Made by a program: the position numbers and the translations under genes. Shown in pieces: positions 1 to 64,000 of a stretch of 64,000 nucleotides of DNA (the stretch's first letter is position 1; the number at the start of each line of letters is the position of its first letter). Under the pieces are notes generated by a model that saw only the letters and a list, made by a program, of their open reading frames with translations, was not told the origin of the DNA and did not search any database. Source of the stretch: an uncultured Roseobacter sp. (GTDB lineage Bacteria > Pseudomonadota > Alphaproteobacteria > Rhodobacterales > Rhodobacteraceae); contig NZ_CANMDB010000011.1 in NCBI RefSeq assembly GCF_947496515.1, positions 62,001 through 126,000 on the forward strand, written 5' to 3'.

Positions 1-438
1 GTCATGCTGAAACATGAGGATTGGCCGGGGCTGACCAAGCTCAGCCGTGTACGGGCGGAGACCGGGACAGATGCGGTCCCGCGCCTGTCGATCCTGACCG
101 GCAATTCCGCGCTGTTCCTGCCGCAGGAGATGCAGCGCGGGGCGGATGGCGCCATGACCGGTTTTGCCTACCCGGAGATGCTCGTTCAGGTGGTCGCAAA
201 GCACAAGGCGGGCGATGTGGACGGGGCGGAAGATCTCTTTGATGCCTACCTGCCGCTGGTGCGCTACGAGCAGCAGCTGGGCCTCGGCCTCGCCATCCGC
301 AAGGAAACATTGCGCAGGCGCGGTGTGCTGGGCTCCGCCAAGGTGCGTGCACCGGGGCCTGCCATGACCGAGCTGGATCACGCAGAGCTGACCCGGCTGA
401 TCGCGCGGCTGGAAAAACGACTGAAGGAGCTGAGCTGA
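1..438 (+). CDS. DapA-family aldolase/lyase, C-terminal part (gene enters from the left)
   Basis: The reading frame is open from the first base, so the gene begins outside the window and only about 145 C-terminal residues are seen. The segment SILTGNSALFLPQEMQRGAD, then GAMTGFAYPEM and a charged helical tail, matches the C-terminal barrel strands and helices of the dihydrodipicolinate synthase/N-acetylneuraminate lyase superfamily. The Schiff-base lysine would lie upstream and cannot be checked. Its TGA overlaps the ATG of the hydantoinase by one base, so the two are translationally coupled. A DapA-type lyase next to a hydantoinase and racemase suggests catabolism of a cyclic amide or a 2-keto acid derivative rather than lysine synthesis. 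The exact substrate is unknown. Confidence 0.8.
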   Translation, partial: VMLKHEDWPGLTKLSRVRAETGTDAVPRLSILTGNSALFLPQEMQRGADGAMTGFAYPEMLVQVVAKHKAGDVDGAEDLFDAYLPLVRYEQQLGLGLAIRKETLRRRGVLGSAKVRAPGPAMTELDHAELTRLIARLEKRLKELS

Positions 439-1907
439 TGCAAGGCGAGAGCATATTTGACACCGTGATCACCGGCGGAACGGTCGTGACCGCATCCGAT
501 ACGTTCAACGCCGATATCGGTATCAGCGGCGGACAGATCACCGGGCTTGGCCTGGGATTGACCGGTCGCGACACCATCGACGCCACCGGCAAGCTTGTGC
601 TGCCCGGCGGCATCGAGGCGCATTGCCACATCGCACAGGAATCCGCGACAGGGGGGATGACGTCGGACGATTATCGCAGCGGGTCGATCTCCGCGGCTTT
701 CGGGGGGAACTCGTGTTTCGTGCCCTTCGCCGCACAGCATCGCGGGATGGGCGTGACGGAAACACTGGACCTTTATGACAGCCGCGCGGAGGGAAGCTCC
801 GTCATTGACTACGGCTATCATCTGATCGTCGCCGACCCAACCGAGAAGGTGCTGACCGAGGAGTTGCCCGCGGCCTTCGCGCGGGGGGTGACCTCCTTCA
901 AGGTCTTCATGACCTACGATTTGATGCGCGTGGATGATCGGCAGTTCCTCGACATTCTGACCGTGGCCAAAACCCACGGCGCGCTGACCATGGTGCACGC
1001 AGAAAACAACGGCATGATCTCCTGGATCTCCGACAGGCTGCTGGCCGCGGGCCACAGTGCGCCGCGCTACCATGCGCCCAGCCACCCGGCATTGGCCGAG
1101 GCGGAGGCGATCAACCGGGCGATTTCACTTGCGAAACTGGTGGATGCCGCCTTGCTGATCGTGCATGTTTCCACCCCCGAAGGCGCAGGGCTGGTCTCGG
1201 AGGCGCGCATGGCGGGGGCCAAGATCTTTGGCGAGACCTGCGCGCAATACCTGTTCCTGACCCGCGAGGATCTGGACCGTCCGGGGATGGAGGGTGCCAA
1301 GTTCATGTGCTCGCCCCCCTTGCGCGACGTGCCGACACAGGACGCGCTCTGGCGGCACCTGCAGGCCGGAACCTTCAGCGTCTTCTCCTCGGATCACGCG
1401 CCCTACCGCTTTGATGAGACGGGTAAATTGGCGAACGGGCCGGATGCCACATTCAAACAGATTGCCAATGGCATGCCGGGCATCGGGCTGCGCCTGCCGC
1501 TGTTGTTTTCCGAAGGTGTCGGCAAGGGGCGCATCACACTGCAGCAGTTCGCCGCCCTGTCATCGAGCAACGCGGCGCGTCTCTATGGTCTGGACCAAAA
1601 GGGCAGCATCGCCATCGGCATGGATGCGGATATCGCCATCTGGGACCCGGAGGAAACCCGCACGGTGACCGCCGAGGACCAGCACGACAACATGGACTAT
1701 ACGCCCTTTGAGGGGTGGCAGGTCACCGGCTGGCCGGTCACCGTGCTCACGCGCGGGCAACGGGTGATTGACGGTGGCAAGCTTCAGGTCGAGCCGGGAC
1801 ACGGGCGCTACGTGGCGCGCTCGCGGATTGATCTGACAGGTTATCCCGGCCACCGCGCGCCGGAGCTGGACCCGGCGACAAACTTCGGCGCGGAGATCGC
1901 GCCATGA
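438..1907 (+). CDS. hydantoinase / dihydropyrimidinase-type cyclic amidohydrolase
   Basis: 489 residues, the usual length for a D-hydantoinase or dihydropyrimidinase, which opens the ring of hydantoins or dihydropyrimidines. The binuclear metal centre is recognisable: H62 and H64 (AHCHI), carboxylated-lysine candidate K155 (TSFKVFM), H187 (MVHAEN), H243 (IVHVS) and D319 (SSDHAPY). The loop normally reading DxHxH is AHCH here. The gene starts on the ATG that overlaps the upstream stop and itself overlaps the racemase by 4 bp (ATGA), so it is the middle of an operon. The substrate (hydantoin, dihydrouracil, or an allantoin-like ring) cannot be decided from sequence alone. The neighbouring racemase favours a hydantoin-type substrate. 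Confidence 0.88.
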   Translation: MQGESIFDTVITGGTVVTASDTFNADIGISGGQITGLGLGLTGRDTIDATGKLVLPGGIEAHCHIAQESATGGMTSDDYRSGSISAAFGGNSCFVPFAAQHRGMGVTETLDLYDSRAEGSSVIDYGYHLIVADPTEKVLTEELPAAFARGVTSFKVFMTYDLMRVDDRQFLDILTVAKTHGALTMVHAENNGMISWISDRLLAAGHSAPRYHAPSHPALAEAEAINRAISLAKLVDAALLIVHVSTPEGAGLVSEARMAGAKIFGETCAQYLFLTREDLDRPGMEGAKFMCSPPLRDVPTQDALWRHLQAGTFSVFSSDHAPYRFDETGKLANGPDATFKQIANGMPGIGLRLPLLFSEGVGKGRITLQQFAALSSSNAARLYGLDQKGSIAIGMDADIAIWDPEETRTVTAEDQHDNMDYTPFEGWQVTGWPVTVLTRGQRVIDGGKLQVEPGHGRYVARSRIDLTGYPGHRAPELDPATNFGAEIAP

Positions 1908-2560
1908 GCGGACCCGTCGTCGTGATCAATCCAAATTCCAATCAGGCGGTGACGGATGGCCTGGCCACGGCGCTGGCGCCTTTCGATCTGCCCGGCGGGC
2001 CGGGGATCGAGTGTGTGACCCTGGCCGACGGGCCCTTCGGGATCGAGAGCCAGTTGCAGTCGGATCAGGTTGTCTTGCCGCTGGTGGCGCAGATGCGCGC
2101 GCGCGGCGATGCGGGCGCCTTTGTCATCGCATGCTATTCGGATCCCGGGATCGACGCCTGCCGGTCAGAGATCGCGGTGCCCGTTTTCGGCATTCAGGAA
2201 AGCGGGCTTCTGACGGCGATGGCGCGCGCGGACAGAATTGGGATCATCGGGATCTCTGCCGCGTCGGAACGGCGGCACCGGCTCTACATGCGGCGGATGG
2301 GGGTGAGCGCGCGCATTGCAGGCGAGCGGGCGCTCGATATGTCCGTGGATGAGACCGCGCGCGGAGAGGATACGTTCGACCGCCTTGTGGACGTCGGCAG
2401 CGGGTTGATGGTCGATGGCGCCGAGGCTCTGGTGCTGGGTTGTGCTGGCATGGCAGTGCACCGCGCGCCGCTGGAGAGCCGCTTGGGCGTTCCGGTGATC
2501 GACCCCACGCAGGCTGCGGTGGCGATGGCGCTTGGGTCCATTCTGGCCGCGGGGCTGTGA
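1904..2560 (+). CDS. Asp/Glu/hydantoin racemase family protein
   Basis: 218 residues, family length about 210-250. The N-terminal VVVINPNSNQAVTD motif is typical of hydantoin racemases, and the two cysteines of the two-base racemisation mechanism are present at C77 (VIACYSDPG) and C180 (LVLGCAGM). It starts inside the end of the hydantoinase gene (ATGA overlap). Together the two would racemise and open a 5-substituted hydantoin or a related ring. No N-carbamoyl-amino-acid amidohydrolase is seen here; it may lie left of the window. Hydantoin racemase is the best guess, but arylmalonate decarboxylase or maleate isomerase relatives share the fold. Confidence 0.82.
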   Translation: MSGPVVVINPNSNQAVTDGLATALAPFDLPGGPGIECVTLADGPFGIESQLQSDQVVLPLVAQMRARGDAGAFVIACYSDPGIDACRSEIAVPVFGIQESGLLTAMARADRIGIIGISAASERRHRLYMRRMGVSARIAGERALDMSVDETARGEDTFDRLVDVGSGLMVDGAEALVLGCAGMAVHRAPLESRLGVPVIDPTQAAVAMALGSILAAGL

Positions 2561-2578
2561 CCGGGGTATAGCTGAGGC

Positions 2579-3490
2579 ATGAAGGTTGCCCGCCGCAATG
2601 ATCTGTCCCTGCGTTTGCTGGAGGTGTTCGGGACGCTGATGCTGCATCACACGACGGTGCGCACGGCAGAAGAGCTTGGCATCTCGCAACCGTCTGTCTC
2701 AAGCGCCATCCAACAGCTGGAGCGGCAGCTGGGCTTTGCGCTTTTTGAACGCTCCAAAAAGCGGATGCTGCCGACGCCGGACGCGCTGAGCCTCTTTGAG
2801 GAAATCGAGCCGATGTTCGAACAGCTGCGCCGGGTGGAGAGCCGGGTGCGCGATTTGCGCGGTGGCTCGGTGGGCAAGCTGCGGCTGATGGCGACGCCAC
2901 CGCTGGGCCATTCGGTGGTGCCGGGTGCCCTGCTGTCCTTTCTGGAGGACCGGGCCGATGTGACGGTGCAGTACGATGTCCGCCGGATGGAGAACGTGAT
3001 CGAGGCCGTGGCGACGGGCACGGCTGACATCGGTCTTTGCCTCGGGCTGGACAGTCACCCGGGCGTGAGTGTGGAGAAGATGCGCACCGACAGGATGGTG
3101 GCGCTGATGCGCATGGATCATCCGCTGGCAAGCCTGAGCGTGGTCACCCCGGCGGATGTAGTAGAGAACGGGTTCATCGGGCTCGACCGGGCGTCGCGGC
3201 TTGGGTTCCTGATGCAGAGCGCCTTTGACAGCGCTGGCGTTGCCTATACGCCGCGGGTCGAGGTGCGCTATTGCCACACTGCGGCGGTGCTGGCGCAGTC
3301 AGGCAGTGATGTGGCCATCGTGGATAGGTATACGGCGAGCTTTCTGCCGAACATGGAACTGGCAGTGCGCGCTTTTGATCCGGCGATCACCGTATCGGCC
3401 TGCTTGCTGACGCGACCGGGAAGGCCATTATCCCGCCTCGCGGCCGACTTTCGGCAGTGCTTTATCCTCGTGATGACGCAGCAGCGGTAA
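2579..3490 (+). CDS. LysR-type transcriptional regulator
   Basis: 303 residues with an N-terminal winged helix-turn-helix (about residues 8-65, containing RTAEELGISQPSVSSAIQQL) and a periplasmic-binding-like effector domain. It follows the racemase by 18 bp on the same strand, so it probably belongs to the hydantoin-type operon and controls it, unlike the usual divergent LysR arrangement. Effector unknown. The ATG at 2579 is followed directly by a typical LysR N-terminus. A weak GAGG precedes it. Confidence 0.9.
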   Translation: MKVARRNDLSLRLLEVFGTLMLHHTTVRTAEELGISQPSVSSAIQQLERQLGFALFERSKKRMLPTPDALSLFEEIEPMFEQLRRVESRVRDLRGGSVGKLRLMATPPLGHSVVPGALLSFLEDRADVTVQYDVRRMENVIEAVATGTADIGLCLGLDSHPGVSVEKMRTDRMVALMRMDHPLASLSVVTPADVVENGFIGLDRASRLGFLMQSAFDSAGVAYTPRVEVRYCHTAAVLAQSGSDVAIVDRYTASFLPNMELAVRAFDPAITVSACLLTRPGRPLSRLAADFRQCFILVMTQQR

Positions 3491-3951
3491 TGGTTCGCGT
3501 TATACTTTAAGTTAAGCTTTCAAGTATTTGATAAGTTTGTATTTATTCAAATATAGTGATCAACCCGCTACGCAGATCTTGATTAGTTGTTTTGACGCAG
3601 ATCGCAGAACGACTGCCCCTTTGAAAGCCGACGATGGCCGACAGTTAGGCCCGGATCCCGTTGAAAGTCCGTAAACCGGGCGTACGGTGCCAGTGGTTTT
3701 GGACCCTTCGGTGCCCAAAACGGCGAGAACCTGTCCGCGACTGTTGACCCAAGGCCAACCTGCCGGTCCCAAGGCGGCAGAGCGCGACAGGTCTCTGACC
3801 CAAAACCGGTGCAGGGTCACCGGCCACTCATTACTTCCGAAGCTTCGGAGCCCTTCTGTAGGTGATTATTCCCTGCGATCCGATTAACTCGGGTGCAGAT
3901 TAGGGTGACCGTTCGTGAGGTATCGCTGGCTAATCCCCTGACCGCCGCCGC
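3491..3951. other. intergenic region, no gene found (461 bp)
   Basis: Bases 3497-3560 are strikingly AT-rich for this window. From about 3600 to 3830 the composition is GC-rich with several short repeats of CCCAA/TTGGG type (3714, 3748, 3770, 3797), including CTCTGACCCAAA, which recurs near 30658 in another intergenic gap. An 86-codon minus-strand frame (3560-3820) shows no recognisable protein features and is not called. The gap lies between the LysR gene (+) and the KAS III gene (-), which converge here, so terminators are expected. No clean stem plus T-tract was found. Confidence 0.6.
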
Positions 3952-5076
3952 TTAGCCTTTGCGCTCCACCAGAACGGAGCCGACCGAATAGCCCGCCCCG
4001 AATGAGCAGATGAGCCCTTTGTCTCCGGGTGCCAGATCATTGGAATACTTGGAAAAAGCGATGATGGATCCGGCAGAGGACGTATTGGCATAGTCCTGGA
4101 GGATGTTGGGTTGTTCGGCGGGTTCCGGCGTCCGCCCGAGCACCTTGCGACCGATAAAATCGTTCATAGTCTTGTTGGCCTGGTGCAGCCACAGCCGCTT
4201 GAGATCGTCGGCGCCGACCCCCTCATCCGCCATATGCGCGGCGATGTGTGCACTGACCATCGGCAGCACTTCCTTGAAGACCTTGCGGCCATTCTGCATG
4301 AACTGCATGTCGCGTCGGTCGGCCATTCCTGCGGGCCTGGTCCGCCTCAGAAAGCCGTTGTTGTTGCGGATATTATTGGAAAAGACCGTGGCGCAGCGGG
4401 TTGATTTCACTTGGAAATAGCTGCTGGCTGCGTCTTCTTCCCGCTCCAGCAGAACGGCTGTCGCGACGTCACCGAAAATGAAATGGCAATCGCGGTCGCG
4501 CCACTCCAGATGGGCCGAGCAAATCTCGGGGTTGATGACAAGCGCCTTGCGGACACTTCCGGACCGGATCATATCGCTGGCTGCCTGGATCCCGAAGGTC
4601 GCAGAGGAGCAGGCGACATTCATATCGAACGCGAAGCCATTGATCCCCAAGAGATCTTGCATCTCAACGGCGATAGCGGGATAGGCGCGCTCCATATTGG
4701 AGGCAGCGCAGATCACCAGATCAATCTCATCCACATTTCGTTGAGCATTTTCAAGTGCTTGCCGGGCGGCTTTCACACTGATCTCGGCCATAAGCGACGG
4801 CTCGTCATCTTTCCGTTGAGCAAAACGGGGGTGCATGACCTTTGGGTCTAGTATCCCTGTCTTATCAATCACATAGCGCTGTTCGATCCCGGAGGATTTG
4901 AGAATGAACTCTTCGGAGGAATACGCTTTCGCTTCCAGAGTACCTGAGGCGATTTCATCAGCGTTTTCAGCGTTGTAAAGATCGACATAGTTGTTGAAAG
5001 CCTTGACCAGCTCGGCATTCGTGATGGTCTCGGAGGGCGTGAAGACGCCGCTTCCTGTGATGGCTGGGGTGTGCAT
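3952..5076 (-). CDS. beta-ketoacyl-ACP synthase III-like condensing enzyme
   Basis: 374 residues, about 50 longer than housekeeping FabH. The thiolase-fold triad is complete: C156 (NVACSSATFG), H298 (WLHQANKTM) and N331 (DYANTSSAG), so a decarboxylating Claisen condensation is likely. The extra length lies mostly in an N-terminal insert (about residues 30-95). Such long FabH relatives occur as second copies in proteobacteria and may use unusual acyl primers. The housekeeping fabA-fabB-fabI genes are far away at the right end. The gene is single, with 181 bp upstream that contains an array of 11-bp repeats (5163-5217), a possible control region. A Crp/Fnr-type regulator gene is its upstream neighbour on the same strand. 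Confidence 0.88.
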   Translation of the reverse strand: MHTPAITGSGVFTPSETITNAELVKAFNNYVDLYNAENADEIASGTLEAKAYSSEEFILKSSGIEQRYVIDKTGILDPKVMHPRFAQRKDDEPSLMAEISVKAARQALENAQRNVDEIDLVICAASNMERAYPAIAVEMQDLLGINGFAFDMNVACSSATFGIQAASDMIRSGSVRKALVINPEICSAHLEWRDRDCHFIFGDVATAVLLEREEDAASSYFQVKSTRCATVFSNNIRNNNGFLRRTRPAGMADRRDMQFMQNGRKVFKEVLPMVSAHIAAHMADEGVGADDLKRLWLHQANKTMNDFIGRKVLGRTPEPAEQPNILQDYANTSSAGSIIAFSKYSNDLAPGDKGLICSFGAGYSVGSVLVERKG

Positions 5077-5162
5077 TGATGCTCTCCGGGCAATTGCCTG
5101 ATTTGGCCGGTATCCACCTGTCAGGTCAAGCGCCGCGACGCAATGACTTCGGCGCTGTGACC

Positions 5163-5217
5163 CTGCGGTACAGCGTCGGTATCACGTCGGTACAGCGTCG
5201 GTATCACGTCGGTGCGT
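5163..5217. repeat. array of five 11-bp units (CGTCGGTANNN)
   Basis: Units run at exact 11-bp spacing: a degenerate CTGCGGTACAG (5163-5173), CGTCGGTATCA (5174-5184), CGTCGGTACAG (5185-5195), CGTCGGTATCA (5196-5206) and CGTCGGTGCGT (5207-5217). The same data read as a perfect 22-bp tandem duplication at 5167-5210. The array lies upstream of the KAS III gene, about 90 bp from its start. A related array in reverse orientation is at 51969-52012. Confidence 0.9.
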
Positions 5218-5257
5218 GGCGCTCTGTCTGGCAAGGTTTGGGTAAGACATCCCCTGC

Positions 5258-5986
5258 TCAGATCAGGGGACGCCTGCGATGTCCTTCAAGCTCGATCTGT
5301 GCCACATCGGCCAGCGCCTGCAGATCGTGGATGTGCAAGGATCCGTCAGACAAGGTGAGCAGTTGCCGCTGCCGAAGCCGGGCGATTGTCTTGTTGGTAT
5401 GCACCAGCGACAGGCCAAGCGCATCTGCGATGTCCTGCTGTTTGAAGGGGAAGGGCACGGCGCCATTCTGTTGCATGTTGAGTTCGTCGGCTCTCTGGAA
5501 CAGGCGCACCATGGCCCACGCCATCGAGGACAAGGCATCGCGCTGTCCGACTGTTGTGAGCGACTCGCCCAGAAAATGCTCTTCGGTGGCGGCGAGCCAC
5601 GTGATGTCGAACGCCCGCGCGGTCGAGCTTTTGAAGAAGTCGAAAAAATCGCTGCGGTCAAAAACACACAGGGTCATGCGGGTCGTGGCCTCGACCGAAT
5701 GACCCATCTCGCCCAGCATACCGGCCTGAAGCCCGATGAAATCGCCCGGGAAGATGAAGTTGATCACCTGCCGCTGACCGTCCGGCAGCGTCTTGTATCT
5801 CAGCCCCATGCCCCGCAACGCGGTGTAGAGTTGCGGTGCGTTGGAGCCTTCCATAAGTATGGGCGTGCCAGGATCAACAGACAGCTCGCCTGATTTGAAG
5901 CGCGCTGTTTTTTTCAATTCGTCCTGCGTCATGTCGTCAAAAATCGACTGGCTGCGCAGCGGACAAGCCTTGCAGTCGGTGGTCAT
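5258..5986 (-). CDS. Crp/Fnr-family transcriptional regulator
   Basis: 242 residues: a cyclic-nucleotide-binding-like beta barrel (about residues 15-130) and a C-terminal Crp helix-turn-helix (about 165-225, with QQDIADALGLSLVHTNKTIA). The N-terminus has only two cysteines (C5 and C8, DCKACPL). The four-cysteine set of true FNR is not visible, so an oxygen-labile 4Fe-4S cluster is doubtful. A two-cysteine or redox-insensitive role is an alternative. It is divergent from the small gene at 6026 with only about 40 bp between them. Targets unknown. Confidence 0.88.
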   Translation of the reverse strand: MTTDCKACPLRSQSIFDDMTQDELKKTARFKSGELSVDPGTPILMEGSNAPQLYTALRGMGLRYKTLPDGQRQVINFIFPGDFIGLQAGMLGEMGHSVEATTRMTLCVFDRSDFFDFFKSSTARAFDITWLAATEEHFLGESLTTVGQRDALSSMAWAMVRLFQRADELNMQQNGAVPFPFKQQDIADALGLSLVHTNKTIARLRQRQLLTLSDGSLHIHDLQALADVAQIELEGHRRRPLI

Positions 5987-6025
5987 GTAAATCTCCCGGC
6001 TATGTCATAGTTTAATGCAAAAACC

Positions 6026-6445
6026 GTGAAAGGGTTCCATAAGAGGTTTTGGCAATCAGGAAAAACCGCGTTGGACGACCCGCTTTCGGTTGGTATTGTT
6101 GTAAAGGACCCGCTGATATCCCAGGATATTGCCGGGATCTTCGGGTTCTGGCAGGCCGGCTCGATCTGCCGCATCTATGAAACGGTGGCTGAGGCGCGGG
6201 CGGTTCCTGCCACCTCCTTTGATCCGGAGCTGGTCTTTGTTGCTGCGCAAGGCGGTGTGCTGGAACTGTCGCCGGCAGATTTCGACTGGCTTGAGGCCCG
6301 CAATGTGATCACGCTTGATCTGCGTGAGACCGGGCAGTTCAGTCATTGGCAGCATCTCAGCCGTCCGTTTGCTGAGGCGCAGGTGATCCAGGCGGCCTAT
6401 GAGTTATTGCGTCTGAACGCTGGTGACAGGGCACAGACCGGTTAG
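6026..6445 (+). CDS. hypothetical protein
   Basis: 139 residues if GTG at 6026 is used. A TTG at 6071 has a better-placed AGG about 10 bp upstream and would give 124 residues beginning LDDPLSVGIVVKDPL. No signal peptide or membrane segment. The stretch SVGIVVKDPLISQDIAGIF followed by an acidic and hydrophobic alternation loosely resembles the start of a response-regulator receiver fold, but no phosphoacceptor pattern can be confirmed. It is divergent from the Crp-type gene. Function not recognised. Confidence 0.6.
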   Translation: MKGFHKRFWQSGKTALDDPLSVGIVVKDPLISQDIAGIFGFWQAGSICRIYETVAEARAVPATSFDPELVFVAAQGGVLELSPADFDWLEARNVITLDLRETGQFSHWQHLSRPFAEAQVIQAAYELLRLNAGDRAQTG

Positions 6446-6582
6446 CCCCTGGGCGTCTGTCGATCCAAAACAGTTCAATTTGGCGATATTGATCCGCAGG
6501 CATTCACCACTCCTTAGAAACGGGTGCGCTACACCCCAAGGACGTTTGTCCGGAGGGGTTTCTGTCGATTTTACGTGCGATA

Positions 6583-8481
6583 GTGTTCGGTGTGTTCGCC
6601 ATTGGGGCGATCTGGAGCGCCACCACCTACGGTGTTGAAAGCGCCGTGGACCGTGCGGTCACGCGCGACGCGCTCGAAGATGCGCAGCTTTGGGGCAGCC
6701 ATATCGCGCAACGTGTGCCTGATCTGGAAAATCTGATCGAAACCGGCAGGCCTGATACAGCGCAGCTGGAAGCGATGGCCGAGATGCGGGCCGTCGGAAA
6801 CATCTTTCGGTTCAAATTGTTTTCGCCCGACGGTCGGTTGGCCTTCACGTCCGATGATATGTTCCGTGCCAGATATACCGGCGTGGCGGAGGTGGCCGAT
6901 CCCGCGGCGCTGCTGGTTGCAGCGACGGGCGATGCCAACGTCAAGATCTTTCGGGGGTCCGGCGGCGGTGGTCTGTTTGACCATTATGCGCAGGTGCTGA
7001 TCCCCTTGCTTGACGCGGAAGGAAGCCAACGGGCGATTGTCGCGGTCTATGTGGACCAGACCCAGACCAGCGCGTATTTCGAGGAAAGTTTCAGCGCCTT
7101 CGGCATGATGGTGTCGGTCTTTTGCATGTTGATCTTTGTGGTGCCGAGCCTGGCCTTTTATCTGCAACGGATCATCGCGCAGCGCTCCCGGCGGGATGCG
7201 GAGTTTCTGGCACGGTTCGATCCGCTCACCGGGCTGCTGAACCGACGTGAATTTACCAAGCAAGTGAGCGAGGTGATGGCCGAGGGTCGGCTGACCTGTC
7301 TGGGCTATCTCGATATTGATCACTTCAAATCCATCAATGACACGCGCGGGCATGCGGTCGGGGACGATTATCTGGCGCATGTTGCAGAGAGGATCCGTGC
7401 GGCCTGCGGGCCCGGGGATCTGGTGGCGCGGTTTGGCGGCGATGAGTTCGTCATCGGGTTTCGCGCGACGGAAAAGGACGGGGTGATCGAGCGGATCCGC
7501 GATATCTTGAAATCCTGTGCGCAGGATGTGCAAGTGCAGGACGTGCGGATCAGCGCATCGGTCAGCATCGGTTTGGCGGATGTCGCACCGGGAGATACGC
7601 TCGATGCCACGCTGAAAAAGGCGGATGCGGCGCTCTATCACGCCAAGGCCGCGGGGCGGAACGATTTTGCGTTTTACGGCAATGAGATGGGTGAGCAGCT
7701 TCGCAAGAGGCGCGCGCTGGAGGACAGGCTGCGCGAGGCCGTGCAAAGCGAGCATTTCGATATTCATTACCAGCCGTTGGTCTGCGGAAAGAGCCATGCG
7801 CTGATCGGGCACGAAGCTTTGCTGCGCCTGTCGGATCAAGATGGCCATCCGATCCCGCCGTCAGAGTTCATCCCCATGGCGGAGGAACTGGGACTGATCG
7901 AAGAGATCGGCAACTGGACCTTGCGCACGGCGATGCAGCAGATGGCGACGCTTGGTCAGCAGACGATGCTGGCGATCAACCTCTCCACGGTGCAGTTCGA
8001 GAGCGGCGAGCTTGTGAACACGGTGCGGGAAGCGTTGTCGGAGACGGGATTTCCGGCCCGGCTGCTGGAGTTGGAGATCACCGAGTCGCTGTTGCTGGAT
8101 GACAGTACCTTTGTCGAGATGCAGATCGACGCGCTCAAGGAAATGGGTGTTACGATTGCGATGGATGACTTTGGCACCGGGTTCTCCAGCCTCAGCTACC
8201 TGTGGAAATACGGCTTTGACCGGTTGAAGATTGACCGGTCCTTTGTGGCTGCGCTGGATGAAAACCCCAAACGGTCCCGGGAGATCATCGAATCGGTGGT
8301 GATGCTGGGCGCGAAGCTGAATATGAAAGTGACGGCGGAAGGGGTGGAGACGCCCGAGCAGTCAGCGCTCCTGTCGTCGCTGGGGTGCGATGTGCTTCAG
8401 GGCTACCTCTATGGCAGGCCCTCAGCGTTGGCTATGACCGAACCTGGTAAGTTAGACGATGCGGATCGCGATGCGGGCTGA
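6583..8481 (+). CDS. membrane GGDEF-EAL cyclic-di-GMP enzyme
   Basis: About 632 residues. An N-terminal membrane helix (FGVFAIGAIWSATTYG), a roughly 155-residue periplasmic sensor and a second helix (about 173-194, MVSVFCMLIFVVPSLAFYL) lead to a GGDEF domain with intact GGDEF at 285-289. The RxxD inhibitory site is absent (GPGD in its place). The EAL domain has EALLR (about 411), EITES, DDFGTGFSS and KIDRSF, so phosphodiesterase residues are present. Both activities are possible. Start is uncertain: the frame is open upstream, and a strong GGAGGGG at 6552-6558 is better spaced for CTG at 6562 (adding LSILRAI to the first helix) than for GTG at 6583. Monocistronic; ligand unknown. Confidence 0.92.
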   Translation: MFGVFAIGAIWSATTYGVESAVDRAVTRDALEDAQLWGSHIAQRVPDLENLIETGRPDTAQLEAMAEMRAVGNIFRFKLFSPDGRLAFTSDDMFRARYTGVAEVADPAALLVAATGDANVKIFRGSGGGGLFDHYAQVLIPLLDAEGSQRAIVAVYVDQTQTSAYFEESFSAFGMMVSVFCMLIFVVPSLAFYLQRIIAQRSRRDAEFLARFDPLTGLLNRREFTKQVSEVMAEGRLTCLGYLDIDHFKSINDTRGHAVGDDYLAHVAERIRAACGPGDLVARFGGDEFVIGFRATEKDGVIERIRDILKSCAQDVQVQDVRISASVSIGLADVAPGDTLDATLKKADAALYHAKAAGRNDFAFYGNEMGEQLRKRRALEDRLREAVQSEHFDIHYQPLVCGKSHALIGHEALLRLSDQDGHPIPPSEFIPMAEELGLIEEIGNWTLRTAMQQMATLGQQTMLAINLSTVQFESGELVNTVREALSETGFPARLLELEITESLLLDDSTFVEMQIDALKEMGVTIAMDDFGTGFSSLSYLWKYGFDRLKIDRSFVAALDENPKRSREIIESVVMLGAKLNMKVTAEGVETPEQSALLSSLGCDVLQGYLYGRPSALAMTEPGKLDDADRDAG

Positions 8482-8816
8482 TGGGCACATGATCTCCCCG
8501 CGCGCCTGTCACACGCCGGCGACGGGTTTTGCCAGGATCCACATTGGGTCGCGCTGACCCCGGCACTTCAGCTTTGTGACCTTCGTTTTGCTGAGCGGAG
8601 ATAGGGCGAGGCATCGTGCTGGTGACCGCTGGCTGGGTGCGATAGGCCCCGAAGCAAGCCGCGGGTTGATGCAGGACGGGCGTGAGGCTCCAAGCCATTG
8701 ACACCCGGGACGGAAATGGGTCAACGCGCGCGTCGGGACGGTATCGTCTTGTCACCAGATGTCTCGCCCGACAGGATGCCCTGAGCGCTCTGTAGAACCT
8801 GCGCGAAAGGCCAGAA
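8482..8816. other. intergenic region, no gene found (335 bp)
   Basis: Lies between the GGDEF-EAL gene and the oxidoreductase gene, both on +. Minus-strand frames of 70-107 codons occur here but show no start signal, domain or neighbour support. No terminator with a T-tract was seen. Confidence 0.55.
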
Positions 8817-9416
8817 ATGCATCTTTTGACAGTTCTTGATCATCCCGACCCCGCGTCTTTCAGTGCGGCGGTCGCCGCTCGTGTGATGGCGGGCGCCGCG
8901 GCCGCGGGGCACACGACCGAGCTTGCCGATCTGAATGCCGAAGGGTTCGACCCGCGCTGGTCCATGGCCGATATCGAGGCCGACCGGACCGGGACGCCTC
9001 CGGCGGATGTGCGGACGGAACAGATCCGGATTGACCGTGCCGACGCCATCGCCTTTGTCTTTCCATTGTTCTGGTGGGGCATGCCGGCGACCATGAAAGG
9101 CTGGATGGACCGGATCTGGTCGTGGGGATGGGCGTACGATCAACTGGAAGATCCGGAACAGTCGCTCCAGCGCCCGCGCACCGGGATGCTGCTGGTGCCG
9201 GCGGGCGCGCGCTCCGATGAGATGGCGACACTTGGATACCGGGACGCGCTGGAAACCCTGTGGATAAATGGCACCTTTGGGTATTTCGGTTTTGCCGACC
9301 GGCGGATCGAGGTGCTCAACGGATCCAAAGGGTCCGCGTCGCGCCGTGAGGCATTGCTCGGCCGTGCCTATGACTGCGGTGCGGCACTGCAGCCGCCGGT
9401 CGGGCCCAGCGGATAG
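8817..9416 (+). CDS. flavodoxin-fold NAD(P)H:quinone oxidoreductase-like protein
   Basis: 199 residues. The N-terminus HLLTVLDHPDPASFSAAVA fits the FMN/FAD phosphate-binding loop of the Flavodoxin_2 (NQO1/MdaB/KefF) family, and the segment FVFPLFWWGMPATMKGWMDR is the family's signature strand-loop near the isoalloxazine. These soluble flavoproteins do two-electron quinone or azo reduction. Single gene, convergent with carB. Substrate unknown. Confidence 0.87.
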   Translation: MHLLTVLDHPDPASFSAAVAARVMAGAAAAGHTTELADLNAEGFDPRWSMADIEADRTGTPPADVRTEQIRIDRADAIAFVFPLFWWGMPATMKGWMDRIWSWGWAYDQLEDPEQSLQRPRTGMLLVPAGARSDEMATLGYRDALETLWINGTFGYFGFADRRIEVLNGSKGSASRREALLGRAYDCGAALQPPVGPSG

Positions 9417-9649
9417 TGTCTGGGTCGACCCCCCGTCCTGACGGATTGGCACTCGCTACCCGGTGAAGTTGAAAATATTAGGCAAGACCAGCTTTGTATG
9501 GCTGACTCCTCAAGAGTTGCATGCAGATGTGCGATGGAGAGCTGGTTGAGCACATGCCCGATCGGCGCTCTGGGGCCCGGAAATGCGAGGTCAAGGAGAC
9601 CCGTTTTGCGGGACCCCGCTGACAAGTCCCGCGCGCAGGCGCCTTGCGC

Positions 9650-12600
9650 TTAACCCTGCAATGCTTTGACGCCTACATCACCGTCGGCCTGAGCCCGGAT
9701 CGCCAGAGCGGCGGCGTGGCTGCCCGCGGCCGTCGTGAAATAGGGGATCCGGTCGTAGAGCGCGATGGCCCGAATGGATTTGCTGTCCTCCACCGCCTGC
9801 GCGCCTTCGGTGGTGTTCATCACCAGATGGACCGCGCCGTCCTTCATCAGATCGGTGATATCAGGGCGACCCTCGTAGACCTTGTTGACAGTCTCTGCCG
9901 CCAGCCCGTGGTCGGTCAGCCAACTGGCGGTCCCGCGGGTGGCTATGATGCTAAAGCCCTGATCCAGCAAGATTTTAGCGGCACTGAGCATATCGTCCGT
10001 CTTGTCCATATCCTTGATCGACAGGAACGCGCAGCCGGAGCTGGGCAGCATCGTCCCCGCGCCCATCTGCGCCTTGAGAAAGGCCCGGGGGAAATCGCGG
10101 TCCCAGCCCATGACCTCTCCGGTAGAGCGCATTTCCGGCCCCAGCAAGGTGTCGACCCCGGGGAACCGGGCAAAGGGCAGCACCGCTTCCTTGACCGAAA
10201 ACCACGGCATATGGGGGTCGGCCAGCGTCATCGGATCGCCCAATGGCAAGACGTCATCGTAGGCGGCACCGGCGTCATAGGGCGGGCGCTGCGGGAACTC
10301 CGCCAGCTTGGCCCCCGCCATGATCCGCGCGGCGATGGAGGCGATGGCGCTGTCGGTGGCCTTGGCGACGAAGGGCACGGTGCGGGACGCGCGCGGATTG
10401 ACCTCAATGAGGTATATCTCACCCTCTTTGATCGCAAATTGGATATTCATCAGGCCGACCACGTTGAGGGCACGGGCAAGCGCGCGGGTCTGTTCCTCCA
10501 CGTCGGCGATGATCTCGCGGCTGAGCGAATAAGGCGGCAGCGAACAGGCGCTGTCACCGGAATGCACGCCTGCTTCCTCGATGTGCTGCATGATGCCCGC
10601 CACATGCACGTCCGTCCCGTCGCTGAGCGCATCGACATCCAGCTCCACCGCGCCGGAAAGATAGCTGTCGAGCAGCACCGGGCTGTCCCCGGAGACAACC
10701 ACGGCGGAGGTGATGTAGCGTTCGAGCGAGGCCTGATCGCGCACGATTTCCATGGCACGCCCCCCCAGCACGTAGGACGGGCGGATCACCAGCGGAAAGC
10801 CGATATCCTCAGCGATCTCAAGGGCTTCGGCATCAGAGTGGGCGATCCCGTTCTTCGGTTGCTTGAGGCCAAGCGACTGCACCAGCTGCTGAAACCGCTC
10901 GCGGTCCTCGGCCAGGTCGATGGCATCCGGGGTGGTGCCGAGAATGGGAATGCCTTCGGCGTGGAGCGCCTGCGCGATCTTGAGCGGGGTCTGACCGCCA
11001 AACTGAACGATAACACCGTGGAGCGTGCCGTTGTCCTGTTCGACCCGCAGGATTTCCATCACATGCTCAAAGGTGAGCGGCTCAAAATAGAGCCGGTCGG
11101 AGGTGTCATAATCGGTGGAGACCGTCTCGGGGTTGCAGTTGACCATGATGGTCTCGAACCCTGCGTCGGTCAGCGCGTAGCAGGCGTGGCAGCAGCAGTA
11201 GTCGAACTCGATCCCCTGGCCGATGCGGTTGGGCCCACCGCCCAGGATGACGACTTTCTTGCGATCCGTGGGGCGGGCCTCGCATTCGGCTTCGTCGAAG
11301 ACCGGGCTTTCGTAGGTGGAGTACATGTAGGGCGTCTGTGCCTCGAACTCCGCCGCACAGGTGTCGATCCGTTTGAAGACGGCTGTGACGCCTGCGGCAC
11401 GGCGGGTGCGGCGCACGTCGGCTTCCGACTGGCCCGCAAGATGTGCCAGGCGCGCGTCCGTGAACCCCATCATCTTGAGCTGCCGCAAGCTGGCGGCATC
11501 CTCGGGCAGGCCGCTGGCCTCCACCTCCTGCTCGGCCTCGATGATCTCGCGGATGCGGGAGAGAAACCACGGATCGAACTTGGTCACGGCCTGGATCTCG
11601 TCGTCCTCCAGCCCTTCGCGCATGGCCTGTGCAATGACGCGAAGCCGGTCGGGGGTCTGCTGGCTGAGCGATTTGATGATCGCCGCCTTGCCGGAAGTGG
11701 GGTCGGCGGCGCCGGGGATGTGGATCTCGTCAAAGCCGCTGAGGCCCTGTTCCATGGACGCCAGCGCCTTTTGCAGCGATTCGTGGATCGTGCGCCCGAT
11801 GGCCATGGCCTCGCCCACGGATTTCATCGCGGTGGTCAGATCCGGCGTGCTACCGGGGAATTTCTCAAAGGCGAATTTCGGGATTTTGGTGACCACATAG
11901 TCGATGCTGGGCTCAAAGCTCGCGGGCGTGACCTTGGTGATGTCGTTGTCGAGCTCATCGAGCGTGAAGCCGACCGCGAGCTTGGCGGCGATCTTGGCGA
12001 TGGGAAAACCCGTGGCCTTGGAGGCCAGCGCCGAGGAGCGGCTGACGCGCGGGTTCATCTCGATCACCACCATGCGGCCATCGGCGGGGTTCACCGCCCA
12101 TTGCACGTTGGAGCCGCCCGTTTCCACCCCGATCTCGCGCAGCACCGCGATCGAGTGGTTGCGCATGATCTGGTATTCCTTGTCCGTCAGCGTCAGGGCG
12201 GGGGCGACGGTGATGCTGTCGCCCGTATGCACGCCCATGGGATCCACGTTCTCGATGGAGCAGACGATGATCGCGTTATCGGCCGTATCGCGCACCACCT
12301 CCATCTCGAATTCCTTCCAGCCGAGCAGGCTTTCGTCGACGAGGATTTGCCCGACAGGGGAGGCATCCATACCGGACCGGCAGATCGCCTCATAGTCGTC
12401 GCGATTGTAGGCAACGCCGCCGCCGGTGCCGCCCATGGTGAAAGCAGGGCGAATGATGGCAGGCAGTCCGACATCTTCCAGCGCTTCAAGTGCCACTTGA
12501 ACACCGGCGGCCAAGTCTTTCTTTCCATTGCCATCCATGGGGGCGGTCACGATGGTGGCGCGGGGATTCTCGATCCCCAGCCGGTCCATCGCCTCCCGAA

Positions 12601-12994
12601 AGAGCTTGCGGTCCTCGGCCATCTCGATGGCGGCGCGTTTGGCGCCAATCATCTCGACATTGTATCTGTCCAGCACGCCCATCTCTTCGAGCGCGAGAGA
12701 GGTGTTCAGCCCGGTCTGACCACCCATGGTGGGCAACAGCGCGTCGGGGCGTTCCTTCTCGATGATCTTGGCGACCATCTCGGGCGTGATGGGCTCGATA
12801 TAGGTGGCATCGGCGAGGCCGGGGTCCGTCATGATCGTGGCGGGGTTGGAGTTCACGAGGATGACGCGGTAGCCTTCCTCCTTCAGCGCCTTGCAGGCCT
12901 GCGCCCCCGAGTAGTCGAATTCACAGGCCTGCCCGATCACGATGGGGCCCGCGCCGATGATCATGATCGATTTGATATCGGTTCTCTTTGGCAT
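9650..12994 (-). CDS. carB: carbamoyl-phosphate synthase large subunit
   Basis: 1114 residues, about 40 longer than the E. coli enzyme. Domains in order: ATP-grasp carboxyphosphate half (start [20 protein letters not shown], glycine-rich loop), oligomerisation domain, second ATP-grasp half ([20 protein letters not shown]) and a C-terminal MGS-like allosteric domain (about 950-1110). It makes carbamoyl phosphate from bicarbonate, glutamine ammonia and ATP for pyrimidine and arginine synthesis. The frame extends 20 codons upstream of the chosen ATG, but homologous proteins begin at MPKRTD. The carA partner is not in the window. The alpha/beta hydrolase gene lies 97 bp upstream on the same strand. 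Confidence 0.98.
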
Positions 12995-13091
12995 GTGGCG
13001 ACCCCCGGGCACACGGGCAGAAAGACTGCCCAAATTGTCCTGCGTTATAGGCAAGCGCTGCCGGGGCGCAAGGGCCGAATGGACCCGGGCC

Positions 13092-13847
13092 TCAGGCTGT
13101 CAGAAAGCTGCGCACGGTCGCTTCGAAGTCCCGCGGCTTTTCCGCGTGCAGCCAGTGACCTGCGCCCGGCAGTTTTGCGAAACGGGCGTTGGGAAAGAGC
13201 GCCTTGATCGCCGGGCGGTGGTCACCCGAGACATAGTCGGAAGCGCCCCCGGAGAGAAAGAGCGTCGGTCCGTCAAACGTGCCGTCGATGTCCGGGAAGC
13301 CGAGGATCTTGTCCATCTCGGCAGCCAGCACATCGAGGTTCAGCCGCCAGCGCTGCTTGGCCACGTCGAGCGATTGGGTGAAAAAGCTGCGAAGTGCGGC
13401 CTCGACGCCCTGCTCTGCCAGCAGTGCATCCGCATCTGCCCGGCGCGTAACGCGGGTCAGGTCAACGGCGCGCATGGCAGTGATGAATTCCATCTGGCTG
13501 TGGCTGTAGGTGACGGGCGCGATGTCAGCGACGAGCAGGCGGTCGATCAGTGCGGGACGGGTGGCGGCGAGCACCATGGCCGCTTTGCCGCCCATCGAGT
13601 GGCCAACCACATGCGCCGGTGCGCCGATGGCCTCGATCACTTCGGCCAGATCGCCCGCCAGATCGTGGTAGCTGTGGGTGTCCTGCCAGTCGCTGAGCCC
13701 GTGGTTGCGCAGATCGACGGTGATCGCCCGGAACCTGTCGCTGAGCCGTTTTGCGATCACGCCCCAGTTGCGTCCGGACCCGTAGAGGCCGTGAACGATC
13801 AGCACAGGCGGCGCGTCCGGTGCGCCGAATTCCGAGTGGGCGAGCAT
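13092..13847 (-). CDS. alpha/beta-fold hydrolase
   Basis: 251 residues, typical for the esterase/YbfF-like group. Oxyanion motif [10 protein letters not shown] near residue 20, nucleophile S84 in GHSMGG, and a catalytic His near 231 in [11 protein letters not shown] complete the triad with an internal Asp. Probably cytoplasmic; no signal peptide. It lies upstream of carB on the same strand and is divergent from a small membrane-protein gene (89 bp). The substrate cannot be inferred. Confidence 0.9.
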
Positions 13848-13936
13848 GCAAGAGAGCTACCGGATTGCGCCCGAGCGCACCAGCGCTATTGCAAGGTCTG
13901 GCGGACTTCGGTCTAGTAGTGGCGGGGGCGCAAATC

Positions 13937-14290
13937 ATGCAACAGATCGAAACCGTCAGCGACGCAATCCACACCCATCTCGGGGTTGGCGGCAAGACAC
14001 TGGCCCAGCAAATGCGCCGCGCAGGCCGCCTCTTGCCGCGCCACGTGCGGGCGCAGGCCAACCTTCTGGTGCAGGCCGAAGCTCTCTCGGGTAACCCGCG
14101 CGTGCAGCGTCAGCTGAGCGCCACGCGCCTGGCGCAGGCCACCACGACGGTGCTGACCCACCTGACGGCAATAGATCGCAAGAAACAGCGCCAGGATCGG
14201 TTTTTATCAATTCTCGCCGGCATAGCGGTGCAGATCATCGTGGTGTTCGTCGGGTTTCTCATAGCGCTCCGCACCTACGGTGCAATCTGA
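13937..14290 (+). CDS. small membrane protein of unknown function
   Basis: 117 residues from the ATG at 13937. The N-terminal two thirds are soluble, helical and rich in Ala, Gln and Arg (TLAQQMRRAGRLLPRHVRAQ), and a single C-terminal helix (about 90-112, FLSILAGIAVQIIVVFVGFLI) would anchor it in the membrane facing the cytoplasm. The frame continues upstream over the hydrolase start, but that part is arginine-rich shadow sequence. Function not recognised. Confidence 0.7.
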   Translation: MQQIETVSDAIHTHLGVGGKTLAQQMRRAGRLLPRHVRAQANLLVQAEALSGNPRVQRQLSATRLAQATTTVLTHLTAIDRKKQRQDRFLSILAGIAVQIIVVFVGFLIALRTYGAI

Positions 14291-14318
14291 AATACCCCTC
14301 TGGACCGCTTGCAGCACT

Positions 14319-14347
14319 GCTCTTTCATCTTGCCAAATAAACTCAAT
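14319..14347 (+). repeat. 29-bp dispersed repeat, copy A
   Basis: This 29-bp segment (core TCATCTTGCCAAATAAACTC) recurs exactly, in reverse orientation, at 39685-39713. A diverged copy with two mismatches over 20 bp is at 39857-39876. It lies between the convergent small membrane-protein gene and glyA. Confidence 0.85.
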
Positions 14348-14414
14348 GGCGCGACGCATCCACGCGTCCCGCCGCTGATCTCAAAGCGGCCCGGCCGGCC
14401 ACTCATCCGCTGCG

Positions 14415-15710
14415 TCAGAGCGTCGGGTAGATCGGGAACCGCGCGCAAAGCGCTGCGACCTCGGCTTTGACCTTTTGTTCCACCGCGTCGTTACCGTCTT
14501 CGCCGTGACCGGCCAGACCGTCCACGACCTCGATGATCCAGTCGGCGATCTGGCGGAATTCGGGTTCCGCAAAGCCGCGGGTGGTGCCCGCAGGAGAGCC
14601 CAGACGGATGCCGGAGGTCACCATGGGCTTTTCGGGATCAAAGGGCACGCCGTTCTTGTTGCAGGTGATATGCGCGCGGCCCAGAGCCTTTTCGGTTGCG
14701 TTGCCCTTGACGCCCTTGGGGCGCAGATCCACCAGCAGGACGTGGGTGTCGGTACCATGGGTGACCGTATCCAGCCCGCCCTTGATCAACTGATCGCTCA
14801 GCGCTTGCGCATTGGCGATGACCTGCTGAATGTAGGCTTTGAAATCGGGGCGCAGGGCTTCGCCAAAAGCCACCGCCTTGGCGGCGATCACATGCATCAG
14901 CGGGCCGCCCTGGATGCCGGGGAAAATGGCGGAGTTGAACTTTTTCGCCAGCGCTTCGTCATTTGTCAGGATCATGCCGCCGCGGGGGCCGCGCAGGGTC
15001 TTGTGGGTCGTGGTGGTGGCCACATGGGCGTGCGGAAAGGGCGAAGGGTGCTCGCCCGCGGCCACCAGCCCCGCAAAATGCGCCATGTCCACGTGCAGAT
15101 AGGCGCCCACGCTGTCGGCGATCTCGCGCATGCGGGCAAAGTCGATCTGACGCGGGACGGCGGAACCACCGGCGATGATCATCTTGGGTGTGTGCTCCGC
15201 GGCCAGCCGCGCCACTTCCTCGTAGTCAAGCAGGTTGTCCTCGCGCCGTACGCCATATTGCACCGCGTTGAACCACTTGCCGGACTGGTTGGGGCGCGCG
15301 CCGTGGGTGAGGTGCCCGCCTGCATCGAGGCTCATGCCAAGGATCGTGTCCCCGGGCTGCAGCAGCGCCTGAAACACCCCCTGGTTGGCCTGGCTGCCGG
15401 AGTTGGGCTGCACATTTGCGAAACCGCAGTCAAAGAGCTTGCAGGCCCGCTCAATGGCCAGATCCTCGGCGACGTCCACGAATTGACATCCGCCGTAGTA
15501 GCGCCGCCCCGAATAGCCTTCGGCATATTTGTTGGTCATGATGGAGCCCTGCGCCTCCATGACCGCGCGGCTCACGATGTTCTCGGAGGCGATGAGCTCG
15601 ATCTCGTCGCGCTGGCGGCCCAATTCGTTGCCGATGGCGGCAAAGATGTCGGGGTCGCTCTCGGCAAGAGCGTCGGTGAAAAAGCCGGGGGCGCTGTGTG
15701 GGGCGTTCAT
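14415..15710 (-). CDS. glyA: serine hydroxymethyltransferase
   Basis: 431 residues, family length. It interconverts serine and glycine with tetrahydrofolate, supplying one-carbon units. PLP lysine K237 lies in [15 protein letters not shown], and [25 protein letters not shown] and NSGSQANQ are all conserved. The ATG at 15710 is chosen because the upstream frame lacks family similarity. A weak GGACC-type ribosome site precedes it. Divergent from nadK; the 229-bp gap holds two perfect palindromes (15750-15763, 15776-15801). Confidence 0.98.
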
Positions 15711-15749
15711 GGGCGGTGGTCCTCGTGAAGGGCTAAGGGGTGAGGGTGA

Positions 15750-15763
15750 TCTCCGCGCGGAGA
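15750..15763. repeat. 14-bp perfect palindrome
   Basis: TCTCCGC followed by its reverse complement GCGGAGA, with no loop. It lies 40 bp upstream of the glyA start and 12 bp from the larger palindrome at 15776. Confidence 0.8.
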
Positions 15764-15775
15764 CGGTCGGGCGGG

Positions 15776-15801
15776 GCCAAGGGCGTTCGAACGCCCTTGG
15801 C
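15776..15801. repeat. 26-bp perfect palindrome with TTCGAA centre
   Basis: Half-site GCCAAGGGCGTTC followed at once by its exact reverse complement. It lies in the glyA/nadK divergent gap. It shares the AAGG...CCTT outer part with the palindromes at 51776 and 51890, and the TTCGAA centre with those at 30254 and 30344. Confidence 0.9.
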
Positions 15802-15939
15802 GCGGGGTGTCGATGTCCTCTCATACTGTCTCCGCAGCCGCTGCGCAATCGGGCCCGCCGCGGGCATTTCGGCGCAGCGCTGGTCACCGGTAGGGATATA
15901 TGATTGGGTTCGGGCAGGACGTCGCGGAACGGAAAGCCT

Positions 15940-16701
15940 ATGGCCCAGAAGATCGCCTTTACCGCCAGCCGTGCGGAGGTGGCACAGACCGCTCGCGCGG
16001 CCTTGATCACCCGGTATGGCAACGCGGCGCCGGAGGAGGCGGATGTGATCGTGTCCCTGGGCGGGGACGGGTTCATGCTGGAGACGCTGCACAAGGTCCA
16101 GAGCCTCGGGATCCCGGTTTACGGGATGAACCGCGGCACGATCGGGTTCTTGATGAACACCTATGCCGAGAGTGATCTGCCCACGCGGCTGGCCGCGGCG
16201 GAGGAGGCGGTGCTGAACCCGCTGCGGATGCTCGCCACCCGTGCCGATGGCAGCATCACGGAGGCCTCGGCGATCAACGAGGTATCCCTGCTGCGGGCCG
16301 GGCCCCAGGCGGCGAAGCTCAAGATCACGGTGGACAAGCGGCTGCGCATGTCCGAGCTCGTGTGCGACGGTGCGCTGGTCTGCACCCCCGCTGGGTCCAC
16401 TGCCTACAATTATTCGGCACACGGGCCGATCATTCCCATTGGCTCGGACGTGCTGGCGCTGACCGCCATGAGCGCGTTTCGCCCGCGGCGCTGGCGCGGG
16501 GCACTGCTGCCGAAGCAGGCTGTTGTCGAGATCGAGGTGCTGGAGCCCGGCAAGCGGCCCGTCATGGCCGAGGCGGATGCCAACTCCGTCATGGGGGCGG
16601 TGAAGGTTGAAATAAGGTCGGATCCGTCGGTGGTGCACCGTATCCTCTTTGATCCGGGGCACGGGCTGGAGGAGCGGCTGATCAGCGAGCAGTTCACATG
16701 A
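15940..16701 (+). CDS. nadK: NAD kinase
   Basis: 253 residues, the short alphaproteobacterial form. It phosphorylates NAD to NADP with ATP. The GGDG motif ([14 protein letters not shown]), the NRGTIGFLM loop, the INE motif ([12 protein letters not shown]) and the substrate loop [15 protein letters not shown] are all intact. The start MAQKIAF is chosen at the ATG preceded by GGAA; an in-frame ATG at 15904 lacks a site. Its TGA overlaps the ATG of the next gene by 4 bp, so the pair is coupled. Confidence 0.97.
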
Positions 16702-17906
16702 TCCTGACGCCGGAGCCGGGTCCCGCCGCGCCGCGCGGCCTGTGCACGGATTGCGGCGTGTCGCGCATGCGCGATGCCAAGGCCTGCGGTCGGGCGTGCC
16801 AGTTCATTGCGCCTGATTATCCGCGACTGGAGCGCGCGGCACATGGGGAGGTGCCCCCAGATGAGGATACGCGGTTCTTCGGACCCTACCGCGCCATGTA
16901 CCGCGCTGAGCTGGTGCCCGCCGCGCCGGGCGCGCAGTGGACCGGGCTGACCACCGCCCTGGCCGCCGATCTGCTCGACAAAGGACAGGTGGAGGCGGTG
17001 CTGACCGTGGTGCCGGACCCGGAGGATCGCTGGCGCCCGCGCCCTGCACTGATCACCGATGCGGCGGATCTGGCGCAGGCGCGCGGCATGCGCATGGGCT
17101 ACGCGCCCCTGCTGGCGCTGCTGGAGGAAGCAACCGCACAGGGCATGACACGGCTGGCCGTCATCGGCATTCCCTGCCAGATCTACGCCCTGCGCGCGCT
17201 GGAGGCGGAACTTGGGCTCGACAGGCTCTACGTGATCGGCACGCCCTGTTCGGACAACACGACGACGGAGAACTTTCACCAGTTTCTGGCGCTGCTGGAC
17301 GAGGACCCCGGCAGCATCACCTATCTGGAGTTTCGCGCCGACTACCGGGTGGAGCTGCGTTATGCGGACGGGCGGCAGCGGTTGATCCCGTTTCTCAAAC
17401 TGCCGATTTCGGATTTGCCGCAGGACTTCTTTCCACTGACCTGCCGTACCTGCGTGGATTACACCAATCGGCTCGCGGACATCACGGTGGGCTACATGGG
17501 CGGGCAGGGCGATCAATGGGTTCTGGTGCGCAACGCGCGGGGGGCGGAGATGCTGGCGGGACTGGGAGATCGGGTGCGGCTGGAGGCGCCGGGCTCCGCC
17601 GGGCGGCGCGCTGCTGCGGTGAAGGGCTTTGTGGCCAACACGGCGGCGGCCGCCGGTGGGCTGCCACTGCGCCGGATGCCGGAGTGGTTGCGCCCGATTG
17701 TCAGCTGGCTGCAGCCCCGGGTCGGGCCGCGGGGGCTCGAATTCGCACGCGCGCGGGTGGAGATGAAAGCTGCCGAAACGGTGCTGCACCTGCGCCGCGC
17801 GGCCCCGGCGCGGATGAAGAACATGATCCCCGCCCATGTCTGGGCGCTGGCAGCCCAGTACGGGCTGACACCGAAGCCGGGCGAGACCTCGCCCCCGGGT
17901 GAATGA
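16698..17906 (+). CDS. FrhB/BciB-like iron-sulfur flavoprotein reductase
   Basis: 402 residues. N-terminal cysteines C16, C19, C30 and C34 ([16 protein letters not shown]), then [30 protein letters not shown] and [22 protein letters not shown] supply enough cysteines for two 4Fe-4S clusters. The layout matches the coenzyme F420 hydrogenase beta-subunit family and resembles BciB, the ferredoxin-dependent 8-vinyl reductase of chlorophyll synthesis, especially at CRTCxDYxNxLADxxVGYMG. No other bacteriochlorophyll gene is in the window. It overlaps nadK by 4 bp. BciB function is inference; a different flavin-dependent reductase is possible. Confidence 0.82.
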
Positions 17907-18090
17907 GCCGAGCCAGCGGCTGTCCCCGGCGCGCGGCGCTTGACGGATACCGCCAAAAGCACGCGCGGCCATCGTCTTTGAGGCAGGTGCTATTCTATCC
18001 CGTGGCATCGGGCCGTCGCGCCGAGTGGCACCGCACCCGACCTTCCCGCAAAGCAGATGGCATGCGCCATCATTTTATTCGGATCTGCGG

Positions 18091-18115
18091 GGAACTCATT
18101 CGCCGCTGCGTGGTT
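18091..18115 (+). promoter_or_regulatory. EcfG-type general stress promoter for csbD
   Basis: GGAAC (18091-18095) and GTT (18113-18115) are separated by 17 nt, fitting the alphaproteobacterial EcfG consensus (GGAAC, 16-17 nt, then NGTT). It lies about 68 bp upstream of the csbD start, whose product is a classic general-stress protein. Inference from pattern only. Confidence 0.6.
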
Positions 18116-18182
18116 AATGGTGCAAGGGCATATGATACGCATGTGTCTGGTTCAACGAGATCAACTATCAAAGGAGAGACCA

Positions 18183-18392
18183 ATGAACTGGGACATTATC
18201 AAAGGCAACTGGAAACAGATGACAGGGTCGGTGAAGTCCAAATGGGGCGAGCTGACCGACGATGAGGTGGATCAGGTCGAGGGCGACCGCGAGCGTCTCG
18301 CCGGGCTTATCCAGGAACGCTATGGTGTAGCCAAGGATGAAGCGGAGCGGCAGATCGACGCCTTTATCGCAGAGAATAAATCAGCTGCGTAA
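18183..18392 (+). CDS. CsbD family stress protein
   Basis: 69 residues, family length. MNWDIIKGNWKQMTGSVKSK and the following WGELTDDEVDQVEGDRERL are the hallmark of CsbD proteins, small hydrophilic helical proteins induced by general stress (named from the sigma-B-controlled gene of Bacillus). The biochemical role is unknown. A strong AAAGGAGAG ribosome site precedes the ATG, and a stress-type promoter (18091-18115) and intrinsic terminator (18420-18448) bracket it as a single-gene unit. Confidence 0.95.
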   Translation: MNWDIIKGNWKQMTGSVKSKWGELTDDEVDQVEGDRERLAGLIQERYGVAKDEAERQIDAFIAENKSAA

Positions 18393-18419
18393 TTACCTCG
18401 TGGTAGCTGATTGAGAAAG

Positions 18420-18448
18420 GGCGATCCCCAGCGGGGGTCGCCTTTTTT
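18420..18448 (+). terminator. intrinsic terminator of csbD
   Basis: A 10-bp GC-rich stem (GGCGATCCCC with GGGGGTCGCC, one G-T pair) around an AGC loop is followed by six T. This is the cleanest Rho-independent terminator in the window, 28 bp after the csbD stop. Confidence 0.93.
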
Positions 18449-18492
18449 CGTGGGGCGAGGGGGTGCGCGTTGCCACGCATCCCCTGATACGC

Positions 18493-19257
18493 TCAGGCAG
18501 CGCGCCGCTTGCGCCGCGTGACAAAGCCGACACCGGCAAGGCCAGCCAGCATCAACGGCAAGGACGCAGGCAGCGGCACGGGGCTGGGCACGTCACCGTA
18601 GATGATGTCGATAGACGTGCTGCCCAGGGTGGCGCCGTTCGATCCGAACGCGCTGAGGCGGATGGTATATTGGCCCTGGGTCTGCGGATCAAAGCCGACA
18701 GGATTGAAGAAGCCAAGGTTCCACGAGTTCTGCGCCACGTTGTTGTTGGCGATCAGACTGCTGTAGCCGAGCGGATTGCTGGTGCCACCGCCGTTGCCGG
18801 TGCTGTTGGTACCGATGGCATGGTCAGCAGCAGGCTGGTTGATCGGATCAAAGGTGGTAAAGCTGGTCGCCGCTGTCGGATCATAGTCGATCGCCAGCTG
18901 GTAGGTATAGGCGATCAGATTGGTCCCGCCGTTGCCGGAAACGTCCGAATTGACCGACCATTCGAAGTTGAAAGCAGAGCGGTTCGCTGGCGCATTGCTT
19001 TGCGCTGGATCGAACGTGTAGGTGCTGGCGCCGTCGTAGTTGAACGTGTTCTCCGGCAAACCGGCCAGATTGTAGCGGACCTTGCCACGCAGCGCGAGCT
19101 CGATGTTGTTCACCGAGACGCCGGTAAAGCTGCCGTTGGCGTTGCCGCTGCCAAAGATCACGTCAGGATTGACATTGCCGGTGGCGTTGATCGGTGCTGC
19201 CAGAGCCGTTGTGCCGGCGAGGCAGGCGCCCGCGGCTAAAACTGTTAAGTATCGCAT
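18493..19257 (-). CDS. VPLPA-CTERM sorting-domain exported protein
   Basis: 254 residues. An N-terminal signal peptide (MRYLTVLAAGACLAGTTALA) is followed by a mature domain rich in Asn, Ser, Thr and Gly with few charges. The C-terminus is a tripartite sorting signal: VPLPAS at about 227, a hydrophobic helix LPLMLAGLAGVGF and a basic RRKRR tail. This is the VPLPA variant of PEP-CTERM, handled by an exosortase (the XrtD type is the known partner), which should be encoded elsewhere. The protein is expected to be processed and displayed or released at the surface, often with exopolysaccharide. Domain function unknown. Single gene with a 405-bp upstream gap that contains a strong hairpin. Confidence 0.9.
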   Translation of the reverse strand: MRYLTVLAAGACLAGTTALAAPINATGNVNPDVIFGSGNANGSFTGVSVNNIELALRGKVRYNLAGLPENTFNYDGASTYTFDPAQSNAPANRSAFNFEWSVNSDVSGNGGTNLIAYTYQLAIDYDPTAATSFTTFDPINQPAADHAIGTNSTGNGGGTSNPLGYSSLIANNNVAQNSWNLGFFNPVGFDPQTQGQYTIRLSAFGSNGATLGSTSIDIIYGDVPSPVPLPASLPLMLAGLAGVGFVTRRKRRAA

Positions 19258-19662
19258 GATATCCCTTTTTCGTTTCCCTTGAAAAATGCGCGGCTTTCCG
19301 CCGGTCTTGTAATGTTCTTCTAACGGGTGTCATGGGGGCTTGCAACGTTTCGGGCCTGATTTGAGACCCCGCCGCGCGCCAGGGTGGTCCCGTGTTCTGT
19401 CAGGCTCCCGTTTGGCGCGCGGCACGGTCGCGATGCCCCCGGGGCTGTCGGATTTGATGCCATACCGGCTGGATCGGGCTTGAGCGCGGCTCATGTCTCT
19501 TTCCATGGGCTGTCCTGCCAGTGGTTCACCCGCCGGGTGAGAGGTCTGGCATTGCGCCGGATCAAGGTGCAATTGCCTCTTTCGGCGCTCTGCAGGACGC
19601 CAGACCAGCCGTCGCTGGTGCGGCGTTGATCACCGATGTGCCGCTGCGCGCAGGGCGCGATC
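19258..19662. other. intergenic region, no gene found (405 bp)
   Basis: It separates prpE (ends 19663) from the VPLPA-CTERM gene (starts 19257), both on the minus strand. It holds a long inverted repeat at 19371-19423 and AT-rich sequence just upstream of the VPLPA-CTERM start. Frames of 60-81 codons here have no recognisable features. Confidence 0.55.
19371..19423. repeat. 11-bp GC-rich inverted repeat with 31-nt loop
   Basis: GCCGCGCGCCA (19371-19381) pairs perfectly with TGGCGCGCGGC (19413-19423). No T-tract follows on either strand, so it is not a standard terminator. It could be a Rho-independent stop of atypical form for prpE or a leader structure of the VPLPA-CTERM transcript. Confidence 0.75.
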
Positions 19663-21555
19663 TTACCCCTTGGCGTAGCCGATGGTTTGCAGCGCGGTGC
19701 GAATTTCATCCAGGATCGCGGGATCGTCGATGGTGGCGGGCATCTTGAAATCAGCGCCATCGGCGATCTTGACCACCGTGCTCCGCAGGATCTTGCCCGA
19801 GCGGGTCTTGGGCAGTCGGTCCACCACCAGCGCCAGTTTGAAGGCCGCGACGGGCCCGATCTGGTCGCGCACCCGTTTGACGCACTCCGCCGTGATCTCA
19901 CCGTGGGGCCGGTTGACGCCGGTGGTCAGGCACAAAAGACCCAGCGGCACCTGCCCTTTGAGCGGATCCGCGACGCCCACCACCGCGCATTCCGCCACAT
20001 CCGGGTGCCCGGCGAGCACTTCTTCCATGGCGCCGGTGGAGAGGCGGTGGCCTGCGACATTGATCACATCATCGGTGCGGGCCATGATATAGAGATAGCC
20101 GTCGTCGTCGATCATGCCCGCGTCGCCTGTCTCGTAATACCCGGGAAAGGTGCTGAGATAGCTGTTGCGGAACCTGTCGGTGGCGTTCCAGAGGGTGGGC
20201 AGCGTGCCGGGCGGCAGCGGCAGTTTGATGGTAATGGCTCCCAGGGTGCCGGGCGCCTGCCGGTGACCCGCCTCATCCAGGATCTGCACGTCATAGCCGG
20301 GCATGGCCACGGTGGGCGAGCCGATCTTGACTGGCAGCGCCTCCAGCCCGGCGGGGTTACCCGCGATGGTATAGCCGGTTTCGGTCTGCCACCAGTGATC
20401 ATAGACCGGCACGCCGAGCAGATCCTGCGCCCATTCGATGGTGTCGGGGTCCGCACGCTCCCCCGCCAGATAGAGCGCGCGCAGGCACGACAGATCGTAT
20501 CTCTGACGCTCCAGCCCTTTGGGATCCTCTCGCTTGACGGCGCGGATGGCGGTGGGCGCGGTAAAGAAGCTGCGCACGTTGTGCTCTTCGATCACTCGCC
20601 AGAAGGTGCCTGCGTCGGGGGTGCCCACTGGTTTGCCTTCGAACACGACCGTGGTGTTGCCGTGGATCAGTGGCGCATAGCAGATGTAGCTGTGGCCCAC
20701 GACCCAGCCCACATCCGAGGCGGCCCAGAACACGTCACCGGGATCGCATTGGTAGATGTTTTTCATGGTCCAGTGGAGCGCCACAAGATGGCCCGCGGTC
20801 GGGCGCACGACCCCTTTGGGCGCGCCGGTGGTGCCGGAGGTATAGAGGATGTAGGCAGGGTGATTGCCCTCGACCGGCACGCAATCGGCGGGGGTCACGC
20901 CCTGCTGAGCCTCGTGCCAGTCGAGGTCCCGTCCCGGGGTCAGATCGGCGGGCGACTGCTCTCTTTGCAGGATGATGCAAACCTCAGGTGTGTGGTTTGC
21001 AAACTCGATTGCGCCGTCCAAAAGCGGCTTGTATTCAACGATGCGCCCGGGTTCCAGCCCGCAGGAGGCGGCGAGGATCGCCTTGGGCTGGCAGTCATCG
21101 ATGCGCACGGCGAGCTCTTGTGCCGCAAAGCCGCCGAACACCACGGAGTGCACGGCACCGATGCGCGCGCAGGCCAGCATCGCTTCCAGCGCTTCGGGGA
21201 CCATGGGCATGTCGATGATCACCCGGTCGCCCTTGGTGACGCCGCGGGCGACCAGAGCCCCGGCGAGGTTTGCCACACGGGTCTGAAGTTCGGCGTAGGT
21301 GAGGGTGGATTTGGTGCCGGTGACCGGGCTGTCGTGGATGATGGCCGGCTGGTCGCCGCGTCCGGTCGCCACATGACGGTCCACGGCGTTGTAGCAGCCA
21401 TTGGTCAGCCCATCCGCGAACCACTCGTAGAGGTGCTCGCCTCTGTCAAAGAGTGCCCGGCTGGGTTTCTGGGTCCAGTCGATGGTCTCTGACGCCTGCA
21501 TCCAGAAGCCTTCCGGATCTGCCATGCTGGCCTGATAGACTTCCCGGTATGTCAT
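19663..21555 (-). CDS. prpE: propionyl-CoA synthetase (acetyl-CoA synthetase family)
   Basis: 630 residues. It activates propionate to propionyl-CoA with ATP. The AMP-binding loop YILYTSGTTGAPKGVV, the FWAASDVGWVVGHSYICYAP segment, YYETGDAG and the C-terminal catalytic lysine in TRSGKILRS are present. MTYREVYQASMADPEGFW is the typical PrpE N-terminus, fixing the start at 21555, with a GGGGAG site upstream rather than the ATG seven codons earlier. Acetyl-CoA synthetase is the alternative, but the sequence between residues 290 and 350 is more PrpE-like. No prpB/C/D neighbours. Confidence 0.92.
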   Translation of the reverse strand: MTYREVYQASMADPEGFWMQASETIDWTQKPSRALFDRGEHLYEWFADGLTNGCYNAVDRHVATGRGDQPAIIHDSPVTGTKSTLTYAELQTRVANLAGALVARGVTKGDRVIIDMPMVPEALEAMLACARIGAVHSVVFGGFAAQELAVRIDDCQPKAILAASCGLEPGRIVEYKPLLDGAIEFANHTPEVCIILQREQSPADLTPGRDLDWHEAQQGVTPADCVPVEGNHPAYILYTSGTTGAPKGVVRPTAGHLVALHWTMKNIYQCDPGDVFWAASDVGWVVGHSYICYAPLIHGNTTVVFEGKPVGTPDAGTFWRVIEEHNVRSFFTAPTAIRAVKREDPKGLERQRYDLSCLRALYLAGERADPDTIEWAQDLLGVPVYDHWWQTETGYTIAGNPAGLEALPVKIGSPTVAMPGYDVQILDEAGHRQAPGTLGAITIKLPLPPGTLPTLWNATDRFRNSYLSTFPGYYETGDAGMIDDDGYLYIMARTDDVINVAGHRLSTGAMEEVLAGHPDVAECAVVGVADPLKGQVPLGLLCLTTGVNRPHGEITAECVKRVRDQIGPVAAFKLALVVDRLPKTRSGKILRSTVVKIADGADFKMPATIDDPAILDEIRTALQTIGYAKG

Positions 21556-21728
21556 ACGCCTGCTCCCCCGTCGCACTGCTGGGCTATGGTTACGCGCAAG
21601 CGGTGGCGGAGGGCAAGAGGGCCGCGCGTCAAGGTGCGGCTGTCCACCAGCCAGTCCCGGGGGGCCAGCGGCGGGCCGTAGCGAAACGCGCGGTGTGTCG
21701 TGCTCTGTGTGGGATGGTTCAGGGCAGC

Positions 21729-22001
21729 CTAGCGGCCACCGAGGCGGGCGTCGTTTTTCAGTTCAGAGGCAGCGGCCTGGCAGCTCCCCGGGCTGTCGAC
21801 CAGACAGCGTTGCGATCTGTTACGCCATTCGACGCGCGACACATCATAGACCCGCTCGCCCACCTGCAGGGTCTGAGTGCGTACGGTCAGCGTATCGCGT
21901 TCGTGCTGGATGGTGCTGGTGCGTTCGGAGATAACCTCGGCGCAGGCGCTCAGGCTCAGGACCGCTGCCAGGGCGAAAAATCTGATTGAACTACGTGTCA
22001 T
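21729..22001 (-). CDS. small lipoprotein
   Basis: 90 residues from the ATG at 22001, which has AGGA 8 bp upstream. The signal peptide ends in the lipobox LSAC, with the lipidated cysteine at residue 20. The mature part is about 70 residues, charged, with two further cysteines (C in SQRC and SPGSC) that may form a disulfide. Probably anchored to the outer membrane. Function not recognised. Confidence 0.75.
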   Translation of the reverse strand: MTRSSIRFFALAAVLSLSACAEVISERTSTIQHERDTLTVRTQTLQVGERVYDVSRVEWRNRSQRCLVDSPGSCQAAASELKNDARLGGR

Positions 22002-22115
22002 CACCAATGTCCTTTACCTGCAAGAGAATGGCGGGGACGACATGCCTCCCGTCTGGGTGAAAATGGGGCGCCAACGGCAGAGATCAATGCGTGCGGATGC
22101 TGCCACACAAAGGTG

Positions 22116-24389
<2,274 letters not shown>

Positions 24390-24521
24390 GGTCTTGTGGC
24401 CTCCCCTGATGTGGTTGAGTGTTAGCGGGTTTCGGCAGAAGGGCCAAGTATCTCATTGAGATACCGGGGCTGCAGGGGGTCGGGGCATGTCGCGTCAGGG
24501 CGAGTGCGAAGGGGGAAGAGG

Positions 24522-25619
24522 GTGAGCGAGATCAGGGCAGAGGTGCTGTTGCCGACGCAGGAGCTGCGCGACGACATCCCGTTTTTCACGAAGACCTTGG
24601 GCATGCGGATGGAGATGATCTACCCCGCGGATGATCCGTCGGCCGCGGTGTTCTCCGGTCACGGGTTGCGGGTCCGGGTGGAGAAGGGGGCGGATGTGCC
24701 GCCCGGCATCTTGCGGATCTTGACGGAGGATCCGGACGCTTTTGCGAAAGGCGCGCGCGATCTTGTGGCACCCAATGGCACGCGGGTCGAGATCCATCCG
24801 CTGCACACGCCGCTGGTGATGCCCGAGACGGTGCACAGTTTTGTGGTGCGGCGGTTGGCGGATCAGGCACCCTGGATCATCGGGCGGGCGGGCATGCAGT
24901 ACCGCGATCTCATTCCCGACAGGCTGGGCGGCTCGATCATCGCGAGCCACATCCGGATCCCCGATGGTGGTCCGGTGCCGGATATGGTGCACTACCACAC
25001 GGTCGGGTTTCAGCTGATCTTTTGCTACCGCGGCTGGGTCGATCTGGTCTACGAGGATCAGGGAGAGCCCTTTCGGCTGCACCCGGGCAACTGCGTGATC
25101 CAGCCACCCGAGATCCGGCACCGGGTGCTCTATGCCTCTGATAACATTGAGGTGATCGAGATCGGTGTGCCCGCCGAGCATGTGACGACCATTGATCATG
25201 AGATGACCTTGCCCAACGGCCCTGCGCGTCCCGACCGGGTGTTTCAGGGGCAACGTTTCGTCCATCACCGGGCCGAGGGCGCACCGTGGCAGCCCTTCCG
25301 TGTGCCGGGATTTCAGAGCCGCGACACCACGATTGCGGCCCATACGCGGGATGTGGCGGGCGTGCATGTGGTGCGAGCGGGGCAGGGCGCGGCACCTTGG
25401 GTGCGGCACGGGGCCGACATCCTGTTCACCTTCGTGATGGCGGGGGAAATGACGCTGGAGGGAGACGAGCAGGCGCCGCACGCCCTGACCGCGGGCGATG
25501 CCTTTGTGGTGCCGCCGGGCATGGCGACACGCTACCGGGACGTCAGCGCCGATCTGGAACTGCTGGAGGTGGCCCTGCCCGGCGCCTTCCGGACGGATGT
25601 ATTGCCGGATGGCCCCTGA
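24522..25619 (+). CDS. VOC-like plus double-cupin fusion protein
   Basis: 365 residues from the GTG at 24522, which follows GGGGGAAGAG. Residues 1-65 look like one glyoxalase/VOC module (AEVLLPTQELRDDIPFFTKT, LGMRMEMIYPADDPSAAVFS). About 140-220 is a first cupin (HYHTVGFQLIFCYRGWVDLV, NCVIQPPEIRHRVLYA) and about 280-350 a second (PWVRHGADILFTFVMAGEMT, GDAFVVPPGMATRY). The first cupin keeps H-x-H and a distal His, so one metal site is likely. Probably a metal-dependent dioxygenase, isomerase or sugar-type binding protein; no specific reaction can be assigned. Divergent from maeB. Confidence 0.75.
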   Translation: MSEIRAEVLLPTQELRDDIPFFTKTLGMRMEMIYPADDPSAAVFSGHGLRVRVEKGADVPPGILRILTEDPDAFAKGARDLVAPNGTRVEIHPLHTPLVMPETVHSFVVRRLADQAPWIIGRAGMQYRDLIPDRLGGSIIASHIRIPDGGPVPDMVHYHTVGFQLIFCYRGWVDLVYEDQGEPFRLHPGNCVIQPPEIRHRVLYASDNIEVIEIGVPAEHVTTIDHEMTLPNGPARPDRVFQGQRFVHHRAEGAPWQPFRVPGFQSRDTTIAAHTRDVAGVHVVRAGQGAAPWVRHGADILFTFVMAGEMTLEGDEQAPHALTAGDAFVVPPGMATRYRDVSADLELLEVALPGAFRTDVLPDGP

Positions 25620-25622
25620 AGG

Positions 25623-25829
25623 TCAGTCGAGCTCGTGAACTTCCCGCAGCGCCGCGATCCGCTTTTGCGCCTGCGCTTCGGTCAGATTGCCGTCAAAGGG
25701 CTCGCCCGTCTTGTCGCAAAGCGCGCGCAACTCCGCCGCGGTCTGCTCCGTGATCTCGCCGCTGTCTGTCTCCGCCAACCCGATGGATTGCGGGCCTGCC
25801 ACGATATCAGCTGGTTGTTTGGTGCTCAT
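25623..25829 (-). CDS. DUF3072 family small protein
   Basis: 68 residues. The C-terminal module TAAELRALCDKTGEPFDGNL followed by TEAQAQKRIAALRE is the helix-loop-helix typical of DUF3072, a short domain of unknown function. The ATG at 25829 has GAGGGAGACC upstream; a longer reading to 25874 lacks a site. Convergent with the cupin gene (3-bp gap) and divergent from cdd. A match to the EcfG stress promoter lies at 25875-25900. Confidence 0.8.
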   Translation of the reverse strand: MSTKQPADIVAGPQSIGLAETDSGEITEQTAAELRALCDKTGEPFDGNLTEAQAQKRIAALREVHELD

Positions 25830-25874
25830 GGAAAGGTCTCCCTCTGCTGTGATTTCGATGATTTCTATGGGCAA

Positions 25875-25900
25875 AACAGGCAGGCTTGACTAAAGGTTCC
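25875..25900 (-). promoter_or_regulatory. candidate EcfG-type promoter for the DUF3072 gene
   Basis: On the minus strand GGAAC (25900-25896) and GTT (25877-25875) are separated by 18 nt, i.e. 17 nt before TGTT, at the upper edge of the EcfG spacing. It lies about 46 bp upstream of the start codon. Weaker than the csbD match. Confidence 0.45.
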
Positions 25901-25921
25901 CGGGTAAGGGGAAGGAGCGAC

Positions 25922-26317
25922 ATGACATCGGATCTGAAAGACGCCGCGACCGCGGTGCGCGCGCATGCCTACGCGCCTTACTCCGGGTTCAAGGTGGGAG
26001 CAGCCGTGCGCGGGGCGTCGGGTCGGGTCTATGTGGGTTGCAACGTGGAGAACGTGGCCTACCCAGAAGGCACCTGCGCCGAAGCCGGGGCCATCGCCGC
26101 ACTGGTGGCGGCGGGCGAGACGGCGCTGACGGAGGCTTATGTGATCGCCGCCTCGCCCGAGCCGGTGACACCCTGCGGCGGTTGCCGCCAGAAACTGGCG
26201 GAGTTTGGCGCGGGCGATGTGCGCGTGACCATGGCGACCACGGCGGGGGTGGAGCGGGTAATGACGGTCGCTGATCTCTTGCCCGGTGTGTTCAGCACGG
26301 TTCACATGGGCAGCTGA
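25922..26317 (+). CDS. cdd: cytidine deaminase
   Basis: 131 residues, the small tetrameric type. It deaminates cytidine and deoxycytidine to uridine and deoxyuridine. The zinc ligands C52 with catalytic E54 (GTCAEAGAI) and C85/C88 (TPCGGCRQ) are intact. The start at 25922 follows GGAAGGAG. First gene of a nucleoside salvage operon: deoA follows after 2 bp, then deoB and upp. Confidence 0.96.
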   Translation: MTSDLKDAATAVRAHAYAPYSGFKVGAAVRGASGRVYVGCNVENVAYPEGTCAEAGAIAALVAAGETALTEAYVIAASPEPVTPCGGCRQKLAEFGAGDVRVTMATTAGVERVMTVADLLPGVFSTVHMGS

Positions 26318-26319
26318 GG

Positions 26320-27630
26320 GTGGCGGGCGTGCAGGATCTGCTGGGTCGCCTGCGCCATGGTAGGGCGCTTGAGCCGGGCGATATGGACCGGATTGCGCAA
26401 CAGCTGGCGGACGGCGGGCTGAGCGACGCACAGGCGGGCGCGTTGTCCATGGGGCTGTGCATCCGCGGGCTGGACGATGCCTGCCGCGTGGCACTGACAC
26501 TGGCCATGCGCGACAGCGGGCGCGTGCTGTGCTGGGACCTGCCGGGGCCCGTGCTCGACAAGCACTCCACCGGCGGTGTCGGCGACTGTGTCTCGCTGTT
26601 GCTGGCACCGATGCTGGCGGCCTGCGGTGCCTATGTGCCCATGATCTCCGGGCGCGGGTTGGGCCATACCGGTGGCACGCTCGACAAGCTCGATGCGATA
26701 CCCGGGCTCGTGACCCAGCTGGACGAGCCTCGGTTCCGGGATGTCGTCGCGCAGGCGGGCTGTGCGATTGTCAGCGCCAGCGCCGACATCGCCCCGGCGG
26801 ACAAGCGGCTTTATGCGGTGCGGGATGTGACCGCCACCGTCGATAGCCTCGATCTGATCACCGCGTCGATCCTGTCCAAGAAGCTGGCAGCGGGGCTGGA
26901 AGGTCTCGTGCTCGACGTCAAGATGGGCAGCGGGGCCTTCATGAAGGATCTGGCCAGCGCCCGCGACCTGGCAGGCGCGCTGGTGGAGACGGCGAATGCT
27001 GCCGGCTGTCCGACCCGCGCCGTGATCAGCAATATGAACGAGCCGCTGGCCCCCAGCCTCGGCAATGCGCTGGAAGTGGCAGAGGTGATGGCCGTACTGA
27101 CCCGTGGTGATGTGCAGACGCCGCTGGCGACGCTGTCGATTGCGCTGGGGGCCGGCTTGCTGGCCGGGTCAGGGCTGGCGTCAGATGTGGAGGCAGGTGC
27201 GGGCCAGCTGACGGCGGCGCTTGGCGACGGGCGCGCGGCGGAGCGGTTCGGCAGGATGATCGCTGCCATGGGCGGACCGGTGCGCTTTGTGGAGGACTGG
27301 CAGCGCTTTCTGCCCGAGGCGCCTGTGATCTGCGAGGTCAAGGCCGCATCGGCGGGATACGTCGGTGCCATTGATGGCACGGCCCTCGGCATGGCCGTGG
27401 TGCATCTGGGCGGTGGCCGCCGGGTCGAGAGTGATGCGGTGGATCCGGGCGTTGGCCTCGCGCAGGTTGTGCGTCTGGGCCAGTGGATCGAGGCGGGCCA
27501 ACCGCTCTGCGTCGTCCACGCGGCGCGCGGCGATGCGGCGGACCGTGCCGCGGCCGCGGTGCGGCAGGCCATTGTGTTGGCACCCGAGGCACCCGCCCGT
27601 GAGGCATTGATCATCGAGAGGGTGGGCTGA
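26320..27630 (+). CDS. deoA: thymidine phosphorylase
   Basis: 436 residues, matching bacterial DeoA. It phosphorolyses thymidine or deoxyuridine to the base and deoxyribose 1-phosphate. The phosphate and base site segment DKHSTGGVGDCVSLLLAPML and the ISGRGLGHTGGTLDKL signature are complete. GTG start at 26320 (an in-frame GTG at 26329 is an alternative). Translationally coupled to cdd and to deoB (one-base overlap). Confidence 0.97.
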   Translation: MAGVQDLLGRLRHGRALEPGDMDRIAQQLADGGLSDAQAGALSMGLCIRGLDDACRVALTLAMRDSGRVLCWDLPGPVLDKHSTGGVGDCVSLLLAPMLAACGAYVPMISGRGLGHTGGTLDKLDAIPGLVTQLDEPRFRDVVAQAGCAIVSASADIAPADKRLYAVRDVTATVDSLDLITASILSKKLAAGLEGLVLDVKMGSGAFMKDLASARDLAGALVETANAAGCPTRAVISNMNEPLAPSLGNALEVAEVMAVLTRGDVQTPLATLSIALGAGLLAGSGLASDVEAGAGQLTAALGDGRAAERFGRMIAAMGGPVRFVEDWQRFLPEAPVICEVKAASAGYVGAIDGTALGMAVVHLGGGRRVESDAVDPGVGLAQVVRLGQWIEAGQPLCVVHAARGDAADRAAAAVRQAIVLAPEAPAREALIIERVG

Positions 27631-28823
27631 TGGCGCGCGCATTTCTGGTGGTAATGGACTCCGTCGGGATCGGTGGCGCGCCCGATGCCGAGCAGTACAG
27701 CAATGGCGCTGTCGCCGACACCGGGGCCAATACCGTGGCACATATTGCCCAGGCCTGCGGTCGGGGCCTGGCCTCCGACGGGCGGCTGGGGCCACTGCGC
27801 CTGCCGACGCTGGACGCCATGGGGCTGGGCCGTGCGGTCCATCTGGCCAGCGGTGCCCCGGCGCTGGGCCTCGGGCGGGAACCGCAGGGCAGCTGGGGTG
27901 TCGCAACCGAGGTATCCCGCGGCAAGGACACTCCCTCCGGGCATTGGGAACTTGCGGGCGTGCCGGTGCCGTGGGACTGGCACTATTTTCCCGATACCGA
28001 TCCCGCCTTTCCGCCGGATCTGGTGTCGCAGGTCGCGTCGCTCGCGGGGACCGACGGGATCCTTGGCAACTGCCACAGCTCCGGCACGCTGATCATCGAG
28101 CGGCTGGGGGCGGCGCATATCCGAACCGGCAAGCCGATCTGCTATACCTCGGCGGATTCAGTCTTTCAGGTTGCCGCACATGAGGACACATTCGGCCTCG
28201 ACCGGCTGTTGTGGCTCTGCGAGACGCTGGCACCCGCGCTGCATGACATAAAGGTTGGACGGGTGATTGCGCGACCGTTCAAGGGCGGGCCGGAGAGGGG
28301 GTTCGTGCGCACCCCCAACCGCCGGGATTACTCGGTGGCACCACCCGCGCCGGTTCTGACGAACTGGGTTCAGGATGCAGGGCGTCGGGTCTACGGGTTG
28401 GGCAAGATCGGCGACATCTTTTCGATGCAGGGGATCGACCGCGTCCGAAAGGGGCCCGATGAGCGGTTGATGGCGCATCTGCATGATCTTGTTGCCAGCG
28501 CAGAAGACGGCAGCCTGGTCTTTGCCAATTTCGTCGAGTTCGACAGCCTCTATGGTCACCGGCGCGATGTCTCCGGTTATGCCCGCGCGCTGGAGTGGTT
28601 TGATACTCAGATCGGGGCCTTGCTGCCAAAGCTGCGGGAGGATGACATGCTGCTGCTGACTGCGGATCACGGCAATGATCCCACCTGGGTTGGCACAGAT
28701 CATACCCGCGAACGGGTGCCGGTGCTCATCGCCGGACCCGGTCGGGAAACCTTGGGTCATATCGGTTTTTCCGATGTGGCCACCATCGTGGCGCGGCATC
28801 TGGGCGTGCCGGTGCCGGACTAG
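27630..28823 (+). CDS. deoB: phosphopentomutase
   Basis: 397 residues. It converts (deoxy)ribose 1-phosphate to 5-phosphate, the step after DeoA. Alkaline-phosphatase-superfamily metal motifs are present: [14 protein letters not shown] at the N-terminus and [18 protein letters not shown] near 345-365, with KDTPSGHWE in the middle. Its ATG overlaps the deoA stop. A deoC aldolase is not in the window. Confidence 0.97.
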
Positions 28824-28909
28824 GACAGCGCCCGCTTGCGGCGCCCCGGTCTCCGGCGCTACACCGGCACCAACGCCCGGCTGCCGGGTCTGCAACGAGG
28901 AAGCCTGCC

Positions 28910-29542
28910 ATGTCCGATCATCTCACCGTCGTCGATCACCCGTTGGTCCAGCACAAGCTGACCATCATGCGCGACCGCGACACGCCGACAGCTGTCTTTC
29001 GGCAGTTGTTGCGCGAGATCAGCCAGCTTTTGGCCTATGAGGTCACCCGGGGTCTGCCGATGACCACAAAGCGGATCGAGACCCCGATGCAGAGCATGGA
29101 GGCGCCCACGCTGGCGGGCAAGAAACTGGCGCTAATCTCGATCCTGAGAGCGGGCAACGGCTTGCTCGACGGTGTGCTGGAGTTGATCCCCTCGGCGCGC
29201 GTCGGCTTCGTCGGGCTCTACCGGGATGAGGCGACGCTGCAGCCGGTACAATACTATTTCAAAGTGCCCGAAGGCCTGGATGACCGGCTGGTGATTGCGG
29301 TGGATCCGATGCTGGCCACGGGGAATTCCTCTGCGGCGGCGGTGGATCTGCTGAAGAAAGCGGGGGCCACCAACATCCGCTTTCTGTGCTTGCTGGCCGC
29401 GCCGAAGGGTGTTGCGCGGATGCGCGAGGCGCACCCCGACGTGCCCATCGTGACCGCGGCCGTGGACACGCAGCTCAACGATGTAGGCTATATCGTGCCT
29501 GGTCTGGGGGATGCGGGCGACCGCATGTTTGGCACAAAATAG
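28910..29542 (+). CDS. upp: uracil phosphoribosyltransferase
   Basis: 210 residues. It makes UMP from uracil and PRPP, finishing the salvage route begun by Cdd and DeoA. The PRPP loop [11 protein letters not shown] and the uracil site [15 protein letters not shown] are intact. AACGAGGAAG precedes the start. It lies 86 bp after deoB on the same strand, so it may share the operon or have its own promoter. Confidence 0.97.
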
Positions 29543-29606
29543 GGCCACTGCTTGCTTTTCGGGCAGGGCTGGGGCAGGGTTTCGCCGGTAACCGCTTGAG
29601 GCTCTT

Positions 29607-30215
29607 ATGAAAATCATTGCAGCGCTCATTCTTGCCATGCTGATGGCACCCGTGCCCGCACCGCTTCGCGCGCAGAGCTCCGCGGCACCGCAGGAGTTTC
29701 CGCCGGCGAGCTTCACGGGGCGTCAATATGTGGACAGCGCCGGATGTGCCTTTATTCGGGCGGGGAGCCCGGGGGCGGTGCAGTGGGTACCGCGGGTCAC
29801 GCGCCAACGGCGGCAGGTCTGCGGTCAGACACCGACCTTTGCGCGCGCACCGGCACCTGCGGCCCAAACCGCGCCACGGGCGGCGATTGTCCTGACGCCC
29901 GCACCGGTGGCCCGCCCGGGGGTTGCCAACCGCGCGCCCGGTGCCGCGCCGTCCGCTCGGGCCACCGGCCTGGTAGGCACGGTGGTGACACCCGACACGG
30001 CAGCGGCCAAAGGGGTCTCACCCCTGACCCGGGTGATTCCCAAACACCTGTACGAGCGACACCGCAACGCACGCAAGACCACCGTGCCCCCCGGATACCG
30101 GTCCGTTTGGGAGGACGACCGTCTGAACCCGCGCCGCGCCGAGCAGACGCTGCAAGGCCACCAACAGATGCGCGAGATCTGGCGGCCCGGCGTACCAACC
30201 CGGCCCGCTGACTAG
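29607..30215 (+). CDS. secreted Ala/Pro-rich protein of unknown function
   Basis: 202 residues. A clear signal peptide ([20 protein letters not shown], cleavage after LRA) is followed by a short segment with two cysteines ([12 protein letters not shown] and [10 protein letters not shown], likely a disulfide), a low-complexity Ala-Pro-Arg linker (about 75-125) and a basic C-terminus. It resembles the small N-terminal module seen ahead of linkers in Rhodobacteraceae envelope proteins, but no SPOR or other known domain follows. Located 64 bp after upp. Function not recognised. Confidence 0.72.
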
Positions 30216-30253
30216 GACTGACATGGCCTGGCCGCGGGAGGGTCGTCCGGGGA

Positions 30254-30275
30254 GAAAGGCCTTCGAAGGCCTTTC
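30254..30275. repeat. 22-bp perfect palindrome (TTCGAA centre)
   Basis: Half-site GAAAGGCCTTC followed by its reverse complement, no loop. It lies 38 bp after the stop of the secreted-protein gene and could form a cruciform or an 11-bp RNA hairpin; no T-tract follows. Confidence 0.9.
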
Positions 30276-30343
30276 GGCGCAGACTGTACAGGGTGCGCCT
30301 TGCCGGTCCGCGGTTTTTATTGCGATCAGCATCCAGGCGGGAA

Positions 30344-30365
30344 AACGGCGTTTCGAAACGCCGTT
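30344..30365. repeat. 22-bp perfect palindrome (TTCGAA centre)
   Basis: Half-site AACGGCGTTTC followed by its reverse complement. It is 68 bp from the palindrome at 30254 and has the same length and the same TTCGAA centre. Confidence 0.9.
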
Positions 30366-30700
30366 GCCGTGTGTCGCCGGTAGTTTGAGCGAAAAGCCGG
30401 TGCAGCGTGCGGGAAGGATTTCCAGTCGCACGAAGGTGCTTTGCCCCTGAAAAACCGGCCGACCCGATCCGCGTCACTGCGTCATCGCGGATCCCGCAGC
30501 GAGACGGACCTGACGAACCGCGCTCTTTCTGGAGCGCCCGTCCCCAAACCTGATACGTCCGGTGTCAGTATGGAACCGCCGCCCATTTTGCCAAAGGCAA
30601 ACCTCCGGTTTGACGAGGGCGGAACGGTGCGGCGCACCAGTACCTGTTGCCGGGGCGCTCTGACCCAAAGCGGGGTCTCTGGGGTTTTTGGCTGGTCGCT

Positions 30701-31717
30701 CTAGCCTCCACAGATCCCCTGCAGCCGCAGCCAGTCCGCATCGCTGAGCAGGGCCTTGCCCGTTTGCTCGGCCATCGGATCGGCTTCGACCAAAGGCAGC
30801 ACCGTCTCGCCGGTGATGTCACGCGCATAGGCATAGGGGGTGCTGCGCACCCCTGCCTCGGCAAACACGGCCAGAAGCGCCCCGGGCGCGGGGTCGACCC
30901 TGGGCTGGGTCAGCATGTATTCGGCATAGGCGTCGAGTGTTTCGGGCGCGATACGGCCCGTGGTGAGCAATTGGAAACTCGCCCGTGCGCCCGCCACCGC
31001 GAGCAGATCCGCCAGCGGATCCTGAGTGCGTGCGGCCCACGCCTCAACCAGCGCGAACCCGGCCGCCACATCGGGTTCCTCGAAGTCTTCCACCAACGCC
31101 CGGTCCAGCAGGATATGTCCGCCCGGCAGATGCAGGCTGGTGGTGATGCCCCCGGGCAGGATGCTGATCGGTCCGGTGCCGAGGCGGGCGCGCAGGGTGC
31201 TGAGCGCACGGCGTCCCGCGCTGTTGGCACAGGCTGCCCCGGCCATCCGTTCAATCCGGCTCAGCAGCGCTGCCCCGATCTCCGCCCGTTTGACCTGTGG
31301 CACGACCGTCGTGGCATGGCGGTTCAGCGCCTGTGGCACGCACAACACCCCCGCCAGCGCAACAGCCCCCAACGACAGCCCCAATCCCAGCCAGCGCAGC
31401 CGCCCGGGCCGTGGGCGCGCCCGCTCCACCGCGCGGCGCAGCGTCTCGATGGCCTCGATCATCTGCGCCTCATCCGTGCCGAGCTCCAGCGTCTCGCCAG
31501 GATCCCCCTCGGGGTAGAAAAGCGCGGGCCGCTCGCCCGGATTGACGCGCTGGATGGCGGCCAGCGACCAGTGGGTCAGAGGCCGGTCGCCCAGATCCGC
31601 AATGGTCAGCGTCGCCTCGCCGATGGAAATCACGACCTCACGGCGCTGATCCTCGGGCGTCGCACGCCAGAGCGCCGTGGCCTCGAGCCGTTCATATCGT
31701 GTCAGGGCCGTTTTCAC
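30701..31717 (-). CDS. membrane protein, possibly a degenerate M48-like fold
   Basis: 338 residues. The N-terminal 100 residues are soluble (a PH-like or YcxB-like beta segment, VVISIGEATLTIADLGDRPL). One membrane helix follows (about 108-128, LGLGLSLGAVALAGVLCVP), then a 205-residue extracytoplasmic or cytoplasmic domain. In that domain, LPGGHILLDRALVEDFEEPD followed by VAAGFALVEAW aligns by eye with the region around HExxH in M48 peptidases, but both zinc histidines are missing. Catalysis is therefore not expected. Function unknown. Convergent with the secreted-protein gene. Confidence 0.7.
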   Translation of the reverse strand: MKTALTRYERLEATALWRATPEDQRREVVISIGEATLTIADLGDRPLTHWSLAAIQRVNPGERPALFYPEGDPGETLELGTDEAQMIEAIETLRRAVERARPRPGRLRWLGLGLSLGAVALAGVLCVPQALNRHATTVVPQVKRAEIGAALLSRIERMAGAACANSAGRRALSTLRARLGTGPISILPGGITTSLHLPGGHILLDRALVEDFEEPDVAAGFALVEAWAARTQDPLADLLAVAGARASFQLLTTGRIAPETLDAYAEYMLTQPRVDPAPGALLAVFAEAGVRSTPYAYARDITGETVLPLVEADPMAEQTGKALLSDADWLRLQGICGG

Positions 31718-31810
31718 CGAAAGGTTGCTGCTCGCTTGATGCTTTGCGTCAGCCTATCACCCCGGTCGTCGCGGCGGCAATGGCCGGGGCTCGGCGGTCT
31801 CTGCCTACCT

Positions 31811-33442
31811 TCAGCCCATCTCGCGGGCCAGTTTGCGCAGTTCGAACTTCTGGATCTTGCCGGTGGAGGTCTTGGGCAGCTCCTGAAACACCACGTGTTT
31901 GGGCGTCTTGAACCCGGCCAGCTGCTCACGCGCAAAGGCGATAAGGCCGGGGCCATCCACCGACGCGCCGCTTTTCAGCTCCACGAAGGCGCAGGGCACC
32001 TCGCCCCATGTCTCGTCCGGTTTCGCCACGACCGCGGCCAGCATCACTTCCTCATGGTTCATCAGCACCCCTTCGACCTCGACGGAGGAGATATTCTCGC
32101 CTCCAGAGATGATGATGTCCTTGGCGCGGTCCGCGATCTGGATATAGCCGTCACCATGCTGCACCGCGATATCACCGGAATGGAAATAACCGCCCTCAAA
32201 GGACGCCTGCGTGGCCTTCGGATCGCGGTAGTACCCCTTCATCACCGAATTTCCGCGGATCATGATTTCTCCCTGCACCGTGCCGTCCAGAGGGACAGGG
32301 GACAGGGCATCGTCCGTGACCACGATGTCCTCCATCATGGGAAAAGCCACGCCCTGCCGCGCCTTGATCGCTGCCCGCTCCGGCCCCGCCAGCGCGTCCC
32401 ACTCGGCCCCGCGCCACAGGCACTCGGTCACATGGCCATATGTCTCCGTCAGACCGTAGACCTGCGTGACGTTGAAGCCGAGGTCTTCGATCTTGGCCAA
32501 TGTGGCAGGCGCCGGTGGCGCTCCGGCGGTGAAAACCTCCACCGGGTGGGGCAGCGCGCGGCGTTCGTCAGCGGGCGCATTGACCAGCATGTTGAGCACG
32601 ATGGGCGCGCCGCCCAGATGGGTGACGCCTTCCTCTGCGATCGCGCCAAAGATCGCCGGTGCCGTGATGTCGCGGCAGCACACCACCGTGCCGCCAATCA
32701 GCGGCATCATCCAGCTGTGGTTCCAGCCGTTGCAATGAAACAGCGGCACGATGGTCAGGTAGATCGGATGCAGCACCATTCGCCAGCTGATCACCGTGCC
32801 CATGGTCATGAGGTACGCCCCGCGGTGGTGGTAGACGACCCCCTTGGGGCGCCCCGTGGTGCCGGAAGTGTAGTTGAGCGAGAGGCTCTCCCATTCGTCC
32901 TGCGGCAGGATCCAGTCGAACGCCGGATCCGCTCCGGCCAGCATCTCCTCGTAGGTCTCATACCGGCCCGACGCGGGGTAGCCTGCGCCGGGGTCGGGTA
33001 CCTCGATCAACAGCGGCGGGGTGCCCTCCAGTCGCGCGCAGGCGGCCTCTGCCAGCTCCAGGAACTGGCGGTCCACCAGCACCACCTTCGCCTCGCCATG
33101 ACCGAAGATATAGGCCACCGTCTCCACATCCAGCCGCGTGTTGATGGTGTTCAGCACAGCACCGCAGGCGGGCACGCCGAAGCCGGCCTCGACCTGTGCG
33201 GGCACGTTGGGCAGCAGGGTGGCCACCACGTCGCCCGGGACCACACCGCGCGCCGCCAGCGCCGAGGCCAGCCGCGTGCAGCGCGCATGGTACTGCCTAT
33301 AGCTCACCCGATGCGCGCCGTAGATCACCGCCAGGTGATCCGCAAACACCGCGGCCGCCCGGCGCAGATGCGACAGGGGCGTCAGTGGCACATGGTTGGC
33401 GGCACATTTCTCCAGCCCGGTTTCGTCTTTCATCCACCCCAT
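31811..33442 (-). CDS. acyl-CoA synthetase (AMP-forming), DmdB-like
   Basis: 543 residues. ATP-dependent CoA ligase: LNYTSGTTGRPKGVVYHHRG (P-loop), QVYGLTETYGHVTE, YFHSGDIAVQHGDGYIQIAD and the catalytic lysine in TSTGKIQKFELRK are intact. Length and motifs fit the medium-chain/methylmercaptopropionate ligase group (DmdB) common in marine Rhodobacterales, which activates 3-methylmercaptopropionate from DMSP as well as short fatty acids. Substrate choice cannot be read from sequence. An acyl-CoA dehydrogenase of DmdC type lies at 40107. Single gene. Confidence 0.88.
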   Translation of the reverse strand: MGWMKDETGLEKCAANHVPLTPLSHLRRAAAVFADHLAVIYGAHRVSYRQYHARCTRLASALAARGVVPGDVVATLLPNVPAQVEAGFGVPACGAVLNTINTRLDVETVAYIFGHGEAKVVLVDRQFLELAEAACARLEGTPPLLIEVPDPGAGYPASGRYETYEEMLAGADPAFDWILPQDEWESLSLNYTSGTTGRPKGVVYHHRGAYLMTMGTVISWRMVLHPIYLTIVPLFHCNGWNHSWMMPLIGGTVVCCRDITAPAIFGAIAEEGVTHLGGAPIVLNMLVNAPADERRALPHPVEVFTAGAPPAPATLAKIEDLGFNVTQVYGLTETYGHVTECLWRGAEWDALAGPERAAIKARQGVAFPMMEDIVVTDDALSPVPLDGTVQGEIMIRGNSVMKGYYRDPKATQASFEGGYFHSGDIAVQHGDGYIQIADRAKDIIISGGENISSVEVEGVLMNHEEVMLAAVVAKPDETWGEVPCAFVELKSGASVDGPGLIAFAREQLAGFKTPKHVVFQELPKTSTGKIQKFELRKLAREMG

Positions 33443-33567
33443 ACGGCGCTCCTCTCCCTTTGCGCTTGGCAGTTTACGCCGCGCAGCGCTATGACACTAT
33501 TGTTCCCGGTGCATCTGGAAAGTCAATTGTCATACATTTGGATCGCCTGCCGCTACAGGTGCCGCCG

Positions 33568-34233
33568 GTGATCATCTCGACCGGGCGGCGCTACATCTTC
33601 GTGCATATCCCCAAGACGGGCGGGACCTCTCTGGCCACCGCTCTGGAGGCGCGGGCGATGCGGGATGATCTGCTGATCGGCGACACCCCCAAGGCACGTC
33701 GTCGCCAGCGCCGGTTGGCGGGGCTGAGCCCGCGCGGCCGGTTGTGGAAACACAGCACACTTGGCGATATCGACGGGATCGTCGGCGTACCCGAGATGGC
33801 CGGGATGCTGGTCTTCACGCTGGTGCGCAACCCGTGGGACAGGGTGGTCAGCTACTACCACTGGCTGCGGGAGCAAGGGTTCGATCACCCGGCCGTGGCC
33901 GCATCGCAGGCCTTTGAGTTTGCGGATTTCCTGCAGGTCAGCCATGTGCAGGAAAGCCTCCGGGCCAGCCCGGCGCGTCATTACCTGACCGATGCGACCG
34001 GGCGCGAACAGGACGCGCTCTATATCCGGCTGGAGCATTTCACTCGCGATGCAGCACCGCTCTTTGCGCATCTGGGCTTTGAGATCACGCTGCCGCGATG
34101 CAACGCCTCCAAGCGGCCCGCAGACTATCGGCGTTGCTATGACACCGCGAGCGCGGAGACGGTGGCGACCCTCTGCGCGGAAGATATTGCGCGCTTCAGG
34201 TACCGGTTCGAAAGGCAGGATGTTGAGGAGTGA
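33568..34233 (+). CDS. sulfotransferase family protein
   Basis: About 221 residues from GTG at 33568; TTG at 33538 and GTG at 33559 are in-frame alternatives and none has a strong site. HIPKTGGTSLATAL is the 5'-phosphosulfate loop that binds PAPS, and LVRNPWDRVVSYYHWL is the 3'-phosphate motif, both of the Sulfotransfer_2/carbohydrate sulfotransferase type. It would transfer sulfate to a glycan or other surface molecule. No export signal is seen. Single gene without glycan-synthesis neighbours. Confidence 0.85.
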   Translation: MIISTGRRYIFVHIPKTGGTSLATALEARAMRDDLLIGDTPKARRRQRRLAGLSPRGRLWKHSTLGDIDGIVGVPEMAGMLVFTLVRNPWDRVVSYYHWLREQGFDHPAVAASQAFEFADFLQVSHVQESLRASPARHYLTDATGREQDALYIRLEHFTRDAAPLFAHLGFEITLPRCNASKRPADYRRCYDTASAETVATLCAEDIARFRYRFERQDVEE

Positions 34234-34325
34234 TGCACCCGCCCGGCAGCACCGCCGGGCGTCCCTGCTTGATACCCAACCGCCATGGAATTGAAAGCGC
34301 GCCGCGCTGGCGCGCCCTCACATCC

Positions 34326-36527
34326 TCAGGCCGCCGTCTTTTGCGGCGCGAAGCGACCGTAAAAGCTCTGCCCCTTCTCCGCCATCTCGCGCAGCAGGTC
34401 GGGACAGGTGAACCGTTCGCCAAAGGCTGCCGTCAACTGGTCACACCGCTCCGCCGCATAGGCCGATCCGATCATGTCGAGCCAGCTCAGCGGGCCGCCC
34501 GACCATGGCGCAAAGCCCCAGCCGAGGATCGCGCCCACATCGCCTTCGCGGATGTCCATCAACACACCTTCCTCCAGCGCGCGCACGGCCTCCAGCGACT
34601 GCGCGAACAGCAGGCGGTGTTGCACATCGATCAGCTCGGGCTGCTCCTGAAGGGTCGCATATTGTGCGCTCAGCCCGTCCCAGAGGCCCTGTCGCTTGCC
34701 CTTCTCGTCGTAGCTGTAGAACCCGGCGCTGGACTTGCGCCCCAGCCGTCCGAGGTCCTCCATCCAGAAGATCACCTCATCCACGGCACCATCCGGGTAG
34801 GCGTCACCCATGGCCGATTTCGTGGCCCGCGCGATCTTGGCGCCCAGATCAATCGATGTCTCATCGACCAGCTGCAGCGGCCCCAATGGCATGCCCACCA
34901 GCCGCGCGGCATTTTCGATCAGCGCGGGCTCCACACCCTCGGCCACCATCCGGATGCCTTCATTGATGTAGGGAATGATGCAGCGATTGGCGTAGAAGAA
35001 CCGCGCGTCATTGACCACGATGGGTGTCTTGCGGATCTGCCGCACGTAGTCGAGCGCCTTGGCCACGGCCCGGTCACCTGTCTCCTTGCCCTTGATGATC
35101 TCCACCAGCAGCATCTTCTCCACCGGAGAGAAGAAATGGATCCCGATGAACTGACCCGCGCGACGCGATGCCTTGGCGAGTTCGGTAATGGGCAGGGTCG
35201 AGGTGTTGGAGGCAAAGATGCAGTCCTCGTCGATCACCGCTTCCACCTTGTCGGTCATCTCCGCCTTGACCTTCGGGTCCTCGAAAACCGCCTCGATGAT
35301 CAGATCGCAGCCCTTGAGCGCGCCCAGATCGGTCGTCGCCGTGATCAGGCTCAGCAGCTGCTCTTTCTTCTCTGGCGTGGTCTTTTTGCGCTGGATGCCC
35401 TTGTCGGCGAAAGTCGCCGTATAGGCGCGGCCCTTGTCCGCGGCTTCCTGCGTCTGGTCGATCAGCACCACCTCAATGCCCGCCTGGGCGGAGACCAGCG
35501 CGATGCCCGCCCCCATCATGCCCGCGCCCAGCACGCCCAGTTTTTTCACCCGCTGGTCCGGTACATCCGCAGGGCGTACGGCGCCCTTCTCCAGCGCCTC
35601 CTTGTTGATGAAGAGCGAGCGGATCATCGCCTCGGAGCTTGGGTTCATCAGCACGGAGGTGAACCACCGCGCCTCGATCTTCAGCGCCGTGTCAAAGGGC
35701 ACCAGCGCGCCCTCATAGACCGCACTCAGCAACGCCTTGGCTGCCGGATAGACCCCTTGGGTCTTGCCGTTGACCATGGCCGAGGCGCCGACAAATGTCA
35801 TGAAGCCCGCCGGATGGTAGGGCGCACCGCCGGGCATCTTGTAGCCCTTGGCGTCCCAGGGCTTGACCAGATCCGCGTCCTTCGCTGACAACACCCAGGC
35901 GCGCGCATCGGCCATCGGATCAGCGCTGACCTCGTCGATCAGCCCCGCCGCCTTGGCTGCGGCAGGTGCCACCAGCTTGCCCTCCAGCAGGAAGGGGGAG
36001 GCCGACATGGCGCCCATCTTGCGCACCAGTCGCGTGGTCCCGCCCGCACCGGGGAAGATCCCCACCATGATCTCGGGCAGGCCGATCTTGGCCTTGGGGT
36101 TGTCGGCGGCAAAGACCCGGTGGCAGGACAGCGGCAGCTCCAGCCCGATGCCCAGAGCCGTACCCGGCAGCACGCAGGCCACCGGCTTGCCGCCCTTCAG
36201 CGTCTTCGGGTCCATGCCCGCGCGCTCGATCTTGCGCAGCAGCCGGTGCATGTCCATGACGCCGTCAAAGAGCCCTTTGGCCGGGTTCTCGCCCGCATCC
36301 GCTTTCATTTTTGCGATCAGGTTGAGATCCATACCCCCCGCAAACGAGCCATCCTTGCCGGATGTCAATATCACACCCTTGATGTCCCCATCCGCCAGTG
36401 CAGCGTCAATCAGCTCTTCCAGCTGCGCCAGCCCCTCGTAGGACATCACGTTCATGGATTTGCCGGGCACGTCCCAGGTGATCGTTGCAATGCCATCTGC
36501 GTCGGTGGTTGAAGTAAACTCGGTCAT
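34326..36527 (-). CDS. fadJ: FadJ/FadB-type bifunctional 3-hydroxyacyl-CoA dehydrogenase/enoyl-CoA hydratase
   Basis: 733 residues. N-terminal crotonase domain (about 1-290; LPEIMVGIFPGAGGTTRLV carries the catalytic Glu), NAD-binding Rossmann domain (GVLGAGMMGAGIALVSAQAG, about 320) and the C-terminal HAD domain, with the catalytic His in FIGIHFFSPVEKM. It hydrates and oxidises acyl-CoA in beta-oxidation. It starts inside the end of the NTF2-like gene (ATGA overlap), and the thiolase is two genes upstream, so the operon is thiolase, NTF2-like protein, fadJ. Confidence 0.95.
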   Translation of the reverse strand: MTEFTSTTDADGIATITWDVPGKSMNVMSYEGLAQLEELIDAALADGDIKGVILTSGKDGSFAGGMDLNLIAKMKADAGENPAKGLFDGVMDMHRLLRKIERAGMDPKTLKGGKPVACVLPGTALGIGLELPLSCHRVFAADNPKAKIGLPEIMVGIFPGAGGTTRLVRKMGAMSASPFLLEGKLVAPAAAKAAGLIDEVSADPMADARAWVLSAKDADLVKPWDAKGYKMPGGAPYHPAGFMTFVGASAMVNGKTQGVYPAAKALLSAVYEGALVPFDTALKIEARWFTSVLMNPSSEAMIRSLFINKEALEKGAVRPADVPDQRVKKLGVLGAGMMGAGIALVSAQAGIEVVLIDQTQEAADKGRAYTATFADKGIQRKKTTPEKKEQLLSLITATTDLGALKGCDLIIEAVFEDPKVKAEMTDKVEAVIDEDCIFASNTSTLPITELAKASRRAGQFIGIHFFSPVEKMLLVEIIKGKETGDRAVAKALDYVRQIRKTPIVVNDARFFYANRCIIPYINEGIRMVAEGVEPALIENAARLVGMPLGPLQLVDETSIDLGAKIARATKSAMGDAYPDGAVDEVIFWMEDLGRLGRKSSAGFYSYDEKGKRQGLWDGLSAQYATLQEQPELIDVQHRLLFAQSLEAVRALEEGVLMDIREGDVGAILGWGFAPWSGGPLSWLDMIGSAYAAERCDQLTAAFGERFTCPDLLREMAEKGQSFYGRFAPQKTAA

Positions 36528-37474
36528 GTCCGGGTCCTTTCCTGAATTTTCTGAAGCGTCACGAGAGCCTTGCCGGGCCTCGGCACATTGTAGGGGTAGC
36601 GTTTGTTCTGGAGCGCGTTGGTTACCGATTTCAGGTACCAGTCGGTGTTCTGACGTTTCAGCACCATGCGCGATTTTACCGGTCCGAAAACGCAGGCCTC
36701 GCCCGCGCGGAACTCTGTCGCGTGATAGCCGCAGATCAGATCGGCAGAGATGAACTCCGCGCTCTCGGCACATCGCGCGATACGGTCCGCACCGTGTTTT
36801 GCCAGGGTCTGTCGCAGCCCGTCAAAAAACGGCCGCACGTCTTCCGGGCTGTCGATGATCGTATCGGTCGCCTCGGTATGCGACGAATAGGGGAACAGCA
36901 TATGATTGCAGTAGCCGTCGAAATCGCCCGCGTTATTGGCCTCCGACAGTGCATCCAGAAAATCCTGATAGAGCCGCAAAGGCGAGACCGCCAGTTTCCG
37001 CACGTCGTCTTTCGGGGCCGCCGGTGCCGCCTTGCGCGCACCATCGCGCGGGGCACGTGGCATATGAATGGGCCAGTGCGGGTTTTGTAGCGTCGTTTCT
37101 GTTTCCAGCATCTTCCAGATCCCTGCATCGCATATCAGCACCATGCGGTTGGTGTAGCTTTCAATGACCGGCAGCGCGTCCCGCAGCGTGTGGGTGACGT
37201 GGTGACCGGTGATGTATTGCGGGCTCAGGTATGTCGCATCCGTTGCCAGCCGTACCAGTTGCGTCGCGCCGAGCGCCTTGACCGCCTGCGCAAAGACCCC
37301 GAACCCCTGTATCAGGTCCTCCGGTGTCTCCATCACCGCTTCGCTTTGGGCGGTGCGCACCAGATGGGGCAGCTTTGCGCGGGCCATGAGGCCAGGTCCA
37401 TCCTCCTCCATGATCGCCCGGGACACGGCATCGAGCGCATCCTGGTAGATCACGAGAGCCCTGGCGTCGCTCAC
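36524..37474 (-). CDS. tandem NTF2/SnoaL-like protein of unknown function
   Basis: 316 residues built from two similar halves (about 1-135 and 155-305), joined by an Ala/Arg/Pro linker. Each half begins with a helix containing YQDxLDAxS, has an ED(L/V)xxxF segment and a G(H/Y)Hx(T) strand, and ends in a strand with NRMVL or SRMVL. This is the NTF2-like cone fold, duplicated. Such proteins bind or isomerise small hydrophobic ligands, but none is known here. Gap of 5 bp after the thiolase and 4-bp overlap with fadJ, so it is an operon member probably tied to acyl-CoA metabolism. Confidence 0.8.
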   Translation of the reverse strand: MSDARALVIYQDALDAVSRAIMEEDGPGLMARAKLPHLVRTAQSEAVMETPEDLIQGFGVFAQAVKALGATQLVRLATDATYLSPQYITGHHVTHTLRDALPVIESYTNRMVLICDAGIWKMLETETTLQNPHWPIHMPRAPRDGARKAAPAAPKDDVRKLAVSPLRLYQDFLDALSEANNAGDFDGYCNHMLFPYSSHTEATDTIIDSPEDVRPFFDGLRQTLAKHGADRIARCAESAEFISADLICGYHATEFRAGEACVFGPVKSRMVLKRQNTDWYLKSVTNALQNKRYPYNVPRPGKALVTLQKIQERTRT

Positions 37475-37479
37475 CTCCG

Positions 37480-38691
37480 TCAGACCCTTTCGATGATCGT
37501 GGCCGCCCCCATGCCGGAGGCGATACAGAGCGTCGCCAGACCCACCTCCTTGTCGCTGCGCTCCATCTCGTCCAGCAGGGTACCGATGATCATCGCACCC
37601 GTCGCGCCCAGCGGGTGACCCATGGCAATCGAGCCACCGTTGACGTTGACCCGGTCGCTGTCCACCTCAAAGGCCTGCATGAAGCGCAGGACAACGGCGG
37701 CAAAGGCCTCGTTCACCTCGAAGAGGTCGATGTCACCGATCGTCATGCCATTGTCGGCAAGGATCTTTTCGGTCACCGGCACCGGGCCGGTCAGCATGAT
37801 GGTGGGGTCGGTGCCGATCTTGGCCGTGGCCCGGATGCGCGCCCGGGGCGTTAGCCCGTGCGCCTCGCCGAATGCCTTGGACCCGATCAGCAGCGCCGCC
37901 GCCCCGTCCACGATCCCGCTGGAGTTACCCGCATGGTGAATGTGGTTGATCCGCTCCAGATGCGGGTATTTCATCAGCGCGACCTTGTCGAAACCGGGCA
38001 TGACCTCGCCCATGGCCTGGAACGCCGGGTTCAACCCGCCGAGGCTCTGCATGTCTGTCTGGGGGCGCATGTACTCGTCATGATCCAGGATCGGCAGACC
38101 GTTCTGATCGCGGATCTCGATGACCGATTTTTCAAAGCGGCGCTCGTCCCAGGCCTGTTTCGCCCGCCGCTGGGATTCGACCGCCAGATGGTCCGCGTCA
38201 TCGCGCGTAAACCCGTACTCGGTCGCGATGATGTCAGCACTGATGCCCTGCGGTACGAAATACTGTTCCATGGCGATGGAGGGATCCACGGCAATCGCCG
38301 CCCCGTCCGAGCCCATGGCGACCCGGCCCATCATCTCCACACCCCCGGCGATATAGGCCTCGCCCGCACCGCCCCGCACCTGATTGGCTGCGATGTTCAC
38401 CGCCTCCATGCCGCTGGCACAAAAGCGGTTGATGGCGAGCCCCGGGATCCGCTCATCCAGATCCGAGGCCAGTACGGCAGAGCGCGCCAGGCAGCCCCCC
38501 TGTTCCATCACCTGGGTGACATTGCCCCAGATCACGTCCTCGACCGCGTGACCTTCGAGGTTGTTGCGCTCCTTCAGGGCGTTCAACGTGAGGGCCGACA
38601 GCCGCAGCGCGGTCACCTCATGCAGGGACCCGTCCTTGCGCCCTTTGCCGCGCGGGGTGCGCAGCGCGTCGTAGATATAAGCCTCGGTCAT
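37480..38691 (-). CDS. fadI: acetyl-CoA acetyltransferase / 3-ketoacyl-CoA thiolase
   Basis: 403 residues. Nucleophilic cysteine near residue 90 ([14 protein letters not shown]), catalytic histidine in [15 protein letters not shown] and C-terminal cysteine in [11 protein letters not shown] make a complete thiolase triad. It cleaves 3-ketoacyl-CoA, the last step of beta-oxidation, paired with FadJ two genes down. The symbol is by context; the phaA-like biosynthetic role is an alternative. A 12-bp palindrome ACGTGCGCACGT lies upstream at 38764-38775. Confidence 0.93.
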
Positions 38692-38763
38692 GTCATCTGT
38701 CCTTCTTCGAGATGCTCATCGAGCAACTTGGATAAATAGTCCGCTTCCCCTCAACTGAGGCTG

Positions 38764-38775
38764 ACGTGCGCACGT
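38764..38775. promoter_or_regulatory. candidate operator upstream of the thiolase operon
   Basis: Perfect palindrome ACGTGCGCACGT, preceded by TG so that it reads TGACGTGCGCACGTGTC. It is 73 bp upstream of the thiolase start and shares the TGACGT half-site with the dyad at 42402-42425 in front of the first MerR gene. A MerR operator is a guess. Confidence 0.4.
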
Positions 38776-38922
38776 GTCTCGCCATCGTTGAAGCGAAAGG
38801 TGATAGGGTTTGTGGCATCCATGGTTTCGTACATCACAAGACCATCTGAAAGGCGTCTGCGTTGACATTCGATGCCGCACCATAGCCTGAATGTGTCTAA
38901 CCAACGCGACATCGTCTTCCTT

Positions 38923-39561
38923 TCAAGCGCGGTCCGCGGGACTGCCCGGCATCAGATCATAAGGTGCCTTCCAGCCGGGAGTATCGCTCAACCGCGTCAG
39001 CCAAGCGTCGATGTTGGGCCAATCCGTCCGGTTGAACCCAAAGGGCTCCGGGTAATAGAGATAGCCGCAACAGCTCAGATCCGCATTGGTGATCCCGTCG
39101 CCCACGATCCAGTCCCGCCCTTGGAGGTGATCGTTCAGCACCTCATAGGCCGCCTTCAGCCGCCCCTGCTGAAAGGCGATGACCTCTGTGGGGCGCTTGT
39201 CTTCGGGCAGGAAGTTCATCAGGAATCGCGTCATCCCGGCCGCTGAGCTCAGCTTGTGGTTATCCCAGAACACCCACCGCAGGATCTCGCGCCGTTCGTC
39301 CGCATCCCGACCCCCGAACTTGCCGGATTTCTCCGATACATAGTCCTGAATGACCCCCGATTGGGTCAGACGCAGATCGCCGTCCACGAGAATGGGCACC
39401 TCGCCCATCACGCTGACTTCTGCACGGTAGGCGGGCGTACGGGTCTCGCCTCCGAAGAAGTCCACCTTGACCGGCTCCCACGCAAGACCGGACAGCTCCA
39501 GCGCCAGTGCCGCCTTGTAGGAGTTCCCGCTCTCGCCGAAGCAATGGAGTTTCAGGCTCAT
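38923..39561 (-). CDS. glutathione S-transferase family protein
   Basis: 212 residues. Thioredoxin-like N-terminal domain (MSLKLHCFGESGNSYKAALA; GEVPILVDGDLRLTQSGVI carries the glutathione-contacting Pro and Ser) and a helical C-terminal domain. The putative catalytic Ser or Asn follows GES at residues 9-14. Cytoplasmic detoxification or maleylacetoacetate-isomerase-type role; substrate unknown. Start at 39561. Located between the thiolase and acyl-CoA dehydrogenase genes on the same strand but with large gaps. Confidence 0.9.
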   Translation of the reverse strand: MSLKLHCFGESGNSYKAALALELSGLAWEPVKVDFFGGETRTPAYRAEVSVMGEVPILVDGDLRLTQSGVIQDYVSEKSGKFGGRDADERREILRWVFWDNHKLSSAAGMTRFLMNFLPEDKRPTEVIAFQQGRLKAAYEVLNDHLQGRDWIVGDGITNADLSCCGYLYYPEPFGFNRTDWPNIDAWLTRLSDTPGWKAPYDLMPGSPADRA

Positions 39562-39684
39562 GTGATATCCTTTTCGATTGAAAACCGCCCATCGTCGACG
39601 GGATCGCCAACGTGGTCGCTCAGGTCGGCCCCGCCGTGGCTGATCACACCCGCGGCAGCGCCTTCGCAGGAAGGCATGTCGCCG

Positions 39685-39713
39685 ATTGAGTTTATTTGGC
39701 AAGATGAAAGAGC
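39685..39713 (-). repeat. 29-bp dispersed repeat, copy B
   Basis: Exact reverse-orientation copy of 14319-14347 (on + it reads GAGTTTATTTGGCAAGATGA in its core). It is about 125 bp upstream of the GST start. Confidence 0.85.
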
Positions 39714-39856
39714 TGCGTTGATCATTTGTTTACCTAGAATGCCATAGCATCGGTCTTGCGGGGCAGGCTGGAGAGCCGAGCGTCGTGCAAGGTGACGCTC
39801 TGTTTTCACGGCCTCGGTGTATCGCCGCCCGATGAAAACAGAGCGGAGCTTCCCTG

Positions 39857-39876
39857 TCATCTTGCCAGAAAAACTC
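39857..39876 (+). repeat. diverged copy C of the dispersed repeat
   Basis: TCATCTTGCCAGAAAAACTC differs from copy A at two of 20 positions and is followed by the inverted repeat CGGAGGCTCCG. It has the same orientation as copy A and lies 144 bp from copy B. Confidence 0.6.
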
Positions 39877-40106
39877 CCGCCGGAGGCTCCGACAGGGGCG
39901 TCAGGGGGAGCGGTCAATCCGCTCGCACCCCCGGCGGCAAACCAGCGGTTATCGGGCCTTGCTTCGTGATCCTGAGCTGCTCTAGCCACCTGACCGTCAC
40001 CCCGTTCTGACTCGTTGCACCTTCGGACCGATGTCCAAGGCGGCGCGCCCCGCGTCATCTCGCCCGTGGCGCCCGGTTCGGTTGCCCGGGCCGCCCCCGG
40101 ATTTCG

Positions 40107-41888
40107 TCAGAACTGCGCTGCCTCCAGCGCCATCACCGGTTCCGCTCCGCTCTGGATCCGCGTCAGATGCAGCGCCGTCGCGGGCAATTGCCGCGCCATA
40201 TAGTACCGCCCTGTATGAAGCTTGCCTTCAAAGAAATCCACATCTGTCGTCCCGGCCGACAGTGCCGACAGCGCCGCCTTGCCCATCTTGGCCCACATCA
40301 GGCCCAGACAGACATGACCGAACATATGCATGAAATCATAAGAGCCCGAGAGCGCGTTGTTCGGGTTCTTCATGCCGTTTTGCATGAAATACATTCCGGC
40401 TGCCTGCAGATCCTTGCTCGCGGCCTTCAGGGGCTCCAGGAATTGCGCATCAAAGGCGGCATCCTGTCCGGCACTCTCCTTGATGAACGACTTTACCAGA
40501 TCAAAGAATGCCATCACGTGCTTGCCTCCGTCCTGGGCCAGCTTGCGCCCCACCAGATCCAGCGCCTGAACACCATTGGCCCCTTCGTAGATCATGGCGA
40601 TCCGCGCATCGCGGGCAAACTGCGACATGCCCCATTCCTCGATGTAGCCATGCCCGCCGTAGACCTGCTGGGCCTTGACGGTCATGTCATAGCCCTGATC
40701 GGTCAGGAACCCTTTGATCACTGGTGTCAGCAGGGAGACCAGACCATCCGCATCCTTGTCGTCCGACCGATGGGCCGCGTCGATCATCGCAGCCCCCCAC
40801 AGAAGGAACGCCCGCGCGCCCTCGGCAAAGCTCTTCTGGTCCATCAGGCTGCGGCGGATGTCGGGATGCACGATCAGCGGGTCCGCCGGGCCATCGGGGT
40901 TCTTTACGCCCGTGACATCCCGCCCCTGAAGCCGGTCCTGCGCATAATCCAGCGCATTCTGATAAGCGACCTCCGCCTGGCTCATGCCCTGCATGCCCAC
41001 ACCCAGCCGCGCTTCGTTCATCATGGTGAACATGGCGCGCATGCCCTTGTGCTCCTCACCGAGCAGATAGCCCACAGCGCCGTCGTAGTTCATCACGCAG
41101 GTGGAATTGCCGTGGATGCCCATCTTCTCCTCGATCTTGCCCACGGCCACGCCGTTGCGCGCGCCAAGCGAGCCATCCTCGTTCACCAGGAATTTCGGCA
41201 CGATGAAGAGCGACACACCCTTGATCCCCTCCGGCGCGCCGGTGATCTTGGCCAGCACCAGATGGATGATGTTGTCGGCCATGTCGTGCTCACCGGCGGA
41301 GATAAAGATCTTCTGCCCCGTCAGCTTGTAGGACCCGTCCCCCTGCGGCTCCGCCTTGGTGCGCATCAGCCCCAGGTCCGTGCCGCAATGGGGCTCCGTC
41401 AGGTTCATGGTCCCGGTCCAGTCGCAGGACACCATCTTGGGCAGATAGGTTTCCTTCTGCGCCTGTGTCCCATGTGCGAGAATGGCAGAGGCCGCGCCAT
41501 GGGTCAGACCCTGATACATCGTGAACGCCATATTGGCGGAGGAGAACATCTCCCCCACGGCAGTGCCGATCACGCAGGGCATGTTCTGGCCACCGAATTC
41601 CTCGGGCATATCCAGCCCGGGCCAACCGCCTTCCTTGACCTGTTCGAAGGCGTCCTTGAAGCCGGTAGGCGTGCGCACCACGCCGTTCTCCAGCGTGCAG
41701 CCTTCGGTATCGCCCACCACATTCAGGGGCGCCAGCACGGCTGAGGCCAGTTTGCCTGCCTCTTCCAGAATGGCAGCCGTGAAATCAGCCTCCAGCTCGT
41801 CATAGCCGGGGATCGTCTGCTCGGTCACCTTCAGCACGTCATGCAGGACGAATTGCAGATCCTTGGCGGGGGCGGTGTAGCGGGGCAT
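40107..41888 (-). CDS. acyl-CoA dehydrogenase, long C-terminal-domain type (DmdC/FadE-like)
   Basis: 593 residues. FAD-dependent oxidation of acyl-CoA to enoyl-Co[20 protein letters not shown] and [14 protein letters not shown] form the flavin and substrate region. The catalytic glutamate is in [20 protein letters not shown], and the extra C-terminal domain (about 470-590) marks the DmdC/FadE5-like subgroup. In marine roseobacters members of this group oxidise methylmercaptopropionyl-CoA, but general fatty-acid use is equally possible. The first MerR regulator gene is 37 bp upstream on the same strand, so they are likely co-transcribed. Confidence 0.93.
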
Positions 41889-41925
41889 ATCGGTCTCTCC
41901 CTGATAAACAGTCGTGAGCTTTTGG

Positions 41926-42327
41926 TTATTCGGCGGCGCTGCGGGGCGCGCGCATGGAGGTCAGCATTTCTTCGCCCCATTTCAGCTGGTCGGTCAGATC
42001 GGCAATGGCGGCGTCGAGCGCGGCGCGCTGTCGCTTCATCTCGCCCAGACGCTTCTGACCCACGGCATAGGAGGCCTCCAGCTGGCTTTGCTGCTGATCA
42101 CCACGGTCATAGAGGTCCAGCAGCTGGCGCAGCTCTTCGAGGTTGATGCCGAACTTCTTGCCGCGCAGGATGAGCTTGAGCCGCGCGCGGTCGCGGCGCG
42201 TGAAAAGCCGCTTCTGACCGTCGCGCAGCGGAAACAGCAATTCCTTGGATTCGTAGAATCGCAGCGTACGCGGCGTTACGCCAAAGGCATCGCACATCTG
42301 CCGGATGGTCATCGTTTCTTGGGTCAT
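41926..42327 (-). CDS. MerR-family transcriptional regulator
   Basis: 133 residues. N-terminal winged HTH ([20 protein letters not shown]) plus a C-terminal coiled coil (about 85-125) for dimerisation. No metal-binding cysteines at the C-terminus, so it is not a metal sensor. It is similar in length and sequence to the MerR gene at 42719. Its stop is 37 bp from the acyl-CoA dehydrogenase start, and a TGACGT dyad is upstream at 42402-42425. This points to a LiuR-like regulator of acyl-CoA oxidation. Confidence 0.92.
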
Positions 42328-42401
42328 GGCAGGGCCTTTTCGGGAACGTGTGTTGGGCTACAGCTACGGGTTGTTCGCTCTTCTACAAGGCTCGGCGAGG
42401 T

Positions 42402-42425
42402 TGACGTAAGTCCGACGTCACGTCA
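42402..42425. promoter_or_regulatory. candidate MerR operator
   Basis: TGACGT (42402-42407) and ACGTCA (42420-42425) form a perfect inverted pair 12 bp apart, with inner GACGT/ACGTC halves also symmetric. It is 75 bp upstream of the MerR start, where autoregulation would be expected. Confidence 0.5.
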
Positions 42426-42587
42426 CTCTGGCGACTGTCTTAACGGAACGCGGAAAAACGCCGCCTTGCCCTGGCGCGCCTTCGGGTCCGGAGGGTGGCT
42501 TTTGGACAAAAATCCACCGCAGCGGGCGGCGGAGTGGCCCCGCATCCGGCTTTTTCGAGGTTTGGCGCAGACCGTCGGGGCAGGCGG

Positions 42588-42607
42588 GCCCGGTCATTGG
42601 ACCGGGC
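42588..42607. terminator. strong hairpin after the second MerR gene
   Basis: GCCCGGTC and GACCGGGC form an 8-bp stem with an ATTG loop, followed on the minus strand by no T-tract. It may act as a 3' end or processing structure for the 42719 MerR transcript. Confidence 0.4.
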
Positions 42608-42718
42608 AGCCACCGATCCCCCTCGATGGGGGTGAGGAGGCTTTCCCCCTTTTCCTGAGCGGTTTCCCTCAGAGGCGTGCCTTGATCCCGGACGTCCCGT
42701 CGCCCGGTGCCAGCCGCG

Positions 42719-43093
42719 TCAACCCTGGCCCAGCTCTCCGGCGACGCTGTCGCGCAGATCGCGCAATTCCGTGATGGCGTCTTCCAGCTGGCTGCGCTGT
42801 TCCGCCAATTCCTGCAACTGGCTGTCGGCCAGCTTGATCCAGGCGGCCATCTGCGCTTCGGTGCCCTCGTTCTCGTAGATCAGCAGCCACTGGCGGATGT
42901 CTTCGAGTTGAAAGCCGAACTTGCGCCCGCGCAGGATCAGCTTCATCCGCGCCCGTTCGCGCGGCCCGTAAAAGCGCGCGCGCCCCTCGCGGTCGGGCTC
43001 CAGCAATTCGATATATTCATAGTAGCGCAACGTGCGGGGCGTCACGTCGAACGCGGCGCACATCTCTTTGAACGTCAGGCGCTCGTCTGCCAT
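42719..43093 (-). CDS. MerR-family transcriptional regulator
   Basis: 124 residues. HTH FKEMCAAFDVTPRTLRYYEY and coiled coil at the C-terminus; no sensor cysteines. It is a paralogue of the 41926 gene: both share VTPRTLRxYE and the LKLILRGxKFGxxLEdIRQ-like segment. The two-gene arrangement beside beta-oxidation genes suggests paired regulators with related effectors (acyl-CoA or branched-chain acyl-CoA). Single gene, divergent from the thioesterase operon. Confidence 0.92.
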   Translation of the reverse strand: MADERLTFKEMCAAFDVTPRTLRYYEYIELLEPDREGRARFYGPRERARMKLILRGRKFGFQLEDIRQWLLIYENEGTEAQMAAWIKLADSQLQELAEQRSQLEDAITELRDLRDSVAGELGQG

Positions 43094-43226
43094 ACGGTCT
43101 CTCCCTTGATCTCAGGCTAGGACGGCCCGGCGCCAAGCGCAACCGTCGCTCTTGCCCTCGCCGCCGCAATGCGTTGATAAAGGCGGCAGACGGCGGGCGG
43201 TGTGCCCGTCGCAACACGGAAAGCGC

Positions 43227-43649
43227 ATGGCCACAAAGACCGATATCGCCCGGCAGTTCATCGAAGCGATCCCCCACAGCAAGGCGCTCGCCATGCGGCT
43301 CACCTCCATCGGGGACGGTGAGGCGACCATCCTGATGCCCTATGACGCCAAGCTCGTGGGCGATCCGGAAACTGGCGTGATCCACGGCGGGGCGGTCTCC
43401 GCGCTGATGGATACCTGCTGCGGCGCCGCGGTGATGAGCCATCCGGCCAGTCCCGGCGGCACGGCCACCATTGATCTGCGCATCGACTACATGCGCGCCG
43501 CCACGCCCGGTCAGCCGATCACGGCCCATGCCACCTGTTACCACGTGACCCGCACGGTGGCCTTCGTCCGCGCCACCGCCACGGATGCCGATACCGGCAA
43601 TCCGGTCGCTGCCGCTACCGGTGCCTTCACGGTGGAGGGGGCCGCGTGA
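43227..43649 (+). CDS. PaaI-type hotdog thioesterase
   Basis: 140 residues. HotDog fold with the family motif GVIHGGAVSALMDTCCGAAV and a downstream strand GTATIDLRIDYMRAATPGQP. It hydrolyses aryl or acyl-CoA thioesters. The start at 43227 is chosen over an upstream frame because family proteins begin near MATK. Its stop overlaps the start of the second thioesterase (GTG at 43646), so the two are coupled and may form a heteromer. Confidence 0.9.
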   Translation: MATKTDIARQFIEAIPHSKALAMRLTSIGDGEATILMPYDAKLVGDPETGVIHGGAVSALMDTCCGAAVMSHPASPGGTATIDLRIDYMRAATPGQPITAHATCYHVTRTVAFVRATATDADTGNPVAAATGAFTVEGAA

Positions 43650-44161
43650 AAGCACCCCGCCGCCCACCCGAGCCCGTTCAGGTCATCAAGCAGCGCCGCG
43701 ATGCGACCCTGCGCGCGCTGGTGGAGGGGGTGCCCTACATCCGCTATCTCGGCATGCAGTTCGAGCGCAAGGGTGACGAGCTTACCGGCGTGTTGCCTTT
43801 CGACCAGAAACTCATCGGCAACCCGATGCTGCCCGCGATCCACGGCGGGGTGACCGCCGCGTTTCTGGAGGTCACCGCCATCGTGACGCTCAGCTGGACC
43901 TATCTGTGGGAAGACATCGAATCAGGCGCCATCGACACCGCCACGCTGGCCGCCGGAGGTCTGCCGCGCCTGCCCAAGACCATCGACATCTCCACCGATT
44001 ACCTGCGCTCCGGTCTGCCGCGCGACGCCTATGCCCGCGCGCGGGTCAACCGCTCCGGACGGCGCTACGCCAGCGTGCATGTGGAGGCCTGGCAGGACCA
44101 CCGCGCGCGGCTCTTTGCCCAGGCCACAGGTCATTTCCTGATGCCCCAGCCCCGTGACTGA
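43646..44161 (+). CDS. PaaI-type hotdog thioesterase, second copy
   Basis: 171 residues, with a longer N-terminal arm (about 40 residues of basic helix) ahead of the hotdog fold. Motif LPAIHGGVTAAFLEVTAIVT and strand TIDISTDYLRSGLPRDAYAR. The usual catalytic acid falls at the Glu of AAFLEVT. It overlaps both neighbours by a few bases, so thioesterase 1, thioesterase 2 and the MATE transporter form one tight operon. Confidence 0.87.
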   Translation: MKAPRRPPEPVQVIKQRRDATLRALVEGVPYIRYLGMQFERKGDELTGVLPFDQKLIGNPMLPAIHGGVTAAFLEVTAIVTLSWTYLWEDIESGAIDTATLAAGGLPRLPKTIDISTDYLRSGLPRDAYARARVNRSGRRYASVHVEAWQDHRARLFAQATGHFLMPQPRD

Positions 44162-45476
44162 CCAGCCCGCGACGGTCAGCCACCGGCGCGTCCTGAAAAT
44201 CGCCCTGCCCATCGTGCTGTCCAACGCCACCGTGCCGATCCTGGGCGCGGTGGATGTGGGCGTCGTGGGCCAGATGGGCGAGGCCGCACCCATCGGGGCC
44301 GTGGGCCTCGGCGCGATCATCCTGTCGACGGTCTACTGGATCTTCGGCTTTCTGCGCATGGGAACCGTGGGGCTCGTCGGTCAGGCCGAAGGAGCAGGGG
44401 ACAGCGACGAGGTCTCCGCCTGGCTCACCCGGGCGCTGATGGTGGCACTGGCGGGCGGCACAGCACTCATCGCGCTGCAGCCGCTGATCTTCTGGGCCGC
44501 GTTCCAGCTGGCGCCCGCCAGCGACGAGGTCGAGCGCCTCGCCAGCACCTACCTCACCATCCGCATCTGGACCGCCCCCGCGGCCATCGCCGTCTACGCG
44601 CTCACCGGCTGGCTGATCGCCATGGAAAAGACCGCCGCGGTCTTCTGGGTCCAGCTGGTGATGAACGGGGTCAACATCCTGCTCGACCTGATCTTCGTGC
44701 TGGGCTTCGGCTGGGGCGTTGCCGGCGTCGCCGTGGCCACCGTGATCGCCGAGCTGAGCGGTGCCGCCCTCGGCCTGTGGTTCTGCCGCGCCGCCTTCAC
44801 ACGTCCCGCCTGGCGCGACTGGCCGCGCATCTTCGACCGTGCGCGGCTCATCCGCATGGCGCTGCTGAACACCGACATCCTGCTGCGCTCGCTCATGCTG
44901 ATGGTGATCTTTTCGTCCTTCGTCTTCATCGGGGCGCGGTTCGGCGATGTGACGCTGGCCGCGAACGAGGTGCTCATCCAGTTCATGTATATCACCGCCT
45001 ATGCCATGGACGGCTTTGCCTTCGCGGCCGAGACGCTCATCGCCCGCGCCTACGGCCGGGGTGACCGGGCCTACGTGCGCCGCGCCGCCCTTGTCACCGC
45101 TTTCTGGGGTCTCATGATCTGCATCGGCACCGCGCTCGGCTTCGCGCTGGCGGGCGGGTGGCTCATTGACCTGATGGCCAAGAACGCGGAGGTGCAGGAC
45201 ACTGCCCGTGTCTTCCTGCCCTATATGATCGCGGCCCCCCTGCTCGGATGCGCCGCGTGGATGCTTGATGGCATCTTCATCGGCGCCACCCGCAGCGCGG
45301 ACATGCGCAACATGATGGCACTCAGCTTTGCGATCTACTGGGCCGCGATCCTGATCCTGCTGCCGCTGCTGGACAACCACGGGCTCTGGCTGGCGCTGCT
45401 CATCTCCTTTGTGGCCCGCGGCGTAACGCTGGGCGCGCGCTACCCTGCGCTGGAAGCGGCGGCAGGGCGGGGGTAG
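44154..45476 (+). CDS. MATE family efflux transporter
   Basis: 440 residues with about 12 membrane helices in two homologous halves (start of first half LKIALPIVLSNATVPILGAV; second half around 225). It belongs to the DinF-like MatE group: cation-driven export of drugs or metabolites. GTG start overlaps the thioesterase stop by 8 bp. Coupling with two thioesterases hints that the exported compound is an acid released from CoA, which is inference. Confidence 0.92.
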   Translation: MTDQPATVSHRRVLKIALPIVLSNATVPILGAVDVGVVGQMGEAAPIGAVGLGAIILSTVYWIFGFLRMGTVGLVGQAEGAGDSDEVSAWLTRALMVALAGGTALIALQPLIFWAAFQLAPASDEVERLASTYLTIRIWTAPAAIAVYALTGWLIAMEKTAAVFWVQLVMNGVNILLDLIFVLGFGWGVAGVAVATVIAELSGAALGLWFCRAAFTRPAWRDWPRIFDRARLIRMALLNTDILLRSLMLMVIFSSFVFIGARFGDVTLAANEVLIQFMYITAYAMDGFAFAAETLIARAYGRGDRAYVRRAALVTAFWGLMICIGTALGFALAGGWLIDLMAKNAEVQDTARVFLPYMIAAPLLGCAAWMLDGIFIGATRSADMRNMMALSFAIYWAAILILLPLLDNHGLWLALLISFVARGVTLGARYPALEAAAGRG

Positions 45477-45526
45477 CCCGTCGCTCCGCTCCCTGAATGG
45501 GTGCCTGCTTCAGTGCTATGCCCGTC

Positions 45527-45546
45527 GCCCGGCGGTATCGCCGGGC
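45527..45546. terminator. bidirectional hairpin between MATE and pyrD
   Basis: GCCCGGCG and CGCCGGGC form an 8-bp stem with a GTAT tetraloop, in the 217-bp gap where the two genes converge. A second GCCCCC/GGGGGC stem follows near 45558-45574. No T-tract, so efficiency is uncertain. Confidence 0.5.
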
Positions 45547-45693
45547 AGCCCCCGACCGCCCCCCGGGCGGGGGCTTCTCCCCCACCCGCGGTCACGGGCT
45601 GCCCTCATTTCCATGGTCAGACCAAGGGGTTTACGCCGCTCACGAGGTCGATGGTCAGTGCAGCACCATGGCCATGTCAGACGCCATACGATC

Positions 45694-46737
45694 CTACAGC
45701 CACGGCTCCCGCCCGGTCCCGACAGCCTCGGCCACCGTCGCAAACCCGTCCCGCGCCAACAGCGCGTCCAGCCCTTCGGCAATCTGCTGCACCAGCGACA
45801 GCCCGCCGTAAACCAGCGCCGTATAAAGCTGTACCGCCGATGCCCCGGCCCGGATCTTGGCATAGGCCTGTGCTGCACTGGCGACCCCGCCAACCCCGAT
45901 CAGCGGCATGTCTACCTGCGTGGACAGCGCTGCCAGCACCCGCGTGGACCGCTCGAACAAGGGCTGACCCGACAGCCCGCCCGCTTCCTGCGCGTGACCG
46001 CTCGTCAGCCCCTCCCGGCTCAGCGTCGTGTTGGTCGCGATGATCGCGTCCACGCCCGCCTCCCGCGCGACGGCGGCGACATCGGCAAGCTCCGCCGCAC
46101 TCAGGTCCGGCGCGATCTTGAGAAACACCGGCGTCTCGCCCCGCACCTCCATCACCCCGCCCAGCAAGGCCGCCAGCGCCGCTGGCCCCTGCAGATCCCG
46201 CAGCCGCTCGGTGTTGGGCGAGGACACGTTCACCGTCGCAAAGTCAACCACTTTGCAAACATGCGCCATGACCTTTGCAAAGTCGTCTGCGCGGTCCTCG
46301 CTCGCCTTGTTGGCGCCGAGGTTCAGCCCCACGGGTACGTGGCGCGGTGCCGACCGCAGCCGCGCGCTGATCGCTTTCATCCCGTCATTGTTGAACCCGA
46401 AGCGGTTGATCGCGGCCCGGTCCTCGCTCAGCCGAAACAGCCGCGGGCGCGGGTTCCCGGGCTGCGGCAGCGGGGTCGCCGCCCCCACCTCGACAAAGCC
46501 AAAGCCCGCGCGCCCCAGCGGTCCAACCGCTTCGGCGTTCTTGTCAAACCCCGCGGCCAGACCGACCGGGTTCGGCAGATCCAACCCCGCCACCCGGCTT
46601 TGCAACCGATCCGATGTCACCACCCCCGGCTGTGGCGCCAGCCCGCGCCGCAGCGCCGTGAGCGCGAGCCCGTGGGCGGTCTCCGGATCCACCCGGCGGA
46701 GGGCGGCCAGACCCAGCTGCTCCAACCCTGCCATCAT
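45694..46737 (-). CDS. pyrD: dihydroorotate dehydrogenase (quinone), class 2
   Basis: 347 residues. It oxidises dihydroorotate to orotate using membrane quinone. N-terminal membrane-associating helices ([20 protein letters not shown]), FMN site GFDKNAEAV and [30 protein letters not shown], and the class 2 active-site serine in [14 protein letters not shown]. The start at 46737 overlaps the stop of the DUF952 gene (ATGA), so they are coupled. Confidence 0.96.
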
Positions 46738-47078
46738 GCGCCGCCGACCCTCGCAGGAAACACATGCACGCCCGCCACCAGCGGCAAAGGCTCCGACCAG
46801 AGCACATCGCTCAGCCGCAGCTCGCGGTAGAGGTGCGGAAACGGCTGCCCGCCCCGCGAGACTTCCCACCGCAGTTCCGCACCCAGGGGGTCTGCGTCCA
46901 CCGCCAGCAGCATCAACCCTTCGGCCCCCGCAAAATGCTTGGCCGCCGTCTCCGCCGCCTGTTCGGCGGTGGAGAAATGCACATAGCCATCCGCCACGTC
47001 GATGGGGGCGCCATCGCTCCTGCCATCGGCCTGCAACCGGGCCCATTCGGGCGCGCGTAATATCTTGTAAATCACCAT
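46734..47078 (-). CDS. DUF952 family protein
   Basis: 114 residues from the ATG in [15 protein letters not shown]. The DUF952 pattern [20 protein letters not shown] and the final [20 protein letters not shown] are present. Small cytoplasmic protein of unknown function, often called glutathione S-transferase-like. An earlier in-frame ATG at 47114 lacks family support. It is the upstream partner of pyrD. Confidence 0.88.
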
Positions 47079-47261
47079 GCGCGCCGTGATGCCCGGTGCA
47101 GTCGGTCGGGTCAAGCACGGGGGCCGCGCGCCCGACCGTCCTCTTTTTCAGCGCCAGCGGGTGACGTCGCGGCGCCGCGGCCCCGGCAGCGCCCCGGGGC
47201 TTTGACACTGCCCGCGCGCCGGGTCACCATGCACCCCATAAAATCTCACAGGGGAGACACC

Positions 47262-48821
47262 ATGAGACAGACCCTCACCGCCACTGCCATCCTCGCGCTC
47301 GGCGCCGGCATGGCACAGGCCGATTACACGCTGCACATCCTGCATACCAACGACATGCACAGCCGCATCGAATCCATCAACAAATACGATTCCACCTGCG
47401 ACGCCGAGGGCGAGGCCGAAGGTGCCTGTTTCGGTGGCGTGGCGCGCGTGAAAACCGCGGTGGAGGCCAAGCGGGCCGAGCTTGCCGATGCCAACGTGCT
47501 GCTGCTCGACGCGGGCGACCCGTTCCAGGGCTCGCTCTTCTATTCCACCTACAAAGGTGCTGCGGAGGCCGAGTTCATGGAGGCCATCGGCTATGATGTC
47601 ATGGCCGTGGGCAACCACGAATTTGACGACGGACCGCAGGGCCTCGCTGACTTCATCGAAAAGGTCAGCTTCCCCGTGGTCTCCGGCAACCTTGATCTTG
47701 CGGGCGAGCCCCTGCTGGCGGACGCCGTCGAAGACCACGTGGTGCTTGAGGTCGGCGGCCAGCGCATCGGTATCGTCTCGGCTCTGGCCACGGACACGGT
47801 GGAGACCTCCAGCCCGGGCGAAAACATCACCTTCGAGGATGAGATCGCCGCCCTCACCGCTGATGTCGCTGCGCTGGAAGCCGACGGCGTCACCATCATC
47901 ATCGCGCTCAACCACGTCGGCCTCAACAAGGACCGTGAGATTGCCGCGGCCGTGCCCGGCATTGATCTGGTGATCGGCGGCCACAGCCACACGCTCATGA
48001 GCAATGACGACGAAGGCACGCCTGCCTACCCCGAAATGGTCGAGGGCACGCCCGTCGCACAGGCCTACGCCTACACCAAATACCTGGGCCATCTGGAAAT
48101 CACATTCGACGATGAGGGTAACCTGACCGAGGTGTCGGGTGATCCCATGCTGCTCGACGCCTCCGTGACGCCCGATGCAGGCACCTTGGCGCGGATCGCC
48201 GAGATGGGCGCGCCCATCGAAGAGCTGAAACAGCGCGTCGTGGCCGAAACCGCCACCGACATCGTCGGCACGCGCGAGGATTGCCGCGCACGTGAATGCG
48301 CCATGGGCAACCTGATCACCGACGCCATGCTTGACCGGGTCAAGGATCAGGGCGTCGAGATCGCGATCCAGAACGGTGGTGGCATCCGCGCCAGCATCGA
48401 CGCGGGCAAGGTGACCATGGGCGAGGTGCTGACAGTGCTGCCCTTCCAGAACACGCTGTCGACATTCGAGGTCACCGGCGAGGCGATTGTCGCCGCGCTT
48501 GAGAATGGCGTCAGCCAGTATGAGGATGGTGCGGGCCGCTTCCCCCAGGTCTCCGGCATGAGCTACAGCTTTGACGCCAGCGCCGAACCCGGCAGCCGGA
48601 TCAGCGACGTGATGGTGGGCGGCGCGCCCATCGATCCCGCCAAGCTCTACGGTGTGGTCTCCAATAACTACGTCCGCAACGGCGGTGACGGCTACGCGAT
48701 GTTCAAGGATGCGCAAAACGCATATGACTTCGGGCCGGATCTCGCGGATGTCATGGCGGAATTCCTCGCCGAGAACGGTCCCTACACGCCCTATACTGAC
48801 GGGCGCATCACGGCCAAGTAA
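47262..48821 (+). CDS. periplasmic 5'-nucleotidase / UDP-sugar hydrolase family
   Basis: 519 residues. A signal peptide (MRQTLTATAILALGAGMAQA) directs it to the periplasm. Metallophosphoesterase domain with LHILHTNDMHSR, DAGDPFQGSLFY, VGNHEFDDG, IIALNHVGLNKD and GGHSHT, then the C-terminal 5'-nucleotidase domain (NLITDAMLDR, IQNGGGIRASI, YGVVSNNYVRNGG). It releases phosphate or bases from nucleotides outside the cytoplasm, feeding salvage and phosphate supply. The exact substrate cannot be fixed. GGGGAGA lies 8 bp upstream of the start. Single gene. Confidence 0.94.
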   Translation: MRQTLTATAILALGAGMAQADYTLHILHTNDMHSRIESINKYDSTCDAEGEAEGACFGGVARVKTAVEAKRAELADANVLLLDAGDPFQGSLFYSTYKGAAEAEFMEAIGYDVMAVGNHEFDDGPQGLADFIEKVSFPVVSGNLDLAGEPLLADAVEDHVVLEVGGQRIGIVSALATDTVETSSPGENITFEDEIAALTADVAALEADGVTIIIALNHVGLNKDREIAAAVPGIDLVIGGHSHTLMSNDDEGTPAYPEMVEGTPVAQAYAYTKYLGHLEITFDDEGNLTEVSGDPMLLDASVTPDAGTLARIAEMGAPIEELKQRVVAETATDIVGTREDCRARECAMGNLITDAMLDRVKDQGVEIAIQNGGGIRASIDAGKVTMGEVLTVLPFQNTLSTFEVTGEAIVAALENGVSQYEDGAGRFPQVSGMSYSFDASAEPGSRISDVMVGGAPIDPAKLYGVVSNNYVRNGGDGYAMFKDAQNAYDFGPDLADVMAEFLAENGPYTPYTDGRITAK

Positions 48822-48852
48822 GCGCGCTGCCCTCTGACTGAAGACCAGCCAT

Positions 48853-49779
48853 TCAGGCGTCGCCCGCGGACCCGGTCCCGGGCGGCGCCTCCTCCGCCAA
48901 CCAGTCCCGAAAGGCCAGCAGCGCGGGCGGTGCCTCGCGCGCCAGAGGCCAGACAAGGAAGTAGCTGCCGATGCTCTCGGTCGTGTGATCGCTGGCCAAG
49001 ACCAGCTGACCGCTGGCCAGATAGGGCTCCGCCACAAAGGTGGGCAGCAGCGCGATGCCTGAGCCATGCACCGCGGCCTGCGCCATCGTCGCGAACTGGT
49101 CGAACACCATGCCCGGCGGTGGCGATGCCTCATGCCCGAGGGCCTGCAGCCAACGGGCCCACCCCCGGGGCCGCGTGTCCAGATGCAACAGGTCATGACG
49201 CAGGATTTCCGCAGCCGTTGCCAGCGGCGCGGCCACCAGAGACGGCGCGCAGACCGCCACCACCGTCTCGGGCAGCAACGGCAGATACTGCACCCCGGGC
49301 CAGTCTTCCCGCCCGAAATGAATGGCCGCGTCAAACCGGCTCGTCCTGAAATCAAAGGGCGCCAGCCGCGTCGACAGGTTCACCGTAACCTCCGGGTGGC
49401 GCCGGGCGAAATCGCTCAGACGCGGTGCCAGCCAGTGCATGCCGAACGCGGGCAGGATGGCGAGGTTCAGCGCCCCGCCTGCCTCCAGCATCCGGGCGGC
49501 GACGGAGGCCTGCGCCAGCCGCTGCAGCACCGCCCGCACCTCGCTTACGTAGCGCGCGCCTGCGGGCGTCAGCACCAGCCCGCGCCCCTGCCGCGCCATC
49601 AACGCCACGCCCAGCTGGTCCTCCAGCGTCTTCAGCTGACGGCTCACGGCACTTTGCGTCTGGGCCAGCTCCGCGGCTGCCTGCGTGGCACTTCCCAGCC
49701 GCGCCGTGGCCTCGAAAGCCCGCAGGGCAGCGATCGACGGCAGATGGCGCGGCAGCCCGGACATATGCGGTTTCCTCAT
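48853..49779 (-). CDS. gcdR: LysR-type regulator, probably of glutaryl-CoA dehydrogenase
   Basis: 308 residues from the ATG at 49779; MSGLPRHLPS at 49764 is an alternative start. GcvA-like HTH (RLGSATQAAAELAQTQSAVS) and effector domain. It is divergent from gcdH with an 83-bp gap, the classic layout of a LysR gene and its target; in other bacteria GcdR plays this part. A dyad TTGC-N10-GCAA at 49809-49826 is the likely binding site. The symbol is by context. Confidence 0.85.
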   Translation of the reverse strand: MRKPHMSGLPRHLPSIAALRAFEATARLGSATQAAAELAQTQSAVSRQLKTLEDQLGVALMARQGRGLVLTPAGARYVSEVRAVLQRLAQASVAARMLEAGGALNLAILPAFGMHWLAPRLSDFARRHPEVTVNLSTRLAPFDFRTSRFDAAIHFGREDWPGVQYLPLLPETVVAVCAPSLVAAPLATAAEILRHDLLHLDTRPRGWARWLQALGHEASPPPGMVFDQFATMAQAAVHGSGIALLPTFVAEPYLASGQLVLASDHTTESIGSYFLVWPLAREAPPALLAFRDWLAEEAPPGTGSAGDA

Positions 49780-49808
49780 GAATGGCAGAAAAAACCATCG
49801 TTAGTCTT

Positions 49809-49832
49809 TTGCCCCGCGATTTGCAATAATAT
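49809..49832 (+). promoter_or_regulatory. LysR dyad and -10 region for gcdH
   Basis: TTGC (49809-49812) and GCAA (49823-49826) form a dyad that directly abuts a TAATAT -10-like hexamer (49827-49832). A GAGGAGG ribosome site follows at 49850. The pattern fits LysR control, but no -35 match is clear. Confidence 0.5.
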
Positions 49833-49862
49833 GGTCGATCGCCACCCCCGAGGAGGACTGCC

Positions 49863-51086
49863 ATGAACATCGAGACACCCCTGCTGAAAGCCAAGGATGC
49901 GCCGGATCTCGGCACCTTCGACTGGTCCGACCCCTTCCGTCTGAGCCAGCAACTGGCCGAAGACGAGCGCATGATCCAGGACAGCGCCCGCGCCTACGCT
50001 CAGGAAAAGCTGCAACCCCGCGTGATTGAGGCTTACGAGAACGAAACCGTTGACGCGGGCATCTTCGCCGAGATGGGCGAGATGGGTCTGCTGGGCGTCA
50101 CCTGCCCCGAGGAATACGGCGGGCTGGGCGGCTCCTACGTCTCCTACGGTCTCGTCGCGCGCGAGGTCGAGCGGGTCGATTCAGGCTACCGCTCCATGAT
50201 GTCGGTGCAGTCCAGCCTCGTGATCTACCCGATCTACGCCTACGGCTCGGAGGCGCAGCGCCAGAAATACCTGCCGGGTCTCTGCGCGGGCACCCTGATC
50301 GGCTGCTTCGGCCTGACAGAGCCCGACGCGGGCTCCGATCCCGCGGGCATGAAGACCCGCGCCGAGAAGACTGCAAACGGCTACAAGCTGACAGGGTCCA
50401 AGATGTGGATCTCCAACGCGCCTATCGCGGATGTCTTCGTCGTCTGGGCAAAATCGGAAGAGCACGGCGGCAAGATCCGCGGCTTCATCCTCGAAAAGGG
50501 CATGAAGGGGCTCACCGCGCCCAAGGTCGGCAACAAGCTCAGCTTGCGCGCCTCAGTCACCGGCGAGATCGTGATGGACGGTGTCGAGGTGGGCGAGGAT
50601 GCGCTCTTGCCCAATGTCCAGGGGCTCAAGGGTCCTTTCGGGTGCCTCAACCGTGCGCGCTATGGCATCAGCTGGGGCACCATGGGGGCGGCGGAGTTCT
50701 GCTGGCACGCGGCGCGCCAATACGGGCTCGACCGGCACCAGTTCGGCAAACCGCTCGCAGGCACCCAGCTGTTCCAGAAGAAACTCGCCGACATGCAGAC
50801 CGAGATTGCCCTAGGGCTGCAGGCGTCGCTGCAGGTCGGTCGCCTGATGGATGCGGCCGAGGCCGCACCTGAGATGATCTCCATCGTCAAGCGCAACAAC
50901 TGTGGCAAGGCGCTGGAGATCGCACGCCACGCCCGCGACATGCACGGCGGCAACGGCATCTCGGGTGAGTTCCAGGTGATCCGCCATATGATGAACCTGG
51001 AGACGGTCAACACCTACGAGGGCACCCACGACGTGCACGCGCTCATCCTGGGTCGGGCGCAGACGGGGATCCAGGCGTTTTTCTGA
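49863..51086 (+). CDS. gcdH: glutaryl-CoA dehydrogenase
   Basis: 407 residues. It oxidatively decarboxylates glutaryl-CoA to crotonyl-CoA in lysine, tryptophan and glutarate breakdown, passing electrons to [43 protein letters not shown] and catalytic Glu about 386 in [17 protein letters not shown] match GcdH. The N-terminal [13 protein letters not shown] is GcdH-specific. Preceded by GAGGAGG. Confidence 0.97.
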
Positions 51087-51162
51087 CACGCCCCGGCGGG
51101 CGGTAATCGGACCGTCCCGCGCCCGTCTCGACAATCGCGGCAAATGCGGTAAAGACGGGACC

Positions 51163-51768
51163 ATGACCTTGTCCGCCTCCGACGCCAACCGCGACGTCTA
51201 CGAACGTCAGGCCGCCGCCTTCGATGGTCAACGCTCCCGCGCGTTGTTCGAGGCGCGCTGGCTGGCCCGCTTTGCCGCCTGCCTGCCCGATGGCGCCCGC
51301 GTGCTCGATCTCGGCTGCGGCGCGGGCGAGCCCATTGCCCGCTGGTTCATGGCCGAAGGGTTCCGGGTCACCGGCGTGGACTACGCCGACGCGATGCTCG
51401 ACATCGCCCGCGCCCGCTGGCCCGACGGTGACTGGCGGCAGGGGGATATGCGCAGCCTCGATCTGGGCGCGCGGTTTGACGGCCTGATCGCCTGGGACAG
51501 CTTCTTTCACCTCACCCCGGACGAGCAGCGCGCCTGCATCACGCGCATGGCGGCGCATCTTTTACCCGGCGGGACGCTGATGCTGACCGTGGGGCCGGAG
51601 GCGGGTGAGCGCCACGGCACCGTCGGGGGAGAGCCCGTCTATCACGCGTCTCTCTCGCCCGCGGGCTATGCGAGCTGTCTGGAGGAGAACGGCCTGCGTC
51701 TCACCGGGTTTCTCGCCGAGGACGCCGAGACGGACAGCCACAGCGTTCTGATGGCGCGCAAGCTCTGA
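51163..51768 (+). CDS. class I SAM-dependent methyltransferase
   Basis: 201 residues. Motif [21 protein letters not shown], the acidic residue GVDYADAM and motif [15 protein letters not shown] of the Rossmann-like methyltransferase fold. Small-molecule O- or N-methylation is likely but the substrate is unknown. Single gene 76 bp after gcdH; a 22-bp palindrome starts 7 bp after its stop. Confidence 0.9.
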
Positions 51769-51775
51769 GCCGGGA

Positions 51776-51797
51776 CAAGGGCCCGCGCGGGCCCTTG
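51776..51797. terminator. 22-bp perfect palindrome after the methyltransferase gene
   Basis: Half-site CAAGGGCCCGC followed by its reverse complement, centre CCGCGCGG. Its position 7 bp after the stop suggests a 3'-end or anti-3'-exonuclease hairpin; no T-tract is present. Confidence 0.65.
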
Positions 51798-51889
51798 GGC
51801 GCCGGTATCAAACCTCTGGCCCCCAGGCAGCCGTCACGCTATCCGCGGCATATCAGGGCCGGTGTTGTTCCTGTGGCCTGCCGCGGTGC

Positions 51890-51911
51890 GAAGGGTCCGC
51901 GCGGACCCTTC
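51890..51911. repeat. 22-bp perfect palindrome
   Basis: Half-site GAAGGGTCCGC followed by its reverse complement. It differs from the palindrome at 51776 by one compensated base pair (C-G replaced by T-A) in the central 20 bp and by its outermost pair, so a paired structure seems to be maintained. Confidence 0.85.
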
Positions 51912-51968
51912 CGCGCCCGTTAACGCTGTCGCGCCTCAAGGCGAAAGAAGCGCCAAAACCGACCCGTG

Positions 51969-52012
51969 CACCGACGCAATACCGACGTGGTACCGACGTT
52001 CTACCGACAGGG
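51969..52012. repeat. array of four 11-bp units (reverse orientation)
   Basis: CACCGACGCAA, TACCGACGTGG, TACCGACGTTC and TACCGACAGGG run at exact 11-bp spacing. Read on the minus strand this is the same CGTCGGTA-type unit as at 5163-5217. It lies 84 bp beyond the stop of the enolase-superfamily gene. Confidence 0.9.
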
Positions 52013-52095
52013 GATCCGGCTTGTTTTAAAGGCTCTTCCGGCCCTTTGGGCGAAGACTACTCACGCCGTTGCGCGCACGCTCCGGTAAGGTCTCG

Positions 52096-53334
52096 TCAGC
52101 CGCTCTCCCGCGGTGCCGGGGCACCGCCTTCAAACGCATTGCCGTGCACGTAGTCGCAGGGCGCTTCCTGCATCTCCAGATGCAAGGCTGTCCCGGTATA
52201 GGGGTGTGCGCGGGCCAGCGCTTCGTCCACCTCGATCCCGAGCCCCGGCGCCTCCGGCGGGGTCACGAAACCGTCCTCCACCCGGATGCTGCCCCGGATC
52301 AACGCACCGTGAAACGGTGTCTCGATGGTCTCGATCATCAAGAGGTTGGGCAGGCTCGCGGCAAGCTGCACATTCGCCGCCCATTCCACCGGTCCGGCGT
52401 AGAGATGCGGGGCCACCTGCGCGTTGTAAACCTCTGCCAGTGTTGCGATTTTCTTGGCCTCCCAGATCCCGCCCGCGCGGCCCAGAGCGGGCTGCAGGAT
52501 GCTCGCCGCCCCGCTGCGCAGCACAGGGGCAAACTCGGCCTTGGTGCAGAGCCGCTCTCCGGTCGCAATGGGAATGCGCACGCCCGCCGCCACCTTCGCC
52601 ATCTCACCCACCGCATCGGGGGGCACGGGTTCCTCGAACCAAAGCGGGGCGTAGGGTTCCAGCGCCTGACCCAGCCGGATCGCGCCCGCGGTGGTGAACT
52701 GCCCGTGCGTGCCGAAAAGCAGATCCGCCCGGTCCCCCACCGCGCCCCGGATAGCCCGGCAAAAAGCCACTGATTGCGCAATGTCGCGCATCCCCGGCAT
52801 GTGCCCGCCCCGCAGGGTGTAGGGGCCCGCCGGGTCAAACTTCACCGCCGTATATCCTCTTGAAATACAGTCACTTGCAGCCTCGGCTGCCATCTCTGGC
52901 GAGGTCCAGAAATCATCTGGATTGTGCTGCGGCAGCGGGTACAGATAGGTATAGGCGCGGATACGGTCGTTCATCCGCCCGCCCAGCAGCGCCCAGACCG
53001 GTCGCTCGCGCGCCTTGCCCAGAATGTCCCAGCAGGCGATCTCCAGCCCGGAAAACGCGCCCATCACCGTGGGGTCCGGTCTCTGGGTAAAACCCGAGGA
53101 ATAGGCGCGGCGGAACATCAGCTCGATGTTCTCGGCGCTCTCGCCCGCCATGTGCCGCGCAAAGACATCCTCGATCACCTTGCGCATGGCCTCGGGGCCC
53201 ACGGCAGCGGCGTAGCACTCGCCCCAGCCGGTGATCCCGTCCGCCGTCGTCAGCTTTACCAGGATCCAGTAGCGCCCGCCCCATCCCGGGGCAGGGGGCG
53301 CCGTCACGATGATGTCGAGGTCCTTGAGACGCAT
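52096..53334 (-). CDS. mandelate racemase/muconate lactonizing (enolase superfamily) enzyme
   Basis: 412 residues. N-terminal capping domain (MRLKDLDIIVTAPPAPGWGG) and (beta/alpha)7-beta barrel. The second and third metal ligands are seen in LWFEEPVPPDA and GERLCTKAEF. The strand that should carry the first ligand reads LLFGTHGQF, where galactonate dehydratase has Asp-Phe-His-Gly, so Gly stands in place of Asp. General acid/base Lys near TAVKFDPAG and His in VAPHLYAGPVEW are kept. A sugar-acid dehydratase is the best guess. Next to a zinc alcohol dehydrogenase with a 14-bp gap, so one operon. Confidence 0.85.
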   Translation of the reverse strand: MRLKDLDIIVTAPPAPGWGGRYWILVKLTTADGITGWGECYAAAVGPEAMRKVIEDVFARHMAGESAENIELMFRRAYSSGFTQRPDPTVMGAFSGLEIACWDILGKARERPVWALLGGRMNDRIRAYTYLYPLPQHNPDDFWTSPEMAAEAASDCISRGYTAVKFDPAGPYTLRGGHMPGMRDIAQSVAFCRAIRGAVGDRADLLFGTHGQFTTAGAIRLGQALEPYAPLWFEEPVPPDAVGEMAKVAAGVRIPIATGERLCTKAEFAPVLRSGAASILQPALGRAGGIWEAKKIATLAEVYNAQVAPHLYAGPVEWAANVQLAASLPNLLMIETIETPFHGALIRGSIRVEDGFVTPPEAPGLGIEVDEALARAHPYTGTALHLEMQEAPCDYVHGNAFEGGAPAPRESG

Positions 53335-53348
53335 GATCTTCCTTTCGC

Positions 53349-54455
53349 TCAGCCTTGGCGCGCGCTCTGTCCCAGCAGGATCACATTGCGCCGTGCCGCG
53401 CCCGTCTTGGTGTCGGCAATGGCGTCGTTGATCTGGTCCAGCCGCCAGCGACCGGAGATCAGCGCATCCAGTTCCAGCCGCCCCTGCGCATACAGATCCA
53501 TCATCCACGGGATGTCCCGCTGGATCACCACATCACCCATCTTGGAGCCGATCATGCCCTGACCCAAGGCTGCCAGGACGACCGGTTCATAGGTCGCGCT
53601 TGCCCCCACATGCGGCATGCCGACCATGATCACCTTGCCACCGGGTCCCAGAAAGCGCGGCGCCTGATCGTAGGCGGGGATGGCACCGACGGTCACGATC
53701 ACCGCATCGGCCCCGCGCCCGCCAAGCGCCGCCCGCACCGCGCGCCAGGGTTTGGGCTCGGTGGCCAGAACACCGCCCGTCGCACCGAATTCCGCCGCGA
53801 TTTCAAGCTTTTCCGCGCTGAGATCTACCGCGACAATCCGCCGTGCGCCCGCGATCCGCGCGCCCTGAATGGCGTTGAGCCCGACACCACCGGCGCCGAC
53901 GACGACCACATCCTGCCCCGCGCGCAACCGGGCGGCGTTGACCACGGCACCGACGCCCGTGATCACACCGCAGGCCACCAGACAGGCGGCCTCCTTCGGA
54001 ACATCCGACGCGATCCGGACCACCTGGCTTTGCGCAACCACGACCTTTTCGGCAAACGCACCGCAGGCCATGGCCTGATGCAATGTGCCGCCCTCGGCGG
54101 TGGTGATCGGTCCCTTGTCGCCGTCATAGTGCGTCTCGCAGATCGTCGGTGCACCGCCCGCGCAGCTGGGACAACTGCCGCAGGCCCGGATCAGCGTCAC
54201 CACGACGCTGTCGCCCGGTGCGACCCCTTCCACGCCCGGCCCGACCGCGCTGATCACGCCCGCGGCCTCATGCCCGTAGACCGCTGGCAGCGACCCACCC
54301 CAGGCGCCTTCCGCATAGGAGATGTCCGAATGGCAGATGGCGACCGCATCGAGCGTCACCTCCACTTCGCCCATCTCGGGGGCGCGCAGCCGGATGTCCT
54401 CAATCGTCAGCGGTGCGCCGAAGCGGTGACATACTGCGGCCTTGATGGTCTGCAT
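53349..54455 (-). CDS. zinc-dependent alcohol dehydrogenase (MDR family)
   Basis: 368 residues. Catalytic zinc ligands in AICHSDISYAEG and VYGHEAAGVI, structural zinc loop CGSCPSCAGGAPTIC with four cysteines, and Rossmann motif VVVGAGGVGLNAIQGARIAG. It oxidises an alcohol or sugar alcohol with NAD(P). It forms an operon with the enolase-superfamily enzyme, suggesting oxidation and dehydration of a sugar or sugar acid. Substrate unknown; annotators could also call it a class III-like formaldehyde dehydrogenase relative. Confidence 0.88.
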   Translation of the reverse strand: MQTIKAAVCHRFGAPLTIEDIRLRAPEMGEVEVTLDAVAICHSDISYAEGAWGGSLPAVYGHEAAGVISAVGPGVEGVAPGDSVVVTLIRACGSCPSCAGGAPTICETHYDGDKGPITTAEGGTLHQAMACGAFAEKVVVAQSQVVRIASDVPKEAACLVACGVITGVGAVVNAARLRAGQDVVVVGAGGVGLNAIQGARIAGARRIVAVDLSAEKLEIAAEFGATGGVLATEPKPWRAVRAALGGRGADAVIVTVGAIPAYDQAPRFLGPGGKVIMVGMPHVGASATYEPVVLAALGQGMIGSKMGDVVIQRDIPWMMDLYAQGRLELDALISGRWRLDQINDAIADTKTGAARRNVILLGQSARQG

Positions 54456-54564
54456 AGGGGGCGTCTCTTCTCAGGGGTGCGCGGCAGCGCGGATCCTGTC
54501 ACGGTGCCGCGATCACCGGGCCAGATGCAAGACGATAAGCGCAGCGCATTCGGTCTGCGCGACC

Positions 54565-55782
54565 CTAGGGTGCAGGCCGTTGTCGCGCAGCGCGGGGCGG
54601 GTAGGCCAGAAAAACGCCAAGACCCGCCGCGATCAACCCGGCTGACAGCAGGAACGGCGCACCGGGCAGCACCATCGCCGCCTCAGGCCCCGTAAAGGCG
54701 GCGAAGGTTGCCGTCATCACCAGAGGCGACAGGATCATCGCCAGCGCCATCAGGGAGGTGAGTGCGCCCTGCAACTCACCCTGCGCGTCCGGCCCCACCG
54801 TGCGCGACATAAGCCCTTGCAGCGCAGGCGTTATCACCGCCGCCAGCGCTGCCAGCGGCGTCAGGATCAGCGCCACAGTGCCGCTGCTCACAAAGGCCAG
54901 TGCGATGAAGGCCCCGATGTCAAAGAGGTGCCCGTAGATCACTGTGCCGCGGTCGCCCAGCACGCGCAGGATGGGCCGGATCAACCCGCCCTGAACAACG
55001 GCCATCATGATCCCGAAGAGCGCGAGGCTCAGCCCGATGGTCGCAGGTTCCCAGCCGAAACGCGCTTTGCCAAAGTAGGACCAGATCGCCGGATAGACCA
55101 TGAACGCCACCTGATAGAGAAAGAACACCATCAGCAGCGGCCCCAGCCCCGGCAGGCGGCGCAAATGGCGCAGGCTGCCCAGCGGGTTGGCGCGTGACAG
55201 CTGGAAAGGACGGCGGATGGCATCCGTCACCGTTTCGCGCAGCACAAAAAATCCGAAGACTGCGTTGAGTGCTGCCAGCGCTGCGGCAGCGAGAAAGGGC
55301 GCCCGGGTGCCTGCCTCGGCCAGCAGCCCGCCCAGGAGCGGCCCCAGCACGAAGCCCACGCCAAAGGCCGCCCCGATCAGCCCGAAATTGGCTGCGCGTT
55401 GCTCAGGCGCGGAGATATCGGCCATATAGGCGTTGGCCGTCGATTGCGTGGCCGCGGTAATGCCGCCCACCACACGCCCGGCCAGCAGCAGCCAGATGCT
55501 GCCGGCCACCGCCATGACCAGATAGTCGAGCGCCATGACCACGAGCGACATCAGCAGCACGGGTCGTCGCCCGAACCGGTCCGAAATTCCGCCGATGACC
55601 GGACCAAAGAGAAACTGCATCACCGCGAAACTGGTGGACAGAACCCCACCCCAAAGTGCTGCGGTGCCCAGATCGACATCGCGCACCTCCTGCAGCAGAT
55701 CCGGCATGACGGGGATGATCAGCCCGATCCCCATGGCATCCAGCATCACGGTGATCAGGATGAAGACAATCGGCGCGCGCAT
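54565..55782 (-). CDS. MFS transporter, TetA-like (DHA1 family)
   Basis: 405 residues, 12 membrane helices. Motif A GGISDRFGRRPVLLMS between helices 2 and 3, and the N-terminus VMLDAMGIGLIIPVMPDLLQ, fit the DHA1 drug:proton antiporters close to TetA. As the last gene of a catabolic operon (3 bp after pcaB) it may instead import or export an aromatic acid or pathway intermediate. Drug resistance is not implied by sequence alone. Confidence 0.87.
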   Translation of the reverse strand: MRAPIVFILITVMLDAMGIGLIIPVMPDLLQEVRDVDLGTAALWGGVLSTSFAVMQFLFGPVIGGISDRFGRRPVLLMSLVVMALDYLVMAVAGSIWLLLAGRVVGGITAATQSTANAYMADISAPEQRAANFGLIGAAFGVGFVLGPLLGGLLAEAGTRAPFLAAAALAALNAVFGFFVLRETVTDAIRRPFQLSRANPLGSLRHLRRLPGLGPLLMVFFLYQVAFMVYPAIWSYFGKARFGWEPATIGLSLALFGIMMAVVQGGLIRPILRVLGDRGTVIYGHLFDIGAFIALAFVSSGTVALILTPLAALAAVITPALQGLMSRTVGPDAQGELQGALTSLMALAMILSPLVMTATFAAFTGPEAAMVLPGAPFLLSAGLIAAGLGVFLAYPPRAARQRPAP

Positions 55783-55785
55783 GCC

Positions 55786-57105
55786 CTAGCCAGCCCGCGC
55801 ACGGGCAACAAAGGCCCGCGCCTCCTGCGGTGCCTGACCCAGCTGCGCGCCGGGATCGAACAGATCCGCGGGCAGATCGGGGTGGCGCGCGCGGGCGAGC
55901 TCCGCCAGGGGTGTGCCACTTTCCAGCGCCGACTGGCAGAGCGCGGTGGCAGCCTCCTTTGCCGCCAAGCGCGGCAGGGTGGTGGCCAGCGCAAAGCTCA
56001 GCGCCTCGGCGTGGCACAGCCCCCCGCGTATGGTCTCAGCCATGCGGTCGGGGACGGGGCGCAGACCTGCGGTGATGGCCCGGGCCTGGTGCAGTGCCGC
56101 GGCCGTGCCCAGCACGATCTGGGGCAAGGCCATCCATTCGGTGAACCAGGCGGTGCCATCGCGCTGGTGCTGGTGCACCGCGCCTGCCTGCAGCGCGCCC
56201 ATCAGACCGTGGGTCTGCCGCGACAGGGCGACCAGCAGCGACGGACCGACCGGGTTCCTCTTTTGGGGCATGGTGGAGGATGCACCGGTGCCATCGAGGC
56301 GCACCTCCGCCACGTCGCTGCTGCTCAGCGCGATCAGGCTTTCGCCCATGCCGGCCAATGCGGCGCTGACCTGTCCCATCCAAGCTGCGATGCGCAGGAT
56401 GGGCCCTCGGTCCGTGTGCCAACTGCGCCCGGGATCGCCGAGGCCCAGCCCGTCGGCGAGTGCTGCGCGCATGGCAGGGGCCTCGGACCCAAAGGCAGCT
56501 GCCGTGCCCGCGGCCCCTGACAGCGATACCCACAGGCTCGACGCGCGCAGCCCCGGCAGCGCGTCGCGCGCATCCAGCAGCGGCATTCCCCATTGCGCGA
56601 GCACGGCACCCCAACTGGTGGGTGTGGCGTGCTGGCCGTAGGTGCGCGCGGCCATGGGCAGCGCGGCATGCGCGTCGGCCTGATCGGCGAGGCTGCGGAT
56701 GATCACGCCCAGGTCCTCTTCTGCCAGGAGCAGCGCCTGCCGCAGGCGCAGCATAAGCCCTGTATCCATGATGTCCTGCGAGGTCGCGCCCCAGTGGATG
56801 TATTGCGCGTGCTCGGGCGCTTTCATCTCCGCCCGGAAGGCCGCCACCAGCGCAGGGATGCAGACGCCGTCCTGACCCGTGGCCGCTGCCAGCGCGCCGG
56901 GATCGATCTGGATCTCCAGCCCGGCGCGGTGGATCGCCGCGGCACTCACCTCCGGGATGATGCCGTGCGCGCCCTGCGCCCGTGCCAATGCCCCCTCGAC
57001 CAGCAGCATCGCGCGCAGTGCGGCACTGTCGGTAAAGAGCCGCCCCGTCTCTCCGGTCGCGCAGAACTGCGCAAAAAGCGGGCTGTCAAAGACGCTCGCA
57101 GCCAT
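55786..57105 (-). CDS. pcaB: 3-carboxy-cis,cis-muconate cycloisomerase
   Basis: 439 residues, fumarase/aspartase superfamily. It lactonises beta-carboxymuconate in the protocatechuate branch of the beta-ketoadipate pathway. The superfamily signature SSTMPQKRNPVGPSLLVALS and the N-terminal FDSPLFAQFCATGETGRLF typical of PcaB are present. It follows pcaD after 19 bp. No pcaGH (ring cleavage) or pcaC lies in the window. Confidence 0.95.
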   Translation of the reverse strand: MAASVFDSPLFAQFCATGETGRLFTDSAALRAMLLVEGALARAQGAHGIIPEVSAAAIHRAGLEIQIDPGALAAATGQDGVCIPALVAAFRAEMKAPEHAQYIHWGATSQDIMDTGLMLRLRQALLLAEEDLGVIIRSLADQADAHAALPMAARTYGQHATPTSWGAVLAQWGMPLLDARDALPGLRASSLWVSLSGAAGTAAAFGSEAPAMRAALADGLGLGDPGRSWHTDRGPILRIAAWMGQVSAALAGMGESLIALSSSDVAEVRLDGTGASSTMPQKRNPVGPSLLVALSRQTHGLMGALQAGAVHQHQRDGTAWFTEWMALPQIVLGTAAALHQARAITAGLRPVPDRMAETIRGGLCHAEALSFALATTLPRLAAKEAATALCQSALESGTPLAELARARHPDLPADLFDPGAQLGQAPQEARAFVARARAG

Positions 57106-57124
57106 CGCTCAGGCGGTCCTGCGG

Positions 57125-57913
57125 TCAGACATGGCCCACCTCGCCCAGAAACTCAGACAGCAGGGCGGCGTATTCTTCCGGTTTCTCCACACACGGCAGA
57201 TGCCCCGCCCCGCGGATCACGGCACAGCGGCTGCCGGGGATCAGCCCCACTGTTTCGCGCACCAGATCGGGCGGGGTGGAGCCGTCCTCCGTGCCCGCGA
57301 TGCCCAGGGTCGGCAGGCGCAGCCCGGCGGTGGTGCTGTAGAAATCCGTGCCCGAGATGGCCGCGCAGCAGCCTGCATAGCCCGCGTCCGGCTGCCGGGC
57401 CAGCATGGTGCGCCAGAGCGCCAGCTCCGGCTGTGACAGGAACGCCCGGCCGAACCACCGTTCCATCACCGCATCCGCCAAGGCCTCGATCCCGTCCTGC
57501 TCCACCGTCGTGATCCGCTCCGACCACATCTCGGGTGTGGCGATCTTGGCCGCGGTGTTCGACAGGACCATCGCGCGGATCAGGTCGAGCCGTTTGACCG
57601 CCAGACCTTGTGCGATCATCCCGCCGATCGACAGCCCCACGAACACGCAATCGCGGACCTCCAGATGATCGAGCAGGCTTTCCGTATCGCTGATCAGCGC
57701 GCCCATGGTGTAGGGGGCGGGCGGGCAGTCTGACAGCCCGTGTCCGCGTTTGTCGAACCGGATGATCCGCAGCCCCGGCGGCAGCAGCGGCAGGATCCCG
57801 TCCCAGAGCCGCAGATCGGTGCCCAGCGAATTGGCAAAGACCACCGGCGCGCCATCCTCCGGCCCGTCGACCCGGTAGTGCAGGCGCACGGCACCCCCGT
57901 CAAAGACCCTCAT
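57125..57913 (-). CDS. pcaD: 3-oxoadipate enol-lactonase
   Basis: 262 residues, alpha/beta hydrolase. It opens the enol-lactone to beta-ketoadipate, downstream of PcaB and PcaC. FANSLGTDLRLWDGIL (oxyanion), GLSIGGMIAQGLAV (nucleophilic Ser), and the late His in RGAGHLPCVEKPEE are conserved and PcaD-like. Overlaps the dehydratase stop by 4 bp. Confidence 0.94.
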   Translation of the reverse strand: MRVFDGGAVRLHYRVDGPEDGAPVVFANSLGTDLRLWDGILPLLPPGLRIIRFDKRGHGLSDCPPAPYTMGALISDTESLLDHLEVRDCVFVGLSIGGMIAQGLAVKRLDLIRAMVLSNTAAKIATPEMWSERITTVEQDGIEALADAVMERWFGRAFLSQPELALWRTMLARQPDAGYAGCCAAISGTDFYSTTAGLRLPTLGIAGTEDGSTPPDLVRETVGLIPGSRCAVIRGAGHLPCVEKPEEYAALLSEFLGEVGHV

Positions 57914-58911
57914 GCGGCATCTCCACGGCGCAGGGGCGGTGCCGGCGTCGCCAAGGCCTGCGCGAAGACATCCGCATCCACATTGCCGCCCGATATGGTG
58001 ACGATGACGTCCTGGCGCGCGATCTGATCAGCGTGAAAAAGAGCGGCGGCCAGCGCCACGGCGCCACCGGGTTCGGCCACCAGCTTCAGCCGGCTCCAGG
58101 CAAGGGCCACGGCCTGCAGGGCCTCGTCTTCGGTGACGACAAGACCGGGCCCGGCCAGCCGTTTCAGGATCGGAAAGGTCAGATCACCGGGCTGCGGACT
58201 GATGATCGCGTCACACAGGCTGCCCGACAGCTTCGCATTCCGCTCGATCCGGCCCGAGCGGAGCGAGCGCGCCACATCGTCGAACCCCGCCGGTTCCGCC
58301 GGGCGCACCCGCAGCCCCGGCGCGTCCGCTTCCAGCGCCAAAGCGATGCCCGAGGTAAAGCCGCCCCCGCCACAGCAGACAATGACATCCGCCGCGCCGA
58401 TCCCTTCCTTTGCGGCCTGGGCGGCAATCTCCAGCCCGGTCGTGCCCTGTCCCGCGATCACAAAGGGGTCGTCGTAGGGTTTGATCAGGCTCAGCCCGCG
58501 CGCTTCGGTCAGCTGCGCACCGATGGCGGCGCGGTCCTCCCCGCCGGGACGATCGTAGAGCACGACCTCCGCCCCCAAGGCGCGGGTGTTGTCGATCTTC
58601 ATGCGCGGCGCATCCTCGGGCATGATGATGACCGCCGGAACACCGTGCATCCGCGCGGCCAGCGCGACACCCTGCGCGTGGTTGCCGCTGGAAAAGGCAA
58701 TGACCCCGCGCCGCCGCACGTCCTCAGGCAGCGCCGAGACCGCAGACCACGCACCGCGAAACTTAAAACTGCCGGTATGCTGCAGGCACTCGGGCTTGAT
58801 CCAGACGCGGCGGCCCGCGATCTCATCCAGAAAAGGAGAACTCAGCAGCGGTGTCCGGCGGATCTGGCCCCGCCCGCGGTCTGCGGCGGCCCGGATCATT
58901 TCGATATTCAT
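57910..58911 (-). CDS. threonine/serine dehydratase-like PLP enzyme
   Basis: 333 residues, fold type II PLP enzyme. PLP lysine K50 in GSFKFRGAWSA, phosphate loop CCGGGGFTSGIAL near 178. No C-terminal ACT domain, so it is the catabolic or serine-racemase-like form. It deaminates threonine or serine, or acts on a 3-hydroxy amino acid. The position within a pca operon suggests a pathway amino acid, which is inference. ATG at 58911, 1 bp after the upstream stop. Confidence 0.88.
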   Translation of the reverse strand: MNIEMIRAAADRGRGQIRRTPLLSSPFLDEIAGRRVWIKPECLQHTGSFKFRGAWSAVSALPEDVRRRGVIAFSSGNHAQGVALAARMHGVPAVIIMPEDAPRMKIDNTRALGAEVVLYDRPGGEDRAAIGAQLTEARGLSLIKPYDDPFVIAGQGTTGLEIAAQAAKEGIGAADVIVCCGGGGFTSGIALALEADAPGLRVRPAEPAGFDDVARSLRSGRIERNAKLSGSLCDAIISPQPGDLTFPILKRLAGPGLVVTEDEALQAVALAWSRLKLVAEPGGAVALAAALFHADQIARQDVIVTISGGNVDADVFAQALATPAPPLRRGDAA

Positions 58912-58912
58912 G

Positions 58913-59746
58913 TCATCCTCCTTGTTGCAGCTTGGACAACCACGTCTGCAATGCCGCCACCGATTCCGGTTCGTCCAGAAAAGGGACATGTCCACGCCCC
59001 GAGACGGTGACGGCGATCATATCTGGGCGACGCCGCTGCATCTCTTGCACGGTGGCCTGGCTCAGCAGGTTGGAGTTTTCGCCGCGAATACAGGCCAGAG
59101 GCAAGCCGCCAAGCGCATCGAAGTAAGGCCACAGATCCGGTGCCGCCTGCGCCCCGACAGCCTCCACAGCGTCGCGCAGGCGGGGGTCATAGGTGATGTC
59201 CAACCCTTTTTCGGTCTGTCGAAAGTGGCGGTTTGCCTCTTCCACCCACCTGACCATCGACACGTCCTTGAAGCCGTCGTTCATCCGCTGCAGCGACTTT
59301 GCGGCCTGCGCCAGCGTCTTGACGCTTGGCCCGCGGCCCAGATACCCCATGATGTGGTCAAGGCCCCGCTGCTCGATCACCGGGCCGATGTCATTGAGCG
59401 CCACGCCCAGCAAACGCTCCTTGGCAGCCATCGCCAGACCCATGGCGTTGAGCCCACCGCGCGAGGTACCAAGGACGGCGACCCGTTCAAGCTCCAGATG
59501 ATCCAGCAGCTCGATCACATCGCGGCACTCGACCGGCAGGACGTAATTCTGCCAGTTGTCATCCCAGTCAGACTGTCCGCGCCCGCGGTAGTCTAGCTTG
59601 ATCAGCCGCGCATCGGAGAGATGCGGGGTCACATAATCGAAATCCCGCGTGGACCGTGTCAGCCCCGCCAGGCAGAGGATCGGCACCCCGTCACCATCAT
59701 CGGTGTAGTGCAGCGATAACCCATCGGAGGTTGTCAGATGGCTCAT
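58913..59746 (-). CDS. alpha/beta hydrolase
   Basis: 277 residues. Nucleophile S95 in LGTSRGGLNAMG, oxyanion segment CLAGLTRSTRDFDYV, and His in SGRGHVPFLDEPE near residue 255. Esterase, lactonase or C-C bond hydrolase are all possible. It overlaps the HAD dehalogenase by 4 bp at its start. Operon member. Confidence 0.88.
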   Translation of the reverse strand: MSHLTTSDGLSLHYTDDGDGVPILCLAGLTRSTRDFDYVTPHLSDARLIKLDYRGRGQSDWDDNWQNYVLPVECRDVIELLDHLELERVAVLGTSRGGLNAMGLAMAAKERLLGVALNDIGPVIEQRGLDHIMGYLGRGPSVKTLAQAAKSLQRMNDGFKDVSMVRWVEEANRHFRQTEKGLDITYDPRLRDAVEAVGAQAAPDLWPYFDALGGLPLACIRGENSNLLSQATVQEMQRRRPDMIAVTVSGRGHVPFLDEPESVAALQTWLSKLQQGG

Positions 59747-60432
59747 GACAGCCCAGCCAGCGCCGGAATCCCGGTCAGATCCCCCAGGGTATGGACAGGT
59801 TCCCATGGCAGAAGGTCCACGGGGTCACCCGCCCGATTGACCCAGGCGGTGGTAAAGCCGTAGCCCGTCGCACAGCCCGCATCCCAGCCGTTGGAGGAGA
59901 CAAAGAGCACCTCTTCCTTGCTGCAGCCAAAGCGGCGCAGAACCATGTCGTAGACGATGGCGGCGGGCTTGAAGATGCCGACGCTCTCCACTGATAGGGT
60001 ATCATCGAGCAGCGCCTCGATCCCCGCGGAGCGTACGGCACCCACCAGCATCTCCGGCGAGCCATTGGACAGGATCGCGGTGTTCATCCCGCCGTCTTTC
60101 AGGCTCCGCAGCATCTGCGGCACCTCCGGGTAGCTCTGAAGTTCCCAGTAAAGCGCCAGCAGCCGTGCGCGCAGGGCGGCGTTGCCGTCCAGCCCCGTCT
60201 TCTCCAGTGCCCAGTCCAGCCCGTCCTCGGTCACCTTGCCGAAATCAGTATGCGCGTCTGCCACCGCGCGCAGCCAGGTGTATTGCAGCTGCTTGAGGCG
60301 CCAGTGCTCGGCCAGCGCGGGCCAGCTGTCCTTCAGCTCCGTGAAATCGGGTTCATCCGCGGCCTGCCGGGCGGCGGCGGCCACGTCAAAGAGCGTCCCA
60401 TAAGCGTCAAAAACGCATGTGGTGATCGGCAT
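59743..60432 (-). CDS. haloacid dehalogenase type II
   Basis: 229 residues. Nucleophile D9 in CVFDAYGTLFD, then NTAILSNGSPEM, the conserved Lys in VGIFKPAAIVYD and VSSNGWDAGCATGYG are the L-2-haloacid dehalogenase (HAD subfamily I) motifs. It could hydrolyse short L-2-haloacids or act as a phosphatase. ATG at 60432 has GGGG 6 bp upstream; an ATG at 60438 sits too close. First gene of the pca-type operon. Confidence 0.9.
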   Translation of the reverse strand: MPITTCVFDAYGTLFDVAAAARQAADEPDFTELKDSWPALAEHWRLKQLQYTWLRAVADAHTDFGKVTEDGLDWALEKTGLDGNAALRARLLALYWELQSYPEVPQMLRSLKDGGMNTAILSNGSPEMLVGAVRSAGIEALLDDTLSVESVGIFKPAAIVYDMVLRRFGCSKEEVLFVSSNGWDAGCATGYGFTTAWVNRAGDPVDLLPWEPVHTLGDLTGIPALAGLS

Positions 60433-60561
60433 CCGCATCCCCTTTCAATGAGTGTGGGGGCAGAGTGTCACGGGCGGCCCGTCGCCGAAAGACTTAATCG
60501 GTGGGTTTTCGCGGGGATCTAATATGCTGGACGGCATCGTGAGAGATGCCTGGCAGATGGA

Positions 60562-60580
60562 ATTCCCGTTCAGCGGGAAT
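60562..60580 (-). terminator. hairpin downstream of the small membrane protein gene
   Basis: ATTCCCG and CGGGAAT form a 7-bp stem with a TTCAG loop, 17 bp past the stop of the gene at 60597 on its strand. No T-tract, so a weak or Rho-assisted terminator. Confidence 0.45.
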
Positions 60581-60596
60581 AGTGCGCTGTGCCGTC

Positions 60597-60845
60597 CTAC
60601 CGCTCGGCAGTCTCCAGCGGCGCACCGATAAAGCTGGCCTGATAGGTCATCTGTGACTGCGCATCCGCCGCCTGACGGGCGATCTGGCCCTTGAGCTGTG
60701 CGCGTACGCCCGGCTCCGTCAGGAGGGCTGCGCCAAAGGTCACCACGGTGACCAGCACCAGACCCCGTGCCCAACGGCGCGCCGTCCGGGCGCGCTGTCT
60801 GCAACGGGCCTGTCGCAGCCCCTGGGGTGTCAGTGTGAAATCCAT
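60597..60845 (-). CDS. small single-pass membrane protein, unknown function
   Basis: 82 residues. An Arg/Gln-rich N-terminal tail (about 10-26), a membrane helix (about 27-43, ARGLVLVTVVTFGAALL) and a C-terminal polar segment with AQLKGQIARQAADAQSQMTY. The positive-inside rule puts the N-terminus in the cytoplasm. No family recognised. Located 70 bp after fabI on the same strand. Confidence 0.65.
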   Translation of the reverse strand: MDFTLTPQGLRQARCRQRARTARRWARGLVLVTVVTFGAALLTEPGVRAQLKGQIARQAADAQSQMTYQASFIGAPLETAER

Positions 60846-60915
60846 GGGCAGCGTATAACCCAGGATTGTGGCAGGAATGGGGCAGCGGTGTTACCTGTGG
60901 CGCAAGGGCGCAGGC

Positions 60916-61707
60916 TCAGATGTTTTCGGGCTGCGGCATCCCCAGCACGTGATAGCCACCATCGACACGGATCACCTCGCCCGTGGTGCAGGCACCCGCG
61001 TCAGAGGCAAGATAGACCGCCGTGCCGCCCACGGCCTCCAGCGTTGCATTGGACCTGAGCGGCGCGTTCTCGCCCGTGTGTTTATAGGTGCGCCGCGCCC
61101 CGCCGATGGCGGCCCCCGCCAGGGTCTTCATCGGGCCGGGAGAGATCGCATTCACGCGGATGCCTTCCGGCCCGAGATCATTGGCCAGATAGCGCGTCGC
61201 ACTCTCCAGTGCGGCTTTGGCCACACCCATGACGTTGTAGTTCGGCACCACCGTGTTGCTGCCCTGATAGGTCAGGGTCATCAGCGTCCCGCCGTTCTCG
61301 ACCATCAGGGGATGTGCCCGGCGCGCCACCTCGATGAAGGAATAGGCGCTGATCTCCATCGTGCGACCGAAATTGGCGCGGCTGGTGTTGAGGATCCGGC
61401 CGGTCAGCTCCGACTTGTCGGAAAAGGCGATGGCGTGGACCAGAAAATCAATCGTTGGCCAGCGCGCGCCCAACTGCTCGAACGCCGTATCCAGCGAGGC
61501 ATCATCGGTCACATCCACATCGACCATGAAGTCCGAGCCCACGGAGGCTGCCAGCGGCTCCAGCCGTTTCCCGAACGCCTCACCCTGATAGGTAAAGGCC
61601 AGCTCCGCTCCCGCATCTGCCATCGCCTTGGCGATGCCCCAGGCGATGGAACGCTCGTTGGCAACGCCCATGATCAGACCGCGTTTCCCCTGCAAAAGAC
61701 CCGACAT
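60916..61707 (-). CDS. fabI: enoyl-ACP reductase (NADH)
   Basis: 263 residues, SDR fold. It reduces enoyl-ACP in the last step of each fatty-acid elongation cycle. Cofactor loop GVANERSIAWGIAKAMADAG, catalytic Y157 and K164 (YNVMGVAKAAL, spacing Y-x6-K typical of FabI) and Y147. It lies 4 bp after fabB, forming fabA-fabB-fabI. Confidence 0.97.
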   Translation of the reverse strand: MSGLLQGKRGLIMGVANERSIAWGIAKAMADAGAELAFTYQGEAFGKRLEPLAASVGSDFMVDVDVTDDASLDTAFEQLGARWPTIDFLVHAIAFSDKSELTGRILNTSRANFGRTMEISAYSFIEVARRAHPLMVENGGTLMTLTYQGSNTVVPNYNVMGVAKAALESATRYLANDLGPEGIRVNAISPGPMKTLAGAAIGGARRTYKHTGENAPLRSNATLEAVGGTAVYLASDAGACTTGEVIRVDGGYHVLGMPQPENI

Positions 61708-61711
61708 GCGG

Positions 61712-62941
61712 CTACTCCTGGTATCTGGACAGGATCATCGACCCGTTGGTGCCACCAAAGCCAAAGGAATTGGTCATGACGGAATCGAGCCCGGCGTCAC
61801 CGATATAGCTGGTTGCGATCTCGCCCGGCTCGAAGGCCGGATCCAGCGTCTCGACGTTGATGGACGGTGCGATGAAATCATGCTCCAGCATCAACAGACA
61901 ATAGATCGCCTCCTGAGCGCCCGCCGCACCCTGGCTATGGCCGGTCATGGATTTGGTGGAGCTGACGGGCGGCTGTGTGCGCCCCTTGAAGGCCCGCCGC
62001 ACCGCTTCCATCTCCGGCTGGTCACCAGCCGGGGTGGAGGTGCCGTGGGCGTTGATGTAGCTGACGCTGCGGCCTTCGGGCAGCGTGGCAAGCGCCAGCT
62101 CCATCGCCCGTCCGCCGCCTTCGCCCGACGGTGCGACCATGTCGTGCCCGTCCGAGGTGGCCGCATAGCCAGTGACTTCGGCGTAGATGCGGGCACCGCG
62201 CGCCACCGCGTGATCAAGATCTTCCAACACGACGATCCCACCGCCGCCAGAGATGACGAAACCGTCGCGGTCCGCATCGAAGGCGCGGCTCGCGCGCTCC
62301 GGCGTGTCATTGTACTTTGACGACATGGCGCCCATGGCGTCAAAAAGGCACGACAACGTCCAGTCGAGCTCCTCTCCGCCGCCCGCGAACATTACGTCCT
62401 GCTTGCCCAGCATGATCTGCTCTGCCGCGTTGCCAATGCAGTGCAGCGAGGTCGAGCAGGCGGAGGTGATGGAGTAGTTGATGCCCTTGATCTTGTAGGC
62501 GGTGGACAGGTTGGCGCTGACCGTCGAGGACATGCATTTGGGCACCGCAAAGGGGCCGATCCGCTTGGTCGCACCGGTCTTTTTGACCACCTCATGGGCC
62601 GTCAGCATCGCACTGGTCGATGGCCCGCCCGATCCTGCCACCAGGCCGGTGCGCGGGTTCGACACCATATCTTCGCTCAGCCCCGCGTCGGCGATGGCCT
62701 GACCCATGGCGATATAGGCATAGGCTGATCCGGGGCCCATGAACCGCAGCGTGCGCTTGTCTACATGCTCTGCCACGTCGATCTTGAGCGTTCCGGCAAT
62801 CTGGCTGCGAAAGCCGTGCTCGACCATGTCGGGGCAGGCGGTGATCCCGCTGCTGCCGGCTTTCAGCGCGGCCAGCACTTCTTCGGCATTATTGCCGATG
62901 GAGGAGACAATCCCCAACCCTGTCACAACGACGCGGCGCAT
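61712..62941 (-). CDS. fabB: beta-ketoacyl-ACP synthase I
   Basis: 409 residues. Cys-His-His triad C162 (SITSACSTSLHCI), H299 (INAHGTSTPAGDQ) and H335 (STKSMTGHSQGAAG). The HGTSTPAGD form and the partnership with FabA mark it as FabB (unsaturated fatty acid branch) rather than FabF. 51 bp after fabA. Confidence 0.96.
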   Translation of the reverse strand: MRRVVVTGLGIVSSIGNNAEEVLAALKAGSSGITACPDMVEHGFRSQIAGTLKIDVAEHVDKRTLRFMGPGSAYAYIAMGQAIADAGLSEDMVSNPRTGLVAGSGGPSTSAMLTAHEVVKKTGATKRIGPFAVPKCMSSTVSANLSTAYKIKGINYSITSACSTSLHCIGNAAEQIMLGKQDVMFAGGGEELDWTLSCLFDAMGAMSSKYNDTPERASRAFDADRDGFVISGGGGIVVLEDLDHAVARGARIYAEVTGYAATSDGHDMVAPSGEGGGRAMELALATLPEGRSVSYINAHGTSTPAGDQPEMEAVRRAFKGRTQPPVSSTKSMTGHSQGAAGAQEAIYCLLMLEHDFIAPSINVETLDPAFEPGEIATSYIGDAGLDSVMTNSFGFGGTNGSMILSRYQE

Positions 62942-62992
62942 GGTGTATTTCCTCTTCCTCTTGCACGGCCCCGCAGGACCACGCAGATACGA

Positions 62993-63502
62993 TCAGTTCT
63001 CGGACAGCGCGACTTTCATGTCGCTGACCTGATAAATCGTTTCCCCATCGGCCTCTACCCGGCCATTGGCAACCCCCATTGTCAAGCGTCGGGTCTGCAC
63101 TGCCTTGGTGAAGTCAACGTAATAGGTCAGCATCTTGCGGTCGGGGCGCACCATGCCCGTCAGCTTCACCTCGCCCACGCCAAGCGCATAGCCGCGTCCC
63201 TGCCAGCCGCGCCAGCCCAGGTTGAACCCGGTGAGCTGCCAAAGCCCGTCGAGGCCCAGGCACCCCGGCATGATCGGATTGCCGGGAAAATGGCACTCGA
63301 AAAACCACAGATCTGGCGTGATGTCGAATTCGGCGACCACATGGCCCTTGCCGTTCGGCCCGCCATCGCCGGAGATGTCGGTAATCCGGTCCATCATCAG
63401 CATCGGCGGTTCGGGCAGCTGCGCATTGCCGGGGCCAAAAAGCGCGCCCCGCGCGCATTTCAGCAGATCTTCCTTATCGAAAGAGGTGGGGTATTGGCCC
63501 AT
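62993..63502 (-). CDS. fabA: 3-hydroxydecanoyl-ACP dehydratase/isomerase
   Basis: 169 residues, hotdog fold. Catalytic H71 ([11 protein letters not shown]) and D85 ([11 protein letters not shown]). It dehydrates and isomerises the C10 intermediate, beginning anaerobic unsaturated fatty acid synthesis. [14 protein letters not shown] is the typical N-terminus; the longer upstream frame is arginine-rich shadow. First gene of the fab operon, divergent from irr, with 193 bp between. Confidence 0.97.
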
Positions 63503-63638
63503 TCCGGCGTCTCCTGCTCGGTCTTTGGTGTGTCGAAACCCTCTAGCACCCGGCTCCCGGCTTCTGCAAGTGCGCGCGATGCGGCGCTGATCCGGGCGGT
63601 CCCGGACCCCCACCATTCAGAAAACCGCCTGAATTGAA

Positions 63639-63668
63639 TTGAAAACCACCCCTGAAGCTCCTTATATA
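63639..63668 (+). promoter_or_regulatory. sigma-70-type promoter for irr
   Basis: TTGAAA (63639-63644), 17 nt, TTATAT (63662-63667). A perfect inverted repeat CTCCT-TATAT-AGGAG (63658-63672) covers the -10, so a repressor site is plausible, perhaps for Irr itself. The irr ATG follows at 63696 with AGGTGAG about 8 bp upstream. Confidence 0.65.
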
Positions 63669-63695
63669 GGAGGGGTACGCAGGTGAGTTATTGAC

Positions 63696-64000
63696 ATGAC
63701 GTCTACGGAACAGGAAGTCGGAGCCGCGTGGCTGGCCAAGGCCGGGTTGCGGCCAACGCGTCAGCGCGTCGCTTTGGCGAGCCTGCTGATTGGTGACGGT
63801 CAGCACCGTCACGTCACCGCCGAGAGCCTGTTTGATTCCGCCAAGGATCAGGGCGAGGCCGTTTCGCTGGCGACAGTCTACAACACGCTGCGCGCCTTCT
63901 GCGATGCCGGGCTGATGCAGGAAGTCACCGTTGACGGCTCCAAAAGCTACTTTGACACCAACACCCACGACCACCCGCACTTCTTCTGGGAAGACGAGGC
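63696..64000 (+). CDS. irr: Fur-family regulator, Irr-type (truncated by the window end)
   Basis: About 101 residues are seen; the gene runs off the window. Winged HTH (LRPTRQRVALASLLI), DNA-recognition helix AVSLATVYNTLRAF and the metal/heme-type segment HDHPHFFWEDE, where Irr proteins have a HxH heme site. Irr is the iron-response regulator of alphaproteobacteria, controlling iron uptake and heme synthesis by sensing heme. Its place beside fabA is typical of Rhodobacterales. The C-terminal half cannot be checked. Confidence 0.88.
   Translation, partial: MTSTEQEVGAAWLAKAGLRPTRQRVALASLLIGDGQHRHVTAESLFDSAKDQGEAVSLATVYNTLRAFCDAGLMQEVTVDGSKSYFDTNTHDHPHFFWEDE

Follow-up and report, generated by a model that had tools for sequence, protein, structure and literature searches.

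The window analysed here is a stretch of 64,000 nucleotides from an uncultured Roseobacter sp., namely positions 62001-126000 of contig 11 in a 4.93-Mb draft genome of 61 contigs (G000 below, the own genome). It contains two short arrays of direct repeats, which raises the question of whether they belong to one dispersed family of elements and what such a family might do. Both arrays were read directly: each has four GTCGGT units at 11-bp spacing, on the minus strand in one and the plus strand in the other, and the predicted common 11-bp period and core on opposite strands were thereby confirmed. The features of the window are listed below; gene names, here and throughout, were given by eye unless a family search is cited.

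3952-5076, minus strand: FabH-like ORF, with the 5175 array upstream of it (by eye, no family search)
5163..5217, plus strand: 11-bp array of a degenerate unit and four GTCGGT units (sequence, TRF, near-match count)
5163-5173, plus strand: the degenerate unit, 5' of the 5175 array (sequence)
5175, 5186, 5197 and 5208, plus strand: GTCGGT starts of the four-unit run 5175-5213 (sequence)
5214..5240, plus strand: 3' flank GCGTGGCGCTCTG, similar to the GCGCGGCGCGCGGTG motif behind many arrays (by eye)
5258-5986, minus strand: Crp/Fnr-like ORF, with the 5175 array downstream of it (by eye, no family search)
51163-51768, plus strand: methyltransferase-like ORF, on the lower-coordinate side of the 51970 array (name by eye, no family search)
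51919..51924, no strand given: GTTAAC, on the 3' side of the 51970 array (sequence)
51958..51963, minus strand: extra GTCGGT at 12-bp spacing, 3' of the 51970 array, ACCGAC on the plus strand (by eye)
51970..52008, minus strand: 11-bp array of four GTCGGT units (sequence, near-match count, by-eye alignment)
ending at 52096, minus strand: enolase-superfamily-like ORF, on the far side of the 51970 array (by eye, no family search)

Both arrays were reported by TRF. Matches to CGTCGGTANNACGTCGGTA with at most 3 mismatches were found seven times in the window, all in the two arrays, whereas 100 dinucleotide shuffles averaged 0.01. The 51970 array sits between converging genes, and the ORF lists agree with the original prediction that both arrays are intergenic, one of them upstream of a gene and the other in a convergent gap.

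A search of the own genome with GTCGGT-N5-GTCGGT gave 63 forward and 60 reverse matches, and the same pattern read backwards gave none. The matches listed form at least 45 arrays in which GTCGGTAnnnC boxes follow one another every 11 bp; 42 of these were examined (C5:129608, C18 and C20 were left out). The exact GTCGGT units number two to five per array, typically four. Among 115 units chosen for GTCGG, the commonest letters are A at position 7 (88%), T at position 8 (75%) and C at position 11 (76%). Behind the last box there is often GCGCGGCGCGCGGTG, or else GCGCG with one more GTCGGT at 12-bp spacing; the extra unit seen beside the 51970 array recurs in this way in a number of own-genome arrays (by eye). 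GTTAA is enriched about ninefold within 60 bp of 40 arrays and about sevenfold within 120 bp; these folds were calculated from counts, with the other predicted intergenic DNA of the loci (crude gene calls) as baseline.

Three-unit GTCGGT matches also occur in relatives, in 10 of the 19 genomes of the genus and 13 of 248 genomes of the family, the own genome included. One of these 13 (G088) resembles another repeat; the reversed-pattern control across the 248 genomes gave 3 matches, in G211 only. The array-bearing genomes examined carry from about 6 to at least 52 arrays, the latter in G261, and within one genus some genomes have no exact three-unit match while another has at least 52 arrays. 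The arrays are confirmed to be real and widespread. The original prediction of a dispersed family rather than a chance duplication is borne out by at least 45 own arrays against none for the reversed control, and by the relatives; it would have failed if only two arrays existed and the unit lacked conservation, which is not the case. Another dispersed repeat, about 35-50 bp long, was also observed (L060, about 10616-10667; window, about 39848-39893, i.e. G000:C11:101848-101893); nine more places in the own genome match it at 86-98% identity.

The arrays are polar, and their orientation was compared with GC skew. Of 42 own arrays, 36 have their boxes on the strand that is richer in G over the surrounding 20 kb, the leading-type strand (p 3e-6). 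In G261, for which 20 of at least 52 arrays form the orientation set, the count is 20/20 after removal of two 2-unit coding-like matches and 21/22 with them. The other counts are 9/10 in both G249 and G252; 6/6 each in G049 (GTATGG boxes), G055 and G210; 1/2 in G071; and 6/6 for six further arrays (two in G242 and one each in G210, G151, G176 and G125), all chosen out of longer lists without knowledge of their skew. Overall, 99 of 108 arrays in 12 genomes follow the G-rich strand. The pooled p of 3e-20 overstates the case, because some arrays are orthologous and not independent. Arrays with the palindromic GTGCAC core give no orientation and are outside these counts.

Replication was also approached through mnmG, whose position presumably marks the origin. 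In four near-complete chromosomes, the strand predicts the right arm for 28 of 32 arrays, which point from origin to terminus; the four misses are at arm fractions of 0.06, 0.73, 0.78 and 0.96. It had been suggested that orientation might follow the replichores and that copies might cluster near the origin or terminus. The first held by both measures; clustering towards the origin did not reach significance (KS p 0.11, with a mean arm fraction of 0.41), and the arrays are dispersed over both chromosome arms rather than confined to a replication origin. Gene direction was considered as the cause of the orientation and rejected: only 16 of 42 own arrays share their strand with the net direction of the local genes, and the neighbours come in all four arrangements (16 opposite/opposite, 10 convergent, 8 divergent and 8 same/same, by crude gene calls).

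The GC skew of the window itself flips sharply from plus to minus at about 30 kb (cumulative maximum at about 28000-31000), between the two arrays, a pattern that a terminus or the border of an inversion would give. Two dif-like patterns gave no match, and none of the palindromes at 27.5-33.5 kb looked dif-like by eye. A dif site in Dinoroseobacter shibae is mentioned in PMC7901474, the available part of which does not give its letters. The window is not claimed as a terminus: the skew flips between the arrays, but no dif-like site was found.

The places of the arrays are partly conserved. When the own loci were set against 40 loci with arrays from G261, G249 and G252, an array was observed at the same place in 25 of 34 syntenic pairs, and the remaining 9 have no common array site. 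The shared-site pairs have 74-81% mean DNA identity and cover 13 of the 42 own arrays; the two window arrays have no syntenic partner among these 40 loci. The valS array is an insertion within the coding sequence, and at this site 19 genomes include 4 with GTCGGT, 3 with GTGCAC at 11-bp spacing, 10 without an array and 2 that were unreadable. Three-unit GTGCAC matches were found in 8 of 119 genomes, with several each in G253, G251, G262, G018 and G038. Among 20 GTGCAC loci, 9 fall in a gap where the own genome or a congener has a GTCGGT array, 4 are syntenic with the array at another place, and 7 have no syntenic partner.

A further survey covered the gap upstream of a chorismate mutase gene, which is followed by rpsP. 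Nineteen congeners include 4 with GTCGGT, 3 with GTGCAC, 6 with spacers of about 100 nt and no array, 3 in which the genes overlap and the site is empty, and 3 that lack the anchor. The gene is present in 89 of 90 family genomes, and 9 of the best 30 have an 11-bp array in the upstream gap; so do 15 of 80 named GTDB loci (kept from 506), where the other eight lags reach the array score in only 1/80. The two sets overlap, for example in G261. Six cores were observed in this gap, and many genera have no insert there:

GTCGGT: window genome and congeners
GTGCAC, also GTACACC: at the same site
GTACACA: Roseicyclus
ATGCACA, with variants: Paenihalocynthiibacter and others
GTATGG: Octadecabacter bin, G049
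GTATGAC: G071

Every core seen keeps the exact 11-bp phase, mostly with four units at this site (by eye). In a scan of 9 genomes, GTATGG arrays were dispersed in G049, with 7 three-unit matches, and GTATGAC arrays occurred twice in G071. The dialects recur on distant branches, with empty sites between them, in a quick FastTree of 89 rows, whose deep branches are weak for that reason. While the dispersed family stood as predicted, a core that differs between lineages at shared sites had not been foreseen. By eye, the cores can be aligned on a common purine-T start followed by lineage-specific bases, as would be expected if one protein type had altered some of its contacts.

Three side observations concern single genomes. 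G262 has mostly GTGCAC arrays, plus one five-unit GTCGGT array. A GTCGGT array with near-identical unit order is found in three congeners (G262:C3:22808-22857, G254:C16:529553 and G255:C14:454251), and it may be a relic or a transferred segment. In G210, arrays lie directly behind terminator-like sequences (L314, L316 and L317), and several are preceded by a first box resembling GTCTGCA or CTGCA (both by eye).

These data suggest a tentative explanation, somewhat less likely than not: the arrays might be polar, helically phased sites of a cooperative protein with drifting specificity, acting on a chromosome mover. Each array would be a polar binding site of typically four boxes; spacing of exactly 11 bp implies equal contacts on one helix face. 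An unidentified DNA-binding protein would bind the boxes cooperatively, side by side, as four protomers or a tetramer. The sites would then be landmarks along both chromosome arms, pointing from origin to terminus, and would most likely act on a mover of the same polarity, such as the replisome, condensin or another translocase, possibly as a one-way brake or a loading mark. If the base preference of the reader changed between lineages, the boxes at the same sites may have changed along with it, giving the dialects. Protein binding, a single reader of drifting specificity and the use of the polarity are inferences from the sequence pattern, and neither the reader nor the function has been demonstrated. 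The wider claim, that the Rhodobacterales share a polar landmark code read by one undiscovered protein, which rewrites the same sites in new dialects when it switches recognition, is more doubtful.

Two candidates for the reader were rejected. MerR_1 proteins are present in 16/16 genomes tested, so their presence shows no pattern with the arrays. One conserved MerR protein, presumably the ihfA-linked one, has a nearly constant HTH core in 14 genomes whatever the dialect, and its few HTH differences, in G049 and G217 only, do not track the dialect. Two MerR_1 domain genes also lie close together on the minus strand of the window (42115-42312 and 42884-43075). FtsK is likewise without support as reader, as 20/20 genomes tested have a single FtsK_gamma, scoring much the same throughout (93-99 bits); only scores, not sequences, were compared.

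Some findings speak against the proposal. An array number from none to at least 52 within one genus is odd for a core chromosome function, and the recurrence of dialects in distant clades and the many genera without the chorismate mutase insert also count against it. So do the 9 of 34 syntenic pairs that lack a common site, the 4 of 20 syntenic GTGCAC loci with the array at another place, and the one GTCGGT array in the mainly GTGCAC genome G262. The chief doubt is that patchy copy number and clean empty sites fit an old mobile repeat entering at forks. Such a repeat, MITE-like but without inverted repeats and inserted in one orientation at gene borders, is the main rival, possible though doubtful, in which the dialects would be marks of different enzymes with common target preferences. 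The empty sites are indeed clean; for example, the genes of G265, G263 and G259 overlap where others have a spacer of about 100 nt. Moreover, the chorismate mutase array is flanked on both sides by (A/G)TC(A/G)GTCA in 4/7 array-bearing copies (G000, G251, G262 and G253, by eye), a possible 8-bp duplication. However, one flank differs in the other 3/7, start and stop codons also require this word, and three other syntenic array-less sites showed no clear duplication. The array inside valS and the patchy copy number between genomes would suit a mobile repeat, and replication-biased insertion has precedents in Tn7 TnsE and IS200/IS605.

Other observations speak against a mobile repeat. In 40 own arrays, bridging inverted repeats average 6.25 nt versus 6.35 in 160 controls, and the mean fold z is 0.28, with 2/40 below -2 and no hairpin. 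By eye, 14 G217 arrays have no common wider flank. One 81-bp query had no match in plasmid and phage collections, and the single GTCGGT match in viral contigs lies beside chromosomal-type genes (by eye). The viral contigs also gave 29 ATGCACA and 5 GTGCAC matches and none in a GTATGG scan; these include DnaA-box-like runs and, in phage genes of replication type, iteron-like repeats (by eye, in 13 contexts). The contigs L350, L352, L353, L354, L361 and L374 have 11-bp boxes with ATGCACA or GTGCAC cores, which in L352, L354, L361 and L374 lie inside ORFs resembling phage replication-type genes (by eye). Within the scope of the one query and the viral-contig scans, a phage or plasmid origin was rejected, and the viral ATGCACA and GTGCAC matches were set aside. 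Finally, the different cores at the same sites would require repeated independent insertion.

A transcription-factor regulon, in which the arrays are operators of a CarH/LitR- or PhoB-like regulator with 11-bp direct repeats, is unlikely. As described in the available part of PMC9304148, the CarH operator has three or four 11-bp direct repeats of the form nnnnTnnACAn, bound by a tetramer on one helix face. The tandem 11-bp repeats of the arrays fit this layout and the ATGCACA and GTACACA cores fit TnnACA, but most cores do not: GTCGGT and GTATGG misfit, and the own GTCGGTAnnnC does not match the full repeat. In several arrays the distance to a downstream start codon is about 20-50 bp; the own arrays, for which gene calls are crude and promoters unmapped, are not consistently placed relative to gene starts. 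Most arrays are in intergenic gaps of mixed context, convergent ones included, and 6/42 own arrays fall within a predicted gene (crude gene calls). The neighbours have no common function by eye and resemble unrelated housekeeping genes. The expectation that transcription control alone may not explain the arrays is supported by this mixed context, while the orientation tracks the G-rich strand and not the genes. The polar landmark or one-way obstacle is favoured over a regulon because orientation follows replication, not genes. A KOPS- or AIMS-like guide for FtsK would explain why the arrays point to the terminus on both arms, but it is very improbable, as each genome has some 45-50 phased arrays of 44 bp rather than a frequent 8-mer, FtsK_gamma has one copy and a similar score in array-rich and array-poor genomes, and ordinary GGGNAGGG octamers are themselves strand-biased in the array loci, with 118 copies on the array strand against 50 on the opposite one.

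If the polar landmark proposal is true, the arrays would join KOPS, Ter, parS and matS as chromosome signposts of a new kind, in which the whole set of sites changes its sequence and keeps its place, so that co-evolution of a protein and its targets could be tested at dozens of sites. If they are a mobile repeat instead, such strong replication-linked orientation without inverted repeats would also be unusual. Searches of an open-access library gave no description of the arrays; subscription papers were outside the scope.

Several known systems share single properties with the arrays. KOPS and AIMS are single 8-mers that occur in large numbers and are polar, with an orientation following the replichores. 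The arrays are likewise polar and follow the replichores (99/108; 28/32), whereas they are phased units of about 44 bp at conserved gaps, at least 45 per 4.9 Mb, and not frequent octamers. The iterons of plasmids and phages are short head-to-tail boxes at about one helical turn, located at a replication origin. A few such boxes with this spacing also make up each array; however, iterons and DnaA boxes are origin-confined, whereas the arrays occupy dozens of chromosomal places. REP and MITE elements differ in that the arrays (40 own) have no hairpin or terminal inverted repeats. DNA uptake sequence words are far more numerous than the arrays. In the Neisseriaceae, this sequence is a short genome-wide word with lineage-specific dialects, according to the available part of PMC3630211; the arrays share such dialects, whereas the uptake sequences, as far as that text describes them, are single words and not 11-bp arrays at conserved sites. 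The TAACTGA repeats of the Beggiatoaceae (PMC4679880, available in part) are also intergenic sets of 2-6 short direct repeats, many per genome; in that account, however, the 7-bp units are contiguous, mostly oriented to the next start codon, and of one word only. Finally, CarH/LitR operators resemble the arrays in their three or four tandem 11-bp repeats; whereas CarH operators are located, in the part of the source available, in the promoters of one or a few loci, the arrays are dispersed over the chromosome and oriented with replication.
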